From positions 248,001-312,000 of the forward strand of contig JAOAHD010000007.1 of assembly GCA_026415395.1 (NCBI GenBank): DNA of 64,000 nucleotides, read 5' to 3'. Shown piece by piece: positions 1 through 64,000 of the stretch; the stretch's first letter is position 1, and every line of letters begins with the position of its first letter. A model generated the notes under the pieces. The model was given only the letters and a program-made list of their open reading frames with translations. It was not told the origin of the DNA and did no database searches. Both the position numbers and the translations under genes were made by a program. This stretch comes from Candidatus Binatia bacterium. GTDB taxonomy: Bacteria > Desulfobacterota > Binatia > HRBIN30.

Positions 1-927
1 ATTGGACACGAGCGCCACGCTGCGGATCCAACCGAGCTTCCACTCGCCGGGCACTTCCTTGCGTTGCCAGGTTTGACCGCTGTCGGTGCTGAAAAAGATC
101 GTGCCGATGTCGCCCACGGCGACTCCGATGCGCCCATGGATGACGATGTCATAGAGGCTGGCGTTTTCCAGTTGCTCGGCAACCCCGACTTGTTCGAGGC
201 CACCGATTTCCGGGTCGCCACGCAAAACTGTCCAGGTTCGCCCGCCATCGGTGGTGTGGAGAATGAGCCCGTCCAATCCACAGGCCCAACCGCGCTTGGT
301 ATCGGTAAAATGGACGCCGAAGAGCGTCTTGCCCACACCGGTGTCGAGTTCTTCCCAGGTATTGCCGCCGTCTTGAGTGCGCAGCACCACGCCAGTTTCC
401 CCCACTACCCAACCGTGTGAGGCATCGGGCCATGACTGGGCGTAGAAAATGACGTCGCGGTCGAAACTGCGATCCTGCCACGTCCTTCCGCCGTCGCGTG
501 TCACGGCCATTGCACCCCAGTCACCGACGGTCCAAGCGGTGTTTGCGTCGATCGCCGCAACGTGGAACAGGTGCTTTCCTAGGCTCGCCTGTTTGGTCCA
601 CGTTTTCCCACCATCCTTGGTATGGAGGATGATGCCGGTGCGGCCGACGATCCAGCCGGATTGCCGGTCGACAAACGCCACGCCGAACAGTTGTTCGAGA
701 GTGCCGGACCGTTGGGCTTGCCATGTTCGGCCGCCGTCTGTGGTGTGGTACACGGAACCAAAAGCGCCCACCACCCAACCTTCGTCCGGACTTACGAAAG
801 CGGTGGCATAAAGGTTGTCGACCACGCGGGTGGAAGTTGCAGCGGCGAGGGGGTGTGCGGTAGCCATCAAGTTTAGCGCCGCTGCCACGAAGGCGGACCA
901 CCAAGGGATTCTGCGCTGAGACATCAT
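1..927 (-). CDS. Secreted YCF48-like beta-propeller protein (3' end outside window)
   Basis: The reading frame is open from an ATG at 927 (a second ATG at 924) to the window edge, giving 309 codons with no stop. The N-terminus reads as a signal peptide: a short basic start, a hydrophobic stretch WSAFVAAALNLMATAHPLAAA, then mature protein. After it come repeated blades ending in a TTDGGRTW / TKDGGKTW / TRDGGRTW motif with GWVVG-type strands, typical of YCF48 or BNR/sialidase-like propellers. Family members include photosystem II assembly factor Ycf48, but in non-photosynthetic bacteria the role is usually unknown. It would act in the periplasm or at the cell surface. The fold is fairly certain; the function is not. 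Confidence 0.8.
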   Translation of the reverse strand, partial: MMSQRRIPWWSAFVAAALNLMATAHPLAAATSTRVVDNLYATAFVSPDEGWVVGAFGSVYHTTDGGRTWQAQRSGTLEQLFGVAFVDRQSGWIVGRTGIILHTKDGGKTWTKQASLGKHLFHVAAIDANTAWTVGDWGAMAVTRDGGRTWQDRSFDRDVIFYAQSWPDASHGWVVGETGVVLRTQDGGNTWEELDTGVGKTLFGVHFTDTKRGWACGLDGLILHTTDGGRTWTVLRGDPEIGGLEQVGVAEQLENASLYDIVIHGRIGVAVGDIGTIFFSTDSGQTWQRKEVPGEWKLGWIRSVALVSN

Positions 928-1078
928 CTGCTTCACAGCCGCGCTCACAGTCGGAACAACTCCGCCTTATAGGGCGCCCCTTGGAAACGAGTCAACCAGA
1001 GTTCGGCGAACGCCCGCTTTGCCGCAAACCAGCGGAAGCGAGTTGCTGCGGGATCCCCGGTGCGCGCCGCTACCGAAT

Positions 1079-2434
1079 TTACAGCGCGTGAGCTGACCCC
1101 TGGTGTCGTGCATCCCTTTCCCCTCCCTGTTGCGATGTTGGAATGTTCCTCGAGCGAACCGGGCCTCGCATCCCGGTTGCGAGCAATTTCCGGTCGAGCT
1201 CTCGCACGATCGTTTCCATGAGTGCGAGAGAAAAATCGAGAGCGGACGACTCGATACGGGTCCGGTGATCCTCCTTGGAGTGCAGGCCCCGCGGTAGGGC
1301 GAACGGAGGTACGAAGCTGAACAACGTTGCTGCCGGGTAGCCATAGCGGCGCCACGCCCAGCCATCGGTGAGGCCGATCAGTTCGACAGTTTCGATCGGC
1401 GAGCTGCGCAGCTTGCGATGCGCCGCATCGACGATGGCGACCACCTCTGGGCTGGGAGACGAGCCGCTCAGAAATCCACGTTCGCTGCCTAGGACACGCA
1501 CTTCACTCGAAGCGCCCAACGGATCGAGATTGACGACGCGTACGGGCCGCTGCCCATTTCCGGGTTGCCAACTGCGGAGTAAAGCGTGCGCGCCTTGCGC
1601 GGCTAACTCTTCGCCGGAGAAGAACACCAAGTGCACTTCCACCGCTTGCGGGGGCGTGGCTCGGAGTTCGTGGGCCAAGCGTGCCAGCACGGCACAAGCC
1701 GCGCCATCGTCGAGGGCGCCGGGGCTGCGCTCGCTGAGGAGTGCCCCGCCGCTAAAGACCGCGGCAAGCGCCAGCGCATAGATGGCACCGATCCAACCGA
1801 GAATGCGGGCCAAGGCCTGGCGGCCGGCAGATAAGTTGCCTGCTTGGTGGGCCACGAAACTTCCCAAGGCCACCGCGCACATTAACAAGGCAGCAGGTGC
1901 TGCAAAGACCAAGATCGGGGCACGGGTCACGTGGTCGAACAGATCGGTTTTCGTGTCCAAGTGAGCCGAGAACACGAGGGTCTCGACGGCTTCCCGATTG
2001 GGCAGCCGGGCAACGACGTTCGGTTGCGAAAAGGGCGCAAACCAGGAAAGGGGTAGGCGTAAGTCAATCTGAGCCACGGCGGCCAGCGGAAGGAGTAAGG
2101 CCAAAAGGGCAGCCCAGCCGAAGCGATGACGCCACATGCACATGGCGTAGCCGAGCCCTCCGCAAAGAAGCGCAATCCCAAGCATCCGTTGTTCCAGCGG
2201 GTAGGCCGTGTACCAGTGCTGGGCCGCTTCCCACCCTTCCTGGCGCAAATACTCCGTGAGCCAATGAGCGGTGGCGAGCAGCTCCGCGCTGCCGTTTTCC
2301 CGGGGTGTGCTGGCGAGGGAAGAGAGCAGCGCGTCCCAGCTTGTAGGCTCCGCCACTGCAGCCGCAATTGGCAGGAGGATGCGCCTTTGCACCGTGTGCC
2401 GCTCTCCCTTCCCGAAAAACACGCCGCCCGGCAT
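1079..2434 (-). CDS. Membrane-anchored M28-family zinc peptidase
   Basis: A 451-residue protein. The metal-site order of M28 aminopeptidases is visible: HLD near residue 158, LDDGAA near 242, the catalytic pair EE in SGEELAAQG near 275, NLD near 304 and a late HSKEDH. Several hydrophobic segments (about 84-99, 108-122, 173-195, 210-230) lie before and between the catalytic motifs, so the enzyme is membrane-embedded, unlike secreted M28 enzymes. I chose the ATG at 2434; a TTG two codons upstream is also open. The gene is divergent from the amidohydrolase at 2492, with about 57 bp shared between them, so the two may be co-regulated. The substrate cannot be told from sequence; the family removes N-terminal amino acids from peptides. 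Confidence 0.8.
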   Translation of the reverse strand: MPGGVFFGKGERHTVQRRILLPIAAAVAEPTSWDALLSSLASTPRENGSAELLATAHWLTEYLRQEGWEAAQHWYTAYPLEQRMLGIALLCGGLGYAMCMWRHRFGWAALLALLLPLAAVAQIDLRLPLSWFAPFSQPNVVARLPNREAVETLVFSAHLDTKTDLFDHVTRAPILVFAAPAALLMCAVALGSFVAHQAGNLSAGRQALARILGWIGAIYALALAAVFSGGALLSERSPGALDDGAACAVLARLAHELRATPPQAVEVHLVFFSGEELAAQGAHALLRSWQPGNGQRPVRVVNLDPLGASSEVRVLGSERGFLSGSSPSPEVVAIVDAAHRKLRSSPIETVELIGLTDGWAWRRYGYPAATLFSFVPPFALPRGLHSKEDHRTRIESSALDFSLALMETIVRELDRKLLATGMRGPVRSRNIPTSQQGGERDARHQGSAHAL

Positions 2435-2491
2435 TAACAAATGTTCGTTTCTTTGTCATGCTAGGCGGCAAACAATTTGGAGAGCACGACC

Positions 2492-4210
2492 ATGTTGGAC
2501 CTGAGAATCGACAACGGGCTGATTGTCGACGGCACCGGAGCGGAGCCGAAGGCAGGGAGCATAGGCATTCGCGACGGCCGCATTGTTGCCTTGGGTGAGA
2601 TTGGCAACGGGGCGCGTGCAACCATCGACGCCACCGGGTTAATGGTTGCGCCCGGGTTTATCGATCCGCACACCCATTACGACGCGCAGATTTGGTGGGA
2701 TCCGGCACTGACGCCTTCGAGTTGCCACGGGGTCACGACCGTGATCGGTGGCAATTGTGGATTCACGCTGGCACCGGTGCGTGGGGACAGCGATTCTGAC
2801 TACCTCCGCCACATGATGGTAAAGGTGGAGGGCATGCCGCTGCCGGCGCTGGAGAAGGGTGTGCCCTGGAGCTGGCGAGGCTTCGGGGAATACTTGGACC
2901 AGCTCGCAGGCCGGGTGGCATTGAATGTGGGTTTTCTCGTTGGCCACTGCGCACTCCGGCGAGCGGTGATGGGCGAAGGAGCAGTGGGGCAAATGGCACG
3001 CCCGCGCGAGGTTCGCGCCATGGTCAGTTTGCTGCACGAAGCCCTCGCTGCAGGGGGCTTAGGTTTTTCTTCTTCGCAAGCATTTACCCATGCGGATGGG
3101 AATGGGGAGCCGGTGCCTTCTCGGTTTGCGGCGCCGGATGAGATGCTCGCGCTGGCACGGGCGACCGGATCGCACCCTGGGACGACGTTGGAACTCATCG
3201 TCGATGGCTGTCTCACTCAGTTCAGCGACACCGAAGTCAACCTCATGGTGGCCATGTCGCGCGCGGCGCGCCGTCCCTTGAATTGGAACGTGCTCGGCAT
3301 CTCGGCGGCTAACCGCGGGCGGCATGAACATCAACTGGCGGCCGGCAGTCGCGCCCAGGCCCAAGGGGCACGCATTGTTGCCTTGACCATGCCCATCTTA
3401 GGCGGCCTCAAGATGAGCTTTCTCGAACACTGTGCGCTCAACTCGCTTCCCGGATGGGGAGCCGTGCTCGGTCTGCCCGTACCCGAGCGTTTGGAAGCGC
3501 TGCGCAACCCCGAAACACGCCGCCAGCTTCGCGCCAGTGCAGAAAGCGTCACGGGCGCATTAGCCAGTTTGATCCGTTGGGGAGCGTATGAAATTGGCGA
3601 TACGTTCGCCCCGGAAAATCAGGGTCTAACCGGTCGCACGGTCGCGGAGATTGCCCGCGAACGCGGTCGGGATCCTTTCGATACACTGTTGGACATTGTT
3701 GTGGCAGATGATTTGCGCACGGGTTTGTGGCCACAACCTGCTGACGACGATGAAGAAAGCTGGCGCTTACGCTTGCAAGTGTGGCGCGATCCGCGCGCGA
3801 TGTTGGGCGGCTCGGATGCTGGGGCTCACCTCGACCGCATGTGTGGAGCCCGCTACCCGACGGCGTTTCTTGCGCAGAGTGTGCGTGAGCGTGGCTTGCT
3901 CTCGTGGCAGGAAGCGATTTACCTCATGACCGATGTGCCCGCTCGCTTTTTTGGACTCAAGGGACGCGGCCGTGTGGCTGAGGGATATTTTGCGGACCTG
4001 GTGCTGTTCGACCCGACGAGCGTTGGCAGCGCGCCAATTCGCTCGCGGAACGACTTGCCAGGTGGGGCAGAGCGCCTGTACGCGGAAGCAGTTGGGGTGA
4101 AATACGTGCTCGTCAACGGGGTTGCGGTGGTTGAGGATGGGCGCCTGACCGGAGCCATGCCTGGCACCGTCCTCCGCTCGGGTCGAGACACCCGCACCGT
4201 GAAGCCATAG
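2492..4210 (+). CDS. D-aminoacylase / N-acyl-D-amino-acid deacylase-type amidohydrolase
   Basis: A 572-residue member of the amidohydrolase (metal-dependent hydrolase) superfamily. The early metal motif HTHYDAQ lies near residues 60-66, followed by GVTTVIGGNCGFT, and the late Asp motif GGSDAGAHLDRM comes before a C-terminal composite-domain sequence. These features match the N-acyl-D-amino-acid deacylase branch, which releases a carboxylate from N-acylated D-amino acids; related enzymes act on other amides. The start is the ATG at 2492, preceded by GGAGAG; a TTG at 2477 gives five extra residues and is less likely. No signal peptide is seen, so it is probably cytoplasmic. The substrate is inferred from the family only. 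Confidence 0.85.
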   Translation: MLDLRIDNGLIVDGTGAEPKAGSIGIRDGRIVALGEIGNGARATIDATGLMVAPGFIDPHTHYDAQIWWDPALTPSSCHGVTTVIGGNCGFTLAPVRGDSDSDYLRHMMVKVEGMPLPALEKGVPWSWRGFGEYLDQLAGRVALNVGFLVGHCALRRAVMGEGAVGQMARPREVRAMVSLLHEALAAGGLGFSSSQAFTHADGNGEPVPSRFAAPDEMLALARATGSHPGTTLELIVDGCLTQFSDTEVNLMVAMSRAARRPLNWNVLGISAANRGRHEHQLAAGSRAQAQGARIVALTMPILGGLKMSFLEHCALNSLPGWGAVLGLPVPERLEALRNPETRRQLRASAESVTGALASLIRWGAYEIGDTFAPENQGLTGRTVAEIARERGRDPFDTLLDIVVADDLRTGLWPQPADDDEESWRLRLQVWRDPRAMLGGSDAGAHLDRMCGARYPTAFLAQSVRERGLLSWQEAIYLMTDVPARFFGLKGRGRVAEGYFADLVLFDPTSVGSAPIRSRNDLPGGAERLYAEAVGVKYVLVNGVAVVEDGRLTGAMPGTVLRSGRDTRTVKP

Positions 4211-4424
4211 CTTCACGTACTCGAAAGGCGGCAGGCGCTTCGAGGGTGGGTTGCCCCCGGATGTGTCTGCTTTCACTGTGACAGCACCGGCGACCTCTGA
4301 CTGAGAAAGTGGGACGGGGCAAGCAACTCCCGTTCTGGGCTAGCGCCGAGTATTTCCCGCGTTTCTGCCAATTTTCGAGAAATTTCTATCGACTTTTGCA
4401 GGCGATCTGGGTTGATTTGTGAAC

Positions 4425-5768
4425 ATGGGCTTGACTGAGAACGATGTGCAAAAACTGTTTGGTCTCTTGGATGAGCGGCCAGCGTTAGGCGCCCGATTAA
4501 GCGGTCTGCTTTTGCTCGACGAGCTAGAGGAACTCCCAGGGGCAATGGCTCGTATGGCCGAATGCGCAAGCGCGCGGACGAGCGTTTGGCCAAGGTCGCA
4601 GAGGTGCTGTTGTCCCTGACGGAGAGGTCGGATGCTCTGGCTCAGGGCCTGGCTGAAGCTGCTGAGCGCGAGGAGAAGCGACGCTCTGAGATTGATGAGC
4701 TCTTCCTCCACTTAGCAGAGGAGTTTGCGGAACTTACCGAGCAGGTCCGCGCACGGGCCTCACACGTCAGCCAGCTCTCTGAGCGGACGGGCCAGCTTGC
4801 TGCTCGGGTGGACGATCTCGCGCGACACATGCAACAAGTGACGGTACGGGTTGAGGAGCTCACCCAGCAGATGCAGCAGCTGCCCGCGCGAGTGGATCAG
4901 CTTACCGTACGGTTGGACCAGCTTACCGCCCGCGTGGACGACCTTACCCAGCAGATGCAACAACTGACGTCGCGGGTGGACGAGCTGTCAGCAAAGGTAT
5001 CGACATTCACCGATGAGATGCGTCACTTAGCTGAGGCGCAGCAGCCGCATGCAAGGTGCGCTAGCGGAGTTAGCGCAGGACCTACGGGCGATGGGTTCTC
5101 GGCTCACGAGAGAGGTCGCCAAGCTCCAAGGGTGGCAGTTGGAGCAGCGCGACTTTGAACGCGCACCGTCTTACTTCTCCCCATTGCCCGGCAAAATCCA
5201 CCCTCTTGCCGCTGAGGAACTGACAGGGTTGTTGGATTCGCTAGAAGAAGAGGGCAAGTTGTCCGAGGAGGAAGCGCGGGAGCTCCGGCTTGCGGATATC
5301 GTGATCAAAGGCAAGTCGCGGGAGACCGGCGAGGTTGATTATTTGGTCGTAGAAGTGTCGGCTGGGATTGGGGTTGACGACGTGGCGCGCGCAGCGCAGC
5401 GTGCGGGGCGACTCGGTCGTGCTCTCGGAGCGCAGGTGGTCCCGGTGGTTACCGGCGAGCTCATTCACGGCGATGCGGTGGTGGAGGCAGCCCGGCTGCG
5501 GGTGTGGAAAGTGCTGGACGGATATTGCGAACCGCCGGGCCCGCCGCCGCAACGGTGCCTAACCGGTAACCTCCCGCAACACCGTCTGGATTCAATGGCT
5601 CGCTTTGCGCACCGCTCGTGTTCGTCCGCCGCTCCGTCCGTGACGACTACGGGCGGCACGTCAGGCTGCAATCCCGCGCTCAACCCCGAGCCGACTTCTT
5701 CTCCGACTCCTTGCCCGAGTATTTCCGCTCCGCAGTGTCCACCCGTACGCGCTCGCCAGTTTCGATGA
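4425..5768 (+). pseudogene. Coiled-coil protein with PD-(D/E)XK-like C-terminal domain, split by two compensating frameshifts
   Basis: Three consecutive reading frames together look like one protein. An N-terminal piece starts at ATG 4425 (MGLTENDVQKLF) and runs to about 4560. A long heptad-repeat coiled coil continues in another frame from about 4562 to 5045. The C-terminal domain returns to the first frame from about 5049. The breaks fall at GCCGAATGCGC near 4558 and near 5043. The C-terminal part contains RLADIVIKG and DYLVVEVSAG, which fits the DUF3782-like proteins that pair a coiled coil with a degenerate restriction-nuclease fold. Recognisable homology ends near 5560. The frame then continues to 5768, overlapping the 3' end of the EF-P gene on the other strand. 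Either the gene is decayed or the assembly has two single-base errors. Confidence 0.6.
4840..5000 (+). repeat. Degenerate 21-bp tandem repeats encoding coiled-coil heptads
   Basis: Units of about 21 bases recur, of the type GTGGACGACCTTACCCAGCAG and its variants. They encode heptads such as VDQLTVR, LDQLTAR and VDDLTQQ. A longer unit of roughly 84 bases (ending ACCCAGCAGATGCAACAACTG) is seen twice. Such repeats can expand or contract and could also promote misassembly near the frameshifts in the same gene. Confidence 0.6.
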
Positions 5769-6264
5769 ACAGCGGAACCATGATTTCTAGCCCCGTTTCC
5801 AACTTCGCTGGCTTCCAAGTCGAGTCGGAACTGCCGCGCTGCGGGGGCCCAGTTTCCACCACTTGAAGGACAATCTGATCGGGCAGGACGACGTCGACGA
5901 GTTTCCCGTCGATAAACAGCGTCTTGTATTCCTCCCCCTCTTTGAGGAACCAGCGCTTCTCGCCGACCTGCGCACTCGAGAGCTCCAGCGGCTCGAAGCT
6001 TTCGCTGTCCAAAAAGATAAACGTATCTCCTTGTTTGTAGCTAAATTGCGCCTTGCGTTGCTCGAGATCGGCAACGGGCACCGCCTCAGTGTCGGCGAAT
6101 GTGCGCTCGATGACCCGCCCCGAGGCCAAGTGGCGCATGCGCGCGTGAACCTTTTGTTTGAACTTCGCTGTGCCGGTGCTGTGCATTTCCTCGATGACGT
6201 GGGGAACACCGTCCAACAGCAGTACCATTCCGCGCTTGAACTCTGCGGGCGAAACGGTCGGCAT
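5680..6264 (-). CDS. efp: Elongation factor P family protein with atypical loop
   Basis: A 194-residue EF-P-family protein, with the usual KOW-like N-domain and two OB domains. The C-terminal family signature reads KPAKLETGLEIMVPLFIETGERVRVDT. EF-P enters the ribosomal E site and relieves stalling at consecutive prolines. The loop that carries the modified lysine is TGTAKFKQ here rather than the common PGKG form. By alignment a lysine still sits at residue 34, but the surroundings look closer to the YeiP/EfpL branch. There is a short extra C-terminal tail, YSGKESEKKSARG. A strong GGAGGT site precedes the ATG at 6264. The last 89 bases overlap the readthrough tail of the upstream frameshifted gene on the opposite strand. 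No lysine-modifying enzyme gene is nearby. Confidence 0.88.
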   Translation of the reverse strand: MPTVSPAEFKRGMVLLLDGVPHVIEEMHSTGTAKFKQKVHARMRHLASGRVIERTFADTEAVPVADLEQRKAQFSYKQGDTFIFLDSESFEPLELSSAQVGEKRWFLKEGEEYKTLFIDGKLVDVVLPDQIVLQVVETGPPQRGSSDSTWKPAKLETGLEIMVPLFIETGERVRVDTAERKYSGKESEKKSARG

Positions 6265-6297
6265 CCGTCAACCTCCTTCGATCTCCTTTCTGCTGGT

Positions 6298-6774
6298 TCA
6301 GCGGGGGCGAGCCCCAAGGCCTGGTTGGGAAATTTCTGCCCATCCGCCGGTTGCAATGTAACCTTCGAGTTGTTCAATGAGGAACTGCTTCTCCTCGAGG
6401 AGCGCCTTCACCACATCGCCAATGGAAATCATCCCGACGACGTTGCCGTTCTCTTCGACCGGTAAGTGGCGAATCCGGCGCTCGGTCATGAGTGCCATAC
6501 ACTCTTCCAGCTTTTGTTCGGGATGAGCGAAGATAATCGGCGCGCTCATGACCTCCCGCACCAACGTTTCCTTGGAAGTCTTGCCTTTGAGGACAACTTG
6601 GCGCGCGTAGTCGCGCTCGGAAAACATCCCCACGGCCTGGTCTCCGTCGCACACCAAAAGAGCGCCAATATCCCTCGCGGCTAGCTCTTCCAGTGCCTCG
6701 TATACGGTCTGGGTGGCCTGAATCGTCCACACGCCCCGGCCCTTCTTCTCGAGAACTTCGTTGACGTTCCGCAT
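6298..6774 (-). CDS. Two-CBS-domain protein
   Basis: A 158-residue protein made of a Bateman pair of CBS domains: the first around GALLVCDGDQAVGMFSERD, the second around RRIRHLPVEENGNVVGMIS. Such stand-alone proteins bind adenine nucleotides and regulate partner proteins; the partner is not evident here. I chose the ATG at 6774 because AAGGAGG lies six bases upstream. The frame stays open 40 codons further, but that part has no CBS homology. It lies 33 bases upstream of efp on the same strand and may be co-transcribed with it. Confidence 0.85.
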   Translation of the reverse strand: MRNVNEVLEKKGRGVWTIQATQTVYEALEELAARDIGALLVCDGDQAVGMFSERDYARQVVLKGKTSKETLVREVMSAPIIFAHPEQKLEECMALMTERRIRHLPVEENGNVVGMISIGDVVKALLEEKQFLIEQLEGYIATGGWAEISQPGLGARPR

Positions 6775-6979
6775 GGGAGCCTCCTTCGTTTTGCAATTTG
6801 TCCCAGCGTGTTGTGCCACCGACCTTGCCGCCAACCGCTCCCGCACGCCGTATGGGGTGTATCGTATTCTGCCTGCTTTGGCTGAGTTGCTCAAGAACCG
6901 ACGTGGCTCTTTTGCGGCCGCGGTCTATCCACGCTTGCTAGCTTGTAGGCCCTGAAGCCGAATCGGTCGGTGACCGGGG

Positions 6980-7008
6980 TTGACGGGATTGCTTGGCTTC
7001 GATAATAG
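6980..7008 (+). promoter_or_regulatory. Candidate sigma-70-type promoter of the B12 operon
   Basis: TTGACG at 6980-6985 and TAATAG at 7003-7008 are separated by 17 bases; GATAAT at 7001-7006 gives a 15-base spacer. Transcription from here would start around 7015, right at the 5' edge of the riboswitch. Position and spacing support the call, but the -10 match is imperfect. Confidence 0.45.
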
Positions 7009-7016
7009 GTCGAGTT

Positions 7017-7166
7017 GCTGCGTGGTTAAGGGAAGCCGGTGCGAGGCCGGCGCGGCCCCCGCCACTGTAATCGGAACGAAAGCGGCAAGGATGCCACTGC
7101 CCGATTCGCTCGGGTGGGAAGGCGCCGCGAGTAGGTTGCCGAGAGCCAGGAGACCTGGCCCGCAGC
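7017..7166 (+). ncRNA. Cobalamin (B12) riboswitch aptamer
   Basis: The class-defining B12-box region GCCACTGTAATCGG lies at 7061-7074. It is preceded by GGGAAGCCGGTG, and the conserved 3' element GAGAGCCAGGAGACCTGGCC lies at 7141-7160. GCTGCG at 7017-7022 pairs perfectly with CGCAGC at 7161-7166, giving a closing P1 helix. Adenosylcobalamin-type riboswitches repress B12 uptake or synthesis genes when cobalamin is plentiful. The genes downstream encode a BtuB-like receptor, BtuF and BtuC, which fits. Confidence 0.93.
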
Positions 7167-7229
7167 GGAAAACGAGAGGTGCCTTCCGGGGTGTGAGGGC
7201 CATGCAGAATGGGTCGGAAAAAGCTCATG

Positions 7230-7260
7230 CCCGGGGCGTAAGCGCGCTGCCGGGTTTTTT
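7230..7260 (+). terminator. Intrinsic terminator, likely riboswitch expression platform
   Basis: CCCGG at 7230-7234 pairs with CCGGG at 7250-7254, enclosing a small inner GCG/CGC hairpin. Six T residues follow at 7255-7260. It lies between the aptamer and the first gene, so ligand-dependent termination is the probable control mode. The competing antiterminator helix was not resolved by eye. Confidence 0.7.
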
Positions 7261-7352
7261 GCGTGACGCCAACCGATCTGCGTGCGCCCTCGCTCATCGG
7301 CCCGGCGACAACCCGCGCTTCCGCTGGAGCGCATGACACGGGGAGGTTTGTC

Positions 7353-8738
7353 ATGCAGCAACGTTTGGTTCGTTGGTTTTGGTGTACTGGCATTGCGGCT
7401 CTGTTTTGGGCTTCTGGAGCGGCGGCTTCAGTTGTCGGTCCGCCAGACTACATCGTCGGTCAAGTCACGTTCCCGGGCGCCGCAACGGGCGACGTGGCCG
7501 TGGTGGGCACGGCGGTGTTCACCGGGCAAGGCTCATTTGGGGGTGGAACCCAATCGGTGGCGCGCCGGGACTGGGACGGCACTGTCACTACCGTGGTGGC
7601 TAACCTGAACTCGATCGGCGGGCTCGCAGGTACGCATGCGTACCTGTTCATTACCGATAATGGTGGTGAGCAAAGCGGAGCGCTGACCGGCGACACAGTG
7701 TTTGCCCTACCGAATCCCACGATTGTGTCATCGCCGGTCAGCGCCGTTGGCCTGGAAATCGATGCCCCAGGCTCGATTCCTTTTGTGCAGGGAATTGCCC
7801 TCGCCCCCGATGGCGAGCCGTACGTCGGTGACGCCGCCGGTAGCGGCAGTGGCCGTGTGTTGCGACATCGTGCGTTCGGGTACCCACCGTTCGACACGTT
7901 GTTCACGGGCTACGACTATGTTGCGGGCTTGGCGTTCGACGAGGAGGGCCGTCTGTACTTTGGCGAGCTAACGAATAGCTTCGTCGGCCGTATCTTGCGG
8001 TACGACCCGGTCACCAATACGCACGCGCTGATCGTCTCCGGTCTTTCCGGCGCGTATGATCAGGCGTTCGATCACCGCGGGCGCTTGTTGGTAACCGGAG
8101 GATTCACCAACGATTTCAGCAGCAGCACCATTGTTGCTGTGGATGAGTTGGGTAACGTCACCGAGTTTGCCCGTGGTTTTTCCTTCACCACGGGAATCGA
8201 TGTCGATCCGATCTCAGGGCGCGTGTACGTTGTCGACTTCGGCTCCGCCGATGTCACGACCTTCACCCCTCTCGACCGCCTGGTTGGCGGTGGCGGCGTG
8301 GCGAGCCGTGATTGCATGAGCGAATTTTCTGATGTTGTGCCGTTGCTCAACCGCAAGGGCCAACCCACTTCCAAATCTGAGTGCCGCGATGGCGACGCGT
8401 GCGATCGCGACGGTGCTGCGAACGGCACCTGTACCTTCGCCGTGGGTGTATGTATGCGCGTACCCCGGACAGGCTGCACGGTGCCGGGTTTGGCAAGCAT
8501 CGAGATCGCGCAGCCGGGTCAGGCTGCTTTAGACACCAGTGTGCAGACGCTCTTAGCAGCAGCCCAGGCGAACTTGGGCGGTACTGGTCCGGTGTGTGTC
8601 GGACCTGTTCCCGTGCAGGTGCCGCTGGTCTCCACGCCGCGAGGTTTGCGGCCGGGACGCAAGGCCCTGCGAGTCCGCGTGCGGGACGCTGCGCAAAGGA
8701 CGGACATAGATCGGTTGACGTTGCGGTGCCTACCATAA
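7353..8738 (+). CDS. Secreted NHL/SMP30-like beta-propeller protein, first gene of the B12 operon
   Basis: A 461-residue secreted protein. A signal peptide (RLVRWFWCTGIAALFWASGAAA) is followed by a propeller-like region with repeats such as GIALAPDGEPYVGD and GLAFDEEGRLYFGE. From residue 320 there is a separate Cys-containing module ending in RPGRKALRVRVRD and DRLTLRCLP. That module recurs in the 968-residue protein at 50762-53668. The start is the ATG at 7353, with GGGAGG six bases upstream; the frame is open further 5' but runs into the leader. Being directly behind the B12 riboswitch, it probably serves cobalamin capture or acts at the cell surface. That role is inferred from context only. 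Confidence 0.8.
   Translation: MQQRLVRWFWCTGIAALFWASGAAASVVGPPDYIVGQVTFPGAATGDVAVVGTAVFTGQGSFGGGTQSVARRDWDGTVTTVVANLNSIGGLAGTHAYLFITDNGGEQSGALTGDTVFALPNPTIVSSPVSAVGLEIDAPGSIPFVQGIALAPDGEPYVGDAAGSGSGRVLRHRAFGYPPFDTLFTGYDYVAGLAFDEEGRLYFGELTNSFVGRILRYDPVTNTHALIVSGLSGAYDQAFDHRGRLLVTGGFTNDFSSSTIVAVDELGNVTEFARGFSFTTGIDVDPISGRVYVVDFGSADVTTFTPLDRLVGGGGVASRDCMSEFSDVVPLLNRKGQPTSKSECRDGDACDRDGAANGTCTFAVGVCMRVPRTGCTVPGLASIEIAQPGQAALDTSVQTLLAAAQANLGGTGPVCVGPVPVQVPLVSTPRGLRPGRKALRVRVRDAAQRTDIDRLTLRCLP
8310..8735 (+). other. Cys-rich C-terminal module shared with the 968-residue secreted protein
   Basis: Residues 320-461 of the preceding protein start at DCMSEF. They contain CRDGDACDRDG, NGTCTFAVGVC and GPVPVQVPL, and end with LRPGRKALRVRV and LTLRCLP. 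The same order of motifs (CYEGDPRCDID, NSCTIPVQLC, APVAVVVPL, IRPGTRTLRVIA, LKIQCLP) occurs at 52985-53509. The module is therefore mobile between architectures. I do not know a named family for it. Confidence 0.6.
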
Positions 8739-8775
8739 GTGGCGGCTTGCCGCCCGTGGAAACGCGCTGGCGAGC

Positions 8776-9756
8776 ATGAACCCACCTGTCTGTCGCGTCG
8801 TGGCGGCGTGCCGACCAGCGGGGGTGCGCTGCCACGCGCGCCGGCGGTGGTGGTTGTTCGTGGTACCCATCTTCGTTGCGCTGGTTCCGAACACTGGCTG
8901 GGCGGGCCCGTTTGCGGATGCGGTGGTTGCTTTTCGCCCAGGAGCGGGAGCAGGCTACGGACAAGACCGACTTCCTGAAGTGGTCCTCGGCCCACCACAC
9001 GGCGGTGGGCTGCTCGAGGGTTCGCTCGATGTCGTATCGCTCGGACACGGCGGCGAGATCGTGTTGCGCTTCGATCCGCCAGTGGCGTGCGACGGCCCGG
9101 GGCCGGATCTCTTGGTGTTCGAGAACGCGTTCCATGTTGGATCAGCAACCGGACCAGTGTTCGCCGAGCTCGCCTTTGTCGCCGTGAGCCAAGATGGCGT
9201 GCACTTTCGCGAGTTTCCCTGGAATGCGCAGACTTGGGACGGTTTAGCCGGCAAGACCCCGGTATTAAGCAATCCCGAAAACGGCATCGATCCGCGCGAT
9301 CCAAGCGTAGCCGGTGGCGATGCCTTCGATTTGGCACAAGTCGGCTTGGAGTGGATCCGCTTTGTGCGCATCACCGACGTCGGCAACTTAATTGACGATC
9401 CGGGCAACCGCTTGCCCGGGGGAGGCACCGCAGGTTTCGATTTAGATGCGGTTGCGGCAGTATATCCCTGCACTCCGGAGACAGCGGCGAGTCCCTCGCC
9501 CACGCCGTCCCTGAACGCAACGCCAACGGCCACGCCGACACCTTCGACCACGCCGACGCCCACGGCCACACCGCAGCCTCCGCCGACTAGCTCGCCAACG
9601 GCGATGTGCCCGATCGCAGAGGCACTGTGGAATGCGTTGTTCGAGAGCTCGGTGGCTGCCGACTGGAACGACGATGGCAGGCTATCGGTGGCCGACCTTG
9701 TGGCAGCGCTGCGTCAGGACGCGTGTAGCCAGAGGGCTGCGCCGACGAGATTTTAG
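8776..9756 (+). CDS. Secreted cell-surface protein with Thr/Pro linker and EF-hand-like C-terminus
   Basis: A 326-residue protein. A basic stretch and hydrophobic segment (RRRWWLFVVPIFVALVPNTGWA, about 22-43) look like a signal peptide. The main domain (about 44-231) begins with VVAFRPGAGAGYG and contains DLLVFENAF and FDLDAVAAV. This resembles uncharacterised cell-surface proteins that I recall seeing next to B12-type TonB receptors. A Thr/Pro/Ser linker spans about 237-276. It ends with one EF-hand-like loop, DWNDDGRLSVAD (296-307), similar to half a dockerin. The start codon has no clear ribosome site. It lies between the propeller gene and the receptor gene in the riboswitch operon. Confidence 0.72.
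   Translation: MNPPVCRVVAACRPAGVRCHARRRWWLFVVPIFVALVPNTGWAGPFADAVVAFRPGAGAGYGQDRLPEVVLGPPHGGGLLEGSLDVVSLGHGGEIVLRFDPPVACDGPGPDLLVFENAFHVGSATGPVFAELAFVAVSQDGVHFREFPWNAQTWDGLAGKTPVLSNPENGIDPRDPSVAGGDAFDLAQVGLEWIRFVRITDVGNLIDDPGNRLPGGGTAGFDLDAVAAVYPCTPETAASPSPTPSLNATPTATPTPSTTPTPTATPQPPPTSSPTAMCPIAEALWNALFESSVAADWNDDGRLSVADLVAALRQDACSQRAAPTRF
9484..9603 (+). repeat. Thr/Pro/Ser-rich linker repeats
   Basis: The DNA repeats short ACGCCGACG-like units that encode PTPTATPTPS-type sequence for about 40 residues. Such stretches act as extended linkers, often glycosylated, that hold surface domains away from the envelope. Confidence 0.7.
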
Positions 9757-9774
9757 GCAGGGGAGTGCGCGGCG

Positions 9775-11808
9775 GTGTGGAGAAGAGTCGAGGTTGGGGT
9801 GTTGCTCCTTGTGAGCAGCGTACTCGGAGGCCTCGCTCGTGTCGGTGCCGTTGCTCGCGCGGAAATCCACGAAAGAATTACCGTACGAGCCTCTCCCCTT
9901 GCGGAAGGCCGCGCGCATGCTCCGACCGCGTTTGTCAACTCTGTGGAGACGGAGCGGTACGCTGACGAGCTCGAAAGCGTAACGGATGCCGTGGCAGACA
10001 CCGTGGGCGTCAGCGTGCGCCGCTACGGCGGACTCGGGGCCTTTAGCACCTTGTCTATTCGTGGCTCCGGGGCGAACGAAGTGCAGGTGTATTTCGATGG
10101 CATTCCCCTTTCGCGGGCACAAAACGAAGTGGTCAACCTAGCGGACCTCCCGCTCGATAGCCTCGAGCGCATCGACATCTACCGCGGTACCACGCCAGTC
10201 AACTTCGGCGTGGCTGGCATTGGGGGTACCGTGAACCTGATCCCGAAGAAGCCGACCGACACGCCGTACCGGCAAGCAACGCTCGGGTACGGGTCGTTTA
10301 CGACTCGAAAAGCGAGCGGTACGATCGTGGAACGGGTGGGCAAGTTTCAGTTGTTCGGGAACGTTGCGTATCTCGGGAGCGCGGGGAATTTTCGCTTTCG
10401 CAGCGACAACGACACTCCTTTCAATCCTCTCGACGACCGCGACGCAACACGGGTGCACAACTCCTTTGACAGTGTCTCGATGCTTTGGCGGGCGCGCCGA
10501 GAGTGGGATACGGGCAGGTGGGCTGATGTGTTGCAGGAGCTGTTTTGGAAGGAGAACGACTTACCCGGCCGTGGCGCCAACCCATCGCTGCATGCTTGGG
10601 CGGGCCGGCTTCGGCTCTTGCAAGCTGCGCGCGGCCGTGCGGCGGCTTGGCCGGCGTCGTCGATCGATACCGAAGGTCAAGTGTTTTTCGTTTTCGATCG
10701 GTCGCACTTCCGCGACCCCTTCGGCGAGCTAGGTGCCGGGCAGCAGAATCGCCGAGACGATTCCTGGCTCGTCGGTGCCAATACGACAACGACGGTCTAC
10801 GCTTCCTACACGCAAACGCTTTCGGCGTTTCTGGAGGGAACGCGCGAAGAGTTTGTGCCGGAGAATACGGCCGTGCGTGCTCCGCGCGAGCCCAACGCTG
10901 TGCGCTGGCGGCTTGCGCCCGTGTTCCAGCATCAATGGGAGTTGTGGCGAGCTGCCGTCTTGCTTGTTCCCACGATGCGTGTCGAATGGGTGTACGACCG
11001 CTCCGACGGCGCCTGGCAAAGCTTCGGGCGCGTGATTCCGCCTTTAGAGCGCGAGACCAGGCTGTGGAGCCCGAGCATCGGTGCAGAGTGGCGGTTGGCG
11101 GCCGGCTTGGTGCTGCGTGGAAACTTAGGTCGTTATGGGCGCACGCCGAATTTCACAGAGCTCTTCGGCAACACCGGCAGTGTGATCGGCAACCCGGAGT
11201 TGCGCTCGGAGCAGGCGTGGAATCGCGACATTGGGTTCCGTTGGCAACGCAACTTTTCCGCCCACGACCTTTCTCTCCAGAGTGAGTATGCGTATTTCAA
11301 CAACGACGTCGAGCGCTTGATCGTGTTCGTGCAGCGCTCCGCCGCGATCTTCAAGCCGGAAAACGTTGGCCGAGCGCGACTCCGCGGTCATGAGGCAGGG
11401 TTGCGTCTGGACTGGCGGAAGCAGCTCCTCATCGATGCCAATTACACCTGGCAGGAGCCAGAAAACCGCAGCTCGGTGCTCGGAGGCATTTACCTTGGGA
11501 AACGACTTCCGGGGCGTCCGCAACACGAACTGTACACGCGGGTCGGCCTATCGCTCGGTCCGGTGTCACCGTTCTTCGAGTTCAACTATGTCAGCGGAAA
11601 CTTCCTCGACCAGGCCAACTACGACGCTGTACCGGCGCGCACGGTGCATAACCTCGGCCTCAAGTGCGAGTTGCCATATGGGTTCCGGGCCACGCTGCAG
11701 TTGCGCAATGCAACCGATAACCAAATTTCGGACGTTGCCGGTTTCCCGCTGCCTGGCCGCGCGATCCTCGCGACGGTGACCTGGAACCTCTCAGGGAGCA
11801 GACAATGA
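9775..11808 (+). CDS. btuB: TonB-dependent receptor, BtuB-like
   Basis: A 677-residue outer-membrane receptor. It starts at GTG 9775, with AGGGGAG upstream, and has a signal peptide ending near ARA. ERITV just after the signal may be the TonB box. The plug domain is recognisable: VRRYGGLGAFSTLSIRGSGANEV, then VYFDGIPLSRA, LPLDSLERIDIYRG and IGGTVNLIPK. The rest is a beta-barrel rich in aromatic and alternating residues, with a typical late motif RNATDNQISDVAGFPLPGR. The riboswitch and the downstream btuF and btuC point to cobalamin as substrate. The stop overlaps the next start as ATGA. Confidence 0.88.
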   Translation: MWRRVEVGVLLLVSSVLGGLARVGAVARAEIHERITVRASPLAEGRAHAPTAFVNSVETERYADELESVTDAVADTVGVSVRRYGGLGAFSTLSIRGSGANEVQVYFDGIPLSRAQNEVVNLADLPLDSLERIDIYRGTTPVNFGVAGIGGTVNLIPKKPTDTPYRQATLGYGSFTTRKASGTIVERVGKFQLFGNVAYLGSAGNFRFRSDNDTPFNPLDDRDATRVHNSFDSVSMLWRARREWDTGRWADVLQELFWKENDLPGRGANPSLHAWAGRLRLLQAARGRAAAWPASSIDTEGQVFFVFDRSHFRDPFGELGAGQQNRRDDSWLVGANTTTTVYASYTQTLSAFLEGTREEFVPENTAVRAPREPNAVRWRLAPVFQHQWELWRAAVLLVPTMRVEWVYDRSDGAWQSFGRVIPPLERETRLWSPSIGAEWRLAAGLVLRGNLGRYGRTPNFTELFGNTGSVIGNPELRSEQAWNRDIGFRWQRNFSAHDLSLQSEYAYFNNDVERLIVFVQRSAAIFKPENVGRARLRGHEAGLRLDWRKQLLIDANYTWQEPENRSSVLGGIYLGKRLPGRPQHELYTRVGLSLGPVSPFFEFNYVSGNFLDQANYDAVPARTVHNLGLKCELPYGFRATLQLRNATDNQISDVAGFPLPGRAILATVTWNLSGSRQ

Positions 11809-13094
11809 ACAAGGACCACGGTTGCCAACTTCTCTGGGCATGGGCGCTGTGTGTGTTCCTCGAAGCCGCATGCTTCGCGGCTGCAGTGCCCGCGGCGCCA
11901 GTGCTGCCGGGAGACTGCAATGTGGACGACAGTGTTACGGTCGATGAAGTGATCCAGCTCGTTCGCATCGGCTTAGGTGAAGCGGAACTGCGCGACTGCC
12001 CAGCGGGAGACGGGAATCGTGACGGGGTGGTCACGATCGAGGAAATCGTGGCTGCTGTGCAAGAGTTGCTCACCGCCCCGGCGCTGCCTCCCGTTGCGTT
12101 CGTGACGGCAACGGACTTTCAAACCGGGGGCTTCGCTTTGGTCGATGCAGAACCCCCGTTTGCCGTCCAGCCGACCACTCCCGCCCGCCGCCTCGGGGCT
12201 GATCCGGTGGCTCGGGTGTTTGGTCGCCGGGTGTATGTGGTCAACCGCTTCGGCAGCGATAATTTGCAAGTCCTTGATGCGGCTGGTGGATTCCGCAGCG
12301 TCGTGCAGTGTTCGACCGGCAACGGTTCGAATCCGCAGGACATTGCGTTTCGTACGGGCGTAGTGGCCTACATGCCCTTGCTTGCGCGGCCATGGGTTCT
12401 CAAGGTTAATCCCCATCCAGCGTCGGATTGCAGTGACTTTGTTCTCGGCCAAATTGACCTGCGTGCGTTCGTTGATGCTGACGGGAGTCCGGAGGCCAAC
12501 CAAGCGGCGGTTGTGGGCGAGCGCTTGTTTGTCACTCTTGAACGTTTGGAAAACTTCTCCCCGGTGCGGAACGGGACGCTTGTGGTGGTCGATACCCGCA
12601 CCGATGAGGTCACAGGGGCTGTGGAGCTGAGTGCGCCGAATCCGTTCGGCATGACCAAGGGGCTCACGGTCCGTGGCGATTCGCTGTACGTTTCCCTCGT
12701 GGGGCAGTTCGGAGTTGCCGATGGTGGGATCGAGGCTGTGAACTTGGAGACCTTGCGCGCTTCGGGTTTGCTGCTGAACGAAGAGGAATTGGGCGGGGAT
12801 GTGACGGATTTCGTCTTAGTCGACGAGGATTTGGGTTACGCGATTATCTCCCGGCCGGATTTTGCCACAAGCCTGGTACGCTTTAGCTTGCGGCGCCGCC
12901 AGGTGGAGACGATCGTACCGGCAAGCGATGGCTTGTCCGATATCGAGGCCAGCAATCGCGGGTATCTGTTCCTCACCGACCGTAATCTGCACCGTCCTGG
13001 CGTGCGGGTGTTTCGCACCTTCGATGGTGTAGAGCTGACACCGGCACCGCTGTTCACCGGTTTGCCACCCTTCGACCTGGTGTTTCTCCAGTGA
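11805..13094 (+). CDS. Secreted beta-propeller protein with N-terminal dockerin-like EF-hand pair (possible BtuG analogue)
   Basis: A 429-residue protein with a signal peptide. Two EF-hand-type loops follow: DCNVDDSVTVDE (37-48) and DGNRDGVVTIEE (69-80), each with the D-x-N-x-D pattern of type I dockerins. From about residue 95 the rest is YncE-like propeller sequence: RRVYVVNRFGSDNLQVLD, GTLVVVDTRTDEV, GLTVRGDSLYVS. The start overlaps the btuB stop by four bases and the stop overlaps the btuF start, so it is translated within the B12 uptake unit. In Bacteroides, the surface propeller BtuG sits beside BtuB and captures B12. Analogy to BtuG is inference from architecture and position, not demonstrated homology. 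Confidence 0.75.
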   Translation: MNKDHGCQLLWAWALCVFLEAACFAAAVPAAPVLPGDCNVDDSVTVDEVIQLVRIGLGEAELRDCPAGDGNRDGVVTIEEIVAAVQELLTAPALPPVAFVTATDFQTGGFALVDAEPPFAVQPTTPARRLGADPVARVFGRRVYVVNRFGSDNLQVLDAAGGFRSVVQCSTGNGSNPQDIAFRTGVVAYMPLLARPWVLKVNPHPASDCSDFVLGQIDLRAFVDADGSPEANQAAVVGERLFVTLERLENFSPVRNGTLVVVDTRTDEVTGAVELSAPNPFGMTKGLTVRGDSLYVSLVGQFGVADGGIEAVNLETLRASGLLLNEEELGGDVTDFVLVDEDLGYAIISRPDFATSLVRFSLRRRQVETIVPASDGLSDIEASNRGYLFLTDRNLHRPGVRVFRTFDGVELTPAPLFTGLPPFDLVFLQ

Positions 13095-13999
13095 GGCTGA
13101 CTTTGCAAAACACTCGTGCTGCTCGTGGATTGCGGTGCTTGGTTTCTGCCGCTGTTCTCGCTTGCGTGTGCTTGCTCGCAAGGGCGGGAGGCGTTGCGCG
13201 TGCCGATGGTGCGCCGCAACGCATCGTGTCGTTGGCTCCGGCGCTCACGGAGCTCGTGTTTGCATTGGGCGTCGGCGACCGCCTCGTCGGCGCCACGGCG
13301 CAGTGTGACTTCCCTCCGCAAGCGCTCACACTCCCGAGAGTGGGCACGTTTCTCTCTCCCAACGTGGAAGCGGTGCTTCATGCCCGTCCGGACATCGTGC
13401 TGGTCAGCCCGAGCCCGGGGAATCGCCGTGCGGTTGAGCAGCTCCGGAACTTGGGTTTGCGCGTGTTCGTCGTAGATCCGCAGACCGTGCAAGACCTGGC
13501 TGCAACCGTGCGCCAAGTGGGCAAGGCGTTGGGGGTCGAAGAACATGCGGATCGCCTTGCAGATCGTTTCGTTGCCTCGATAGAAGCCACGCAGCGCCTT
13601 GTTGCTAGTTGTCCCCCTCGAAAGGTGTTGTTCGTGGTTGGTCGGAACCCGCTGATTGCGGTTGGCTCTGGAACGATGCAGGATGAACTCATTCACCTGG
13701 CCGGTGGGACAAACGTGGTCCGCGCGCACGGTTGGCCAAAGGTTTCGATCGAGTCTGTTCTCCAGGCAGGCCCCGAGGTCATCATCGATGCCACAATGGG
13801 TAGTGACAGCACGAATGCAGGCGATGGGGTGGCCTTTTGGGACCAATTTCCCCTGTTGCCCGCCGTGAAAAACCGGCGTGTTGTGATTCGGGCTGACGAC
13901 CGCATCCTCCGCCCGGGTCCGCGCTTGCCGGAGGGACTGCGGGCGCTAGCAGAAGACATCCATCCGGAAGCGTTCACGAACGTGGCTCCAGCCGAGTGA
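13091..13999 (+). CDS. btuF: Periplasmic cobalamin-binding protein
   Basis: A 302-residue class III solute-binding protein. It starts at GTG 13091, giving a GTGA overlap with the previous stop. A signal peptide ends near VARADG. The characteristic BtuF opening is RIVSLAPALTELVFALG followed by GATAQCDFP, with the second lobe around PPRKVLFVVGRNPLIAVG and a helix-linker middle. It carries cobalamin from the receptor to the BtuC permease. The order propeller, btuF, btuC and the shared riboswitch support B12 over siderophore transport. Confidence 0.88.
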   Translation: MRLTLQNTRAARGLRCLVSAAVLACVCLLARAGGVARADGAPQRIVSLAPALTELVFALGVGDRLVGATAQCDFPPQALTLPRVGTFLSPNVEAVLHARPDIVLVSPSPGNRRAVEQLRNLGLRVFVVDPQTVQDLAATVRQVGKALGVEEHADRLADRFVASIEATQRLVASCPPRKVLFVVGRNPLIAVGSGTMQDELIHLAGGTNVVRAHGWPKVSIESVLQAGPEVIIDATMGSDSTNAGDGVAFWDQFPLLPAVKNRRVVIRADDRILRPGPRLPEGLRALAEDIHPEAFTNVAPAE

Positions 14000-14006
14000 C
14001 AGCACC

Positions 14007-15083
14007 ATGCACCCTGATGGCGTCGGGCCGAGCGCGTGGTCGCGCTCATGGTCGCTACCGCGGCAGAGTGAGCGCCCGTACCTGACCCGCAAACGCGTGG
14101 TCGTTGTGTTGGCCGTTCTTACGTTCACTTTGCTCGCCACTATGGTGGTTGCGGCTGTGGTGGGGAATGTGTCCTTGCATTGGAGCCAGGTGCTTTGGGG
14201 TTCCGAAGGCAGCGTCGATCGCACCATCCTTTTCGGCACGCGTTTGCCGCGCATCGCTCTGGCTGCGGTCATGGGTGCTGCACTCGGGTTGGCGGGAGCC
14301 ACATTGCAGGGGTTGCTGCGGAATCCGTTGGCCGAACCCCACTTGATTGGGGTTTCTGGGGGTGCGGCGTTAGGAGCGACGTTGGCGGTGGTGGTGGGTG
14401 GTCGGGCTGTGCTCGGGAAGATGTGGGTTTTGCCGCTCGCGGCGGCGGCAGGTGCGTTCGTGTCGGTAGCGGTACTGTACAAAATCTCGCTGATTCACGG
14501 ACGCCTGCAGCCGCATGTGCTGTTGCTGGCGGGCGTTGTTTACAATGCGTTTGCCGGCGCGGTCATTTTGTTCGTGAATTTCTTGGCCGATTTCTATCAG
14601 GCTCAAGGGCTGCTCTCGTGGTTGGTCGGCAGCGTAGCGGCCTATGGATACGATCTCGTGCTGCCGGCGGCAGCATACTGCGGGCTTGCGGGTGTGTGGT
14701 TGTGCAGCCAGGCGCGTGGCCTCGATTTATTGAGCCTTGGCGAGGAGAGTGCTTGGCAACTGGGGGCAGACGTCGAACGCGTGCGGCGCGTGGCTTTTCT
14801 CGGCTCCTCTTTGCTCGTCGGTGCTGTGGTGGCCGTGAGCGGTATGATTGGCTTTGTGGGCTTGATCGTGCCGCACACTCTGCGCGGGCTCTGTGGCGCG
14901 GATCACCGGCTGTTGCTGCCAGCGTCCGCCCTGGGAGGCGCAATCTTTCTCGTGCTGGCAGACACAGTTGCTCGAAGCTTGGTCTCTGGGGTGGAAATTC
15001 CCGTGGGCGTGGTCACTGCGCTCACCGGGGGCCCTTTCTTCTTGTACCTTTTGCGCCGAGAACAGCGGCGTTTTTACACGTAA
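14007..15083 (+). CDS. btuC: ABC transporter permease, cobalamin type
   Basis: A 358-residue FecCD/BtuC-family permease with about ten hydrophobic helices. Family motifs are TRLPRIALAAVMGAALGLAGATLQGLLRNPLAEPHLIGVSGGA in the first third and SGMIGFVGLIVPHTLR late, the coupling-helix region. The N-terminus has about 30 extra hydrophilic residues before the first helix. It lies 7 bases after btuF. The expected ATPase gene btuD does not follow; the next gene is an unrelated barrel protein. Confidence 0.9.
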   Translation: MHPDGVGPSAWSRSWSLPRQSERPYLTRKRVVVVLAVLTFTLLATMVVAAVVGNVSLHWSQVLWGSEGSVDRTILFGTRLPRIALAAVMGAALGLAGATLQGLLRNPLAEPHLIGVSGGAALGATLAVVVGGRAVLGKMWVLPLAAAAGAFVSVAVLYKISLIHGRLQPHVLLLAGVVYNAFAGAVILFVNFLADFYQAQGLLSWLVGSVAAYGYDLVLPAAAYCGLAGVWLCSQARGLDLLSLGEESAWQLGADVERVRRVAFLGSSLLVGAVVAVSGMIGFVGLIVPHTLRGLCGADHRLLLPASALGGAIFLVLADTVARSLVSGVEIPVGVVTALTGGPFFLYLLRREQRRFYT

Positions 15084-15324
15084 CGCTCGTTTTCCCAGGC
15101 CGGAAACCGAGCCGTCCGGGAAGTGTGTCGAACGCGGCTCGTCTCTGCATGGGCTGGCTGCGTTGGTCCCCCGAGCAGGGGTTCCTGTGACGGTCGTGCA
15201 TTCCAGCCACGGCGATATTTCCAGGCCGTGTCGCCTTGACACCGGCGTAGCACTTGTGGAAGCAAGGGCGCGGTAGAGCTTCTGCCAAAACGTGGCAGGC
15301 CGCGAGGGAAAGGAGGTTGGGAGC

Positions 15325-16161
15325 ATGGTCAAGCGTGTGGGGATGGCGGTGTTCGCAAGTGTGTGGCTTTTCGGGGTGGCGGCATCGGCTCAAGAAGCGC
15401 AGACGAAAGCCGCGGGAATTTCGCGCAGTTTCGATCGCTACGAACAAGAAGCCGCAGTGAGCGAGGGGTTCTGGGTCGAAGGCGCGGCTGGCGTGGTGCA
15501 GGACGTGGTCAAGGATGCCGTCGGCAACAAGACCACCAGTTCGGTGGACTTCGGTGCGCTGCGGGCGAGCTACGGGATGGACATGTTCGAAGCCGGTCTG
15601 ACATTCCCCTTCTGGCAACACTCCGAGGTGGAGGTTCGCCAGGGCTCAAATGTCCGCAGCCGCGGTGAAGAAGGCCCGGGTGACGTCTCCTTATTTGCCA
15701 AGGTGCTTCCGTTGCGCAGCGAGTATTTGGATGCGGGCGCGGGCTTGCAGGTGAGCTTCCCCACCGGCGACGAAGACAAGAACTTGGGCATCGGGGAGGT
15801 GGGAGTACTGCCGTTTGCGACGGTGGCGGCCCATCTCGCACCGTTTGCTGTGCGCGCGCACGGTGGATATCGGTTTGTCTCGGATATCACGCCCACGGCC
15901 CGCGAAGCGATCGTATACGGCGGGGGAATTTTTTACATGTGGAACGAACAGCTTGCCCTGCGCTCGGAGATCAACGGGGCGATTGTGGATGTTCCCGGCA
16001 AAGAGAACTTTGACTTGATCCTGTGGCAACCCGGCGTGGACGTTCGACTGCCGATGGGTGGCTACGACATTTTGCTTCGACCCACCGGGACTTACGGAAT
16101 TAACGAGGAGTCCCCAGATTGGGGCTTTGGCGGTTCGATCACCGTGTGGGCGAGGCCGTAA
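15325..16161 (+). CDS. Predicted outer-membrane beta-barrel protein
   Basis: A 278-residue protein with a clear signal peptide (GMAVFASVWLFGVAASAQ). It has alternating polar/apolar strands with phrases such as EAGLTFPFWQ, GPGDVSLFAKVLPL and GAGLQVSFPTGDEDKNLGIGEVGVLPF, seen in uncharacterised transporter-like outer-membrane barrels. The start is ATG 15325, with AGGAGG eight bases upstream. It follows the B12 operon after about 240 bases without a gene and may be its own unit. Its function is unknown. Confidence 0.65.
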   Translation: MVKRVGMAVFASVWLFGVAASAQEAQTKAAGISRSFDRYEQEAAVSEGFWVEGAAGVVQDVVKDAVGNKTTSSVDFGALRASYGMDMFEAGLTFPFWQHSEVEVRQGSNVRSRGEEGPGDVSLFAKVLPLRSEYLDAGAGLQVSFPTGDEDKNLGIGEVGVLPFATVAAHLAPFAVRAHGGYRFVSDITPTAREAIVYGGGIFYMWNEQLALRSEINGAIVDVPGKENFDLILWQPGVDVRLPMGGYDILLRPTGTYGINEESPDWGFGGSITVWARP

Positions 16162-16339
16162 TCCGGCGTTGCCTGCGCAACAAGTCTGGCCCACCGGCAC
16201 CCGAACTTGTTGAATTGCCGTGAGCCGTAGGGCGCCCTTGCCTACGTTCGTTCGACAAGCGGAGGGGTGTTTGTGGCGAGAGTCGTTGCGATCTCAGGCT
16301 ACGTTGTGTTGCGCCGGCGCCGGTGGGCAAAAGATTGGC

Positions 16340-16999
16340 TCAAAGTGTGACGATTGGTGAGAGTACCTTGTCTTCCAGCCAGCGCGAGAGATCTGCCAGG
16401 CTTTGCGCACTGATCTCATGCCCCATATCGAACTCCCGGTACGTGGCAGGAACGCGCAGGGCGCGCAGGTGTTCGAGGGATTCGCGCCCGCGACTGACGT
16501 CGATCAGCTCGTCGCGCGTGCCGTGATGGACCAACGTGGAGAGGTGCGATCGGTCTGCAGGCTGCAGTTCTCGTACCAGCGGCGCGGGAAGCCAGGAACT
16601 TAGAGCAACGAGGGCGGCGAAGCGTGCGGGTTCGCTCAGCGCTAGCGCATAGGCCATGACCCCGCCCTGGCTAAAACCCAAGCAGACAAGCTTGCGCGGG
16701 TTTACGGGGTAGCGTTGCAAGGCCGCGTCGAGGAAGCTCTGCAGTTCGCGAACGGCCGCTGCGAATGCATAAGGATCCGGAGGTGCTCCCATTGTAATTG
16801 GGAACCATCCGTAGCCACGCATGGGACCGAGCGGCACTTCCAGCGGACCCTGGGGGCAGAGAAACAAAAACCGACCGTGGCCTACGTGGGGCGCGAGGCC
16901 AAGCAAATCTAAGGCGTTGGCTCCCCAGCCGTGGAGCGCGAGAATCGTTGGGTGAGGACCGTCGCCTTTCGGTTCGTATATGGCGTGCACGAGTCGCAT
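16340..16999 (-). CDS. Serine esterase of the phospholipase/carboxylesterase family
   Basis: A 219-residue alpha/beta-hydrolase. The opening ILALHGWGAN gives the oxyanion-hole HG motif. The nucleophile elbow is GFSQGG, followed by the acid region HHGTRDELID and a late His in DMGHEIS. Length and motif order match the small carboxylesterase / acyl-protein thioesterase-like family. No signal peptide is seen, so it is cytoplasmic. It lies 107 bases downstream of the FGGY kinase on the same strand and may belong to that operon. Confidence 0.82.
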   Translation of the reverse strand: MRLVHAIYEPKGDGPHPTILALHGWGANALDLLGLAPHVGHGRFLFLCPQGPLEVPLGPMRGYGWFPITMGAPPDPYAFAAAVRELQSFLDAALQRYPVNPRKLVCLGFSQGGVMAYALALSEPARFAALVALSSWLPAPLVRELQPADRSHLSTLVHHGTRDELIDVSRGRESLEHLRALRVPATYREFDMGHEISAQSLADLSRWLEDKVLSPIVTL

Positions 17000-17106
17000 G
17001 CGCCGGCTTTTATGCGAAAGCCGATGTTAGGGCCACATCTGCCACAGGGTTAAAGTAAGGGCGGAGCGACGCTCCCACGAGTGGCCAGGCTGGGAACCGT
17101 TTTGCT

Positions 17107-18603
17107 TTAAAGTTCGAGGTCGAAGAACTGTTCGTACAGACGGCGCCAGGTTTCGTACCGCGCTGCGTACCGCTCACAGTTCGGTGCTGGCTCCAGGGTT
17201 TGGTGTTGGACCCACGACTGCGCTGTGCTTCGCAGCTTGTCCAGGTTCCCGCCGCTGGCCATCAGGATTGCACAGCCGAGGGCCGCACTTTCAGGCTCGT
17301 TCGCAACCTGCAGCGGTCGGCCCAACACGTCGGCGAGGATGCGGAGCAAGGCCAAATTCCGCGTCATCCCTCCACTCAGCACGATGCGGCGTGGCGGCGT
17401 GCCGAGAACTCGCTCGAGCTGCTCCAAGTTCGCGCGCAGCGCAAAGCCAACGCTTTCGAAGAACGCGCGCATCAACTCTTTTGCGCTCGGGCGCACATGC
17501 AAGGTTGGATAGGGGAACAAGATGCCACCTGGCCGACGCAGGGCAATGCGTTGGATATCGAACACCGAGGGGCCAACGAACAAGATTGCCGATGTGTCCG
17601 GACACGCGGCGGCAGCCGCCTCCAGTTGAGTGCGAGCGACCTCGTGTGGTTGGTCGCCGCGCAGCAAATCGATGAGCCAGCGGTAGGCATCCCCTGTATC
17701 CCCAGCGTTGCTTTCCAAAACCCAGCGGTCCGGAACCACGTGGCAACCAGCCCAAAGAGAAGATTGGGGGTCGAGGCAGAGCTCGTCCGTCACGGCTTGC
17801 ACCGGCGTGGTCGTGCCCAACGTGGCACCGACGACACCCGGATCCAGCACGCCTGCTCCCAAAAGGGAGCACTGAGTGTCTGCGCCGCCGACAAAGACCG
17901 GCGTGCCCGGCAATAGCCCGAGAGTTTCTGCAACGTCCGCCCGTAGGTTCCCCGCTTGTTCCCCGGGTTGGCGGATGTCGGGCAACAGCGAGCGCGGGAT
18001 GGAGAACGCCTCGAGGATTTGCGCCGCCCAGGTGCGCCCCGCCACGTCGAACAGCATGGATTCCGTCGCATTCGAGGGTTCGGACACAAACTCGCCCGTG
18101 AGCCGCCAGTGGATCCAGTCGTTCATCATCAGGATTCGGCTGACTTCGCTCTCGCTGCGCTTGCGGTACCACAAGTAGCGGCACAGCGGGAAAATGAACG
18201 GGGCCGAGTGCCCGGTGATCCGGTAGAGCCGCTCAGCGCCGAAAACTTGCAGTACATCCATGCCCTCGCGGAAGCCGCGCGCATCGATGTTTGGGCCGGC
18301 GTACACCTCGATGCCGCGGTGGTCGACGAACACGCAAGCCTCGCGTTGGCTCGTGGCTGCAATGCCGGCGATATCTTTGGGTGCGGCGCCCGCTTGCTCC
18401 ACCGCGGCGCGAATGCAACGGCAAAGGGTAGCCCAGAACGCGTTGGGGTTGAAACTGAACCATTTAACCGAGGGCAATTCCGGGTCCGGCGTAACCTCGT
18501 AGGTCCACTCTTCGGCCGCCCGCGCGCGCAACTTCCCGTGCGCGTCGAACACTACGCATTTTCCGCTACCGGTGCCCGCATCGATGGCGAGGAAGAAGTC
18601 CAT
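17107..18603 (-). CDS. FGGY-family carbohydrate kinase (LsrK-like)
   Basis: A 498-residue sugar kinase. The N-terminal phosphate motif is AIDAGTGSGKCVVFD, with a second ATPase-fold block GATLGTTTPVQAV and an adenosine-binding stretch RRIVLSGGMTRN. Phrases such as NIDARGFREGMD and RLYRITGH resemble autoinducer-2 kinase LsrK more than xylulokinase, but the substrate cannot be fixed by eye. It phosphorylates a sugar or polyol using ATP in the cytoplasm. It follows the 2-hydroxyacid dehydrogenase gene by 54 bases, so the two probably act on related small hydroxy-compounds. Confidence 0.82.
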   Translation of the reverse strand: MDFFLAIDAGTGSGKCVVFDAHGKLRARAAEEWTYEVTPDPELPSVKWFSFNPNAFWATLCRCIRAAVEQAGAAPKDIAGIAATSQREACVFVDHRGIEVYAGPNIDARGFREGMDVLQVFGAERLYRITGHSAPFIFPLCRYLWYRKRSESEVSRILMMNDWIHWRLTGEFVSEPSNATESMLFDVAGRTWAAQILEAFSIPRSLLPDIRQPGEQAGNLRADVAETLGLLPGTPVFVGGADTQCSLLGAGVLDPGVVGATLGTTTPVQAVTDELCLDPQSSLWAGCHVVPDRWVLESNAGDTGDAYRWLIDLLRGDQPHEVARTQLEAAAAACPDTSAILFVGPSVFDIQRIALRRPGGILFPYPTLHVRPSAKELMRAFFESVGFALRANLEQLERVLGTPPRRIVLSGGMTRNLALLRILADVLGRPLQVANEPESAALGCAILMASGGNLDKLRSTAQSWVQHQTLEPAPNCERYAARYETWRRLYEQFFDLEL

Positions 18604-18657
18604 GGCAGTGCCCTGACCAAAGGTCGACTACGATGTTGGCCTCGAGATCGTTGGTGG

Positions 18658-19686
18658 TCACCGTGGTTGCTTGCGGTGTGGTTGTTCCCACACTTCCGCA
18701 TTGGCAAGGAAGCGCGGCCGCTCGCCCTTGAGCCAACGGCCGATGTCGTCAACCACCATCTTGCTCTGATGTTCGACGACGTTGCGCGTAGCTCCGCCGA
18801 GATGGGGAGAGACAAGGACGTTAGGCAACTGCACGAAGCGATTCTCGGGTTGAACGGGCTCTTGTACAAACACGTCGAGGGCGGCTCCCGCCAGGTGACC
18901 GCTCACCAGGGCCTCGAACAGGGCATCATCGTTGACGAGTTGCGCTCGAGCGAGATTGAGGAAGTATGAGCCGCGTGGCAGCAGCGCGAGTTCGCGACGG
19001 CCGATCAAACCGAAGGTCTCGCTGTTCAAGGGGCAGTGCAGAGTGAGGAAAGTCACTTGCGGGAGGAGCTCCACAAGCGAGCTGCAACGTTCAACACCGG
19101 CATTGTGGAAGACTGAGTCCGCGACGTGCGGGTCGTAAGCGAGCACCCGTGCTCCGAAGGCTCGAGCTAACCGCGCCACCAGTTGGCCAATGGCTCCGAA
19201 GCCCACGATCCCCACCGTCGATGCCCCGAGTTCGAACCCGCCGTACTGTTGGTAGGCCGCCAGGTAGTCGCCCGCGTTTTCAAAACGGAGAGTGCCTTGC
19301 TTGAGCCCCTGGTTCACAGGAAAGAGATTGCGCGCCAAGGCCAACATGTAGGCAATGGTCAACTCCGCAACGGCGCGGGCGTTGCGCGCGGGCGTGTATA
19401 GGACGGGAATTCCTAAAGCCGTGGCCTTGGCTAAGCCGATGTTGAGGGGATCTCCGCGGCAGCACGCAATCAGGCAGAGATTGGTGCGGTCGAGCACGTC
19501 ATCGTGCACGAGGTCTGCCTCGACAATCAGGACGTCGGCCTGCGCTCCATTGATGCGCTCCGCGAACGCGGCGCCGTCGAAATAGATCTCTCCTCGAGCG
19601 CGCCAGTCTTGGTACTCGACCGGCATCCACGAACGGAGACGCTCGAGTTGCTGCGGGTCGAAACTTGCCGTGACGAATGCCTTCAC
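18658..19686 (-). CDS. D-isomer-specific 2-hydroxyacid dehydrogenase
   Basis: A 342-residue NAD(P)-dependent dehydrogenase related to phosphoglycerate/glyoxylate reductases. The Rossmann motif is VGIVGFGAIGQLVARLARAFG. Catalytic residues are Arg in NLARAQLVND, Glu in DVFVQEP and His in SPHLGG. I chose the GTG at 19686, preceded by AAGGA, because it overlaps the TetR stop as GTGA. The open frame 5' of it lies inside the TetR gene and has no dehydrogenase homology. The operon with the TetR regulator and the sugar kinase suggests a small catabolic unit. Confidence 0.85.
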   Translation of the reverse strand: MKAFVTASFDPQQLERLRSWMPVEYQDWRARGEIYFDGAAFAERINGAQADVLIVEADLVHDDVLDRTNLCLIACCRGDPLNIGLAKATALGIPVLYTPARNARAVAELTIAYMLALARNLFPVNQGLKQGTLRFENAGDYLAAYQQYGGFELGASTVGIVGFGAIGQLVARLARAFGARVLAYDPHVADSVFHNAGVERCSSLVELLPQVTFLTLHCPLNSETFGLIGRRELALLPRGSYFLNLARAQLVNDDALFEALVSGHLAGAALDVFVQEPVQPENRFVQLPNVLVSPHLGGATRNVVEHQSKMVVDDIGRWLKGERPRFLANAEVWEQPHRKQPR

Positions 19687-20333
19687 GATCCTTTGCGCTC
19701 GCGACGCCCGAGCAACGTGGGCACGAGCTGGATGACGTAATCCCGCACGCGTTGGCGGAGCTCCGGTGCCCGCACGCTGCTCCCCAGAAGCGCCTTCACA
19801 TGGGCGCTGTCCAGCAGGAAAAAGAGGACAGCGCTCTCCACCGTCAGCATGAAGAGATTTGCCTCGAGCTCGCTCCGCCGCACACCGCCGTAGGCGCGTG
19901 TCCATTCAGCAAAGACCTTCCACGCGGGGACCAACACGCGATTCTCGATGTCGGCGTGACCCTCGTCGTTCTCCACCAGGCGCCGGACCAGAAGCCGCGG
20001 AATCGTGGGATGGTCGGCAAAAAAGTCGAAGAGTGTTCCCATGACGGTCTCAATCGTCCGCCCTCGGTCCTTGCCGGGTTTTTGTTGTTCCAAGGCAGAG
20101 CGAATCACCGCCACGATGCGGTCGTACACGTCTTGAAAAACGGCAAAATACAACGTTTCCTTCGACTCCCAGTGGTAATGCAAGCTTGAGATGTTCACCC
20201 CGGCTTTGTCTGCAATCTCGCGGGTGGAGGCGCCGGCAAAGCCCTTGGCGGCAAACACTTCCTCAGCCGCTGCCAAAATTCGGGCTTTCGTCGATTGGGG
20301 CTCTTCGCGCACTCGCTCTAATGCCGAACGCAT
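19683..20333 (-). CDS. TetR/AcrR-family transcriptional regulator
   Basis: A 216-residue regulator. The N-terminal helix-turn-helix reads KARILAAAEEVFAAKGFAGASTREIADKAGVNISSLHYHWESKETLY. The C-terminal ligand-binding domain is all-helical. It heads a three-gene operon with the dehydrogenase and kinase. An AT-rich palindrome 18 to 35 bases upstream of its start is a likely operator, so autoregulation is probable. Confidence 0.92.
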   Translation of the reverse strand: MRSALERVREEPQSTKARILAAAEEVFAAKGFAGASTREIADKAGVNISSLHYHWESKETLYFAVFQDVYDRIVAVIRSALEQQKPGKDRGRTIETVMGTLFDFFADHPTIPRLLVRRLVENDEGHADIENRVLVPAWKVFAEWTRAYGGVRRSELEANLFMLTVESAVLFFLLDSAHVKALLGSSVRAPELRQRVRDYVIQLVPTLLGRRERKGS

Positions 20334-20350
20334 AAAACTAAACTCATTGC

Positions 20351-20368
20351 TTTAATCGATCGATTGAA
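20351..20368. promoter_or_regulatory. Palindromic operator candidate for the adjacent TetR regulator
   Basis: TTTAATCGATCGATTGAA is an inverted repeat with a perfect 12-base core, AATCGATCGATT, and one mismatch in the flanks. It stands out as AT-rich in GC-rich DNA and lies just upstream of the TetR gene. That is the usual place for a TetR-family operator overlapping its own promoter. Confidence 0.6.
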
Positions 20369-20780
20369 CGCCAGCTGTACGGGAGAACACCAGGCATTGT
20401 CAATGGCCTGCGTGCCATGTGCAGCGTAGGAGACGAAGCGAAGCTGTATCTGCTTCAGCGGCGTGGGTGCAAGGGCGCACGGAAACGCAAACCCAAGCCC
20501 GGCCGGTGTGCGGTCCTGAGAGCGTCGGGCTCGACACGCTGAAAATTCCGGCCTGGTGCTGAATCGGCTGCGTGGGCGCGTGCTCTCGCGCTCCGGGTGA
20601 CTGCTTTGCTCAGGCCAGCCTGATCCCAGCGGTGAGCGCGGTGGAAAAGCAGGGTGTGCAAAACTCGCGGGACCTGCTACGGGCGAAGGCGCGGGGAAGG
20701 ACATGAGCGACAGAATCACAATTGTTGACTTAGGCGAACACTGTCGTTAGTCGCTTGAGCGCTTTGGCGGGGCCAATGCA
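20369..20780. other. Stretch of about 410 bases with no supported gene
   Basis: It separates the minus-strand TetR operon from the plus-strand dtd/lux-type operon, so it should hold the promoters of both. I see no convincing coding sequence. The open frames here are short, rich in Arg/Ser/Pro and lack ribosome sites. No clear -35/-10 pair or terminator stood out. Confidence 0.5.
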
Positions 20781-20790
20781 AGGAGGAACC

Positions 20791-20946
20791 ATGGACGAAC
20801 TTTGGTGGGCCAAACGACGCGAGGAAGAAGAGGAAGACTGGGAAGAGGAAGAAGACGAAGATTGGGATGAGGAAGAGGATTGGGACGAGGAAGACTGGGA
20901 CGAGGAAGACTGGGACGACGAGGAGGAGGAGGAAGACGAGTACTAG
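20791..20946 (+). CDS. Highly acidic Trp-repeat microprotein
   Basis: A 51-residue protein beginning MDELWWAKRREEEEED and continuing as Asp/Glu runs punctuated by Trp (positions 17, 25, 31, 36, 41). By count 37 of 51 residues are acidic and 7 are Trp, against one Lys and two Arg. The ATG at 20791 has a perfect AGGAGG four bases upstream, and the stop is 12 bases before dtd, so it is probably translated. I recognise no family. It could be a disordered polyanion that mimics nucleic acid or binds cations or basic proteins; these are guesses from composition. Its position at the head of a dtd/trmL operon hints at a translation link. Confidence 0.65.
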   Translation: MDELWWAKRREEEEEDWEEEEDEDWDEEEDWDEEDWDEEDWDDEEEEEDEY

Positions 20947-20958
20947 TCGCGCTCGCCG

Positions 20959-21405
20959 ATGCGAGCTGTCGTTCAGCGCGTGAGCCGCGCGTGCGTTCGC
21001 GTCGAAGGCCATGTCGTTGGGGCCATTGGTCCTGGTTTGCTGGTGCTTCTGGGCGTTGCCGCCGGGGACAGCGAAGCTGACGCCCGCTGGTTGTGCGACA
21101 AGATTCTGAATCTCCGGATTTTTTCGAACGAGGCCGGGAAGTTCGATCGCTCGGTTCTCGACATCGGCGGAGGAGTGTTGGTGGTGTCGCAATTCACCTT
21201 GTTAGCTGATGTCGCCAAAGGCAGGCGGCCGTCGTTTACCGGTGCAGCGTTACCGGAGCAGGCGCACTCTCTTTACGAGTACTTCGCGCGCCTGGTAAAG
21301 CAGAGCGGCTTGCCCACAGCCACAGGAGAATTCGGTGCTCATATGGAGGTCGAGCTCGTTAACGACGGCCCGGTTACGATTGTGATCGACTCACCGAATC
21401 GATAA
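20959..21405 (+). CDS. dtd: D-aminoacyl-tRNA deacylase
   Basis: A 148-residue DTD, the usual length. The N-terminus [17 protein letters not shown] and both active-site motifs, SQFTLLAD and NDGPVTI, are present. The enzyme hydrolyses D-aminoacyl-tRNAs, and glycyl-tRNA mischarged on other tRNAs, in the cytoplasm. It follows the acidic microprotein by 12 bases and precedes a DUF1285-like gene, in one tight plus-strand operon. Confidence 0.95.
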
Positions 21406-21416
21406 ACCCTTCCACC

Positions 21417-21881
21417 ATGGTGGGAGCGGGCTTTTGGGCCATCCCTTCTGCAAAATTAGTGTTTGGAAAAGACGGCCGCTGGTACGCCGACGGTGAGCCG
21501 GTGACCCACGAGCGCCTCGCGCGCTTCTTTACCCGCTATTTGCGCCGGAAGCCCGGGCAAGACGGCTACGAAATCTGGGTAGACGAGCGCTTCCACGCGG
21601 ACGTAGAAATTGAAGACACCCCTTACGTTGTAACTGCGGTGTTCCCCTCGGAGAGCGGTCAACTTTGCGTGCGGTTGAATGACGACTCGATCGAGACGCT
21701 CGATGCGCAAGGGCTTACTGTGGGTTCCGATGGCGTAGTGCGTTGCAGCGTCAAGGAGGGCCGAGAGCGGGCGCGCTTGTTGCGGGCGGCACAGGCTGAA
21801 CTCGCCTCCTACCTAGAAGAACATGATGGTACTTGGTGCCTCCACGTCGGCGACCGTCATTACCCTGTCCGGTATGAGTGA
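21417..21881 (+). CDS. DUF1285-like protein
   Basis: A 154-residue cytoplasmic protein. The pattern DGRWYADGEPVTHERLARFFTRYLRR, then DGYEIWVDERFHADVEIEDTPYVV, matches what I know of the DUF1285 family. Its function is unknown. It starts 11 bases after dtd, and its 3' end overlaps the trmL start by eight bases, so it is co-transcribed with two tRNA-related genes. Confidence 0.7.
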   Translation: MVGAGFWAIPSAKLVFGKDGRWYADGEPVTHERLARFFTRYLRRKPGQDGYEIWVDERFHADVEIEDTPYVVTAVFPSESGQLCVRLNDDSIETLDAQGLTVGSDGVVRCSVKEGRERARLLRAAQAELASYLEEHDGTWCLHVGDRHYPVRYE

Positions 21882-22341
21882 CCGACCCGTCCTGCACGTG
21901 GTGCTGGTTGCCCCCGAGATCCCCCAAAATACCGGAAGCATAGCTCGATTATGCGCGGCCACGTACTGCCGCCTGCACTTGATTAAGCCGTTGGGGTTTT
22001 CCTTGGAGGACCGCTACCTGAAGCGCGCTGGGCTTGACTACTGGCCGTACGTCGATTGGCAGGTGCACGACAGTTGGGCGCAATTCCTCTCGCGGTACGA
22101 CGGGCATAACGTTTACTTTTTTTCTGCTCGCGCGGAGCAGCCTTACTGGAACGCGCGGTACCGGCATGGTGACGTGTTGGTATTTGGCAGTGAGACCAAA
22201 GGGCTGCCGGCTGAGCTGCGCGAGCAATACCGTGAGCGGTTCTTGCTCATTCCCATCGACCATCCCCACGTGCGCAGCCTCAACCTCTCGAACGCGGTAT
22301 CGATCGTCGTATACGAAGCGCTCCGGCAAATGCGGACATGA
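21874..22341 (+). CDS. trmL: tRNA (cytidine/uridine-34 2'-O)-methyltransferase
   Basis: A 155-residue SPOUT methyltransferase of the TrmL/YibK type. Motifs are LVAPEIPQNTGSIARLCAA near the start, FGSETKGLP in the middle, and the trefoil-knot SAM-binding end IPIDHPHVRSLNLSNAVSIVVYEAL. It methylates the wobble ribose of certain leucine tRNAs. The start overlaps the DUF1285-like stop, and the stop overlaps the LuxE-like start as ATGA, which indicates translational coupling. Confidence 0.93.
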   Translation: MSDRPVLHVVLVAPEIPQNTGSIARLCAATYCRLHLIKPLGFSLEDRYLKRAGLDYWPYVDWQVHDSWAQFLSRYDGHNVYFFSARAEQPYWNARYRHGDVLVFGSETKGLPAELREQYRERFLLIPIDHPHVRSLNLSNAVSIVVYEALRQMRT

Positions 22342-23417
22342 TGAGCACGCACGTAGAACACGAGCTCGTGATCCGCTTTATGGAACACCCGCGGGAAGAG
22401 CGGTTCTCCGAGTTGGCCGTGCAGGTGTTCCGCCACCAGTGGGAGTACATCCCCGCGATGCGCCGGTGGTGCGAACGCCGAGGCATTCGAGTGGAGGCCA
22501 TCGACGACTGGCGTGCCATCCCCCCGGTTCCGGTCGCAGCGTTCAAATATCAGGAGTTATGGTGTGCTGCCCCAGAGCGAGTGTTTCTGAGCAGCGGCAC
22601 CACGCGCGGTCCGGAATTGCGCAGCCGACACGGCATGCCGGACCTGCGGCTGTATCGGGAATCCGCTGTGCGTGGGCTCCGTGCCTTCATATTTCCCGAT
22701 GTTGCGTCGATGCCGATCCTTTCCCTTGTGCCCTCGGCGAAGGAGTGGCCGCACTCGTCGCTCGCGCAAATGGTGACGTGGGCGCAGGAGGTCTTCGGCA
22801 GCGATGGGTCCGCAACATTCGCTCGTGAAGGAGAGCTTAATTTTCGTGGCCTGCGCGCTGCGCTTGAACATAGCGCGCGGTCAGGTGAACCCGTGTGCAT
22901 CATGACGACCACGGGAGCTTGGATTCGCTTTCTCGACGCATGTCAGGCGGAGGGTTGGTCTGTTCGCCTGCCGCACGGAAGTCGCATGATGGACACGGGC
23001 GGCGATAAGGGCGCCCCGCGACCGCTGTCGCGCAAAGGGCTGCTGCATGCCACTTGGAACACTCTCGCGATCCCGGGGTACTACGTGGTGAACGAGTACG
23101 GGATGAGCGAACTTTCCTCCCAATACTACGACGCGGTCATCGCCGATCGTGTCGCCGGCAAGTTCGCTCCGCGCCGCAAGCAGGCGTTGCCCTGGTTGCG
23201 CACGCGGGTGTTGGACCCGCAAACCCTGCAGGACGCGGCTCCTGGCGAGGTCGGTTTGCTGTGTCATGTGGACTTGGCAAACGCCGCTTCGGCGGTAGCT
23301 GTCCTCACCGAGGATCTCGGTAGGCTGACCGAATCCGGGCTTGAAGTTCTCGGGAGAGCCCCAGAGTCCGAACTGCGTGGTTGTTCGCTGGCGCTCGCAG
23401 ACTTTGTGGTCGGTTGA
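22338..23417 (+). CDS. luxE: LuxE-like acyl-protein synthetase
   Basis: A 359-residue member of the LuxE family, the ATP-dependent fatty acyl-protein synthetase of the luminescence fatty-acid reductase complex, related to adenylating enzymes. Visible motifs are FLSSGTTRGPELRSRHG, the nucleotide/serine region, then a late NEYGMSELSSQYYD and TEDLGR. It would activate a carboxylic acid and hand it to the adjacent LuxC-like reductase. The start ATG at 22338 overlaps the trmL stop. No luxA or luxB is present in the window, so the product is not luminescence. Confidence 0.85.
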   Translation: MMSTHVEHELVIRFMEHPREERFSELAVQVFRHQWEYIPAMRRWCERRGIRVEAIDDWRAIPPVPVAAFKYQELWCAAPERVFLSSGTTRGPELRSRHGMPDLRLYRESAVRGLRAFIFPDVASMPILSLVPSAKEWPHSSLAQMVTWAQEVFGSDGSATFAREGELNFRGLRAALEHSARSGEPVCIMTTTGAWIRFLDACQAEGWSVRLPHGSRMMDTGGDKGAPRPLSRKGLLHATWNTLAIPGYYVVNEYGMSELSSQYYDAVIADRVAGKFAPRRKQALPWLRTRVLDPQTLQDAAPGEVGLLCHVDLANAASAVAVLTEDLGRLTESGLEVLGRAPESELRGCSLALADFVVG

Positions 23418-23474
23418 ACGCAGTGTGTCTGCGGTGGGTGGACCCCTTCGCTACGAGCGGATAAAGTTGCGCTC

Positions 23475-24773
23475 GTGGGCGAGAGCGCATTTTCACAGCA
23501 GCCAATCGAGGCTGAGCCCTCTGCTGTTCGACAGACGCCGCAGACGGCTGGCGATTTCCAGCGAGTCCTAAACGAAGTTCGCTCGGGGGCTCTTGCTCTC
23601 CGGCGGGTGCCGAGCGAGGAGCTTGTTGAACGGATAGTTCGGGTTGTGCGTCCGTGGCTTGCGCCAGACTCCCCGTGGATGGCGCGGGCGTGTTCCGAGA
23701 TGCCAGAGGCAACTGGTTTTCATCCGGCAATGATTGCTCATGCGCTGCCCTTTCAACTGGAGCTTCTCGAGGCAGCAGCGATACGCGCGGTGGTGGAGCG
23801 CGAGTTGGGTAGCTTGCGGGCGTTGGACGAAGCCGATTGGCCGCTGCGCGTCATCGTGCATGTGGTTGCCGGCAACATTCCCGCACTGGCTGCGGTTCCG
23901 ATCGCATTCGGCTTGCTTGCTAAACAGGCAACCATCGTGAAACCGGCGAGCGGCGATCCGTTGTTTCCGGATTTGTTCCATTGCTCGCTGCGGTCCATGG
24001 ATCCCGAGTTGGCACGGGCCGTAGCGATTGTCGAATGGCGGGGTGGCGCGGCGGGGATTGAAGACGTGGTGTTCGACGCTGCCGATGTGGTCGTGGCCAT
24101 GGGCGGTGCCGTGACCATGGCTTCCTTGCAAAGCCGACTCGGAAGCAAGCTACGCGCGTTTGGCCCCCGTTTGAGCTTTGCCCTGGTGGGGAAAGAATGT
24201 CTGCAAAGCTTGGAAGAGGCGAATCGGTGGGCGTGCGCCTTGGCATACGACGTCAGCGTGTGGGACCAACGTGGCTGCTTGTCGCCGCAAATCGCTTATG
24301 TAGAGCGCGGTGCCCCGGTGGAGGTGGCCGAGTTCGCTGCAATGGTCGGTGACGCCTTGCAACGTTTCTCGACCGAGCTTCCGCCGCGCCGTCTGACGCT
24401 CGCAGAGCAAGTGGCTGTGCGGCTCTTCCGTGCGGAGGCCGAGTGGCAGGATGGAGTTCGACTGCTGGCGAGTCAGGGGGATTTGAGTTGGACAGTCACA
24501 GTCGAGCCGCGCCCGAGTTTTACTCCCACGCCGCAACATCGCTGTTTGCGGGTTCAGCCCATCGCTCACGTCGAGGAGATTCTGCCGGTTGTTGCCGAAC
24601 ACCGCGCTTGGCTCGAAGCCGCGGGCCTCGCCGTTGGTCCCCAGCGATGGGCGGACACAGCCAATGCACTGCAGGAAAGCGGCGTGCATTGGGTGACGAC
24701 GTTAGGGACCATGCAGCGCCCGACTCTGGAATGGCGGCCGGGGGGGCGGGATCGGATCAAGGATTGGCTGTGA
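23475..24773 (+). CDS. luxC: LuxC-like acyl-CoA/acyl-protein reductase
   Basis: A 432-residue reductase of the aldehyde dehydrogenase superfamily, LuxC branch. Conserved parts include HVVAGNIPALAAVPIAFGLLAK, the cofactor region VVAMGGAVTM and the catalytic cysteine in WDQRGCLSPQ. It reduces an activated acyl group to aldehyde with NAD(P)H. The start is GTG 23475, 57 bases after the LuxE-like stop. The stop overlaps the aminotransferase start as GTGA, so aldehyde is probably passed on to it. Confidence 0.87.
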   Translation: MGESAFSQQPIEAEPSAVRQTPQTAGDFQRVLNEVRSGALALRRVPSEELVERIVRVVRPWLAPDSPWMARACSEMPEATGFHPAMIAHALPFQLELLEAAAIRAVVERELGSLRALDEADWPLRVIVHVVAGNIPALAAVPIAFGLLAKQATIVKPASGDPLFPDLFHCSLRSMDPELARAVAIVEWRGGAAGIEDVVFDAADVVVAMGGAVTMASLQSRLGSKLRAFGPRLSFALVGKECLQSLEEANRWACALAYDVSVWDQRGCLSPQIAYVERGAPVEVAEFAAMVGDALQRFSTELPPRRLTLAEQVAVRLFRAEAEWQDGVRLLASQGDLSWTVTVEPRPSFTPTPQHRCLRVQPIAHVEEILPVVAEHRAWLEAAGLAVGPQRWADTANALQESGVHWVTTLGTMQRPTLEWRPGGRDRIKDWL

Positions 24774-25984
24774 CCCGGGGAGTGGAGGCGGTGCAAGGCC
24801 TGCGCGAGAAATTTTTTCAACATGTCTGCCAGACGTCCTCTGCCCCGCTCGGGATCGTGGTGAAGCATGCCGCGGGTTGTGAGATTGTGGATGAGCAGGG
24901 GCGCGTGTTTCTTGACTTGCTGGCCGGCATGGGCGTCGCCAACGTTGGTCATAACCACCCGCAGGTTGTGGCCGCGGTGGAGCGCCAATTGCAGCGACAC
25001 ATGCACGTTGCGGTGTACGGCGAAATGATTCAGGAGAGCCAGGTGCTCCTTGCGGAAGCTCTGGCTCGGTTCAGCCCTGGGGATTTGTCGGTGGTTTACT
25101 TCACGAACAGCGGGGCAGAGGCCATCGAGGGCGCGATGAAAACAGCGCGGAAGTTTACCGAGCGCCCGCGCTTTATTGCCTTTCACGGCGCGTTCCATGG
25201 CGACACGTTCGGTGCGTTGTCGCTGGGCGGCAACCCCTTGTATCGCCAACCGTTTGAGCCGCTGTTGCCGGTTGTCGACTTTCTGCCATTCGGAGACATC
25301 GAGGCGTTGGACCGTATCGGCTACGACGTTGCCGCCGTATTTGTCGAGCCCATCCAAAGCGAAGGTGGCGTGCGTGTGCCCCCTGCCGACTTTCTTCCCG
25401 CGCTGCGCCACCGCTGTAGCGAAGTGGGTGCGCTGTTGGTTGTCGACGAGGTGCTGACCGGCTTTGGGCGCACGGGCAAACTGTTCGCCTGTAGCCACTG
25501 GGAGGTCGTGCCCGACATCGTGGTTTTGGCGAAAGCCTTAGGAGGTGGCATGCCGTTGGGGGCCTTCGTTGGCCGGGAAGAAGTGATGGCAACACTGAGC
25601 CGCAACCCGGCCCTTGCGCACGTCACGACGTTTGGCGGTCACCCGGTGAGCTGCGCAGCGGGATTGGCTGCGTTGGGGGTGCTGCACAGTGAGGGACTCA
25701 TCCAGCGTGCCGCGGAGCTAGGGGAGAGCTGGCGCAAAGAACTTGCTCAGACGCTCGCACGGCATGTGCGGGAGGTACGCGGGAAGGGGCTCCTTGTCGG
25801 CATCGAGTTTCCCAGTGCAGAATTTGCGCAGCGATTTACAGCGCGGTGTTTGGAGTTGGGGCTGATTGTCAACTGGACTTTGCACTGTGATACCGTCGTT
25901 CGGTTGCTGCCGCCGCTGAGCATCGGGGCCCACCAACTCGAGGAGGCAACGCGCAGAATGCGCGCCGCTGCGGACAGCGTTTAA
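24770..25984 (+). CDS. Class III PLP-dependent aminotransferase
   Basis: A 404-residue fold-type I aminotransferase of the acetylornithine/omega-amino acid group. It contains GMGVANVGHNHPQVVAAV, FTNSGAEAIEGAMKTAR, FHGAFHGDT, the PLP-pocket Asp in VVDEVLTGFGRTG and the Schiff-base lysine in VLAKALGGGMPLGAF. I chose GTG 24770 because it overlaps the LuxC-like stop by four bases; the frame is open upstream only as a shadow of that gene. Class III enzymes accept aldehydes or ketones, so amination of the aldehyde made by LuxE/LuxC is plausible but not shown. Confidence 0.87.
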   Translation: MTRGVEAVQGLREKFFQHVCQTSSAPLGIVVKHAAGCEIVDEQGRVFLDLLAGMGVANVGHNHPQVVAAVERQLQRHMHVAVYGEMIQESQVLLAEALARFSPGDLSVVYFTNSGAEAIEGAMKTARKFTERPRFIAFHGAFHGDTFGALSLGGNPLYRQPFEPLLPVVDFLPFGDIEALDRIGYDVAAVFVEPIQSEGGVRVPPADFLPALRHRCSEVGALLVVDEVLTGFGRTGKLFACSHWEVVPDIVVLAKALGGGMPLGAFVGREEVMATLSRNPALAHVTTFGGHPVSCAAGLAALGVLHSEGLIQRAAELGESWRKELAQTLARHVREVRGKGLLVGIEFPSAEFAQRFTARCLELGLIVNWTLHCDTVVRLLPPLSIGAHQLEEATRRMRAAADSV

Positions 25985-26013
25985 CGAAACCGCGCGGACG
26001 AAGAAGCAGGGCA

Positions 26014-27261
26014 ATGAAGGCGCTGGTGGTAACGAACGAGATTCCAAAGATCGTGCTGACCCGCCTTTTCGCCTTGGCGACCCCGCGGGCTTACGTAAGC
26101 CGCTTCGCTCCTTTGTATCTTCGTGACCTTCCCGATCCGCCGTTGCGCCCGGGGTGGGTGCGGATCCGCACCGTATTGTGTGGGCTGTGTGGCAGCGACT
26201 ACAAGCAAGTGTTCCTCAAAGGGGCTTGGGATAACCCGATGACGGCGGTGATTTCCTTCCCTCAAGTGCTGGGCCACGAAGTCGTCGGCTACGTGGATGC
26301 TGTTGGCCCTGAAGTAGATCCCCATTGGCTAGGGAAACGTGTTGTCCTGAATCCCTGGTTGTCCTGTGCTCCGCGTGGAATCGATCCGCCCTGTTCTTGG
26401 TGTGCAAGGGGCGACTATGCGCAGTGCCTCAACTTTGTGAAGGGAGCCCTGCCTCCCGGAATTCACCACGGGAATTGCCGCGAAGCGACCGGCGGTTTCG
26501 CTGAGTTTGTTCCCGCACATTGCTCGCAACTGATCCCCATTCCCGACGACATATCGTTCGACACCGCTGTCCTCGCTGATCCCTTCTCGGTATCGTTACA
26601 CGCAACCTTGCGGCATCCCCCGCCACCCGAGGGCACAGCGCTGGTATACGGCTGCGGCACACTCGGGTTGCTCAACGTGGCCATTGTGCGGACGTTGTTT
26701 CCGAAGGTGACGGTTCTCGCCATCGCCCGCTATGCACACCAACACGAGCTTGCTAGGCGGCTTGGCGCCCAGGAAGTCGTTCCGTGGCGGCCACAAATCA
26801 ATGTGATTGAACGAGTGGCTACGCTCACGGGCAGCGACATTTGGCGACCTTGGCAGGGCCTGCCGATGCTCGACGCTGGCGTCGATGTGGTGTACGACAC
26901 CGTAGGGTCGCCGGAGACCGTCGAAGTGAGCGTGCGGGTCACCCGAAGCAGGGGCAAGATCGTGGTGACGGGTGTGGAAATGCCCAAGCGGTTCGAGTGG
27001 ACGCCCCTGTACTTCAAGGAACTCTCCTTGATCGGCTCGAACGCCTTCGGCGTTGAGGAGTGGGGGGGCCGTCGCCAGCACGCCATGGAGTGGTACTTCG
27101 ACATCGTGCGCAACTACGGCCTCGACTGCACGCCGGTCATCACCCACCGTTTCCCTCTGGAGCAGTACGACCGTGCCTTCTTGACCTGTTACGACCAAGG
27201 TGCGCACCGCGCGGTCAAGGTGTTGTTCACATTTCCCAATGGCACGGCTGGAAACTCGTGA
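26014..27261 (+). CDS. Zinc-dependent medium-chain alcohol dehydrogenase
   Basis: A 415-residue MDR-superfamily dehydrogenase. The catalytic zinc region is CGLCGSDYK and GHEVVGYVD. An extended structural-zinc-like block, CAPRGIDPPCSWCARGDYAQC, carries four cysteines. The nucleotide-binding motif is VYGCGTLGLLNVAIV. It is longer than the 340-380 residues common in the family because of an insert near the structural lobe and another at about 270-290. It follows the aminotransferase by 29 bases, ending the operon. It could interconvert the alcohol and aldehyde in the same pathway. Confidence 0.85.
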   Translation: MKALVVTNEIPKIVLTRLFALATPRAYVSRFAPLYLRDLPDPPLRPGWVRIRTVLCGLCGSDYKQVFLKGAWDNPMTAVISFPQVLGHEVVGYVDAVGPEVDPHWLGKRVVLNPWLSCAPRGIDPPCSWCARGDYAQCLNFVKGALPPGIHHGNCREATGGFAEFVPAHCSQLIPIPDDISFDTAVLADPFSVSLHATLRHPPPPEGTALVYGCGTLGLLNVAIVRTLFPKVTVLAIARYAHQHELARRLGAQEVVPWRPQINVIERVATLTGSDIWRPWQGLPMLDAGVDVVYDTVGSPETVEVSVRVTRSRGKIVVTGVEMPKRFEWTPLYFKELSLIGSNAFGVEEWGGRRQHAMEWYFDIVRNYGLDCTPVITHRFPLEQYDRAFLTCYDQGAHRAVKVLFTFPNGTAGNS

Positions 27262-27455
27262 AGCGTCAATGACGATGGATGCGAGCAGGCTGCGCTCCTG
27301 GTGCACTGTGCATCCTATGTGGTTCCATGGTCGGACTGATTCACAGCCTAGGAATCTGGCTTGCGAGCACGGGCGGATTGCGAGTGGCGAGCGGTGGCCT
27401 GGGGAGAGGGAAGTCCGTTGCGGGCAGGGGCAGACTTTGAATTGAGAGGCCACCG

Positions 27456-27854
27456 ATGAGATGGGCGGCATACGCTCACCCGCTGGTCGGGGGCTTGGTG
27501 TTGGGTCTACTATTTTTCGTCGGCAGCCTCGGGCTACGTTCCCGCAGTTGGCCAAAGGCGCGAGCGGTGTACTTGCGCCGGCACGCACTTCTGGGACCCT
27601 GGGTATGCGTTGCCGTTCTGTCGGCGCACGTCAGTGGCCTCGGCGCGGTTTGGTGGGCGCGAGACGATCTCGTCGTTGCCTCCTCCGGGCACTTTCGCAC
27701 CGGCTCCGTCTTGGTGTTGCTGCTCCTTTTGCTGTTCATGAGCCAACCGTTCATGCACCGAGCCGAGGTTCGGCAATTGCACCCATGGATCGGGGCGTTG
27801 GCGTTGTTGGTCGCGGGAGCGCATGTTTTCTTTGGTTTGCAACTCACCCGTTAA
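27456..27854 (+). CDS. Small four-helix membrane protein, DUF4079-like
   Basis: A 132-residue protein with four hydrophobic segments and conserved-looking His residues: AYAHPLVGG at the start, RRHALLGPW, SGHFRTGS and HPWIGALAL. The His pattern and size resemble DUF4079-type membrane proteins, some suspected to bind haem. I am unsure of the family assignment. It stands alone after a gap of 194 bases in which I see nothing, and is convergent with the MacB permease gene. Confidence 0.65.
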   Translation: MRWAAYAHPLVGGLVLGLLFFVGSLGLRSRSWPKARAVYLRRHALLGPWVCVAVLSAHVSGLGAVWWARDDLVVASSGHFRTGSVLVLLLLLLFMSQPFMHRAEVRQLHPWIGALALLVAGAHVFFGLQLTR

Positions 27855-27881
27855 GTGTGAATGGCGCGCGAGTTTGCGCCC

Positions 27882-29114
27882 TCATTCGTACCGCAGCGCG
27901 GCAATGGGTTCGAGACGAGAGGCTTTCCACGCCGGGTAATAGCCGAAGAAAATGCCTACTGCCCCGGAGAAGATCAGCGAGCCGAACACCGCCAAAGGCG
28001 AAAGCAAAGTCGGCCAACCGCCTAAGGCCGAAATGAAAAACGAGCTCGCACAGCCGAGCACAGCGCCGAGCGCGCCCCCGATCACGCTGAGCACCACGGC
28101 CTCCATCAGAAACTGGAGCAAGATGTGACGGGCTTTCGCGCCCACTGCCATGCGCAGCCCAATCTCCCGCGTGCGTTCCGTTACCGAGACCAGCAGGATG
28201 TTCATGATGCCGATCCCACCGACGATGAGGGAGATCGAGGCGACGGCAAAGAGCAAATTTGTCATGACCCGGCTGGCGCTTTCCGTAGCGCGTGCCATGT
28301 CCTCCAGCGACCGCACCGTGAAATCGTCTTCTTCGTTCGCAGGAATGCGGTGTCGCTCGCGAAGGAGTGTGCGGATTTGTGTGGCTGCTTCCTGCAACTC
28401 TGCAAGCGACCGCGCGGAAACAAAGATCATGTCGACTAAGTTGAAGAGCTGTGTGCCGAACACCCGCCGCTCTGCGGTGGTGAACGGCAGCACGATCACG
28501 TCATCTTGGTCCTGCCCCCAAGTGGTTTGTCCCTTTGCTTCCAAGACGCCGATCACTTCGAACGGCACGTTACGGATGCGAACAATGGCCCCGATGGGAT
28601 CTTGTCCGAGGCCGAACAACTGGCTCGCGACCGTTTGGCCGAGAACCGCCACCCGGGCCGCGCCCTCTTCTTCGGCAGCCGTGAAAAAACGTCCGCGCGC
28701 CACGCCCCATTCGCGTACGATTGGGAAGGTCACCGTGGTGCCTTGTGCGACCGTGGACCAATTTTGGTCGGCGTGGACAACTTGTACCACCTGCCTGCGC
28801 AAGTAAGTGACGGCGGCAACCGCAGAGCACTCGCGCTCGATGGCCTTGGCGTCGGCCACGGTAAGAGTGGACACTCCTCCCCAGCCCGAACGAACTCCCG
28901 CTGCCGTGGTTGCGCCAGGGATGATCATCAACAGATTCGTTCCCAAGCTGCGAATTTGAGCTTGCACCGTTGCGCTCGCCCCTTGCCCGACGCTGACCAT
29001 TGCGATCACTGCAGCCACGCCAATGATCACGCCGAGCATGGTGAGCACCGAGCGCATCTTGTTGCGTTGCAAAGCCGCGAGTGCGGCTCTCAAGGTCATT
29101 CGCAGAAGCTTCAT
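27882..29114 (-). CDS. MacB-type ABC transporter permease
   Basis: A 410-residue permease. One N-terminal helix (MRSVLTMLGVIIGVAAVIAMVSVGQGAS) is followed by a large periplasmic MacB domain and three C-terminal helices with the FtsX signature TREIGLRMAVGAKARHILLQFLMEAVVLS. In MacAB systems this half works with a separate or fused ATPase by mechanotransmission, pushing substrate to a TolC channel. Here the ATPase is the separate upstream gene, overlapping as ATGA. It is the last gene of the first efflux operon. Confidence 0.9.
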   Translation of the reverse strand: MKLLRMTLRAALAALQRNKMRSVLTMLGVIIGVAAVIAMVSVGQGASATVQAQIRSLGTNLLMIIPGATTAAGVRSGWGGVSTLTVADAKAIERECSAVAAVTYLRRQVVQVVHADQNWSTVAQGTTVTFPIVREWGVARGRFFTAAEEEGAARVAVLGQTVASQLFGLGQDPIGAIVRIRNVPFEVIGVLEAKGQTTWGQDQDDVIVLPFTTAERRVFGTQLFNLVDMIFVSARSLAELQEAATQIRTLLRERHRIPANEEDDFTVRSLEDMARATESASRVMTNLLFAVASISLIVGGIGIMNILLVSVTERTREIGLRMAVGAKARHILLQFLMEAVVLSVIGGALGAVLGCASSFFISALGGWPTLLSPLAVFGSLIFSGAVGIFFGYYPAWKASRLEPIAALRYE

Positions 29115-29812
29115 AACCGGGGAGATTGGGGGCGGTCGGAAACGATCATGCCATCGCGAAACTGCACAACCCGCCGGGCGTACGCGGCCACGTCAGGCTC
29201 GTGGGTGACCAAAACGACAGTCACTCCTCGCGAGGCATTCAGTTGGACCAACAACTCCATAAGTTCACGACTGGCCGCAGAATCGAGATTGCCAGTGGGC
29301 TCGTCGGCGAGTAGGAGCGGAGGCTCGCCCACCAAAGCACGAGCGATCGCCACGCGTTGTTGTTGGCCGCCGGAGAGTTGACTGGGATAGTGAAACGCAC
29401 GATCGGCGAGGCCGAGCGCTGCGAGCGCCGCCAACGCGCGTGGCCGTTGTTCGGCATACGGTATGGGCCCGTAAAACAACGGCAGTTCCACGTTCTCCAC
29501 GGCAGTGGCGCGAGGGAGCAAGTTGAAATTTTGGAAGACGAAGCCGATTTCTCGATTGCGGATTTCGGCCCGTTCATCGGCGCTGAGCGTGGACACGTCG
29601 CGACCGCGGAGCAAGTATCGCCCACGTGTCGGACGATCGAGGCAGCCCAAAATGTTTAGCAACGTCGACTTGCCCGAGCCGGAAGCACCCATGACGGCAA
29701 CAAACTCGCCCGCGTCGATCCGTAGCGACACACCCCGGAGCGCGGCAACTTCGACGGCGCCCGTTGCATAAATTCTCCATAGATCCTCTATTTGGATCAA
29801 CGCCTCCGCCAT
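29111..29812 (-). CDS. MacB-type ABC transporter ATP-binding protein
   Basis: A 233-residue ATPase of the LolD/MacB group. It has Walker A GASGSGKST, the signature LSGGQQQRVAIARAL, Walker B LLLADEPTGNLD and the switch His in VLVTHEPDVA. It powers the adjacent FtsX-type permease. It begins 9 bases after the MacA-like adaptor gene and overlaps the permease start by four bases. Confidence 0.94.
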   Translation of the reverse strand: MAEALIQIEDLWRIYATGAVEVAALRGVSLRIDAGEFVAVMGASGSGKSTLLNILGCLDRPTRGRYLLRGRDVSTLSADERAEIRNREIGFVFQNFNLLPRATAVENVELPLFYGPIPYAEQRPRALAALAALGLADRAFHYPSQLSGGQQQRVAIARALVGEPPLLLADEPTGNLDSAASRELMELLVQLNASRGVTVVLVTHEPDVAAYARRVVQFRDGMIVSDRPQSPRL

Positions 29813-29821
29813 GGCCTGCGC

Positions 29822-31021
29822 TCAGCGGAACCGGACGGTTCCGGGGAGTGGTCCCGGCCCGCCGCGCGCCTTGCTTTGCGAGGCGGAGCCTTCCACAGCC
29901 ACGACGACCTGGTTCCCGGGTTGCAGATCGCCACGAACGACCTCGGCGTGGGTGTCGTTTCTAAGCCCGAGTTCCAGTTCGACTGGGGCAAGCTCGCCAT
30001 TGCGCAGGACCCACACGCGAGGAGCCGTGCTGGTTGAGGTGCGCTCTTGTGCGACGGTGGCGTGTGCACTTGGGTTGAAACGCAGCGCACGCACGGGCAC
30101 CCGCAACACGTTTTGTCGTTCGCCGGTCACGATCGTCACAGTGGCCGTCATGCCTGGTTTCAAAGCCAGGTCCGAATTGTCGACAGCCACTACGACGTCG
30201 TACGTCACCACATTTTGCACCGTCGTCGGCGAGTTGCGCACTTGGACTACAGTTCCGGAAAACCTCCGCGCCCCGTAGGCATCAACGGTGAAGAAGGCCT
30301 GTTGACCTTCGCGGATTTCTCCAATGTCCGATTCGCTCACCGCCGTGTCGACCTGCATCTTGGCGAGGTCGTCAGCGATGAGAAATAGCGTGGGCGTTTG
30401 AAAGCTCGCGGCCACGGTTTGCCCGACGTTCACATTGCGGGACACCACAATCCCATCCACGGGCGAGAGGATGTCTGTGTACCAAAGATTGATTTGGGCA
30501 TCTGCAAGATCGGCCTCGGCTTGTCGGACGGCTGCCTGGGACAGTGCGAGTTGCGCGCGGGCTTGGTCATACGCCGTGCGGGCTTGGTCAAGATCCGCGC
30601 GGGCGATCAAGTCGCGTTCGAACAACTCGTGGTACCGCTTCCAGGTCAACTCTTTGAGGGTGAGATCGGCTCGATCCTTTTCCACTTGCGCGCGTGCGTT
30701 GGCGAGCGCTGCCTCGGCCTTTTTGACTTTCGTTTCGAAGGGCGCGGGATCGATTTTGGCGACCCGTTGGTTGCGTTTTACCGGCGAGTTGTAATCCACA
30801 TCGATGGCGATGATGCGACCGGATACGTAAGTCCCCACTTGTACTGTGGTCACCGGATTCACCGTGCCGGTCGCAGTTACGCTGGTGGTGATGTCGCCGC
30901 GGTCCACGTGCAGGGTCTTGTAATACCTTGCAGCCTCACGCGGCCAGCCGCGCCACGCAGCGAAAACGCCGCAGGCAAGACCAATTGCAACGGCAGTCAG
31001 AACAAACCACTTCTTAGCCAC
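29822..31021 (-). CDS. MacA-like periplasmic adaptor (membrane fusion) protein
   Basis: A 399-residue HlyD/MacA-type adaptor. One N-terminal membrane anchor (WFVLTAVAIGLACGVFAAW) is followed by a lipoyl half-motif with VGTYVSGRIIAIDVDYNSPVKR, a long alpha-hairpin rich in Ala/Arg/Glu (about 95-170), then beta-barrel domains. It would bridge the MacB-type transporter and a TolC-type channel. The start is uncertain: GTG at 31021 overlaps the end of the RND gene, and a TTG at 31036 gives five more residues. Confidence 0.88.
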   Translation of the reverse strand: MAKKWFVLTAVAIGLACGVFAAWRGWPREAARYYKTLHVDRGDITTSVTATGTVNPVTTVQVGTYVSGRIIAIDVDYNSPVKRNQRVAKIDPAPFETKVKKAEAALANARAQVEKDRADLTLKELTWKRYHELFERDLIARADLDQARTAYDQARAQLALSQAAVRQAEADLADAQINLWYTDILSPVDGIVVSRNVNVGQTVAASFQTPTLFLIADDLAKMQVDTAVSESDIGEIREGQQAFFTVDAYGARRFSGTVVQVRNSPTTVQNVVTYDVVVAVDNSDLALKPGMTATVTIVTGERQNVLRVPVRALRFNPSAHATVAQERTSTSTAPRVWVLRNGELAPVELELGLRNDTHAEVVRGDLQPGNQVVVAVEGSASQSKARGGPGPLPGTVRFR

Positions 31022-34000
31022 GGTGGGTTTCCACAATTGCGGCTGTGCCCGCCGAAGAGATGCCGCGAGCCCGACGAACCCAGGAAGCGAAGGACTCGAG
31101 GTAGGTGTAGTACACGGGTGTGAGGTACAGCGTGACGAGCTGCGAAAACAGCAGTCCGCCCACGACAGCCACTCCTAAGGGTCGGCGCGAGGTCGCTCCG
31201 CCGCCGGCGGCCAAGGCGATGGGCAAGGCGCCAAAGAGTGCTGCCATAGTGGTCATCATGATTGGGCGGAAGCGGACGATGCACCCCTGAACGATAGCCT
31301 CGAGGGGGCTCTTGTTCTCCTCGCGTTGGGCTTCGAGTGCGAAGTCGATTTGCATGATGGCGTTTTTCTTAACGATGCCGATTAACAGCACGATGCCCAC
31401 GAAGCCGTAGATATTGAGCTCCATGCCGAAGAGCTCGAGAGCCAGTAGGGCACCGAAAGCCGCCGAGGGGAGGCCGGATAAAATGGTGATCGGGTGCAGG
31501 AAGCTTTCGTAAAGGATCCCGAGAACTAGGTAAATCACCAGGACCGCAGCAAGGAGCAGGATCCAAATGCCGCTGAGAGAGGTAGTGAACGCCTGTGCCG
31601 CGCCTTGAAAGGTGGCAGTGATGCCTGCCGGCAGTCGTTCTCGGGCCACCGTTTCGATGGCACTGATGGCTTCGCTCAGCGAGGCGCCGTCGGCCAGGTT
31701 GAAGGAGATGGTGACCGCTGGGAGCTGGCCAGCGTGGTTCACGGTGAGCGGACCATAGCGCCGTTCGAGTTGCGCGATCCCGGTGAGCGGAACGAGAGCG
31801 CCGTGCTGAGAGCGTAGGTACAGCCAAGGGAGCTCTGTAGGGTCGGTCTGGAAGGCGTCCGCCACTTCGAGGATCACTCGGTACTGGTTGTTCGGGGCGT
31901 AAATGGTGGAAATCCAGCGATCTCCGTAAGCAGCGTGCAAGGCGAGTTCAATTTGCTCGGCTGACAAGCCGAGTGCGGTTGCACGGTCGCGATCGATAAC
32001 GACATCGAGATAAGGGTTGCGCAGTTGCAGGTCGCTGGTCACGTCCCGAAGCACAGGTAGTGGCCGTAACTCGGCCTCGAGCTTTTGGGCCGCCTCGTAC
32101 AGCTCCTTCGTGTCGGGGCTGAGCAGCGTGAACTGATAAAGGCTTTTGGTGAGTTGGCCGCCGATGCGAATTGTGGGCAATTCCTGGAGAAAAACCCGCA
32201 CTCCGGGAATGCCCGTTGTCTTGTTCCGCAGACGGGCCAGAACCTCCGGTAAGGGTTCGCGTTCCGAACGCGGCTTGAGGAAGGCGAACACACGACCTTG
32301 ATTGGCCGTGCTGCCCGCGGCGGCGTTGGTGCCGAACAAGCTTGCGGAAACGACCCGGACGGCGGGGTCGGAGCGGATGATGTCAGCCACGGAAGTGAGG
32401 TAGTGGCGCATTGCCTCGAAGGATACGCCTTGGTCGGCCTCGACCACCCCGAAAATCGATCCGAGGTCGTCGTTCGGAATGAAACCCTTTGGCGCTCGAG
32501 CAAACAGCCAGAGCGTGGTTGCCAGAAGGGCGAGGGAAAGGCCGAAGATCCAAGCTCGCCAGCGCAAGGTTGCCCGGAGGCTGCGCTCGTACCAGTGGAG
32601 AGCCGCGGAAAAGGCGCGCTCGAACAATGCGTTCCAGCCTCTGCCGCCGTGGCCCTCTTGATGCTGGAGAAAGCGGCTACAGAGCATGGGGGTCAACGTC
32701 AGCGAGACGACCCCCGACAGCAAGATCGCAATGGAAATGGTGACGGCAAACTCGTGAAACAAGCGCCCCACGATTCCGGGCATGAACAATACTGGAATGA
32801 AGACGGCAACTAGGGACAAGGTCATGGAGATAATCGTGAATCCGATTTGCCGGGCACCATCGATCGCCGCTTGAAAGGGGGCTTTTCCAGCCTCGCGGTG
32901 ACGCACGATGTTCTCCAGCATCACAATGGCGTCGTCGACGACGAAGCCGATCGACAGCGTCAACGCGAGCAACGAAAGATTGTCGATGCTGAACCCAAGG
33001 GGTTGCATAAAGGCAAACGTTCCCACCAGGGACACAGGAAGGGCGAGGCTGGGGATCAGCGTTGCTGAAGGGTCGCGCAAGAACAGGAAGATTACGAGGA
33101 CCACGAGAATCAGCGCCAGAATCATGGTGAACTGGACCTCGCGGACGGACTCTCGGATCGACAGAGAGCGATCGAACAGCGTGTGCAGTTCCACCGCCGG
33201 GGGAAGAAACTGGCGAAGTTGAGGCAAGAGCGCTTTCACGGCGGTGGCGACCTCCACCGTGTTTGTGCCGGGTTGGCGCTGCACGGCGAGTACGATTGCT
33301 CGCTGGCGGCGGGTTTTGTCGCCAAACCACGAGGCCGCACGATCGTCCTCCACACCGTCGATCACGGTGGCCACATCGCTCAGCCGCACCGGCGCACCGT
33401 TGCGGTAAGCAATGATCACCGGCTCGTATTGCTTTGCGTTCGTCAGTTGGCCCGTGGCCTGAACCGTGAATCGGTCTTGTGGCCCTTGGAGGATCCCGGT
33501 AGGCAAGTTCACGTTCGCTGCACGAATCGCAGCTTCCACCTCATCGATGCCGAGGCCGCGGCTGGCCAGAGCTCGTGGGTCGGCTTTTACGCGCACCGCA
33601 TACTTTTGCGATCCGAACACGAGCACCTGCGCGACACCGCTGACCATAGAAATGCGCTGGGCGATCAGTGTTTGGCCGTATTCGTCGAGTTGCCAAAGCG
33701 GCAGCGTGACTGAGGTAAGGCTGAAGAACAAAATCGGTTGGTCGGCAGGATTGACCTTTTGGAACGTCGGGGGAGTCGGCATGTCGGCAGGCAACAACGG
33801 CTGGGCGCGCGTAATTGCGGCTTGCACATCTTGGGCGGCCGCGTCGATGTCCCGCCGCAGATCGAACTGGAGAGTAATCTGCGTCGTGCCGAGGGAGCTG
33901 ACAGAGTTCATCGACTCCAAGCCGGATAAGGTGGAAAACTGCCGCTCCAGCGGTGTGGCGACCGCTGAGGCCATGGTGTCAGGGCTGGCTCCTGGAAGGC

Positions 34001-34148
34001 TTGCGGTCACCAAGATGGTGGGAAAATCCACATTGGGCAGGTCGCTAACCGGAAGGGCCCGGTAGCCAAAGACGCCGAAGGCAACTAAGGCCACCATCAG
34101 TAACGTCGTGGCCACCGGACGGCGAATGAAAGGTTCGGAGATGTTCAT
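31014..34148 (-). CDS. RND-family multidrug efflux permease
   Basis: A 1044-residue inner-membrane proton antiporter of the HAE1 (AcrB/MdtBC) family, full length. It opens with the typical ISEPFIRRPVATTLLM, and the proton-relay helix reads IGFVVDDAIVMLENI. Two large periplasmic loops and twelve hydrophobic helices are evident. I chose the ATG at 34148, with GGAGG seven bases upstream; the open frame beyond it overlaps the adaptor gene. It lies 11 bases after its adaptor and overlaps the MacA-like gene. Sequence style is close to MdtB/MdtC, so the substrates may include bile-salt-like or planar compounds, but that is not established. Confidence 0.93.
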   Translation of the reverse strand: MNISEPFIRRPVATTLLMVALVAFGVFGYRALPVSDLPNVDFPTILVTASLPGASPDTMASAVATPLERQFSTLSGLESMNSVSSLGTTQITLQFDLRRDIDAAAQDVQAAITRAQPLLPADMPTPPTFQKVNPADQPILFFSLTSVTLPLWQLDEYGQTLIAQRISMVSGVAQVLVFGSQKYAVRVKADPRALASRGLGIDEVEAAIRAANVNLPTGILQGPQDRFTVQATGQLTNAKQYEPVIIAYRNGAPVRLSDVATVIDGVEDDRAASWFGDKTRRQRAIVLAVQRQPGTNTVEVATAVKALLPQLRQFLPPAVELHTLFDRSLSIRESVREVQFTMILALILVVLVIFLFLRDPSATLIPSLALPVSLVGTFAFMQPLGFSIDNLSLLALTLSIGFVVDDAIVMLENIVRHREAGKAPFQAAIDGARQIGFTIISMTLSLVAVFIPVLFMPGIVGRLFHEFAVTISIAILLSGVVSLTLTPMLCSRFLQHQEGHGGRGWNALFERAFSAALHWYERSLRATLRWRAWIFGLSLALLATTLWLFARAPKGFIPNDDLGSIFGVVEADQGVSFEAMRHYLTSVADIIRSDPAVRVVSASLFGTNAAAGSTANQGRVFAFLKPRSEREPLPEVLARLRNKTTGIPGVRVFLQELPTIRIGGQLTKSLYQFTLLSPDTKELYEAAQKLEAELRPLPVLRDVTSDLQLRNPYLDVVIDRDRATALGLSAEQIELALHAAYGDRWISTIYAPNNQYRVILEVADAFQTDPTELPWLYLRSQHGALVPLTGIAQLERRYGPLTVNHAGQLPAVTISFNLADGASLSEAISAIETVARERLPAGITATFQGAAQAFTTSLSGIWILLLAAVLVIYLVLGILYESFLHPITILSGLPSAAFGALLALELFGMELNIYGFVGIVLLIGIVKKNAIMQIDFALEAQREENKSPLEAIVQGCIVRFRPIMMTTMAALFGALPIALAAGGGATSRRPLGVAVVGGLLFSQLVTLYLTPVYYTYLESFASWVRRARGISSAGTAAIVETHRG

Positions 34149-34159
34149 TGCTACCTCCG

Positions 34160-35284
34160 TCAACCGGGCGTGTGCGCGGCCGGTTGTCGTTCTTTCACCT
34201 CGACGGCAGCACCGTCGGTGAGGCGAAATTGTCCTTCGGTGACCACCCATTCGCCGGCGCGGACGCCATCTTTCAACACCACTTCCTGCGCAATCTCGAA
34301 CGCGATTGTCACGGGGCGCACGCGCACTGTGTGATCTCCCTCCAGAGCGAAAACGTAGGGCCCGCTTTGCCCTGCCTGAATGGCCACCCGCGGGACGACG
34401 AGTGCGGCCGGAACCACATCGACGATGAGTTCCACGGGCAGAAATTGGCCGGGCCAGAGCACTTCCGTCTGGTTGTCGAAGTTGGCCTTGAGCAACACCG
34501 TCCCTGTGGAGCGATCTACTTGGTTATCGATGAACTCCACTTTGCCTTCGATCGGCCGCTGAGCGCCTTTGTCGGGGTGAACCTGCGCGATCAGGGCCCC
34601 TTTGGCGAACTGCGCCAGAACCTGTGGCAAATCCGCTTCACCCACGGCAAAGACCACACGAATCGGATGCATTTGTACCAGCGTGGCCAACACCGTGTCG
34701 TTTTTTCTCACGACGTTGCCCGGGTGCACGAGCAACTGGCCAATCCGTCCGGAGGTCGGGGCATGGATGGAGCAATAAGAAAGCTGCAAGCGAGCATCTT
34801 CGATGGCGGCGCGATCGGCGGCCACTGCCGCGCGCAGCGATGCGGCGCGGGCCTGGGCTTGTTCGTTCTCTTCTGCCGACACGAACCCCTGTTCGAACAG
34901 CTCCGCGCGCCGTTTGGCCTCTGCCTCAGCAACGCGCAGGTCCGCCAAGTCGCGTTCCAACGCGGCTTCGCGTTGTTGGAGGAGGGTCTCGAATGGGCGC
35001 GGATCGATGCGGAACAGCAGTGCGCCAGCTTCCACATGGTCGCCCTCGGTAAAGTGGACGGAAAGCAACTGCCCATCCACTTGCGGCGTGAGGCGAACCA
35101 CATGGATCGATTCCACAGTGCCGATCGCTCTGACCGTACGGGGTACCGTACGCTGCGCCACTTGTGTGATGCTCACCGGGGCCGGGGCTTTGCGGCCATC
35201 ATCCTTGGTTGGAGATTGGCAGCCGCTGAGCATCGCGGCTGCGATCACCAGCATCGAGAAATGTCGAGAGAGAAAATCCGTCAC
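34160..35284 (-). CDS. RND efflux adaptor lipoprotein
   Basis: A 374-residue membrane-fusion protein. It has a lipoprotein signal with lipobox LSGC near residues 19-22. The lipoyl halves are VRLTPQVDGQLLSVHFTEGDHVEAG and IHAPTSGRIGQLLVHPGNVV, flanking an alpha-hairpin. It pairs with the RND permease just downstream. The start is GTG 35284, overlapping the TolC stop as GTGA. Confidence 0.92.
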   Translation of the reverse strand: MTDFLSRHFSMLVIAAAMLSGCQSPTKDDGRKAPAPVSITQVAQRTVPRTVRAIGTVESIHVVRLTPQVDGQLLSVHFTEGDHVEAGALLFRIDPRPFETLLQQREAALERDLADLRVAEAEAKRRAELFEQGFVSAEENEQAQARAASLRAAVAADRAAIEDARLQLSYCSIHAPTSGRIGQLLVHPGNVVRKNDTVLATLVQMHPIRVVFAVGEADLPQVLAQFAKGALIAQVHPDKGAQRPIEGKVEFIDNQVDRSTGTVLLKANFDNQTEVLWPGQFLPVELIVDVVPAALVVPRVAIQAGQSGPYVFALEGDHTVRVRPVTIAFEIAQEVVLKDGVRAGEWVVTEGQFRLTDGAAVEVKERQPAAHTPG

Positions 35285-36600
35285 TGCTCGCTCCGTTCTC
35301 CTGAGGAAAGGCGCTGGCCAAGGGAGATCCCAGCTCCGATTGCCCTCTCCACAGCGGCCACCGCGTTCTGATGATCGTACAGCGACTGAACCTCCTGCCC
35401 CCGAGCGGAAACGAACGTCGCCTGTGCGTCCGTCACTTCGATAATGCTACCGACCCCGGTTGCATAGCGTCCTTCTGCCAGCTCCAGGGCTTCGCGCGCT
35501 TGTCGCACAGCCTCGCGGGCCACGTGAATAGTTTTTGCTGCCTCCTCCACACGTAAGACGGCTTGCCTTACCTCGAGGGCGACGGTTTGCCGCAACACTT
35601 CCGCGTCGTGCCGAAGGGCAGCGAGGTTTTGTCTCGCTTCACTCACTTGGCTTACCGTGAGCCCGCCGCGGAACAGGGGCAAAGTAAGCGCGGCCCCGAT
35701 GTTCCAGTTCGGTTGCAGTGGGAACTCTGCCCCTGACCATTGGTATTGCCCCGCGCCCGTTAAAACCGGCAGATGGTTGCGCTCGAGTGCCAGTAGTTGC
35801 TGTTCGGCGGCACGAATTTGCGCTTCCAGGGATTGGATTTCCGGCCTTTGCAACCATGCTTGTTGGACAAGCTCCTCGGCGGACTCGGCTTCGAGGGTAG
35901 TATACGGCACGTCGCGGAGGGCGAAGGTGACAGGTTCGCGCATCCCCATGGCGTTGCGTAAGGTTTCGCGGCCGAGGCGAAGATTGTTCTCCGCACGCAG
36001 GACGTTGAGCTGATTCGTGGCCACTTGCGCTTGCTCGCGCGTCACATCCAGCCGCGGTGCGAGCCCGACGTCGTAGCGGCCCTTGGCGAGTTCCAGATGT
36101 TTCTCGCTCTGGCGAAGTGCTTCCACGGCAACCTCTTGCAGACGCTCAGCCGAAAGGAGTGCAAAGTACGCCTGTTTGACGTTGAAGATCACCGTTTCCT
36201 TCTGGCTGTCGAGGTCGGCCATTGATGCCTCGACTTGCGCTTGTGCCGCTTGGAGGTTGTGAAACGTTTGGCCAAAGTCGAACAAGAGCTGGCTGAAACT
36301 TACGCCCGTGTTGAAGAAGTTGAACGTCTGCGTTGCTGTACCCAAGGTCGTACCGGTTCGCGCGGCCACACTCGTGCTTCGGCGGTTTGCTGCATAAGTG
36401 GCATCGATTTGCGGCAGATAGGCCGACGCCACCTGGCGCGTGCGTTCCTCGGCCGCGCGTACCCGTGCAACCCCCGCGCGCAACGAGGGATGATGCTGCA
36501 ATGCAAGCTCGATGCATTCTTCCAAGCTCTTCGCCTCCTCGGCAAGCACAGAACGGGCGACCATGATGCAGCAGATCAGGACGATGCTCGAGGCTTTCAT
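35281..36600 (-). CDS. TolC-family outer-membrane efflux protein
   Basis: A 439-residue channel protein. A signal peptide (MKASSIVLICCIMVARSVLA) is followed by the family opening LEECIELALQHHPSLRAG and two copies of the long helical repeat, each with Ala/Gln-rich helices. It begins just two bases after the TetR stop, so regulator and channel share a transcript. It probably serves both the RND and the MacAB-like pumps of this operon, as only one channel gene is present. Confidence 0.92.
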   Translation of the reverse strand: MKASSIVLICCIMVARSVLAEEAKSLEECIELALQHHPSLRAGVARVRAAEERTRQVASAYLPQIDATYAANRRSTSVAARTGTTLGTATQTFNFFNTGVSFSQLLFDFGQTFHNLQAAQAQVEASMADLDSQKETVIFNVKQAYFALLSAERLQEVAVEALRQSEKHLELAKGRYDVGLAPRLDVTREQAQVATNQLNVLRAENNLRLGRETLRNAMGMREPVTFALRDVPYTTLEAESAEELVQQAWLQRPEIQSLEAQIRAAEQQLLALERNHLPVLTGAGQYQWSGAEFPLQPNWNIGAALTLPLFRGGLTVSQVSEARQNLAALRHDAEVLRQTVALEVRQAVLRVEEAAKTIHVAREAVRQAREALELAEGRYATGVGSIIEVTDAQATFVSARGQEVQSLYDHQNAVAAVERAIGAGISLGQRLSSGERSEQ

Positions 36601-36602
36601 GA

Positions 36603-37271
36603 CTAACCGTGCGACCGTTCGCGGTCGCTCGCAGCTGGAGGTGCGAGCACGCCGTGGAGAAACAAATCCGTGATAACTTCGGCAGACCGTTCCGCGCTAT
36701 CGCCTGGGGTGCGATAGCGATGGACCCCGCGCAACATACCGAGGAGGGCCTCGGCTGCCAGCCGAACATCGATGTTGCGCATCCGCCCTCGCGCGATGCC
36801 CTCTTCCAATGCGGCCATGAGCAGCCGTGCAAACTGCCGGCGGCGCAAGAGCCAGGAGCGAGTGTCTGGCGTGTTGTGCCGCTCCTCGCTGCGGTGCAGG
36901 AGAAGAAAAAACAGGTCTCGCCCCCAGAAGAAGGCGAGCAGCGCCTTCACCAGAGCTCGCAAGCGTTCCACGGGGTCGTGCTCGGTGCGAGCTACGGACT
37001 CGAGTTCGGCTTGCAACTGATCGATGCCATGGAACAACGCAGCCAGGTACAATTTCTCTTTGTTGGGGAAGTGGCGATACACAGTGCCCTTCGCCACTTT
37101 GGCCTGCATGGCGATGTCCTCCACATGCACTTCGTGGAAAGGCTGGCTGGCGAAGATGGAAATTGCGGCCTCGAGGATCCGATCGCGCAGGCCGGGGATT
37201 GCAGGGCGGCCCCGCGGACAGGGAGCCGCTGGTTTTCGCTTTCGGGACGAAGCCGTTCGGGTGATTGCCAT
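36603..37271 (-). CDS. TetR-family regulator of the first efflux operon
   Basis: A 222-residue regulator. It has a basic, Pro/Arg-rich N-terminal tail and the helix-turn-helix AAISIFASQPFHEVHVEDIAMQAKVAKGTVYRHFPNKEKLY. It is the first gene of the seven-gene efflux operon. An inverted repeat touches its start codon, so local autorepression is likely. Confidence 0.92.
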   Translation of the reverse strand: MAITRTASSRKRKPAAPCPRGRPAIPGLRDRILEAAISIFASQPFHEVHVEDIAMQAKVAKGTVYRHFPNKEKLYLAALFHGIDQLQAELESVARTEHDPVERLRALVKALLAFFWGRDLFFLLLHRSEERHNTPDTRSWLLRRRQFARLLMAALEEGIARGRMRNIDVRLAAEALLGMLRGVHRYRTPGDSAERSAEVITDLFLHGVLAPPAASDRERSHG

Positions 37272-37294
37272 TTAGTGACTCGTGGGTTCACTAA
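37272..37294. promoter_or_regulatory. Inverted-repeat operator candidate of the first efflux operon
   Basis: TTAGTGA at 37272-37278 and TCACTAA at 37288-37294 form perfect 7-base arms with a 9-base spacer. The repeat is immediately upstream of the TetR start codon. Arms of the AGTGA...TCACT type are common among operators of TetR-family efflux regulators. Confidence 0.6.
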
Positions 37295-37505
37295 TTAGGC
37301 CACGGCTCTCGGAGGGGCAAGACACAAGTTTCTACAGGTGCCTGCGGCGAGGCCTTTCACATGGAAGGCGTGCAAGTTCGGAGGGCTGCTGCTGCGGCCG
37401 AGTTAGGGTCGAGCAAGCACGCCGCGTTGGGCACGAACGAAACTAGCGGCGCGACATTCGCCGCTGCGCTGCAACACGAGCAAGCGCAGGGTGGTGCGGC
37501 GGCGC

Positions 37506-39272
37506 TTAAAAGCGCGCCCACCACGAGGGCTTTTCTTCAGCAGGCGGCTCCACGATCACGTTGCGTGCTTGCAGGAGAGTACCCTCTACGCGACGGAGTT
37601 CGGCGAGGTCGGTGTTGTAACGAACGAGGGCCTCCGCCTCGGCAAATTGCGCACGCGTGAGTTGTTCAGTGTAGTCGAGCAGGTCTTTGGTGGTAGCCAA
37701 GCCAACGTCGTAGCGTGCCTTTTGGTTCCGGACATTTTCTTCCGCAGCCAAGCGAGCCACCCGCGTAGCCTCGATCGCTTTGAGATCGCTTTCGAGATTG
37801 GCAATTGCCGTCTTGACCTCCAACGTGACGGCCTCTTGCAGTTGCTGCAGATTCAGGTGCGACTGTTGAAACTGAATGTTCGATTGTGCGTATGCTGCCT
37901 TGGACTGGGCATTCGCTAGTGGGACTTCGATGGTCGCGCCGATGGCGTAGTTGTAAAAACGGCCGTCCGGTAAGAGCGCCAAGGCGTCGCCGTAACCTCC
38001 CACGTACGAAGGGTTGACGCGCACGGGTTGCGGCGGGTCTCCGAACAACACGCGCTGCTCCCGTCCGGAAAGTCCGTTCACGCCGATCCCTGCGACCAAG
38101 TTCAACTGTGGCAGGAGTTGGTTTTCCGCCACCTTGCGTTGCAGGCTTTTGGCGCGCACGTCTGTGCGGGCGGCGGCGAGCTCCGGGCGTTGCTCCAAGG
38201 CGCGCTCCAAGCTGGCTTTGAGGTCGGTCGCGTACGGCTCCACTGTAGGTCGATCTTCGGGGTCAAGGTTCAGAAGCGCCGTAGCCTCCTCGGTCTTAGC
38301 GTTGATGAGCGCGCGCAATTGATCGCGCGCTACGACGACCGCATTGCGAGCACGAATCAGCGCAGCTTCGCGGCTCGCAACGTTGGCTTGTGCCTCGAGA
38401 ACGGCTGTTTGCGGGAGCGCGCCGACGCGAAATTTACCCTCATTTTGCCGCAGAATTTCCCGTGCGAGTTCGAGCCCTTGCTCCTGCACGCGAACATTTT
38501 CCTTCGCCAGCACCAAGCCCCAGTAGGCCCGTTCCACCTGCGCGACCAGATTGGTAATGGACGCGACGTACTGGTGGTAAGCTGCTTGTTGTGTAGCCGT
38601 GGCGATGTCCACGAGCAGCAGCGAGTAGCGCCACCCGAAGTTTTGCAGGAGCGGCTGCACAAGATTGACGCTCAACGAGGTCGTGTACAGGGGAACGAGG
38701 GGATTAGCCAGAGAGGGGTTGGTCAGCCTTCGGTTGTTGCTGAACTGCACGGAAATCTGGCCGCCCGTGAGCAGGGTTTTGCGGATTCCCGCGTTCAATG
38801 TGAAATTTTGGTTGAAGAGCACTGGGGAGCCGCCAGCAAAGAGAAATGTTGTGGCCGGCTGGGTGGCGCGGTCGCGCGTGAGTGTGGCGAAAAAGCGCGG
38901 GTCGAAAGCCGCCCGGGCGCGCCGAACTTCAGCGGCTGCCGCAATGGGATTGAGCCGCTGAACTCGCAGGCCGGTGTTGTTCTCCAAAGCCAGAGCAATG
39001 CATTGTGACAGTGTGGCGGGTTGCATCTTGGCTTCCAACAGTAAGCCGTAATGAGACAGGTCGGTTTCCGCCGCGCGTGCGTCTCCCGGAAGTTCGGCGC
39101 TCCACTGGTCTCGCAGCACTTCGCCGACCCCAGGAATTTGTTCCAGCACCTCCAGGGCATGGAGTGTCGGTGGGGAGACGTCTCGCAGGTCGACGGGCTC
39201 CGCAGCCGAAAGCGACCCGGCCATGCTCAGGCCAAATACCAGCCCGAAAAGTGTCCATGCTGTCCGCCTCAT
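37506..39272 (-). CDS. TolC-family outer-membrane efflux protein of the second operon
   Basis: A 588-residue TolC-type protein, longer than the 440-480 common in the family. A signal peptide (MRRTAWTLFGLVFGLSMAGSLSAA) is followed by about 80 extra residues before the first family motif, LSQCIALALENNTGLRVQ. The two helical repeats follow, the last with KARYDVGLATTKDLLDYTEQL. I chose ATG 39272 because AAGGA-rich sequence precedes it. The gene follows the second RND gene by 37 bases. The lengthened N-terminus may be an extra periplasmic or surface segment. Confidence 0.9.
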   Translation of the reverse strand: MRRTAWTLFGLVFGLSMAGSLSAAEPVDLRDVSPPTLHALEVLEQIPGVGEVLRDQWSAELPGDARAAETDLSHYGLLLEAKMQPATLSQCIALALENNTGLRVQRLNPIAAAAEVRRARAAFDPRFFATLTRDRATQPATTFLFAGGSPVLFNQNFTLNAGIRKTLLTGGQISVQFSNNRRLTNPSLANPLVPLYTTSLSVNLVQPLLQNFGWRYSLLLVDIATATQQAAYHQYVASITNLVAQVERAYWGLVLAKENVRVQEQGLELAREILRQNEGKFRVGALPQTAVLEAQANVASREAALIRARNAVVVARDQLRALINAKTEEATALLNLDPEDRPTVEPYATDLKASLERALEQRPELAAARTDVRAKSLQRKVAENQLLPQLNLVAGIGVNGLSGREQRVLFGDPPQPVRVNPSYVGGYGDALALLPDGRFYNYAIGATIEVPLANAQSKAAYAQSNIQFQQSHLNLQQLQEAVTLEVKTAIANLESDLKAIEATRVARLAAEENVRNQKARYDVGLATTKDLLDYTEQLTRAQFAEAEALVRYNTDLAELRRVEGTLLQARNVIVEPPAEEKPSWWARF

Positions 39273-39309
39273 GTCCTTCCCCTCCTTCCGACAACCGCGT
39301 GGCCGGCAT

Positions 39310-42300
39310 TTACGCTTTTGCACGCCCGTTTGCCAACCCAATCAGGCGATTTCCGCGCGCGCGGAACCAGGCGCGCATCGGCTGCAAAAGGCGCACTTTT
39401 CCAAGGTCGTCGAACAGCGAATAAGCAACTGGCGTGAGAAGCAGGGTGAGGAGCAAGCACAGCGCCTGACCACCGATGATCACTTTGGCCATCGACGCGC
39501 GGGTACTGGAGCCAGGTCCCTGACCCAGCGCGATCGGAATCATGCCTGCAATGAGCATCAGTGTGGTCATCAGGATAGGCCGGAGTCGCACATGGTTGGC
39601 TTCGAGAATGGCGGCATCCCGTTCCATTCCCTGGGCGCGCAGGGTGTTGGTGTAATCGATTTGCAAGATGCCGTTCTTCTTCACGATGCCAAACAACATG
39701 AACAGCCCGAGAACGCTGTAGATGTTGAGCGTTTCGCCCAGCAGCCAAAGCGAAAACAGCGCAAACGGCACGGAGAGCGGCAGCGCCAGCAAGATCGTGA
39801 TCGGATGCAGCAGGCTTTCGAATTGTGCTGCCAAGATCATGTACATGAACAGCAAACTCAAAACGAAAGCAACCGCGAAATTCGACCCCGTCTCGCCGAG
39901 TGCTTTGGCACGGCCTCCGAATTCCGCCTTGTACGTCGGCGGGAGGTCGAGGCCAGCCAAGATTTTTTCGATGTGGGCGATCGCGTCGGACAAAGCCAGA
40001 TTCTCGAGATTGGCCACAACCGTGACCTTCCGCTGCCGGCGAAAGTGGTCGATTTGTGCCGGGCCGAGTTCTTCTCGGAGAGTAGCTACGTTGGCCAGTT
40101 TCACGAGCGAGCCATTTGGGGCCGCGATGGTCAAGTCTCCGAGCGTTTGCGCATCCACCCGATCCGGATGCCGGGCGCGAAGCCAGACGTCGTACTGTTC
40201 TTGATCTTCCTTGTACTTCGTCACCGGCTCGCCCGCGACGTAGGTGCGCAGCGAGGTGGCGATGTCCTCGACGCGCAGGCCGAGATCGGCTGCCTTTTGG
40301 CGGTGGATGTGCACCCGGAGCTCGGGCTGCCGCACGGACAGCGTCGTGTCCACGTCCACAATCCCTGGCACTTTGCGCATGCCTTCCATGAGTCGCCGTG
40401 AGTACTCCTCGAGCTTAGCCAGGCTCGGCCCAGTGAGATCCAATTCGATTTCAGTGTACCGCTGGCCGCCACCCATAAAGAGGTTGATGTTTTGCACACT
40501 GGCGCGGAGGTCGGGGAAGCTTGCAAGAATTTCTCGTGCGCGTTGCATGAGCTCGAACTGCGACACGCTGCGGTGCCGCAAATCGCTGAGCTGCACATAG
40601 ATGGAACCTTCCGTGACCGGCCCCTCGCCAGCACGCAACGTGCCGCTGGCATCGCCAATCGTGGTCAGCAAGTGTTCGACATGGGGAAGCTCCCGGAGCT
40701 TCGCCTCGAGCGCACGCATGGTTTCGTCGGTGCGCGCCAAGCTGTAGCCTTCGGGAGTTTGCACGATCACCTCGAACTCGCTCTGATCATCTTGCGGCAA
40801 AAAGTCTTTGCCCACCATGCGGAAGAGCGGAATCGTCGTGGCAACGGTGAGCACCGAGGCTAACACGATCACCCATCGGTGCTGGAGTGACCAACGAAGC
40901 AGCGCCCCATAACCGCGGTCGATAACCGCATAGAAGCCGCGCTGCCGGCTTCGCATGCCTTTGTGCGGGTTGATCTTGAGAAAGCGGGCGCACAGCATCG
41001 GCGTGAGCGTGAACGACACCAGCAGCGACACCATGATCGCGCAGGCCACCGTGACGCCGTAGCTGTTAAAAAATCGGCCCACGCGGCCTTCCATGAACGC
41101 CACGGGTAAGAAGATGACCACGAGCGACAGCGTGGTTGCCATCACCGCCAAGCTGATCTCTCTCGTGGCAGCGGCTGCGGCGGTGCGAGGCGACAAGCCT
41201 TTCTCTTCCGCGTAGCGGAAAATGTTTTCGAGGACGACCACCGCGTCGTCGATCACGATGCCCGTGGCCAAGACGAGCCCGAGCATCGTGATGTTGTTGA
41301 TCGTGAAGCCGAGCCACCGCATGAGCGTGAAGGTGGCGATGATGGAAGTGGGAATGGCGACGGCAGCAATGAGCGTGGCTCGCCAATTGGCAATGAACAG
41401 GAGCACCGTCAGGCTGACGAGAATTGCGGCCAACACGAGGTGAAATTGCACTTCCTCGATCGAGCGCTCGATAAATCGCGAGTGGTCTTGGACTACTTGC
41501 GTTTTGACATCCGCCGGCAGCACTGGTCGGAGCTCTTCGAGCCGCTTCTTGACGCGTTTGATGACGTCGACTGTGTTTTGCCCGTTTTGTTTGCGAATGA
41601 GGAGGCTTACTGCCGGGTTGCCGTCAAGCCGAGCCAGCGTGCGGGGTTCGACAAAACCGTCGGTCACCGTGGCGACGTCGCCGAGCGTGATGGGTCGGCC
41701 CTGCACGGTGCCGATAATCAACTGGCGAAAATCCTCCACACGCTCCACCCGCCCCATCGTTCGGAGCGTAAGTTCTTTGCTGCCTTGATCGACGTGCCCG
41801 CTCGGGAGCTCGACATTTTGTGCGCGCAGGGCAGAGCGCACCTGGCCGATGGAAAGTCCGTACGCTGCGAGTCGTTGGGTGTCGACGTCGATGTTGATCG
41901 CACGCTCGAGACCGCCCACCAGCGTAACCGAGCCCACTCCGGGCAAGGTTTCCAAGTCTTCCTTGATCAACTTTCGTGCGATCTCCGTGACCTCGCGCAG
42001 GCTGCGCTGGCCGGCCACCGCCAAAGAGAGGATCGGCGAAGCCTCGACGTCGAACTTCATCACCACCGGCGGGTCTGTCCCAGCCGGGAGTTTCGAGGTA
42101 ATTGCCGCGACTTTGTCGCGCACATCCTGCACAGCCGCTTCGCGGTTGCGCTCGAGGTGGAAGATCACCACCACGTGCGACAAGCCTTCTTTGGTCGTGG
42201 AACGGAGCTCTTCGATGCCTTCGATGGTGTTGACGGCTTCTTCGATGACCTTGGTGACGCTCGACTCCATCTCCTCCACGCTTGCGCCCTTGAGCGTGGT

Positions 42301-42444
42301 GTTGACGACGACAATGGGGAAGTCGATGTTGGGGAACAGGTCGACGGAGAGGTGCCGATAAGAAAACAAACCGAGGACCACGAGGAACGCGATTCCCATC
42401 GTGGCCGCCACCGGGCGGCGGATGCAAATCTCAACCAGCTTCAT
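39310..42444 (-). CDS. RND-family efflux permease of the second operon
   Basis: A 1044-residue HAE1-type antiporter. It opens with VEICIRRPVAATMGIAFLVVLGLF, and the proton-relay helix is TGIVIDDAVVVLENI. The C-terminal half repeats the fold. The start overlaps the adaptor stop as ATGA. It differs clearly from the other RND protein in the window, so this is an older paralogue or a separate acquisition rather than a recent duplication. Confidence 0.93.
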   Translation of the reverse strand: MKLVEICIRRPVAATMGIAFLVVLGLFSYRHLSVDLFPNIDFPIVVVNTTLKGASVEEMESSVTKVIEEAVNTIEGIEELRSTTKEGLSHVVVIFHLERNREAAVQDVRDKVAAITSKLPAGTDPPVVMKFDVEASPILSLAVAGQRSLREVTEIARKLIKEDLETLPGVGSVTLVGGLERAINIDVDTQRLAAYGLSIGQVRSALRAQNVELPSGHVDQGSKELTLRTMGRVERVEDFRQLIIGTVQGRPITLGDVATVTDGFVEPRTLARLDGNPAVSLLIRKQNGQNTVDVIKRVKKRLEELRPVLPADVKTQVVQDHSRFIERSIEEVQFHLVLAAILVSLTVLLFIANWRATLIAAVAIPTSIIATFTLMRWLGFTINNITMLGLVLATGIVIDDAVVVLENIFRYAEEKGLSPRTAAAAATREISLAVMATTLSLVVIFLPVAFMEGRVGRFFNSYGVTVACAIMVSLLVSFTLTPMLCARFLKINPHKGMRSRQRGFYAVIDRGYGALLRWSLQHRWVIVLASVLTVATTIPLFRMVGKDFLPQDDQSEFEVIVQTPEGYSLARTDETMRALEAKLRELPHVEHLLTTIGDASGTLRAGEGPVTEGSIYVQLSDLRHRSVSQFELMQRAREILASFPDLRASVQNINLFMGGGQRYTEIELDLTGPSLAKLEEYSRRLMEGMRKVPGIVDVDTTLSVRQPELRVHIHRQKAADLGLRVEDIATSLRTYVAGEPVTKYKEDQEQYDVWLRARHPDRVDAQTLGDLTIAAPNGSLVKLANVATLREELGPAQIDHFRRQRKVTVVANLENLALSDAIAHIEKILAGLDLPPTYKAEFGGRAKALGETGSNFAVAFVLSLLFMYMILAAQFESLLHPITILLALPLSVPFALFSLWLLGETLNIYSVLGLFMLFGIVKKNGILQIDYTNTLRAQGMERDAAILEANHVRLRPILMTTLMLIAGMIPIALGQGPGSSTRASMAKVIIGGQALCLLLTLLLTPVAYSLFDDLGKVRLLQPMRAWFRARGNRLIGLANGRAKA

Positions 42445-43532
42445 CGCCCACCTTCTCCTCCGGCAATCGACTCGCCTTCGGTGTGATCGATTTCCACGAC
42501 CACCCCGGAGTCGAGCTTGCTCAAGCCGGACACAGCGACGGTCTCTCCAGCTTGAATGCCGCGGGTGACCTCGAGCAAACCTTCCGGCAGGCGACGACCA
42601 AGCTCCACTTCACGTGCTTGCGCTCGGTTGTTCTCGATGACGAACACACGCTGCACTCCAGCGAAGGAGATGACCGCTTCTTGCGGGATGCACACTGCCT
42701 GGTCGTCGCTCTTTGTCACGATGGCCGCATTGGCAAAAAATCCGGGCTTGAGTCGCCGCTCAGGATTGGCAACCGAAGCTTCCACGGTGATCGAGCGGTT
42801 TTGGGGGTTCGACGCGGGGCTGATCCGCTCCAGGGTTCCGAAAAACACCTCGTTCGGGTAGGCGTCGACTCGAACCTCCACCGCTTGCGACGCGGCGAGC
42901 TCGGGCGCGAAACGTTCCGGAACATCGCCGCGCAGCTTGAGCGGATGTTCTACGACCAGGGTGAACAGCGGTGTGCCGGGACGCACGTACTCGCCGGCCG
43001 AAACGAACCGACGCGCGACGGCCGCTTCTAAGGGCGAAGTGACCCGCGCATGCTCCACCGTGACCTTGAGCAAGTCCCGTTGCGCTTCTGCCACTTGTAC
43101 GGCCGTGGCCCGGGCTTCGTATTCCTGAGGCGAAATCACTCGCTCGGCGACGAGTTGCCGGGCCCGCTGCTCATCGGCTCGGGCCTTGGCCAGGTTGGCC
43201 TCGGCCTCGCGCAGCCGCGCGCGCCAAGCATCATCGTCGATCTCTAGGAGAACAGCTCCTTGGGCAACGGTGTCCCCCAGGTCAGCCCCGATCCGGCGCA
43301 CCTGGCCCTCGACTTGACTCGCGATGGTGACCTCTTCACGGCCATATAACGTGCCGACAAAGTTCACCGTGCGCTGCACTGGCCGCACGACCGCGCGGGC
43401 CACCCGCACAACAACCCCTTGGGGTGGGGCATCACCGCGCGTGGCGGCCGCACTCTCTGCACCCCCGGCGCGACCGCAGCCAGCGCACACGAGGGCGATC
43501 AGCAAGGGAAACCAGCGAAGGAAAGGTTGCAT
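42441..43532 (-). CDS. RND efflux adaptor lipoprotein of the second operon
   Basis: A 363-residue membrane-fusion protein. The lipobox VCAGC in LLIALVCAGCGRAGG predicts lipidation. Lipoyl motifs are VTIASQVEGQVRRIGADLGDTV and VTSPLEAAVARRFVSAGEYV, with a short hairpin between and a beta-barrel after. It works with the RND permease that overlaps its stop codon. It starts 9 bases after the TetR gene. Confidence 0.92.
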   Translation of the reverse strand: MQPFLRWFPLLIALVCAGCGRAGGAESAAATRGDAPPQGVVVRVARAVVRPVQRTVNFVGTLYGREEVTIASQVEGQVRRIGADLGDTVAQGAVLLEIDDDAWRARLREAEANLAKARADEQRARQLVAERVISPQEYEARATAVQVAEAQRDLLKVTVEHARVTSPLEAAVARRFVSAGEYVRPGTPLFTLVVEHPLKLRGDVPERFAPELAASQAVEVRVDAYPNEVFFGTLERISPASNPQNRSITVEASVANPERRLKPGFFANAAIVTKSDDQAVCIPQEAVISFAGVQRVFVIENNRAQAREVELGRRLPEGLLEVTRGIQAGETVAVSGLSKLDSGVVVEIDHTEGESIAGGEGGR

Positions 43533-43541
43533 ACGTACTCC

Positions 43542-44174
43542 TCAACGCCGTACGCCGGCAACGCGGCGCGATGTCGTGTTCGCCCGCACGGAGTCGGGCC
43601 CGAGAAGCCCCGAAAGGAACAGACGCGTGATGGTTTGGGCCACTTCTTGCGGCCGATCCCCGGGCTGCCGGTACATGCAGGCGCCACGGATCATCCCCAG
43701 CAACGCTTCTGTGGCGAGGCGGGAGTCGACCCGTGGAATCTCTCCCCTGCCGGCAGCTTCATCGATGCGCCGCCCCAGCATTGCCACGATTTCATCGCGG
43801 CGTTGCCGCCATTCAGCGCGCTCTTTGGCTTTCAGTTTAGGCTCTAAACGATGCATGAGGACGAAGAAATCGCGCTTGTCCCAGAAATATCCGATCAGCG
43901 TCGTCACCAGCCGCTCGATCGTCGGAACCAGCGGCGAGGGTTGTGCGAGCACATTCGTGACCGAAGTGTGCAGCTCCCGAAGCCCATCCCCGATGGCGGC
44001 GAGATACAGCTCCTCCTTGGAACGAAAATACCGATACAACGTGCCCTTGCCGACACCGATCCGCGCGGCAATGTCATCGGTGAGAACCTCGTGGAATTCG
44101 TGCCGCGAGAATACCTCGGCGGCGCCGCGCACAATGGCCTCCCGAATGTGTTCGCTTTTCTTCCGTCCTGCCAT
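43542..44174 (-). CDS. TetR-family regulator of the second efflux operon
   Basis: A 210-residue regulator with helix-turn-helix AAEVFSRHEFHEVLTDDIAARIGVGKGTLYRYFRSKEELYLAA. It shares local similarity with the regulator of the first efflux operon (FHEVxxxDIA...VxKGTxYRxFxxKExLYLAA), so the two regulators are paralogous. It heads the adaptor-RND-TolC operon. A 20-base palindrome lies 13 bases upstream. Confidence 0.92.
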   Translation of the reverse strand: MAGRKKSEHIREAIVRGAAEVFSRHEFHEVLTDDIAARIGVGKGTLYRYFRSKEELYLAAIGDGLRELHTSVTNVLAQPSPLVPTIERLVTTLIGYFWDKRDFFVLMHRLEPKLKAKERAEWRQRRDEIVAMLGRRIDEAAGRGEIPRVDSRLATEALLGMIRGACMYRQPGDRPQEVAQTITRLFLSGLLGPDSVRANTTSRRVAGVRR

Positions 44175-44186
44175 GATCCCAATTTC

Positions 44187-44206
44187 GAAACGGACTAGTC
44201 CGTTTC
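44187..44206. promoter_or_regulatory. Perfect 20-base palindrome, operator of the second efflux operon
   Basis: GAAACGGACTAGTCCGTTTC is perfectly self-complementary and lies 13 bases upstream of the TetR start. Perfect palindromes of this length and position are typical of TetR-family operators. Repression of the whole efflux operon from here is likely. Confidence 0.75.
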
Positions 44207-44448
44207 ACAATACCAAGGGCCGAACTTCTGTCAATGCTGCACCGCGACAAGAATTCCGTGCGCCGCGGCTGAGCCGAACCCTCCGATGGCAGCGCGTGGG
44301 GTAGCTTGGGCTTATGGGGCGCGCATCATAGCAGGAGGGTTGCGAAGTAGGGTGCTATACGGCCAACGGGCTGAGGCACGGGTGAGTGGAAGCGGGAATG
44401 CGCTTTGCGTGCCGCCACGGCGGCAGGAGCGGTTAGCTTTTGCGGTGT

Positions 44449-45633
44449 TTAGCGAGATGCGAACGGCACTTGGTCGAAGCCGTGTACGTTACTCATGTGC
44501 GCCCGCACGCACCTCGACTCATCCACAAAAAACTCCGGGAAGGCCTGCACGAACTCCTCCATCGCCACCCGCGCTTCCAAACGCGCGAGCGAGGCGCCTA
44601 AGCAAAAGTGCACGCCGTAGCCAAAGCTCAAGTGGAGCGGGATCTGCCGGTCGATATCGAAGGTATCGGGGTCAGAGAATGCGCGCGGATCGCGCGTGGC
44701 GGCTCCGTTGACTAAGAGAATGCGTGCGCCGGCCGGAACGGTTTCGCCGTACCACTCCGCATCCTTAGTGACGGTTCGGGCTTGGTATTGGGAGGGCGGC
44801 CAGTAGCGCAGTACTTCTTCCATCGCTTGCGGAATCCGTAAAGGATCCTGCACGAGTTTGCGCCATTGGTCCGGGTGCCGGTGGAACAACACGATGGCGT
44901 TACCCAACAATCTGGTCACCGTTTCGTTGCCTGCGGCCCCGAGAAGGGCGCAGAAGCCGGCAATCTCGCCATCGCTCAATTTGGTGCGTGTGCCATTGTC
45001 GTGCTCGATTTCTGCAGAAAACAGCGCGCAAATCAGGCCGTCGTTCGGTTGTCGGCGCAACCGCTCGAGGAGCTGGAACCAGTAGCGCACCAAGTTCATG
45101 CTGGCTTCGATTGCCCGTGAGGGGATTTCTGGGCTGTCCGGGTCGCGCTCGAGAGCGCGATCCATCCACTCGCGCAACTGGACACGGTCCTCGACGGGGA
45201 CTCCGAGCAACGTGAAAATCACTTCGCGCGGAAGCGGTGCAGCGAAGTCCGCCACGAAGTCGCCGCCGCCATCCCTTCGAAGCCGAGCAATCAGCCCTTG
45301 GGCAAGCTCGCGAATGAAGGGTTCGAGCGCTGCGATCCGGCGTGGCGTGAAGGCTGCACTGACGAGGCGCCGCAGCCGATCGTGCTGCGGGGGATCCATG
45401 AAGATCATCATCGGCGTGACTTCGAACAGCGTCGTGTCGATCCGCTCGAGAGTCACCCCTTCGCGTGAACTATAGGCGCGCCAATCTTGCAGGGCACTCC
45501 AAACGTCGTGAAAACGAGTGAGTGCGTAAAACTCGAGTTTAGGATTGTAGTACAGCGGCGCGTGCTCTCGTAACCACGCGTACACGGGGTACGGGTCTTC
45601 GTGGAACTCATACGAGAAGGGATTGAGTTCCAT
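44449..45633 (-). CDS. Cytochrome P450
   Basis: A 394-residue soluble bacterial P450. The I-helix oxygen-activation motif is GAAGNETVTRL, the K-helix ExxR lies in MEEVLRYWPPS, and the haem-binding loop is FGYGVHFCLGASLAR with the thiolate Cys. The start is ATG 45633; a longer open frame upstream is low-complexity and was not used. Redox partners are not adjacent. The substrate is unknown. The nearby acyl-CoA dehydrogenase and luciferase-like monooxygenase suggest a lipid or xenobiotic oxidation neighbourhood. Confidence 0.93.
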   Translation of the reverse strand: MELNPFSYEFHEDPYPVYAWLREHAPLYYNPKLEFYALTRFHDVWSALQDWRAYSSREGVTLERIDTTLFEVTPMMIFMDPPQHDRLRRLVSAAFTPRRIAALEPFIRELAQGLIARLRRDGGGDFVADFAAPLPREVIFTLLGVPVEDRVQLREWMDRALERDPDSPEIPSRAIEASMNLVRYWFQLLERLRRQPNDGLICALFSAEIEHDNGTRTKLSDGEIAGFCALLGAAGNETVTRLLGNAIVLFHRHPDQWRKLVQDPLRIPQAMEEVLRYWPPSQYQARTVTKDAEWYGETVPAGARILLVNGAATRDPRAFSDPDTFDIDRQIPLHLSFGYGVHFCLGASLARLEARVAMEEFVQAFPEFFVDESRCVRAHMSNVHGFDQVPFASR

Positions 45634-45872
45634 GCTGGCCCGGTCCTCTATCAGGGTTGCACCGGGAAAAAAAGAGCCTTCGTTTGCTGCTTGCGCGGAG
45701 CTTATCCCTTGCCGCTGACCAGCTACCTGGTCGCCGTGGTCAGCATCTTTGTTCTGGAGCAAACTCATTGGCAATGCAGCCGGCGGCAAGCCCTACGTCC
45801 ATCGGAACAACTGATGGGATCATTGATTTGTTTGCGGGGGCACACTCAGTTCGAAGTTGGAGGAGGTCAGCC

Positions 45873-46106
45873 ATGTCCGATAGCAGCGCGGCAAGCGAAG
45901 GTTCGGTTCGTCTTTTCTTTGCGCGTTGGCGAGCGCAAATGTCGGCAACCGTGAGGAGCAAACGGGCACTGGTGCACTGCCTGGGTGTCGCATCGGTCCT
46001 CGCTGTCACCTGGCTCCCCAGCCTCGCGCTTCCCGTGGTCACGGTACAAGTGGGCAGAGCGTCCGGGTATCCCGCATGGACCGTGGACTTACCAACTTCC
46101 GTTTAA
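45873..46106 (+). CDS. Short secreted protein or truncated gene remnant
   Basis: A 77-residue open frame with a perfect AGGAGG six bases before its ATG. It has a signal-peptide-like segment (ALVHCLGVASVLAVTWLPSLALP) that leads into VVTVQVGRASGYPAWTVDLP and then a stop. The post-signal sequence resembles the first strand of cohesin-like domains (the VxVGxAxGxPGxTV pattern). It is probably the 5' end of a secreted protein that is now cut short. It could also be a real short peptide. The next gene carries dockerin-like repeats. Confidence 0.4.
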   Translation: MSDSSAASEGSVRLFFARWRAQMSATVRSKRALVHCLGVASVLAVTWLPSLALPVVTVQVGRASGYPAWTVDLPTSV

Positions 46107-46300
46107 TTGTGCGGCGGGGGACAGCGGTTACGTATGAAGTTAGACCTTCTTCCCTCGTCGTGTTAGGCGCTGTGTCTTTGAAACCCTCTCGAGGGCTGGG
46201 GGAAACAAAGAAGGAGTCGGTACTGAACCCACTCGTCAGGACCGGGGGCAATCAGCGGACGACTCGCCGTAGCCAGTGGCGACGCCGCGTTAGGTCCCGC

Positions 46301-47557
46301 TTGGCGGCATGGATGGCGTGGGCATTGACAGTTTTGAGCGTTCACCCGGCCCAAAGTTTGGCTGGCGAGGCGTGCGGTTATGTGGCCGTTCGCGGGACGA
46401 TCACGGCGACCGATCTCCCCCAGGGCCGTTTCCGCTACCGGATGCCCGTCGTGGATGGTTGATTGAGAGCATAGCGGTTGCTGGAGACAGCAACCTCCTC
46501 TTTGCTGCCATCGGACCCTGCGTGGTGTTGGCGGCAGCGTTGGGAAGAGCCGGGGAGACAACGGACTCGAGCCTCGACCAAGTTGCCCCAGTGGTCCATA
46601 CTCGGCGGGGAAAAGTCGTGGATTCGTTGCGGTCGGACTTTCGGGTGTGGGCGTATTCCCCGGCCAGAAATCTGCTTGCGCTCGAACCCGAGTTCGGTGT
46701 GAGTCTGTACGACCTAGCTTCGGGTAGGTTCGTTCCGGGAGTCTACCTCGAGGGAACGCCAACCATGTTATCGTTCTCGGAGGGTGGCAACGTTCTTTAC
46801 GTGGTGCACTGGCGTTTTGTTCGTATTGACGACTTCCTGACCGTGAAGTCGAAGTTGAGCGCAGTTGACGTTGCATTGCGCGCGGTAACGGCTTCACTGG
46901 AGCTGCCTGGGCCTGGCTTCGCATGGTCCTTCGCAAAACCAGTTCGCAGCCAACGTGCGCTCCTTCACTTCCGTTTTTCGCGTCGGAATCGAACTTCTTC
47001 GTTTCGGTCTCACCGACTTCAGGGTAGTAGACGAGTTGCGCTTGCCACCTTCCGGCGTGGCTTCGCGCCCGTTGGCCTCCGCCCCAAACGGCGCGACGTT
47101 GTACTTCCCCATGGTTGCCGACGGTGAGTGCCGCGTAGCCGCCCTGGCAGTGGGCGAAGATCGGATCGTAGCGACGGCCCCCTGCATCGGTCTGATGGGC
47201 ACGATCGCGGTCGAGCCTGAAGGCACGTGGGTGGTCGCCGCTAGCTATGCCGACCAATTGGGAACTCACTTGTTAACGGTGTGGGATGCTGAACTGACCA
47301 CACAAATTGCATTGCGCCAGGTGCGAGGCGGGCTGTTCGTGCTTGTTCCAGGAGCGTGCCTGGATGTGGACCCATGCCCTGCCGATTGTAATGGCGACGG
47401 GGTCGTCTCCGTGAATGAAGTTGTTCGTGCGGTCAGAAGTGCTCTAGCCGGCACCGAGCCGCTCGACTGCTTCGCTGCCGATAGCACCGGCGACGACCGC
47501 GTCACCGTAGACGAGCGGGTGGCGGCAGTCGAGGACCTGCTGCAGGGATGCAACTAG
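46301..47557 (+). pseudogene. Secreted beta-propeller with C-terminal dockerin-like EF-hand pair, interrupted by two frameshifts
   Basis: The N-terminal part is a signal peptide and first strand (AWMAWALTVLSVHPAQSLAGEACGYVAVRGTI), stopping at 46462. The sequence continues one frame over from about 46455 (LIESIAVAGDSNLLFAAIG through GRFVPGVYLEG). Near 46925 it returns to the first frame (FAANVRSFTSVFRVG) and reads on to 47557. The end has two dockerin-like loops, DCNGDGVVSVNE and DSTGDDRVTVDE. Restored, it would be about 415 residues, with the same parts as the B12-operon propeller at 11805 but with the EF-hands at the other end. The true start is unclear: AAGGAG at 46211 has no good start codon behind it, and TTG 46301 and ATG 46313 are candidates. 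It is a decayed gene or has two sequencing errors. Confidence 0.6.
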
Positions 47558-47635
47558 GGCGGGCGCCCCCCCGCCGCACGACTGGCCACGGCAATCGGGG
47601 CGAGAGCGCGCGAGTGGTGTTTGCGAACGCCCAGG

Positions 47636-48820
47636 TTAGCGGAGGATTTCGCGGGCAATCGTTAGTATTTGCATTTCCGTCGTGCCACCGCCGAGCTCGA
47701 TGAGCTTGGCGTCGCGTGCCAGCCGCTCCACAGTGTAGTCCTCGATGTACCCGTAGCCCCCAAGGATGTGGATTGCCTCGAAGGCAACGAAGGTCCCGAC
47801 TTCAGCGCAGTACAGCTTGCCGGCGCAAATTTCCGCCAGCGACTCCGCCAGCGGTCGATCACTGTAGTAGTCCGCGTAGACGAAGCGGCGCGCATTGCTC
47901 AGGGCAACGTACATGCGGGCCAAACGCTGTTGCACGAGCTGAAAGTTGGCGATCGGCTGCCCGAACTGGTGGCGCTGTTTGGCATAGTCGCGAGCGATCT
48001 CGAAACAGCGCTCAGCAATACCGTAGGAGAGCGCTGCGAGCCCGAGCCGTTCTTGGGCAAGGCTGGACTTCACATGATCGCGCTGGCGCACTCCCCCGCC
48101 GAGCAGATGGGTTGCAGGAATCCTAACCTCGTCGAGGAACACCTCGCCGGTCGGCGATCCGTGCATCCCCATTTTTCGCATGGGCGCTCCGGTGGCTAGC
48201 CCGGGAGTACCCCGTTCCACGATGAAGGGCTGGATCGAGCCGTCCAGTGGTCCGCCTTGTACGCGGGCGTAGACCAAGAACAAGTCGGCGTAGGGGGCGT
48301 TGGTGATGAATGTCTTGCTGCCGGTGAGCACGTACGTGTCGCCATCGAAGCGAGCACGGGTGCGCATGCCGCCGAGGGCGTCACTCCCGGCCTGGGGTTC
48401 GGTCAGGCACCAGCAGCCGATCCGCTCACAGCGCAACACCGGTAAAGCAAATCGCTCTACTTGCTCCGGAGTTCCGCGTGCGGCCACATTTGCTCCAAAA
48501 AGGCCCACACTCGCGCCATAGCTCAGAGCAAATGAGGGGCTCACGCGGGCCATTTCTACCGAAAAGGTGATGCGCGCGAATTTGAGCACTCGCTCATCGA
48601 GCCCGAAATCATTGAGAGGACTGTGCTCCGTGGCGGTCGACTCCGCTCGCCGAGACAGGAAGGCATCCAGCCCGAGCTCGCGGTGCATCCTTCGCATGAA
48701 CGGATAGGGCAACTCCTCCCCACGCTCCATCGGGGGTACGAGCGGTTCGAGATGTTGTAGAAAGTAGTCGCGGAAAGTATCGCGAATCATCCTTTCCGTG
48801 GTGCCAATGTTCCAGTCCAT
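47636..48820 (-). CDS. Acyl-CoA dehydrogenase family protein
   Basis: A 394-residue flavoprotein. Family motifs are CWCLTEPQAGSDALGGM (flavin/substrate contact), GSKTFITNAPYADLFLV, and the C-terminal helices with ARDYAKQRHQFGQPIANFQLVQQRLA and HILGGYGYIEDYTVERLARDAKLIELGGGTTEMQ. It would introduce a double bond next to an acyl-CoA thioester using FAD. The start is ATG 48820, preceded by GGAGGGC. It is on the same strand as the luciferase-like gene upstream but separated by 82 bases. Confidence 0.92.
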   Translation of the reverse strand: MDWNIGTTERMIRDTFRDYFLQHLEPLVPPMERGEELPYPFMRRMHRELGLDAFLSRRAESTATEHSPLNDFGLDERVLKFARITFSVEMARVSPSFALSYGASVGLFGANVAARGTPEQVERFALPVLRCERIGCWCLTEPQAGSDALGGMRTRARFDGDTYVLTGSKTFITNAPYADLFLVYARVQGGPLDGSIQPFIVERGTPGLATGAPMRKMGMHGSPTGEVFLDEVRIPATHLLGGGVRQRDHVKSSLAQERLGLAALSYGIAERCFEIARDYAKQRHQFGQPIANFQLVQQRLARMYVALSNARRFVYADYYSDRPLAESLAEICAGKLYCAEVGTFVAFEAIHILGGYGYIEDYTVERLARDAKLIELGGGTTEMQILTIAREILR

Positions 48821-48902
48821 ACGGTGCCCTCCGTGCACAATGCTCCGCGACAGTACCGGCGGAAAGGTTTGCGGCAAGAGGGGCGAGGGCAACGCTACCC
48901 GA

Positions 48903-49973
48903 TTAGGAGTTCCCTTGCGCTGCCAGGACGCGCGGAATCACTTCAGCCGTGAACTGCCGAATCGTTTCGGATTCGAACGGAGGGAGGAAACTCACGATTA
49001 CTTCGTTACAGCCGGCGCGCACAAACGGTAGGATTTGTTCGGCAATGTCCGCGGGGGAGCCCGCTAGAAGGTGGCGTGCCGTTCCGGCGTCCACCTGCGG
49101 CAGCATGCGCGCCCCGGTTCTTATCGCGGGACCCACGAGAGGCATGTTCGAGATGGTCACCAAGGCGAACATTTTCGAGAAACGCGTGGGGCAGTTGTGT
49201 CGTCCGATCCGTTGACATTCCTGACGGATGAGCTCCACGCGCTCGGCAAAACCTTGTGCATCGGTTTGCACAGGTGCGTTCCAGCCATCGGCGTAGCGAG
49301 CCACGAGCGGTACGATCCATTTTTTCCCTTGCCCGCCAACGATGATGGGGACGCGAGGAGACTGCACGCCGCGCGGAGCAAACGGTGCACGGTAGAGGGC
49401 GTAGTACTTTCCGCGAAAGGTGGGATGCTCTTCGCCCCAAAGCAGGTTGAGAACCTTGAGTGCCTCTTCCAAGCGCTCCGCTCGTTCCCGGTCGGAACCG
49501 AAGTGAAAACCGTACGCAAAGTGCTCCTGGCGGTACCAGCCGGCGCCGATGCCGAGGTCCAGACGGCCACGAGAAATTTCGTCGACCGTGGCGGCCATTT
49601 TCGCCAGCAAAGCAGGGTTGCGGTAGGTGTTGCCGGTAACCAGTACGCCGATGCGCACGCGCTCGGTCTGGGCAGCGAGTGCCGCCAGCAGCGTCCAGGC
49701 TTCGTACTGGTTGCGATCCGTGTCGCCGAATACCGGCATGAAGTGATCATTGAGCCACAAACTGTGCCACCCGAGTCGTTCCGCTTCACGCCAGGCACGC
49801 AAAATGTCCTCGTAGCGAGCACCATCCGTGGGCGTCATCAAACCGAAGCGGACCGATGGTTCGGGCTTTGGCACGGCCGGCGGTGCAGGTTTCCGGTCTG
49901 CGCAGCTCAGCACAGCAAGGGTACCGATTACGAGCAGCGCAACCCGTGTGCCCCGGAGACTTCCCTCGAGCAT
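48903..49973 (-). CDS. Luciferase-like (LLM) flavin/F420-dependent oxidoreductase with lipoprotein signal
   Basis: A 356-residue protein of the bacterial luciferase-like superfamily. Motifs include WREAERLGWHSLWLNDHFMP, ALAAQTERVRIGVLVTGNTYRNPALLAKMAATVDEISRGR and GIGAGWYRQEHFAYGF. These fit the F420- or FMN-dependent LLM group. Unusually, the chosen ATG (49973, GGAGG eight bases upstream) gives an N-terminus TRVALLVIGTLAVLSCADRKPAPPAVPKPEP: a lipoprotein-type signal with a candidate lipobox Cys and a Pro-rich tether. If it is exported, cofactor loading would require Tat or an external flavin. It is not a LuxA/LuxB partner of the lux-type genes 25 kb away. Confidence 0.85.
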   Translation of the reverse strand: MLEGSLRGTRVALLVIGTLAVLSCADRKPAPPAVPKPEPSVRFGLMTPTDGARYEDILRAWREAERLGWHSLWLNDHFMPVFGDTDRNQYEAWTLLAALAAQTERVRIGVLVTGNTYRNPALLAKMAATVDEISRGRLDLGIGAGWYRQEHFAYGFHFGSDRERAERLEEALKVLNLLWGEEHPTFRGKYYALYRAPFAPRGVQSPRVPIIVGGQGKKWIVPLVARYADGWNAPVQTDAQGFAERVELIRQECQRIGRHNCPTRFSKMFALVTISNMPLVGPAIRTGARMLPQVDAGTARHLLAGSPADIAEQILPFVRAGCNEVIVSFLPPFESETIRQFTAEVIPRVLAAQGNS

Positions 49974-50091
49974 GCCACGCCCTCCTTTACCATTGCGATT
50001 GGCGTCGGGTGACATGCAACCGGACTGGGTCCGGCGCGTCAAGCGCTTCGTCTTGGAAGTCCACGCGCCCCCGAGGCAACGTCCGTCCCCA

Positions 50092-50634
50092 CTACGACTG
50101 TGACTTTTGCGGTCGCGCAGCGCGGGCCTTTTGTTGCGCCCGTAAGCGGCGGCGAACCGAAGGGGCGAGGACCACACGATGCTGCCGGCCGACGACGCGG
50201 TGCTGGTTCGCCAGGCGTGCCAACCCCGTGGAACCAAAGCGCTCGCCTTTGAGCTGCAAGCGGCGAAGGCGGGCGCGAACGACATCGGCCTCGAGGCCGA
50301 GGACCGCGCAAATGTTTTCAAAGGAGAAGATCCACGAGCGATCGGTGAGGGCCATCCACTTTTCAGCCTCTCGCACGAGCCTTTGCGCGCGACGGTTGCG
50401 GGTGCCCGCGTGCTTAAGCACCGTGTACACCGCGTCCTCGAGGATTGCCAACATCAGCCGCTGCTCCGGCGATAAGATTCGCTCGGAGATGGGAGCGAAG
50501 TACTGCGACGGCAACAGGATCTCTTGCGTGATGAAACCTGCGGAAAGCCGTTCCGAAGCAGCGCGAGCTTCCGAACCCTCACGGACCCCATCCTCTTCCC
50601 AGCCCTGCACAGAGTTCAGCACTATGTTCGTCAT
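50092..50634 (-). CDS. Conserved-looking small basic protein of unknown function
   Basis: A 180-residue protein. The core reads EQRLMLAILEDAVYTVLKHAG, then REAEKWMALTDRSWIFSFENICAVLGLEADVVRARLRRL. The tail is rich in Arg and Ala (VLAPSVRRRLRAQQKARAARP). The SFENICAVLGLE...VRARL stretch looks like a helix-turn-helix. I have an impression of similar unnamed deltaproteobacterial proteins but cannot name the family. A DNA-binding role is a guess. It is downstream of the 968-residue protein gene, behind the strong terminator, so it has its own promoter. Confidence 0.6.
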   Translation of the reverse strand: MTNIVLNSVQGWEEDGVREGSEARAASERLSAGFITQEILLPSQYFAPISERILSPEQRLMLAILEDAVYTVLKHAGTRNRRAQRLVREAEKWMALTDRSWIFSFENICAVLGLEADVVRARLRRLQLKGERFGSTGLARLANQHRVVGRQHRVVLAPSVRRRLRAQQKARAARPQKSQS

Positions 50635-50702
50635 GCGAAGAGCAAAGACGCAAAAACCGAAGATTTTATTTCGGTGCCAGTGCCCAGGGGGCCCGAGAAA
50701 AG

Positions 50703-50740
50703 AAAAGCGGCAGAGGGGGGGCTGCCCTCTGCCGCTTTTT
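50703..50740. terminator. Strong bidirectional intrinsic terminator
   Basis: GCGGCAGAGGG at 50707-50717 and CCCTCTGCCGC at 50725-50735 form a perfect 11-base stem with a 7-base loop. It is flanked by AAAA on the left and TTTTT on the right, so it can work on both strands. It lies 22 bases past the stop of the 968-residue protein gene, read on the minus strand. Confidence 0.9.
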
Positions 50741-50761
50741 GTCCGGCTTCTCAGGTGGGGA

Positions 50762-53668
50762 TTATTGGAAGTTCAAGAAAATGGTGATCACCTGGCCCAG
50801 ACGCGACAACTCTACGCCCACTGGCTGCAGACCGAGGAGCGACGGTAGCGGCAGGGAGCCGAGACCACCGGCGAGGGAAGGCAGGAACTGTTGCACCAAT
50901 TGTGGAATGATCGATTGCAGGTCGTTCTCGCTCACGCCGATGGCATTCTGCAGCACGACCGTAGTCACGTCGCTCGGGTTGATGTTGCTGATGACGAAGC
51001 TGATCGAGTTGGTGGCGGCAACGTAGCTCAGTTGCAAGCCGGCTCGAGCGTCGACCGCGCCGCGCAGGTAGAGAGTGGAGAGGTCGCGCGACCAAATCGA
51101 GATCAGCAGGTGCGCAAGCTTGAGCTCCGCCAGGTCGCCCGGATTTGGCCCGAGGTTGCCGGTGAGCACCGGCGCAATGGTCGGCTCAATCCGGATGGTC
51201 AGTTGTGTGCCGGACGGCAAGTTGGCGAACTCCGGCAGGAAGAGGGCGAGTAAGTCGGAGGTGATATCCACTGCACCCGACCCGAGGTCGATTTGGGAAA
51301 TGTCGATATTAAGGATCCCTTCCTCGGTGAGCGCCTTGAGCAACTGGTTCATTGCCGAGGTGCCGAGGCTGATGGCCATGTGGTAGGGCAGGTTTTGCAC
51401 CGGGGTGGTCGTGCCATACGACGGGAAGGCCTCGGGCACGTGCAGCGATGCGGTGAAGTCTGGCGTGTACGCCGGCTTATCGGTGGACATGATGCGGGCA
51501 TTGACCCCGAAGGTTACTCCTTGAGTGTCTGGCGCCACGAAGTTGAAGGGCGCATCGAGCTGTACGCCGAGGGCTCCGCCGATAGCGCCAGCAATGGATA
51601 ACTGCGAAAGTGCTGTTTCCATCGCATCTGCGATAACGGAGTCTTGCGGACCAGCACCGTCAGGATCGCGCAAGTAGTTCACCAACTGGTCGCGTGCCGT
51701 TTGCTCGAGGTCGACGAACAACGGAGCTAGGAAGTTAACGACATCGCATAGGAACCCACCTTCAATGGTGCCGTTGAAGTTGGAGAACGTGATCGACACG
51801 TCACCCTGTTGGTTGACGTCGAGGAAGCTCGGGTCGGGGCTCCCGGGCGCAAGCGTGTAGTTCCCGCGAATCAGCGCCGAGCTCGCAGTTGCTCGCACGG
51901 CACAGTCTGGGACCACACCGAAATTGTCCAGCCACAGCCGGATGCGGATGTTGAACAAGGTGAGATCAAGCTGCACGTACCCGCTTTGCGAATCGATGTT
52001 GATCGTAAAGCCCGAGATCGACGGTCTGTCACCAGGCGCGCAACCGTTCCCCGGCGGGTTACAAACGTAAACCTTGTCGATTCCTCCTAAGCAACCGAGG
52101 AAGCCGCCGTCGACGACGCAGATGTTATCATCCGTCAGCAACATTCCCGGTGGCAACAAGGTGGCCAGGTCGAGTGGAATCATGCTTTGGATGACCGGCT
52201 CGAGTTTGTCGAAACCGGAATCGTTAATGCGCAGGCCGAGTGCGTTGATGGAGAACGCGCCGTCGGCCACCGATTGCCCGCGAATGATTACACGACGAGC
52301 CACCACGCGGAAACCAGTGGCTGGCACCGTGAGTTCAGCGAGCACGGGATTGAAGATGGCACCAGCACTGAGTGGCAGGTTGTAACTAAACGTCGTGCAC
52401 GGTCCCGTGCAAACCGTATTCCCGTTAATCTTCACGACTTGCCCAGCGACCGGATTCACAACATGGCCTGTAACCGTCGAGGAGCTCGCAGTGGTGAAGA
52501 CGCCGTGCGCAGGTGAATCGAGGTAAATTTCGGGTGGTGGCGTTGGCGTGAACGTAGCGGTGGGTGTCCGTGTATTGGTCGGTGTCGGGGTCACCGTCGG
52601 TGTGTTGGTTACTGTCGGAGTGTTGGTCGGCGTCGGTGTGTTCGTCGGCGTGTGGGTACGGGTGGGCGTCCAGGTCCATGTCGGCGATGCCGTCCTCGTG
52701 GGCGTGTGCGTTACCGTCGGTGTATAAGTAGGCGTAGCGGTTCGGGTTGGTGTAAAGGTCTTGGTGATGGTCGGTGTACGCGTGGGCGTCTCTGTCACCG
52801 TTGGTGTAGGCGTTTCCGTGGGCGCACCTGTCTCAGTCGGGGTAGGGGTTCCCGTTGCGGTACGTGTGGGTGTCGGTGTCGGAGGTTCAATTTGGCAGCC
52901 CTGATCGCACCGGTCGCCGTTTGCTCGGTTCCCGTCGTCACAAGTTTCGTGATCCGACTCCACGATGCCGTTCCCGCAAGTGCTCGGTAGGCATTGGATC
53001 TTCAGGGCGTCCGGATCGAGGATCGAATTTGTGGTACGGGCAATCACCCGCAGCGTACGCGTACCGGGGCGGATTTTCCCGCTGACTGTAACCTTGAGCG
53101 GAACCACCACAGCAACAGGCGCGCCACATAAATTGGGAGAGGTATTCGACGCGCCGGACGTCGTGGGGGTGTTCTTCCGCATTACCGTCAGGCCGAAGCC
53201 AGAACTGGCTGCGGTCTCCAGCGCAGCTAGGTTCGCGAGGTCAGTCGGGTCGAGGCTCGTGGGCTTGGGTTTTTTAACTTCGAACGAGGTCAGACCCGAG
53301 GGGATGCACTTCCCTGCAAATCGAGGGTCGGCGTTGTTGATGCACAGTTGGACAGGGATAGTGCAGCTATTGTTGTTGAGGTCGGGATCGATGTCGCATC
53401 GTGGGTCGCCCTCGTAACAAATATATTTGTTTTTGGGGAAACCAGTGCCGGTAAACTTCGGGGATTGGGGAATGAGCATCGTCGGAACGAGCCATTCTAA
53501 GTGGCAGTCGCTGCTCTTCGAACCACCGCCCGGAATGCATTTGTTCGCAAACGGTCCTTGCGTGCAGCTTTGCGCACTCGCTCGGCCGGCCATGCCGAGG
53601 CCAACACAAGCAGCCAAAGCAAACGCGGTAGCGATGAGCGACCCGCAGAGCTTCTTCGTCTCTCCCAT
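50762..53668 (-). CDS. Large secreted multidomain protein with Thr/Pro linker and possible lipid-binding domain
   Basis: A 968-residue protein. Signal peptide: about 1-33. Residues 54-228: the Cys-rich module shared with the B12-operon protein at 7353. Residues 231-259: one DUF4215-type repeat (CGNGIVESDHETCDDGNRANGD). Residues 262-379: Thr/Pro linker. From 380: a domain starting IYLDSPAHGVFTTASS, then about 500 residues of repeating amphipathic strands and helices. It ends IIPQLVQQFLPSL, LPLPSLLGLQPVGVEL, VITIFLNF, a pattern like the tail of BPI/TULIP lipid-binding proteins. It is probably exported to the cell surface. Lipid binding is inferred from that pattern only. The gene is monocistronic, with a strong terminator behind it. 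Confidence 0.7.
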   Translation of the reverse strand: MGETKKLCGSLIATAFALAACVGLGMAGRASAQSCTQGPFANKCIPGGGSKSSDCHLEWLVPTMLIPQSPKFTGTGFPKNKYICYEGDPRCDIDPDLNNNSCTIPVQLCINNADPRFAGKCIPSGLTSFEVKKPKPTSLDPTDLANLAALETAASSGFGLTVMRKNTPTTSGASNTSPNLCGAPVAVVVPLKVTVSGKIRPGTRTLRVIARTTNSILDPDALKIQCLPSTCGNGIVESDHETCDDGNRANGDRCDQGCQIEPPTPTPTRTATGTPTPTETGAPTETPTPTVTETPTRTPTITKTFTPTRTATPTYTPTVTHTPTRTASPTWTWTPTRTHTPTNTPTPTNTPTVTNTPTVTPTPTNTRTPTATFTPTPPPEIYLDSPAHGVFTTASSSTVTGHVVNPVAGQVVKINGNTVCTGPCTTFSYNLPLSAGAIFNPVLAELTVPATGFRVVARRVIIRGQSVADGAFSINALGLRINDSGFDKLEPVIQSMIPLDLATLLPPGMLLTDDNICVVDGGFLGCLGGIDKVYVCNPPGNGCAPGDRPSISGFTINIDSQSGYVQLDLTLFNIRIRLWLDNFGVVPDCAVRATASSALIRGNYTLAPGSPDPSFLDVNQQGDVSITFSNFNGTIEGGFLCDVVNFLAPLFVDLEQTARDQLVNYLRDPDGAGPQDSVIADAMETALSQLSIAGAIGGALGVQLDAPFNFVAPDTQGVTFGVNARIMSTDKPAYTPDFTASLHVPEAFPSYGTTTPVQNLPYHMAISLGTSAMNQLLKALTEEGILNIDISQIDLGSGAVDITSDLLALFLPEFANLPSGTQLTIRIEPTIAPVLTGNLGPNPGDLAELKLAHLLISIWSRDLSTLYLRGAVDARAGLQLSYVAATNSISFVISNINPSDVTTVVLQNAIGVSENDLQSIIPQLVQQFLPSLAGGLGSLPLPSLLGLQPVGVELSRLGQVITIFLNFQ
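52532..52885 (-). repeat. Thr/Pro-rich linker-encoding low-complexity repeats
   Basis: About 118 codons of PTxTxTPT-type sequence, encoded by short GT- and GTC-rich units on the plus strand. Occasional Trp, Tyr and Arg interrupt the pattern. It forms an extended linker between the Cys-rich N-terminal modules and the C-terminal domain. Such tracts vary in length between strains. Confidence 0.8.
52985..53509 (-). other. Cys-rich module shared with the B12-operon propeller protein
   Basis: Residues 54-228 of the 968-residue protein. The order of motifs is DCHLEWL, CYEGDPRCDIDPD, NSCTIPVQLCINN, C-IPSGL, CGAPVAVVVPLKV, IRPGTRTLRVIA, then DPDALKIQCLP. The same order, with matching Cys positions, is present at 8310-8735. 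The version here has extra residues between the third and fourth Cys clusters. Confidence 0.6.
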
Positions 53669-53996
53669 AAATGCGACCCCCGGAGTTGAGTTTTTGAACC
53701 GGGAAAACCTTCGCCTTCTCTCCCTCGCGGCGAAACGTTTACGACAGTTTGGTAACGGATGTCAAGAAATAAGTTGTCTAGTTCGGGTAGGGCCGCAGCC
53801 GGGTCTGCACACGCGTTGATTGGCTCTCCGGGTTGGCTAGGGTTGCGCGGCGCGTCCGGCGAGAACGGAGCGCGAGGGAAGAGGCTAGCGAGAACGCGAT
53901 GGATTCCGGGAATTTGTCTCGACGCTCTTCGAGCAGCGGGTGTTCCGGTCGTCGCGGTATGTGGCTGGCAGTTACCGTGCGGGCAACGGTCAAGCG
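53669..53996. other. Divergent intergenic region between the 968-residue protein gene and kup
   Basis: About 330 bases without a gene. Reading on the minus strand, TTGACA (53765-53760) is a good -35 candidate for the secreted-protein gene, but the base run 17 positions on (GTAAAC) is a poor -10. For kup I see no obvious promoter or ribosome site. The frame of kup is open upstream of 53997, but that part has no transporter homology. Confidence 0.4.
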
Positions 53997-55946
53997 ATGA
54001 TGCAGGCAGGAAGCGAACAATCCGGAGTTGCGTTGGACCGCAGCCCGACCATGGCGACAAATGAGGCAGCACGGCAGTCGCCGGTACTAGGGTTGGCTCT
54101 GGCCGCCCTCGGGGTGGTGTTCGGCGACATTGGGACCTCGCCCTTATATGCCGTTCGCGAGTGCTTCGTCGGTCCACACGCCGTCGCCATCACGCAACAG
54201 AATGTCTTGGGGGTGCTGTCCCTCGTGTTCTGGTCGCTCACGGTGGTGATTTCGATCAAGTATCTGATTTTTGTCATGCGGGCCGACAACGAAGGAGAGG
54301 GTGGGATCCTCGCTCTGCTCGCGCTCGTGATTCCCAAAGAGGGCACGGCTTCGCTGCCGCGTTCGTTGCTGGTGTTCTGCGGCTTGTTTGGCGCCGCGTT
54401 ACTTTACGGTGACGGCATCATTACGCCGGCAATTTCGGTACTCTCGGCAGTCGAAGGGCTCAACGTTGCCACGCACGCGTTCGAGCCGTACGTGGTTCCC
54501 ATTGCTGCGGGGATCCTTTTGGCGCTGTTTGCGGTGCAGCGCCACGGTACAGCGGGCCTCGGCGCGGTGTTCGGACCAACCATGTTGATTTGGTTTGTCG
54601 TCATCGGCGTTCTCGGCCTGCGGGCAATTCTCTTGCAGCCGCACGCCGATGTGTGGATTTGGCACGCGCTGAATCCCTGGCATGCAATCGAGTTTTTCGC
54701 CCGCAACGGAGTTCATGGATTTCTCGTGCTTGGCTCGGTGGTTTTATGCATCACCGGAGGGGAGGCTCTCTATGCCGACATGGGCCACTTTGGTCGGCGG
54801 CCGATTCGTTTGGGATGGTACGTACTCGTGTTTCCAGCGCTGTTGCTCAACTACTTTGGCCAGGGAGCCCTGTTGCTTGCAAAAGGCAGCGCGGTCAGCC
54901 ACCCGTTTTTCGAACTGGCACCTCCGTGGCTGTTGTATCCTCTGGTTGGCTTGGCCACGGCAGCCACGATTATTGCCTCGCAAGCGCTCATCTCGGGGGC
55001 GTTTTCGTTAACGCACCAAGCTTCGCAGCTGGGTTACCTACCCCGCTTCAACATTATTCACACTTCGGAGGAGCAAGCGGGACAGATCTACATTCCGCAA
55101 GTCAACGTTGCCTTGGGTGCACTTTGTCTGTTGCTCGTTTTGGGCTTTCAGTCGTCAAGCGCACTCGCAGGGGCGTACGGCCTGGCAGTGACCGGAACGA
55201 TGACTGCCACCACCCTGTTGTTTTACGCGGTGACGCGCGAGCTTTGGTCCTGGAGGTTGGCTTCCGCGCTCGCAGCGGCAGCCTTGTTCCTGTTGTTCGA
55301 TCTTTCGTTCTTACTGGCGAACTTGGCCAAGCTACCACACGGAGGTTGGTTCGCTCTGGCTGTGGGTGTGGTGGTATTCACCGTGCTGACCACTTGGAAG
55401 CGCGGCAGGGCCGAAGTCGCCGCTCTGCTCGAGCGCGCAAGCTTGAGTGAAGAGGCATTTTTGGCCGACGTGCAAAATCAGCGGCTGGTTCGTGTTGACG
55501 GTACCGCGGTAGTGATGACCTCTACCCCCCGAGGGATTCCGGCAGTTTTGCTGCACTATGTGAAACACACGAGGACCCTGCACAAGCGCGTGGTGTTGCT
55601 CTCGATCTTGACGGAAAAACGGCCGGAGGTGCCGGACAAGGAAAAAGTCGAGGTTAAGGAACTTGGCCAGGGATTCTACCGGATCATTGCTCACTTCGGG
55701 TTTATGGAGATGCCCCGGATCCGACATGTGCTCCGCCTTTGTCAGGCCAAAGGGTTGGCCTTCGACTTGATGACGACGACGTTTTTCTTAGGCCGCGAAA
55801 CCTTACTCCCTACAGGACGCGCCCGTATGGCTAAGTGGCGTAAGCGCCTTTACATCTTGTTGGCCCGCAATGCTCCTTCTGCGGCGGCCTTTTTCGAGAT
55901 TCCAGTCAATCGCGTCGTGGAACTCGGGGCGCAACTGGAGTTGTAG
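53997..55946 (+). CDS. kup: Low-affinity potassium transporter
   Basis: A K+ uptake permease of the Kup/HAK/KT family, 649 residues from this start (family about 620-640). The signature GVVFGDIGTSPLYAVRECF is followed by about twelve hydrophobic helices and a C-terminal cytoplasmic domain with TEKRPEVPDKEKVEV and FFLGRETLLP. It is a proton-coupled inner-membrane importer. The start is uncertain: ATG 53997, 54000 and 54051 are all possible and none has a good ribosome site. Confidence 0.94.
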   Translation: MMQAGSEQSGVALDRSPTMATNEAARQSPVLGLALAALGVVFGDIGTSPLYAVRECFVGPHAVAITQQNVLGVLSLVFWSLTVVISIKYLIFVMRADNEGEGGILALLALVIPKEGTASLPRSLLVFCGLFGAALLYGDGIITPAISVLSAVEGLNVATHAFEPYVVPIAAGILLALFAVQRHGTAGLGAVFGPTMLIWFVVIGVLGLRAILLQPHADVWIWHALNPWHAIEFFARNGVHGFLVLGSVVLCITGGEALYADMGHFGRRPIRLGWYVLVFPALLLNYFGQGALLLAKGSAVSHPFFELAPPWLLYPLVGLATAATIIASQALISGAFSLTHQASQLGYLPRFNIIHTSEEQAGQIYIPQVNVALGALCLLLVLGFQSSSALAGAYGLAVTGTMTATTLLFYAVTRELWSWRLASALAAAALFLLFDLSFLLANLAKLPHGGWFALAVGVVVFTVLTTWKRGRAEVAALLERASLSEEAFLADVQNQRLVRVDGTAVVMTSTPRGIPAVLLHYVKHTRTLHKRVVLLSILTEKRPEVPDKEKVEVKELGQGFYRIIAHFGFMEMPRIRHVLRLCQAKGLAFDLMTTTFFLGRETLLPTGRARMAKWRKRLYILLARNAPSAAAFFEIPVNRVVELGAQLEL

Positions 55947-55964
55947 AGGATTCACCTCCAGTTG
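55932..55964 (+). other. Hairpin at the 3' end of kup
   Basis: CAACTGGAG at 55932-55940 pairs with CTCCAGTTG at 55956-55964, a perfect 9-base stem that includes the kup stop region. A second small inverted repeat, CCCTCC/GGAGGG, follows at 55980-55993. Neither has a T tract, so they may stabilise the mRNA 3' end or act as weak or Rho-assisted termination signals. Confidence 0.35.
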
Positions 55965-56119
55965 GAGAGGATTCAGCGCCCCTCCTTGGAGGGAAACAGG
56001 CAAGGCCCGGCGCGAGCCTGATCGAGTTGCGAAGGCGCGCTAACGATAAGCCACGGCCTGCACTGCTGGAGCAATCGTTTGTCTCAGCCTGTAGGTCCCA
56101 AACCGCAGCTCACTGAGGG

Positions 56120-57148
56120 TCAACGCTGGGTGGCACTGGCGGCTCTGGGTGGGTTTGACAGGTTCCACTTGACCATCGTCCAGACATCGCGGGGATTCTC
56201 TCCGAGTTTTCGGATCACGGACGGTTCGAACCCCGAGTGCATGAGGCAGTTTTGGCAGCGCGGGTCTTGCCGCGATTCCCAGTAATCCCAGTCAACGCCG
56301 CTCCAAAACTCTTTCCAGGTCGGGTAGTAACGCCCGGCAATCAGATAGCAGGGGCCTTTCCAACCTTTCGGCGTTCGCGTTGGGTTGCCCCATGGCGTGC
56401 AGGGATAGTCTCGTCGGCCAGCGGCAAACTGCAAGAATAGCGGTGTCGAAGACACCGGGTATTTTTCCGCCAGCGCGAGTACCCGGCGGAATTTTTCGTG
56501 GATCTCATCCTTGTAAAGGAAGTGATCGCCGCTGAGCGCGTCGTAGTGGTAGCCCGGCGAAAGCAAAATTCCATCCACACCAAGCTCGGTGAGCAAGGCG
56601 CACATGGCCTCGATTTCGTCCATGTCGGTTTCCCGGTAGATTGTGGTGTTTGTACACACCGAATAGCCGCGGCGCTTTCCCTCCTTGATCATGGCGATAG
56701 CTTTGTCGAACACACCGTTACGGTTGACGACAAAGTCATGGGTGTCGCGCAGCCCGTCGAGATGGACATTGATCGAGAGTCGTTTGTGCGGTTGCGAGCG
56801 CTGATAAAAGCGGTCGAGCAAAATGCCGTTGGTACAGAGGTAAATGTGTCGCTTGCGTGCGATGATCCCTTGTACGAGCTCCGGGAGCTCGGGGTAAATA
56901 GTTGGTTCGCCGCCGCAAATGGACACCACCGGTGCGCCACATTCGTCCACCGCGCGCAGGCATTCGTCTAAGGGTAAACGGTCCTTCAGGTCACCGTTGT
57001 AGCGCTCGGGCGAGCACCCGATGCAAGCTAAGTTGCATGTGTGTAAGGGTTCCAGCATCAGTACAAAAGGATAGCGCTTGTTGCCGCGCCACCAGTTCTT
57101 CAACTGCCATTTGATCATGTCGGTGGCAATGTGCAGCGGAAAACGCAT
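56120..57148 (-). CDS. hpnH: Adenosyl-hopene transferase, radical SAM
   Basis: A 342-residue radical-SAM enzyme, full length for HpnH. The cluster-binding CNLACIGC (CxxxCxxC) is near residue 38 onward, with SICGGEPTIYPEL after it. The family-typical stretches PFVLMLEPLHTCN and LSPGYHYDA follow. It attaches a 5'-deoxyadenosyl group to hopene, the first step to C35 hopanoids. I chose ATG 57148, preceded by GGAGG; upstream codons in this frame overlap hpnG and are not homologous. It is the last gene of the hopanoid operon. Confidence 0.95.
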   Translation of the reverse strand: MRFPLHIATDMIKWQLKNWWRGNKRYPFVLMLEPLHTCNLACIGCSPERYNGDLKDRLPLDECLRAVDECGAPVVSICGGEPTIYPELPELVQGIIARKRHIYLCTNGILLDRFYQRSQPHKRLSINVHLDGLRDTHDFVVNRNGVFDKAIAMIKEGKRRGYSVCTNTTIYRETDMDEIEAMCALLTELGVDGILLSPGYHYDALSGDHFLYKDEIHEKFRRVLALAEKYPVSSTPLFLQFAAGRRDYPCTPWGNPTRTPKGWKGPCYLIAGRYYPTWKEFWSGVDWDYWESRQDPRCQNCLMHSGFEPSVIRKLGENPRDVWTMVKWNLSNPPRAASATQR

Positions 57149-57165
57149 TCTAGGAACCTCCTCCT

Positions 57166-57939
57166 TTAGTTCTGTGGTGCCGAGAGCGGCAGCCAGTCTT
57201 TTGTGGACAGCCAGTGCGCAAACAAGCGAGCGAGGGCGTGCTCTGCGCACTGTTTCCAAGCGTAAAGCTCTTGGAGCCCCCGTAAGCCCAGCATCCCGTT
57301 GCTCAAGACATGGCTGAGCAGCCTCGCTGGGCGAACTCTGCCAGTTTGCGGATCGACAAGGCCGTCTGTCGAGGGAAGAGGATCGGACAAGGGATCGAGA
57401 ACGGAGCGAACGATGACAAACGGAAGGCCATGTTGCATGGCTGCTTGGGCTACGGCGGCACTTTCCATGTCGACGGCGATGGCGTCGAAGCGCAAAGCCG
57501 AATGCTGCTTGTCTGCGACGGAGGCCAAGGCTTCGTTGACACAAAGCTGTCGGCCTGTGGCGACCTTGAGGCCGCATTGTTGACTCGCTTCCACGAGAGC
57601 CGCGACGAGCGGAGGTGGCACGGAGAAGCTTGCCCCACTCAAGGCGGAAACGATCTCGTTGGCAACAACCACATGGCCCGGGCTCAGTACGGCCATGAGC
57701 CCGCCGGCACATCCGGTGCTGACCAGCAGGTCGCATGCGAAGGTCTGCAAAAGCCATGGGAGTGCTTTTGCGGTCCGCTCCATTCCGATGCCCGTGCGAA
57801 CGACGATAACTTCGCCCACCGTGGCCCGGCCGCACCACCAGGTACAATGCTCCTCTCGACCTTTGCGAATCTTCCGCAACGCTGGAAGCACGCACTTACA
57901 TTCCCAAGGTAATGCGGCCAGTACTGCGATCCGATGCAT
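57166..57939 (-). CDS. hpnG: Hopanoid-associated nucleosidase/phosphorylase
   Basis: A 257-residue member of the purine nucleoside phosphorylase/MTA nucleosidase family. Motifs are GIGMERTAKALPWLL, STGCAGGLMAVLSPGHVVVANEI and the purine/ribose-binding VDMESAAVAQAA. In hopanoid loci HpnG removes adenine from adenosylhopane to give ribosylhopane. It lies 17 bases upstream of hpnH and 13 bases after hpnE. The start is ATG 57939; the open frame beyond it lies in hpnE. Confidence 0.88.
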   Translation of the reverse strand: MHRIAVLAALPWECKCVLPALRKIRKGREEHCTWWCGRATVGEVIVVRTGIGMERTAKALPWLLQTFACDLLVSTGCAGGLMAVLSPGHVVVANEIVSALSGASFSVPPPLVAALVEASQQCGLKVATGRQLCVNEALASVADKQHSALRFDAIAVDMESAAVAQAAMQHGLPFVIVRSVLDPLSDPLPSTDGLVDPQTGRVRPARLLSHVLSNGMLGLRGLQELYAWKQCAEHALARLFAHWLSTKDWLPLSAPQN

Positions 57940-57952
57940 TGGCTTCCCGATC

Positions 57953-59338
57953 CTACGCCCTTCCGACAGCCTGAACAACAGCTTCAGCCGCCGCAAAGCC
58001 GCTGGCGACCGCACTCTCGATGGTTGCCGGTAAACGCGTTGCCACCCAATCACCCGCCAAGAAGACGTTGGGCAAATGGGTTGCAATGGTCGGGCGACAG
58101 CGCTCAAACTCCGGAGTCAGCGAGGGGGTGGCGCGTCGTTCCCGAATGACCGCGGCGTGCCGGAGCCTTAGCGCCCGCAAATGGGGAAAGGCCCGCGCAA
58201 GCTCATCCTTGATGGTATCGACCAGTGTGCCGTCGCTGAATTCCACTTCCTCGTAGGCTGCGCTGATGACGACGCTCAAAATGTGCGGCAGGCGCACTGC
58301 CGCGTTTGCTGTTTGTTGCCACAAGCTTTCTCGATCGAACACCCACTGGGCACGGGTGCCGAGAAGGCCCACAAACGATGGCAGGCGGGGCGGGCCATCG
58401 AACCAAAGATGCAAGGAAACAATTGGCGTGTAGGCTCCGCAAGGCACGTCGATCCCGTGGGGAGCGAGCAGTTTGTGCGCCCCCTCCGGAGGCAGAGCGC
58501 ACACCACTGCCGACGCCGGCAAGAGTGCACCATTGCGCAGCCGAACGGCCAGGGCTCTACCACGCTCGCAAACTAGCTCTTCCACCACTGCGCCAGTGCG
58601 CACCTCGCCGCCTCGGCGCTGGATAAACTTTAGTGCATCGTGCACGTATAGAACGCTAAGCGGCACGCGGGGGAAAACAAATTGGGAATCGCGGCGGGAA
58701 GCAAAAAAGGCTCGCACCACGACTTCGGCAAACGGCGCCGCGGCGGCACGCGAGGGCCGCTCGTTCATGGTGGCGACGGCCACTGGGTGCCAGAGGCGCT
58801 CGCGTGTGCGCCGCGTTTGCCCGCAAAACTGCAACAGATCCTCGACTGTCAGGTCCTGGAGGAACCGTGGATTTTGTTTGCAGATCGTGAGAATCTTCAG
58901 GCCCCCGAGCAGGGCTTGCAGCCTTTCACGGGGCGGTAACAGGGCGAAGCGGGCGATGGCGAAAGCAGCGTGAAGAGGGGCGGGCAGCTCGGCCGCTTCG
59001 AGCGTCGCATGCTGCCTGGAGGGGACATGCACATAGGGTACACGTAAGCGCTCCTGGCGCGTCAGCTTTGGCTGTGCACCAATGCGTTGGAGGAAACTGA
59101 GTGTGTGATGGTATGCGCCCATCATGGCGTGTTGGCCGTTGTCGATCTCGTCACCGGTCACCGGTTCGCGGAACGACGCCGCTCGGCCCCCGAGGCGTCG
59201 TTTAGCTTCGAGCAGCAAGACCTGGTGTCCTCGGTCGCTCAGCTCAACTGCAGATGCAAGACCAGCGAGCCCGCCGCCGATAACGACTACGGGTGCCGAG
59301 CATGCGCTTGGGGTTGGTGAGAATCCGTTTGACGACAT
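57953..59338 (-). CDS. hpnE: Squalene-associated FAD-dependent desaturase
   Basis: A 461-residue FAD enzyme of the amine oxidase/phytoene desaturase superfamily. The dinucleotide-binding motif is VVVIGGGLAGLASAVELSDRGHQVLLLEAKRRLGGRAASF. The late FAD-binding end reads PNVFLAGDWVATRLPATIESAVASG. HpnE reduces hydroxysqualene to squalene. It sits directly after the HpnC-HpnD fusion with a gap of three bases, completing the three-step squalene route. Confidence 0.94.
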   Translation of the reverse strand: MSSNGFSPTPSACSAPVVVIGGGLAGLASAVELSDRGHQVLLLEAKRRLGGRAASFREPVTGDEIDNGQHAMMGAYHHTLSFLQRIGAQPKLTRQERLRVPYVHVPSRQHATLEAAELPAPLHAAFAIARFALLPPRERLQALLGGLKILTICKQNPRFLQDLTVEDLLQFCGQTRRTRERLWHPVAVATMNERPSRAAAAPFAEVVVRAFFASRRDSQFVFPRVPLSVLYVHDALKFIQRRGGEVRTGAVVEELVCERGRALAVRLRNGALLPASAVVCALPPEGAHKLLAPHGIDVPCGAYTPIVSLHLWFDGPPRLPSFVGLLGTRAQWVFDRESLWQQTANAAVRLPHILSVVISAAYEEVEFSDGTLVDTIKDELARAFPHLRALRLRHAAVIRERRATPSLTPEFERCRPTIATHLPNVFLAGDWVATRLPATIESAVASGFAAAEAVVQAVGRA

Positions 59339-59341
59339 CGG

Positions 59342-61099
59342 TTACGCTGGGCGCTGCAATTGGGAGCGTCCCCAAGCAGCCAAGGCGAGGGACACTTTCT
59401 CGTAGCGCGGGAGCGTGACACGCTGCCTAAACACGTCGAAATTCTGCGCTTCGATGCGGGCCAGCAGCCGTTGATAAATTAAACGCATGGCTTCCGCGGC
59501 TGCCAGCGAGCGCTGGTCTTCAGGGGCGAGGGCGGCACGCGCGCGCAAGTAATACGCCCGCGCGCGGCCGCATTCGAAGGCGAGCAAACTGGCCACACGG
59601 GAAGAATAGCGCCCCTGCAAAAGATCGCCCTCGGAGCAGTCAAATTGCACGAGATCGCACCTGGGAATGTAAATGCGTCCTCGCTCGGCGTCCTCGCGCA
59701 CGTCGCGGAGAATGTTGGTCAGTTGGAAAGCAATGCCGAGGTCGATGGCGTATTGCCTGGCGGAGGGCGAAAGGTAGCCGAAGATTTCGATGCAGAGCAA
59801 ACCAACCGTGCTCGCAACCCGGTAGCAATAAGTGCGAAGCTCCTCCCAGGTTTCGTAGCTGCGCGGGCGCAGGTCGGTTTCCACGCCGTCGATGAGTTCG
59901 TGAAAGTAGCGCTCCTGCAGGGGGAATCGCCGAACCGAGTCTGCTAACGCACGGCTGATCGGATGGCGGGGAGTGCCGTGGAACACAGCGCCGACTTCGT
60001 CGCGCCAGCGTTGGATGCCTGCGGCGGGTGACCAGGCAGGGTCAGACCGATCCGCAACATCGTCCACAAACCGGCAGAACGCGTACACCGCGTACAGTGC
60101 CCGTCGTTTTTGTGCGGGCAAGAGGTGGAACGCATAGTAAAAATTGCTGGAACTCCGCCGGGTGACCTCTTCGCAGTAGCGGTAGTCTCGTTGAAGGGAG
60201 GTCGGGCTGCGGTCGTCCAGCAACAAAAACGGCCGGCGCGGCGTCGGTTTGGCGAACTGCCACAGCAGGCGAGCCTTATCCCAAGCGGATAGGGTTGGGC
60301 GTTGGTGCAAAACGTCGTAGTCAATGCGCACGATGCGGTCTAAAATCGCCAGTCCTCCATGGGCAAAGAGCCGGACTTCGCGAGCAAGGTCGGCCGAGAC
60401 GTGCTCTGCTAGGGAAAGGCCGCTTTCCAGCAGAGTGCGGGCGCGGGCGACTTGGAACTCCATCAAGCCGCGAAATCGTTCGCGATCTGCGCCGTGCTCG
60501 AGGATGTCGCCGATCGATAGCCCGAAGCGCTGCAGCTCCTCCTTTGGCAAGTACACTCGGCCCCTGGCAGCGTCCACGGATACATCTTGCCAGAAATTCG
60601 CGAGTTGAAGGCCGGTGCAAATCCGGTCGGCAAGCTGCTGCCGCTCCGCGTCGCGGTAGCCGAACAGACAGAGCACCAAGTGGCCTACCGGGTTTGCCGA
60701 CCGGGTGCAATACTGGAGCAAGTCGGCGTACGTTGCAAACGGGCGAAATTGGGCGTCGTACCGGAATGCCTCCAGCAGTGCCTTAAATGGCTCGACAGCT
60801 AGGGAGAAGCGTTGAATGGTATCCGCGAGCGCGACAAAGATGGGCGACTCGGGCTGGCCGGCCACGCAGGCATCCAATTGTGCCTCCCATGCGTCGAGCG
60901 CGGCGAGGCGCTGGTCGGGAGTTTTTTCCCCTTCGTCGGCCAGGTCGTCCGCGACGCGCGCAAAGGCATAGATGGCTGCGATCGCGTCTCGCAGCCGCCG
61001 AGGTAGGAGGTAAGAGCCGAGCGGGAAATTTTCGTAGTGGTTGCGGGCAATGGTCCAGCAGTGCCGGTATGCCTCCTGGAGCTCAGCCGCATCCCTCAT
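59342..61099 (-). CDS. hpnC-hpnD: Fused squalene-synthesis enzyme HpnC-HpnD
   Basis: A 585-residue protein containing two trans-isoprenyl diphosphate synthase domains. Residues 10-295 match HpnC: ENFPLGSYLLP, ARVADDLADE and LQLANFWQDVSVDAARGRVYLP. Residues 303-585 match HpnD: YRYCEEVTRRSSSNFYYAFHLLP, FVDDVADRSD and FQLTNILRDVREDAERGRIYIP. HpnD condenses two farnesyl diphosphates to presqualene diphosphate and HpnC converts that to hydroxysqualene. These are normally separate adjacent genes. Both Asp-rich motifs are intact in each half, so both activities are expected. The start overlaps the shc stop as ATGA. Confidence 0.9.
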   Translation of the reverse strand: MRDAAELQEAYRHCWTIARNHYENFPLGSYLLPRRLRDAIAAIYAFARVADDLADEGEKTPDQRLAALDAWEAQLDACVAGQPESPIFVALADTIQRFSLAVEPFKALLEAFRYDAQFRPFATYADLLQYCTRSANPVGHLVLCLFGYRDAERQQLADRICTGLQLANFWQDVSVDAARGRVYLPKEELQRFGLSIGDILEHGADRERFRGLMEFQVARARTLLESGLSLAEHVSADLAREVRLFAHGGLAILDRIVRIDYDVLHQRPTLSAWDKARLLWQFAKPTPRRPFLLLDDRSPTSLQRDYRYCEEVTRRSSSNFYYAFHLLPAQKRRALYAVYAFCRFVDDVADRSDPAWSPAAGIQRWRDEVGAVFHGTPRHPISRALADSVRRFPLQERYFHELIDGVETDLRPRSYETWEELRTYCYRVASTVGLLCIEIFGYLSPSARQYAIDLGIAFQLTNILRDVREDAERGRIYIPRCDLVQFDCSEGDLLQGRYSSRVASLLAFECGRARAYYLRARAALAPEDQRSLAAAEAMRLIYQRLLARIEAQNFDVFRQRVTLPRYEKVSLALAAWGRSQLQRPA

Positions 61100-63114
61100 G
61101 GTGAAACGCCTCGTGTGGGGGCAAGGTGCGTGTTCTCGGCGCTAGCTCTGCCCGAGCGAACTTGTTGTAAGCGCTGGCGCACCTGGCCAAGGGCCATGAG
61201 CGGGAAGTAGATGCGGTAGCCGTCGTAGCGAAGGTAAAAATGGCGGGGAAAGCCGGTGCCGGTCCAGAGCCGCTCCTCCCAAGTGCCGTCCGACTTTTGC
61301 GTTTGTAAGAGGAAGCGCACGCCCCGCAGCAGTTCCGGGCTGACGCCATCCTCGCCGGCAAGCAGGCCGAGGATCGCCCATGCGGTTTGCGATGCGGTCG
61401 ACTCGCCCCGCCCTGCTAGGGATTCGTCGTCATACGAAGCCAGGGTCTCGCCCCATCCGCCGTCGGGGTTTTGGTGGTGTTTGAGCCAAGCTACTGCGCG
61501 GCGTACATGGCTCGCGCGCAGGTCATCGCCAATGGCACGCAAGCCAGACAAGACCGACCAAGTCCCGTAAATAAAGTTCGCGCCCCAACGGCCCCACCAG
61601 GCACCATGGGGGCGTTGCGTGCGCAGCAGGAATCGATGCGCTTTGCGGACCCGCGAGCTTTGCAAGTCGTAACCGTATTGTCCCATCAACTCGAGCAACC
61701 GGCCGGTGAGGTCTTCGGTGGGCGGATCGATCATTGCCTCCATGTCGGCAAAGGGAATTTGGTTGAGGAATTCGCTGTCGTTGTCGGTATCGAAGGCGGC
61801 CCAGCCACCGTTCTGACTTTGCATGCCCAACGCCCAGTTGAGGCCGTAGGCAATTGCCCGCTGCTTGGCGCGGTGATTCTTGGTGTGGATGCGTTGGAGC
61901 TGCATCAAGATGACGGCGGTGTCGTCGACGTCCGGATACCAATCGTTGGCAAACTCGAAGGCCCAGCCTCCGGGATCGAGATCTGGGTTGTAGATGCTCC
62001 AGTCGCCGCGACGGAATATTTGGTTTTGAATCAGCCACTCGGCGGCTCGGGACAATGCCGGGTGATCCGCGTTCAAACCGGAGTCGAGCAGGGCCTTGGC
62101 AGCGAGTGCGGTGTCCCAAGTGGGCGACACGCACGGCTGCATCATGAGCGCGTCTCCGTCAGCGATCAAGAAGTCGTCGATCGCCTGGATGCCTTTGAGA
62201 ATTACAGGATGATCGTCAGGGTAACCGAGGGTCTTGAGCGCCATCACGCAATTCAGCATGGGTGGTTGAATCCCGCCCCAGCCACCGTTGCGGTCTTGTC
62301 GCTCTAAGATCCACTGCTCGGCGCGCCGCAGCGCATGACGGCGTAGAGGGGCCCACGGCACGTGTTTCCCGAGCAACTTCAGAGTTGCGTCCACGGCCAG
62401 GAAGAAGTTCCGCCAGCTCAAGGTCCTGTCGCCGCGAGGAAATGCCACGGCATCGGGCGAGGGGGGCTCGAGCCAAAGCTCTTGTAGATGGAATTCGGGG
62501 CCGAGCGGTATCTGTGGCCGCAGTGCCATAAGAATGGTGAGCGGGACCACAGTTTCGCGAGCCCAGCTCGAAAACGCGTAAATGTTCACAGGGAACCAAG
62601 GTGGGAGGAGGATCAGCTCCACCGGCATCGACGGAAGTCCGTACCAAGGGAATTGGCCGAAGTAGGCGAGAAAGCAGCGAGTGAACACGCCGGCACGTGC
62701 GAGCCCACCCTGCGCGCGAATGAACTCGCGCGCCTTGGTCAAGCGGTTGTCATTGACCGAAAACCCGCAGAGTTTGAGCGCAAAGTAAGCCTCGATCGTC
62801 AGGCTCACATTGCCTGGTCCACCCGGGTACAGTGACCAAGATCCGTCTGGGTTTTGGGTGGAGAGCATGTGCTCGGTCAGCCGTGCCTCTGGCCGCGCAG
62901 CCTCGCGCCGCATGAAGCGGTTAAAGAAAACGTACTCGGCATCCATGGTGACATTGGCTTCGAGCGGGAAGTGCCAGTAACCAGCGCTGGATTGGATCCG
63001 CAGCAGGTGGCTTTGGGTGCGGCGGATCGTCTCGTCGAGGGCTTTCTCGATCTCGCTACCGATCTCTTCAGAGGCGCTCGGTGCTAATGCTTGACTGCGC
63101 AACATATCGTTCAT
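61096..63114 (-). CDS. shc: Squalene-hopene cyclase
   Basis: A 672-residue terpene cyclase, normal length. The proton-donating motif is DVDDTA (395-400). Repeated QW motifs are present, such as QNPDGSWSLYPGG, QNGGWAAFDTDND and QNPDGGWGETLASYDDESLAG. It cyclises squalene to hopene/hopanol at the membrane. I chose ATG 63114 because GGAGGTG sits just ahead. The first 47 bases overlap the end of the mevalonate kinase gene in another frame. It is the second gene of the hopanoid operon. Confidence 0.96.
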   Translation of the reverse strand: MNDMLRSQALAPSASEEIGSEIEKALDETIRRTQSHLLRIQSSAGYWHFPLEANVTMDAEYVFFNRFMRREAARPEARLTEHMLSTQNPDGSWSLYPGGPGNVSLTIEAYFALKLCGFSVNDNRLTKAREFIRAQGGLARAGVFTRCFLAYFGQFPWYGLPSMPVELILLPPWFPVNIYAFSSWARETVVPLTILMALRPQIPLGPEFHLQELWLEPPSPDAVAFPRGDRTLSWRNFFLAVDATLKLLGKHVPWAPLRRHALRRAEQWILERQDRNGGWGGIQPPMLNCVMALKTLGYPDDHPVILKGIQAIDDFLIADGDALMMQPCVSPTWDTALAAKALLDSGLNADHPALSRAAEWLIQNQIFRRGDWSIYNPDLDPGGWAFEFANDWYPDVDDTAVILMQLQRIHTKNHRAKQRAIAYGLNWALGMQSQNGGWAAFDTDNDSEFLNQIPFADMEAMIDPPTEDLTGRLLELMGQYGYDLQSSRVRKAHRFLLRTQRPHGAWWGRWGANFIYGTWSVLSGLRAIGDDLRASHVRRAVAWLKHHQNPDGGWGETLASYDDESLAGRGESTASQTAWAILGLLAGEDGVSPELLRGVRFLLQTQKSDGTWEERLWTGTGFPRHFYLRYDGYRIYFPLMALGQVRQRLQQVRSGRASAENTHLAPTRGVSP

Positions 63115-64000
63115 GTTCACCTCCATCTTCAGGGGGCCAGTTCACCGGAAAGCATTGGCAGCCACGGGCAAGAAAGCGTTCCACAAAGGCGGCCCGATTT
63201 TCTGGGCAAAGACAAACCACAGCACCGCCCCCGCCTGCGCCCGTGACCTTTGCTGCCCAGGCCCCCGCCGTGAGGGCTTGTGCCACCAACGTGTCGATCT
63301 CCGGAGTAGAAACCCCAAGATTGTGAAGAATTCTTTGATTTTCGTTCATGGTCACGGCGAGGATTCCCCAGTCTCCTCGCTCGATGGCAGCGGCGGCACG
63401 TTCCGCGAGTTGTCCGATCCGGGCGAAACTCGCGTCCACTGTTTGCGGATCGTGCTCGCGGCGTCGCTGGAGCAGCTCGACCACGGTCCGCGTGGATCGG
63501 GGCTGGTCTCCCAAGAGGACGACAAGCGGAAGCGGCGCTGGCGCAGAGAGGGGCAGCGGGCTCTTGCCGCGAACGAAGCGGAGCAAACTGCCTAGGGCGA
63601 CGGCGGTGTTGTCGACACCGGACGGTTGGCCGTGGAATAGGCATTCGAGCTTGTAGGCGCAGTTGCTCACGTCACCGTCCTCCAACGCGATTCCATAGTA
63701 ATCGGCTATCGCCCGGATGAGCGCGACACTCAGGGCTGCCGAGCTGCCGAGCCCCATTCCCGGAGGAACCGCCGAATTCACCCGAACGGCCAAGTGCTCC
63801 GCCGGCAGCCGCAAGAGGCTTCCGGCGAGGGACAGAAGTTGCCGGATGCTTACGGGCGGCGTGTTACCGTGCAGCGTTCCAGAATCTGTTTCTGTCGGGA
63901 CGAGATTGCCCGGCCCCACTTCGACGTGCACCCAGCGGTCCACAGGCAAAGCGATGGCGGGCCACCCGTAAACAACGGCATGTTCCCCGAGAAGGATGAC
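63068..64000 (-). CDS. mvk: Mevalonate kinase (5' end outside window)
   Basis: A GHMP kinase open to the window edge. The reading frame includes GEHAVVYGWPAIALPVDRW at the edge, the GHMP glycine-rich ATP motif PPGMGLGSSAALSVALIRA, GQPSGVDNT and a C-terminal KVTGAGGGGAVVCL. These are mevalonate kinase features. It phosphorylates mevalonate on the way to isopentenyl diphosphate. Being first in the hopanoid operon, it shows that this organism uses the mevalonate route to feed squalene synthesis. The last 15 codons overlap the shc start. Confidence 0.92.
   Translation of the reverse strand, partial: VILLGEHAVVYGWPAIALPVDRWVHVEVGPGNLVPTETDSGTLHGNTPPVSIRQLLSLAGSLLRLPAEHLAVRVNSAVPPGMGLGSSAALSVALIRAIADYYGIALEDGDVSNCAYKLECLFHGQPSGVDNTAVALGSLLRFVRGKSPLPLSAPAPLPLVVLLGDQPRSTRTVVELLQRRREHDPQTVDASFARIGQLAERAAAAIERGDWGILAVTMNENQRILHNLGVSTPEIDTLVAQALTAGAWAAKVTGAGGGGAVVCLCPENRAAFVERFLARGCQCFPVNWPPEDGGEHERYVAQSSISTERL

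Follow-up and report, generated by a model that had tools for sequence, protein, structure and literature searches.

The 64,000-nucleotide window analysed here, from the genome of a Candidatus Binatia bacterium, carries a riboswitch-controlled operon that quite probably scavenges vitamin B12, in which a BtuH-like protein (P0002) and a BtuG-like protein (P0004) would capture cobamides for a BtuB-like receptor. At its head lies a cobalamin riboswitch, the only RF00174 match at E <= 0.001 across the 3.69 Mb of the genome, which starts at 6990, 27 bases before the 7017 of the first-pass annotation. Six plus-strand genes follow, coding for P0001, P0002, the BtuB-like receptor, P0004, a BtuF-like and a BtuC-like protein, with intergenic gaps of 37, 18, -4, -4 and 7 bases in that order. 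The RF00174 match and gaps between 37 and -4 bases bear out the earlier description of the riboswitch and these genes as one unit. The features are the following:

6990..7177, plus strand: cobalamin riboswitch aptamer (RF00174; 91.6 bits, gathering score 31.5, E 2.1e-21)
7229..7260, plus strand: probable terminator hairpin of the expression platform, followed by six T
7353..8738, plus strand: P0001, secreted NHL-type propeller with C-terminal module (profile matches, NF033206, distribution)
8776..9756, plus strand: P0002, secreted BtuH-like domain, PT-rich linker and single dockerin-like loop (model, fold matches, profile to 8blw_B)
8905..9474, plus strand: P0002 residues 44-233, the BtuH-like core, containing Asn117 and Phe119 (model pLDDT 94.1)
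9775..11808, plus strand: TonB-dependent receptor, BtuB by context (P0003; Pfam plug and barrel)
11805..13094, plus strand: P0004, secreted, EF-hand pair followed by BtuG-like propeller (profile, model, fold matches)
11901..12080, plus strand: EF-hand/dockerin-like pair of P0004 (one of 55 places in its own genome, this one counted)
12096..13091, plus strand: BtuG-like propeller of P0004 (model pLDDT 92.4; BtuG entries rank first)
13091..13999, plus strand: periplasmic binding protein, BtuF-like (Peripla_BP_2; NF002894 BtuF, 130.9 bits of 234)
14007..15083, plus strand: ABC permease, BtuC-like (FecCD; NF007081 BtuC, the best model, 243.4 bits of 461)

The leader segment 7222-7262 folds at -18.7 kcal/mol, a value that 8 of 200 shuffles equalled or bettered (z -1.83), and the hairpin at 7229-7260 is absent from the list of a consensus terminator scan. 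Inspection by eye found the same hairpin and T-run in 7 of 12 leaders, the window's own counted, and because of this recurrence the riboswitch is likely to be of the transcription-terminating type in this lineage. The genome also encodes a B12-dependent MetH (1213 bits), and it contains no CobQ over the cut-off (27.6 of 309.9 bits); the host bacterium probably cannot make B12 itself. A BtuD-like frame on another contig (C2) is 62% identical to the operon ATPase of a relative.

From these components we infer the ligand, the surface location, the hand-over and the role of P0001 as follows. At low cellular cobalamin, the riboswitch would let transcription continue, and P0002 would catch cobamides outside the cell. 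P0004 would then keep them above the opening of the BtuB-like receptor and pass them on, with BtuF, BtuC and the BtuD-like ATPase encoded elsewhere completing the import. P0001, which is co-produced with P0002, probably serves as another capture or scaffold protein, judging solely by the company it keeps.

P0002 is likely a relative of BtuH, as its modelled core indicates. In VIA-align 2 the core is closest to BtuH2 (7biz; Z 14.0, rmsd 2.6, 149 residues aligned, 21% identity), followed by BtuG1 through its BtuH domain (Z 13.6), with the next entry at 9.6. In Foldseek, BtuG1 is the only match at E <= 0.001, and 7biz is absent from the best 50 rows. The sequence profiles match weakly: the family profile reaches 8blw_B, the BtuH match, at E 0.05, and a broader profile (A5) does no better (E 0.064). 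Single-sequence PDB searches gave nothing useful for either P0002 or P0004 (maltose-binding fusions and TolB), and profiles and models were required. Cartilage oligomeric matrix protein, the top PDB match of the A1 profile (E 0.0015), was set aside, as it fits the calcium-repeat tails of some relatives and not the core.

Two B12-contacting residues are conserved. Asn399 and Phe401 of BtuH2 contact B12 at the nucleotide loop, and they align with Asn117 and Phe119 of P0002, the numbering offset of 7biz being deduced from the construct length. The Asn-x-Phe motif is invariant in the P0002 family: all 31 relatives in alignment A1 have it, as do all 40 in A5, which come from several phyla. BtuG1 has the Asn but not the Phe. 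This comparison covers Asn399 and Phe401, two of the B12 contacts of BtuH2, whose others include Gln333, His476, Tyr510, Trp511 and Trp577. P0002 thus shares with BtuH2, or with the BtuH domain of BtuG1, the core fold, the Asn-x-Phe contact and a B12 locus, whereas it lacks the PKD domains and, by eye, a lipobox at the mature start, and it has a C-terminal dockerin-like tail.

Two further families resemble P0002. DUF4465 / BtuJ is a secreted jelly-roll-type protein of B12 loci (PMC13398666), and P0002 is likewise a secreted jelly-roll-type protein in such a locus. P0002 has no Pfam match even at E values as high as 1, nor did its core match a Pfam family in the family members scanned. BtuJ is absent from the best 50 structure matches of the P0002 model, which is still compatible with kinship. 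The second is the LIC_13355 family of lipoproteins (NF033170), matched by all 40 members of the P0002 alignment at E <= 0.01, whereas the core from the window reaches 36.4 of 120 bits. A published account credits the LIC_13355 protein with binding to laminin and plasminogen, and its relevant passages make no mention of B12 (PMC11891782). The P0002 core looks like a widespread domain with predicted B12 binding; if it does bind B12, this would hint at what many unnamed surface proteins do, among them the LIC_13355-type lipoproteins.

P0004 is likely a relative of BtuG. BtuG chains fill Foldseek rows 1-14 for its propeller model, and 11 BtuG entries stand on top in VIA-align 2 (Z 31.7-29.7, rmsd 2.5-2.7, 295-299 residues aligned, 16-19% identity), with the next entry at 28.8. 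Propellers resemble each other in general, 979 of 981 chains reaching Z 8 against P0004, and at Z 28.8 an archaeal surface-layer propeller draws level with the bottom BtuG rows. The B12-binding Bacteroides protein BtuK1 takes 27th place in VIA-align 2. Up to E 10 the family profile, again a weak support, hit nine PDB sequences, the best of them at E 0.001. Seven are BtuG by title or paper; the other two, 8puj and 8baz, are titled YncE family / surface layer protein. Furthermore, the P0004 gene shares its locus with the receptor in 19 of 23 loci.

P0004 is similar to BtuG of Bacteroides thetaiotaomicron (BtuG1/2/3) in its propeller, in the adjoining receptor gene and in the control by a B12 riboswitch. 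It differs in its host, which is outside the Bacteroidetes, in the low identity given above, and in that its cobamide binding is putative. Moreover, the lipobox cysteine reported for nearly all BtuG homologues (PMC6143338) is missing by eye from P0004, which starts with a signal peptide and then the EF-hand pair, and for this reason it is named BtuG-like rather than BtuG. Neither P0002 nor P0004 has the lipid anchor of BtuG and BtuH, which weakens the case for their retention at the cell surface. The first-pass annotation had proposed that the three secreted products form an independent surface capture or relay set for cobalamin, and it had named a lack of structural likeness to B12-binding surface proteins as a refuting result. 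The structure models instead show such a likeness for two of the three, P0004 (BtuG) and P0002 (BtuH). Independence from the Bacteroides system is not supported, as both look like relatives of the Bacteroides proteins.

P0001 consists of a propeller (residues ~27-300) and a C-terminal module found across the class (~300-461). In the PDB its profile best matches PknD (E 3.5e-10) and, with E values as low as 1.1e-16, the designed 'Pizza' propellers, and a single-sequence PDB search gave weak propeller matches; with the model of P0004, this agrees with the two propellers seen earlier. P0001 also resembles the ScyD/ScyE family (NF033206; E 6.4e-15), although at 55.5 bits it stays below the curated cut-off of 80, and it differs in its setting and C-terminal module. 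It is not called BtuG-like because its profile, compared with that of P0004, shows no clear kinship (probability 14.7%). In the distribution survey, this NHL-type propeller was seen solely in the present setting. It stands as a specific candidate for a novel B12-capture protein.

The arrangement recurs in other genomes, and the loss of conservation that had been named in advance as refuting the proposal did not occur. A B12 riboswitch lies upstream of the P0002 domain in 25 of 30 related genomes of the class, the other five copies running off their contigs. Rfam also found one in 22 of 28 named loci with the domain and none in the other 6, the 28 being hand-picked from 79 named loci and not a random sample; they include 10 regular-expression positives, all confirmed, and 18 others, 12 of them positive. 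The regular-expression scan itself found riboswitches in 13 of the 79 loci and in none of 79 shuffled ones, and it missed other lineages. Only one riboswitch was found when Rfam was run on the first 30 loci with 1.5-kb flanks, because these were too short. Neighbouring genes were identified by tblastn, reading-frame lists and partly Pfam, as long antisense frames in GC-rich DNA mislead simple gene calling. The receptor shares the locus of P0001 and P0002 in the window and 15 other loci; in some relatives, the pair adjoins a ZnuABC-like transporter and not btuB.

These latter loci could point to another substrate. B12 riboswitches often control cobalt transporters. In L051, L052 and L055, genes for ZnuA, an ABC ATPase and ABC-3 lie downstream of P0001-P0002 and share their strand; in L056, L058 and L059 they lie nearby on the opposite strand, as a whole or partial set. 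Pfam confirms the ZnuA and ABC-3 identities. P0001 and P0002 could then serve cobalt or another metal, not cobamides, but this is unlikely given the 16 loci shared with the receptor, the best fold match of P0002 to BtuH and its two retained B12 contacts. Slightly less probable still, P0002 and P0004 might share with BtuH and BtuG their folds alone and bind another receptor substrate, as the Bacteroides fragilis propeller XusB does with ferrichrome. Propellers and jelly rolls are common folds, identity to BtuG and BtuH is low (14-23%), and XusB-ferrichrome structures occupy Foldseek ranks 16-19 for P0004. Furthermore, the top model of the receptor is the siderophore receptor MxcH (140.9 of 925 bits), although all models are below their cut-offs, including TIGR01779 (106.1 of 599.7 bits). 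Against this stand the B12 riboswitch that controls these genes in many genomes, the downstream BtuF- and BtuC-type genes and the ranking of BtuG and BtuH above other structures, all of which argue for cobamides as the ligand.

The calcium-binding modules had been proposed as possibly holding the set together. Two proteins do show the loops on inspection by eye, P0004 as a pair (~residues 33-92) and P0002 as one loop close to its C-terminal end. Genome-wide, a single cohesin match exceeds the cut-off (29.3 bits), and it lies in a frame that seemingly has an EF-hand pair too. However, a complex of P0001, P0002 and P0004 in the cohesin-dockerin style is hardly credible, as P0001 has no such module, the EF-hand pair is generic, and related proteins lack it or, by eye, have in its place thrombospondin-type repeats, a lipobox-like cysteine or a different tail. 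In Pfam, P0004 matches EF-hand_1 alone, below the cut-off (E 0.11), and Dockerin_1 is matched by no protein of the window and by 1 of 22 P0004 relatives (E <= 0.01).

A B12-riboswitch operon with likely relatives of BtuG and BtuH suggests that such B12 capture occurs more broadly than has been assumed. On the strength of a BlastP survey of 313 gut strains, its discoverers reported BtuG as exclusive to Bacteroidetes and wondered why this phylum, in contrast to others, had come to add a component of this kind (PMC6143338). In open-licence papers, mostly judged from listings, no description of BtuG or BtuH relatives outside the Bacteroidetes was found. One tentative reading, rather doubtful as a whole, is that paired BtuG and BtuH make up a capture system which is no Bacteroides speciality, being ancient or exchanged widely among free-living bacteria (this class, Myxococcota and others), and which is displayed here via calcium-binding modules that replace the lipid anchor, with P0001 as a third capture protein from a family not previously described as a B12 binder. 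With likely relatives under B12-riboswitch control in other phyla, the question raised by the discoverers of BtuG becomes a testable evolutionary one. Several relatives of P0004 do carry a lipobox-like cysteine, as seen by eye.

The first-pass annotation had read six plus-strand genes behind a cobalamin riboswitch as one unit, and the layout bears this out, with gaps between successive genes of 37, 18, -4, -4 and 7 bases and a riboswitch that is the single match to its family in a search of the whole 3.69-Mb genome. The features are as follows.

6990-7177, plus strand: cobalamin riboswitch (RF00174, 91.6 bits)
7229-7260, plus strand: probable terminator hairpin with six T, 3' of the riboswitch
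7353-8738, plus strand: P0001, secreted protein, gene 1 of six
8776-9756, plus strand: P0002, secreted protein, gene 2
9775-11808, plus strand: TonB-dependent receptor, gene 3; B12 assignment below the curated cut-off and partly from context
11805-13094, plus strand: P0004, secreted protein, gene 4
13091-13999, plus strand: BtuF-like binding protein, gene 5; below the curated cut-off, partly from context
14007-15083, plus strand: BtuC-like permease, gene 6; below the curated cut-off, partly from context

By eye, a terminator-type hairpin was present in 7 of 12 leaders examined, the window's own counted. The operon contains no ATPase gene; a frame on contig C2 is 62% identical to the operon ATPase of a relative. 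An outer-membrane-type protein gene (15292-16161, plus strand), 208 bases 3' of the permease gene, is a possible seventh member of the operon, and its product gave a sub-threshold Phenol_MetA_deg match (E 0.0013).

The three secreted proteins had been proposed to form an independent cobalamin capture set, and for P0004 and P0002 the predicted structures lie closest to B12-binding surface proteins of Bacteroides; independence from that system is thereby not supported. The P0004 propeller, modelled (pLDDT 92.4) from an alignment with 21 relatives, retrieved BtuG chains in all of rows 1-14 with Foldseek, and 11 BtuG entries headed the VIA-align 2 ranking (Z 31.7 to 29.7 over 295-299 aligned residues). 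Next came an archaeal surface-layer propeller, its Z of 28.8 tied with the lowest BtuG entries, and the rest reached at most 26.9. The ranking outweighs the Z values here, because 979 of 981 chains attain Z 8. With the E limit at 10, the family sequence profile matched nine different PDB sequences (lowest E 0.001), seven of which are BtuG by title or paper; 8puj and 8baz are named solely YncE family protein and surface layer protein. Where BtuG has a lipobox at its N-terminus, P0004 has an EF-hand pair, which several relatives appear by eye to replace with a lipobox-like cysteine.

For the P0002 core (residues 44-233; alignment with 30 relatives, model pLDDT 94.1), BtuG1 was the sole Foldseek match at E <=0.001 (E 9.6e-5, TM 0.51 by query length). 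The C-terminus of BtuG1 is homologous to BtuH2, according to a passage in PMC10404256. BtuH2 itself (7biz), absent from the first 50 Foldseek rows, led in VIA-align 2 with Z 14.0, followed by BtuG1 at 13.6 and then a CBM32 at 9.6, which suggests a BtuH-like domain. The BtuG1 segment matched by the family profiles, at E 0.05-0.06, is its BtuH domain. In BtuH2, B12 is contacted by Asn399 at its phosphate and by Phe401 at its lower ligand (PMC8941943); the 7biz motif YDFCVQGNAF probably contains these residues, judging from construct length and the spacing of the two. It aligns with YDFRILGNAS of BtuG1, which keeps the Asn and not the Phe, and this is in turn aligned to DltvFENaF in the P0002 family, where Asn and Phe are invariant (31/31 in the alignment with the 30 relatives, 40/40 sequences in one across phyla). 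All 40 members of the latter alignment also match NCBIfam NF033170, the LIC_13355 family lipoprotein. Excerpts of PMC11891782, which do not mention B12, describe LIC_13355 as a lipoprotein that binds laminin and plasminogen; a BtuH-like nature is possible for it.

The genes recur behind B12 riboswitches elsewhere. Of the 58 genomes of the class, 30 carry the P0002 domain, the window's own included (rows with E <1e-19; weaker rows fall mostly in linker and tail). In 25 of the 30 a riboswitch precedes it on the same strand and contig, and in the other five (G014, G027, G037, G050 and G054) the contig stops short of the expected operon start. By record titles, the named collection extends the domain to Myxococcales, Polyangiaceae, Planctomycetes, KSB1, WOR-3, Sumerlaeaceae, Hydrogenedens and others. 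From its at least 404 related stretches the best 79 loci were used, and Rfam placed a same-strand riboswitch upstream of 22 of the 28 searched, the exceptions being L083, L111, L117, L122, L124 and L140; a pattern scan had flagged ten of the 28 beforehand, and the other 18 gave 12 positives. P0004 shares the receptor's locus in 19 of 23 loci (15/16 in one set, 4/7 in another), the misses being L054 and L148 (contig ends), L145 (receptor match weak) and L150. In some genomes (e.g., G007, G044 and G052) the pairs P0001-P0002 and receptor-P0004 occupy separate riboswitch loci; the window therefore unites two units.

P0001, whose profile matches are NHL-type propellers, showed no link to any known B12 protein in profile searches and comparison. 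Counting match rows that begin before residue 100, its propeller part is found in 27 copies from 25 of the 58 genomes, all adjoining a P0002 relative bar one. That copy (L147:15047-16339, on the minus strand of G025:C43) lies directly 3' of a second B12 riboswitch, in a locus without a P0002 match. The propeller is unmatched in 5 of the 30 P0002-domain genomes (G009, G013, G014, G047 and G050); a second P0004-type copy stands before P0002 in G009 and G013, and G050 has just a fragment at a contig end. The C-terminal part (about residues 300-461; 8252-8735) is a separate module with a CxDGDxCDxDG-type motif, also carried by numerous unrelated long frames across the class, and perhaps serves surface attachment.

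There is room for a part of P0001-P0002 in metal supply, as the pair adjoins a ZnuABC-like transporter in some relatives: genes for ZnuA, an ABC ATPase and an ABC-3 permease lie beside it in L051:10361-15041, L052:10536-15054 and L055:1461-6143, and wholly or partly nearby on the other strand in L056, L058 and L059. No riboswitch was seen in L055, whose contig starts inside P0001. The transporter could be one for cobalt or zinc under B12 control. Against the BtuG/BtuH reading, propellers and jelly rolls are common folds and the lipid anchor is absent, and the sequence-level matches are weak.

The BtuG/BtuH reading would suit the physiology of the bacterium. Because the genome encodes a B12-dependent methionine synthase (1213 bits, cut-off 1011) and, in an assembly 95.8% complete, no CobQ over the cut-off (best 27.6 versus 309.9 bits), reliance on external B12 is suggested; CobQ is the sole synthesis step examined, and 7 of 14 control genomes pass its cut-off. 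In Bacteroides, BtuG caps BtuB and loading by BtuH is proposed, according to part of PMC10404256. If the proteins here act likewise, cobamides would be caught by P0002 and kept above the receptor by P0004, with BtuFCD carrying out the last import steps. The principle would be the same, with other phyla, another anchoring and one additional protein. The statement in the BtuG discovery paper (PMC6143338) that BtuG homologues are exclusive to Bacteroidetes rests on 313 gut strains searched, and among the papers listed in our literature search none was seen to report BtuG or BtuH relatives outside that phylum.

The idea that calcium-binding modules unite the set is not supported: 55 places in the genome carry such an EF-hand pair, and tails are swapped among relatives, by eye. 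Docking may nonetheless occur, since the genome has one cohesin match (L152, G000:C16:25712-25966), in a 774-aa frame. That frame seemingly also carries an EF-hand pair.
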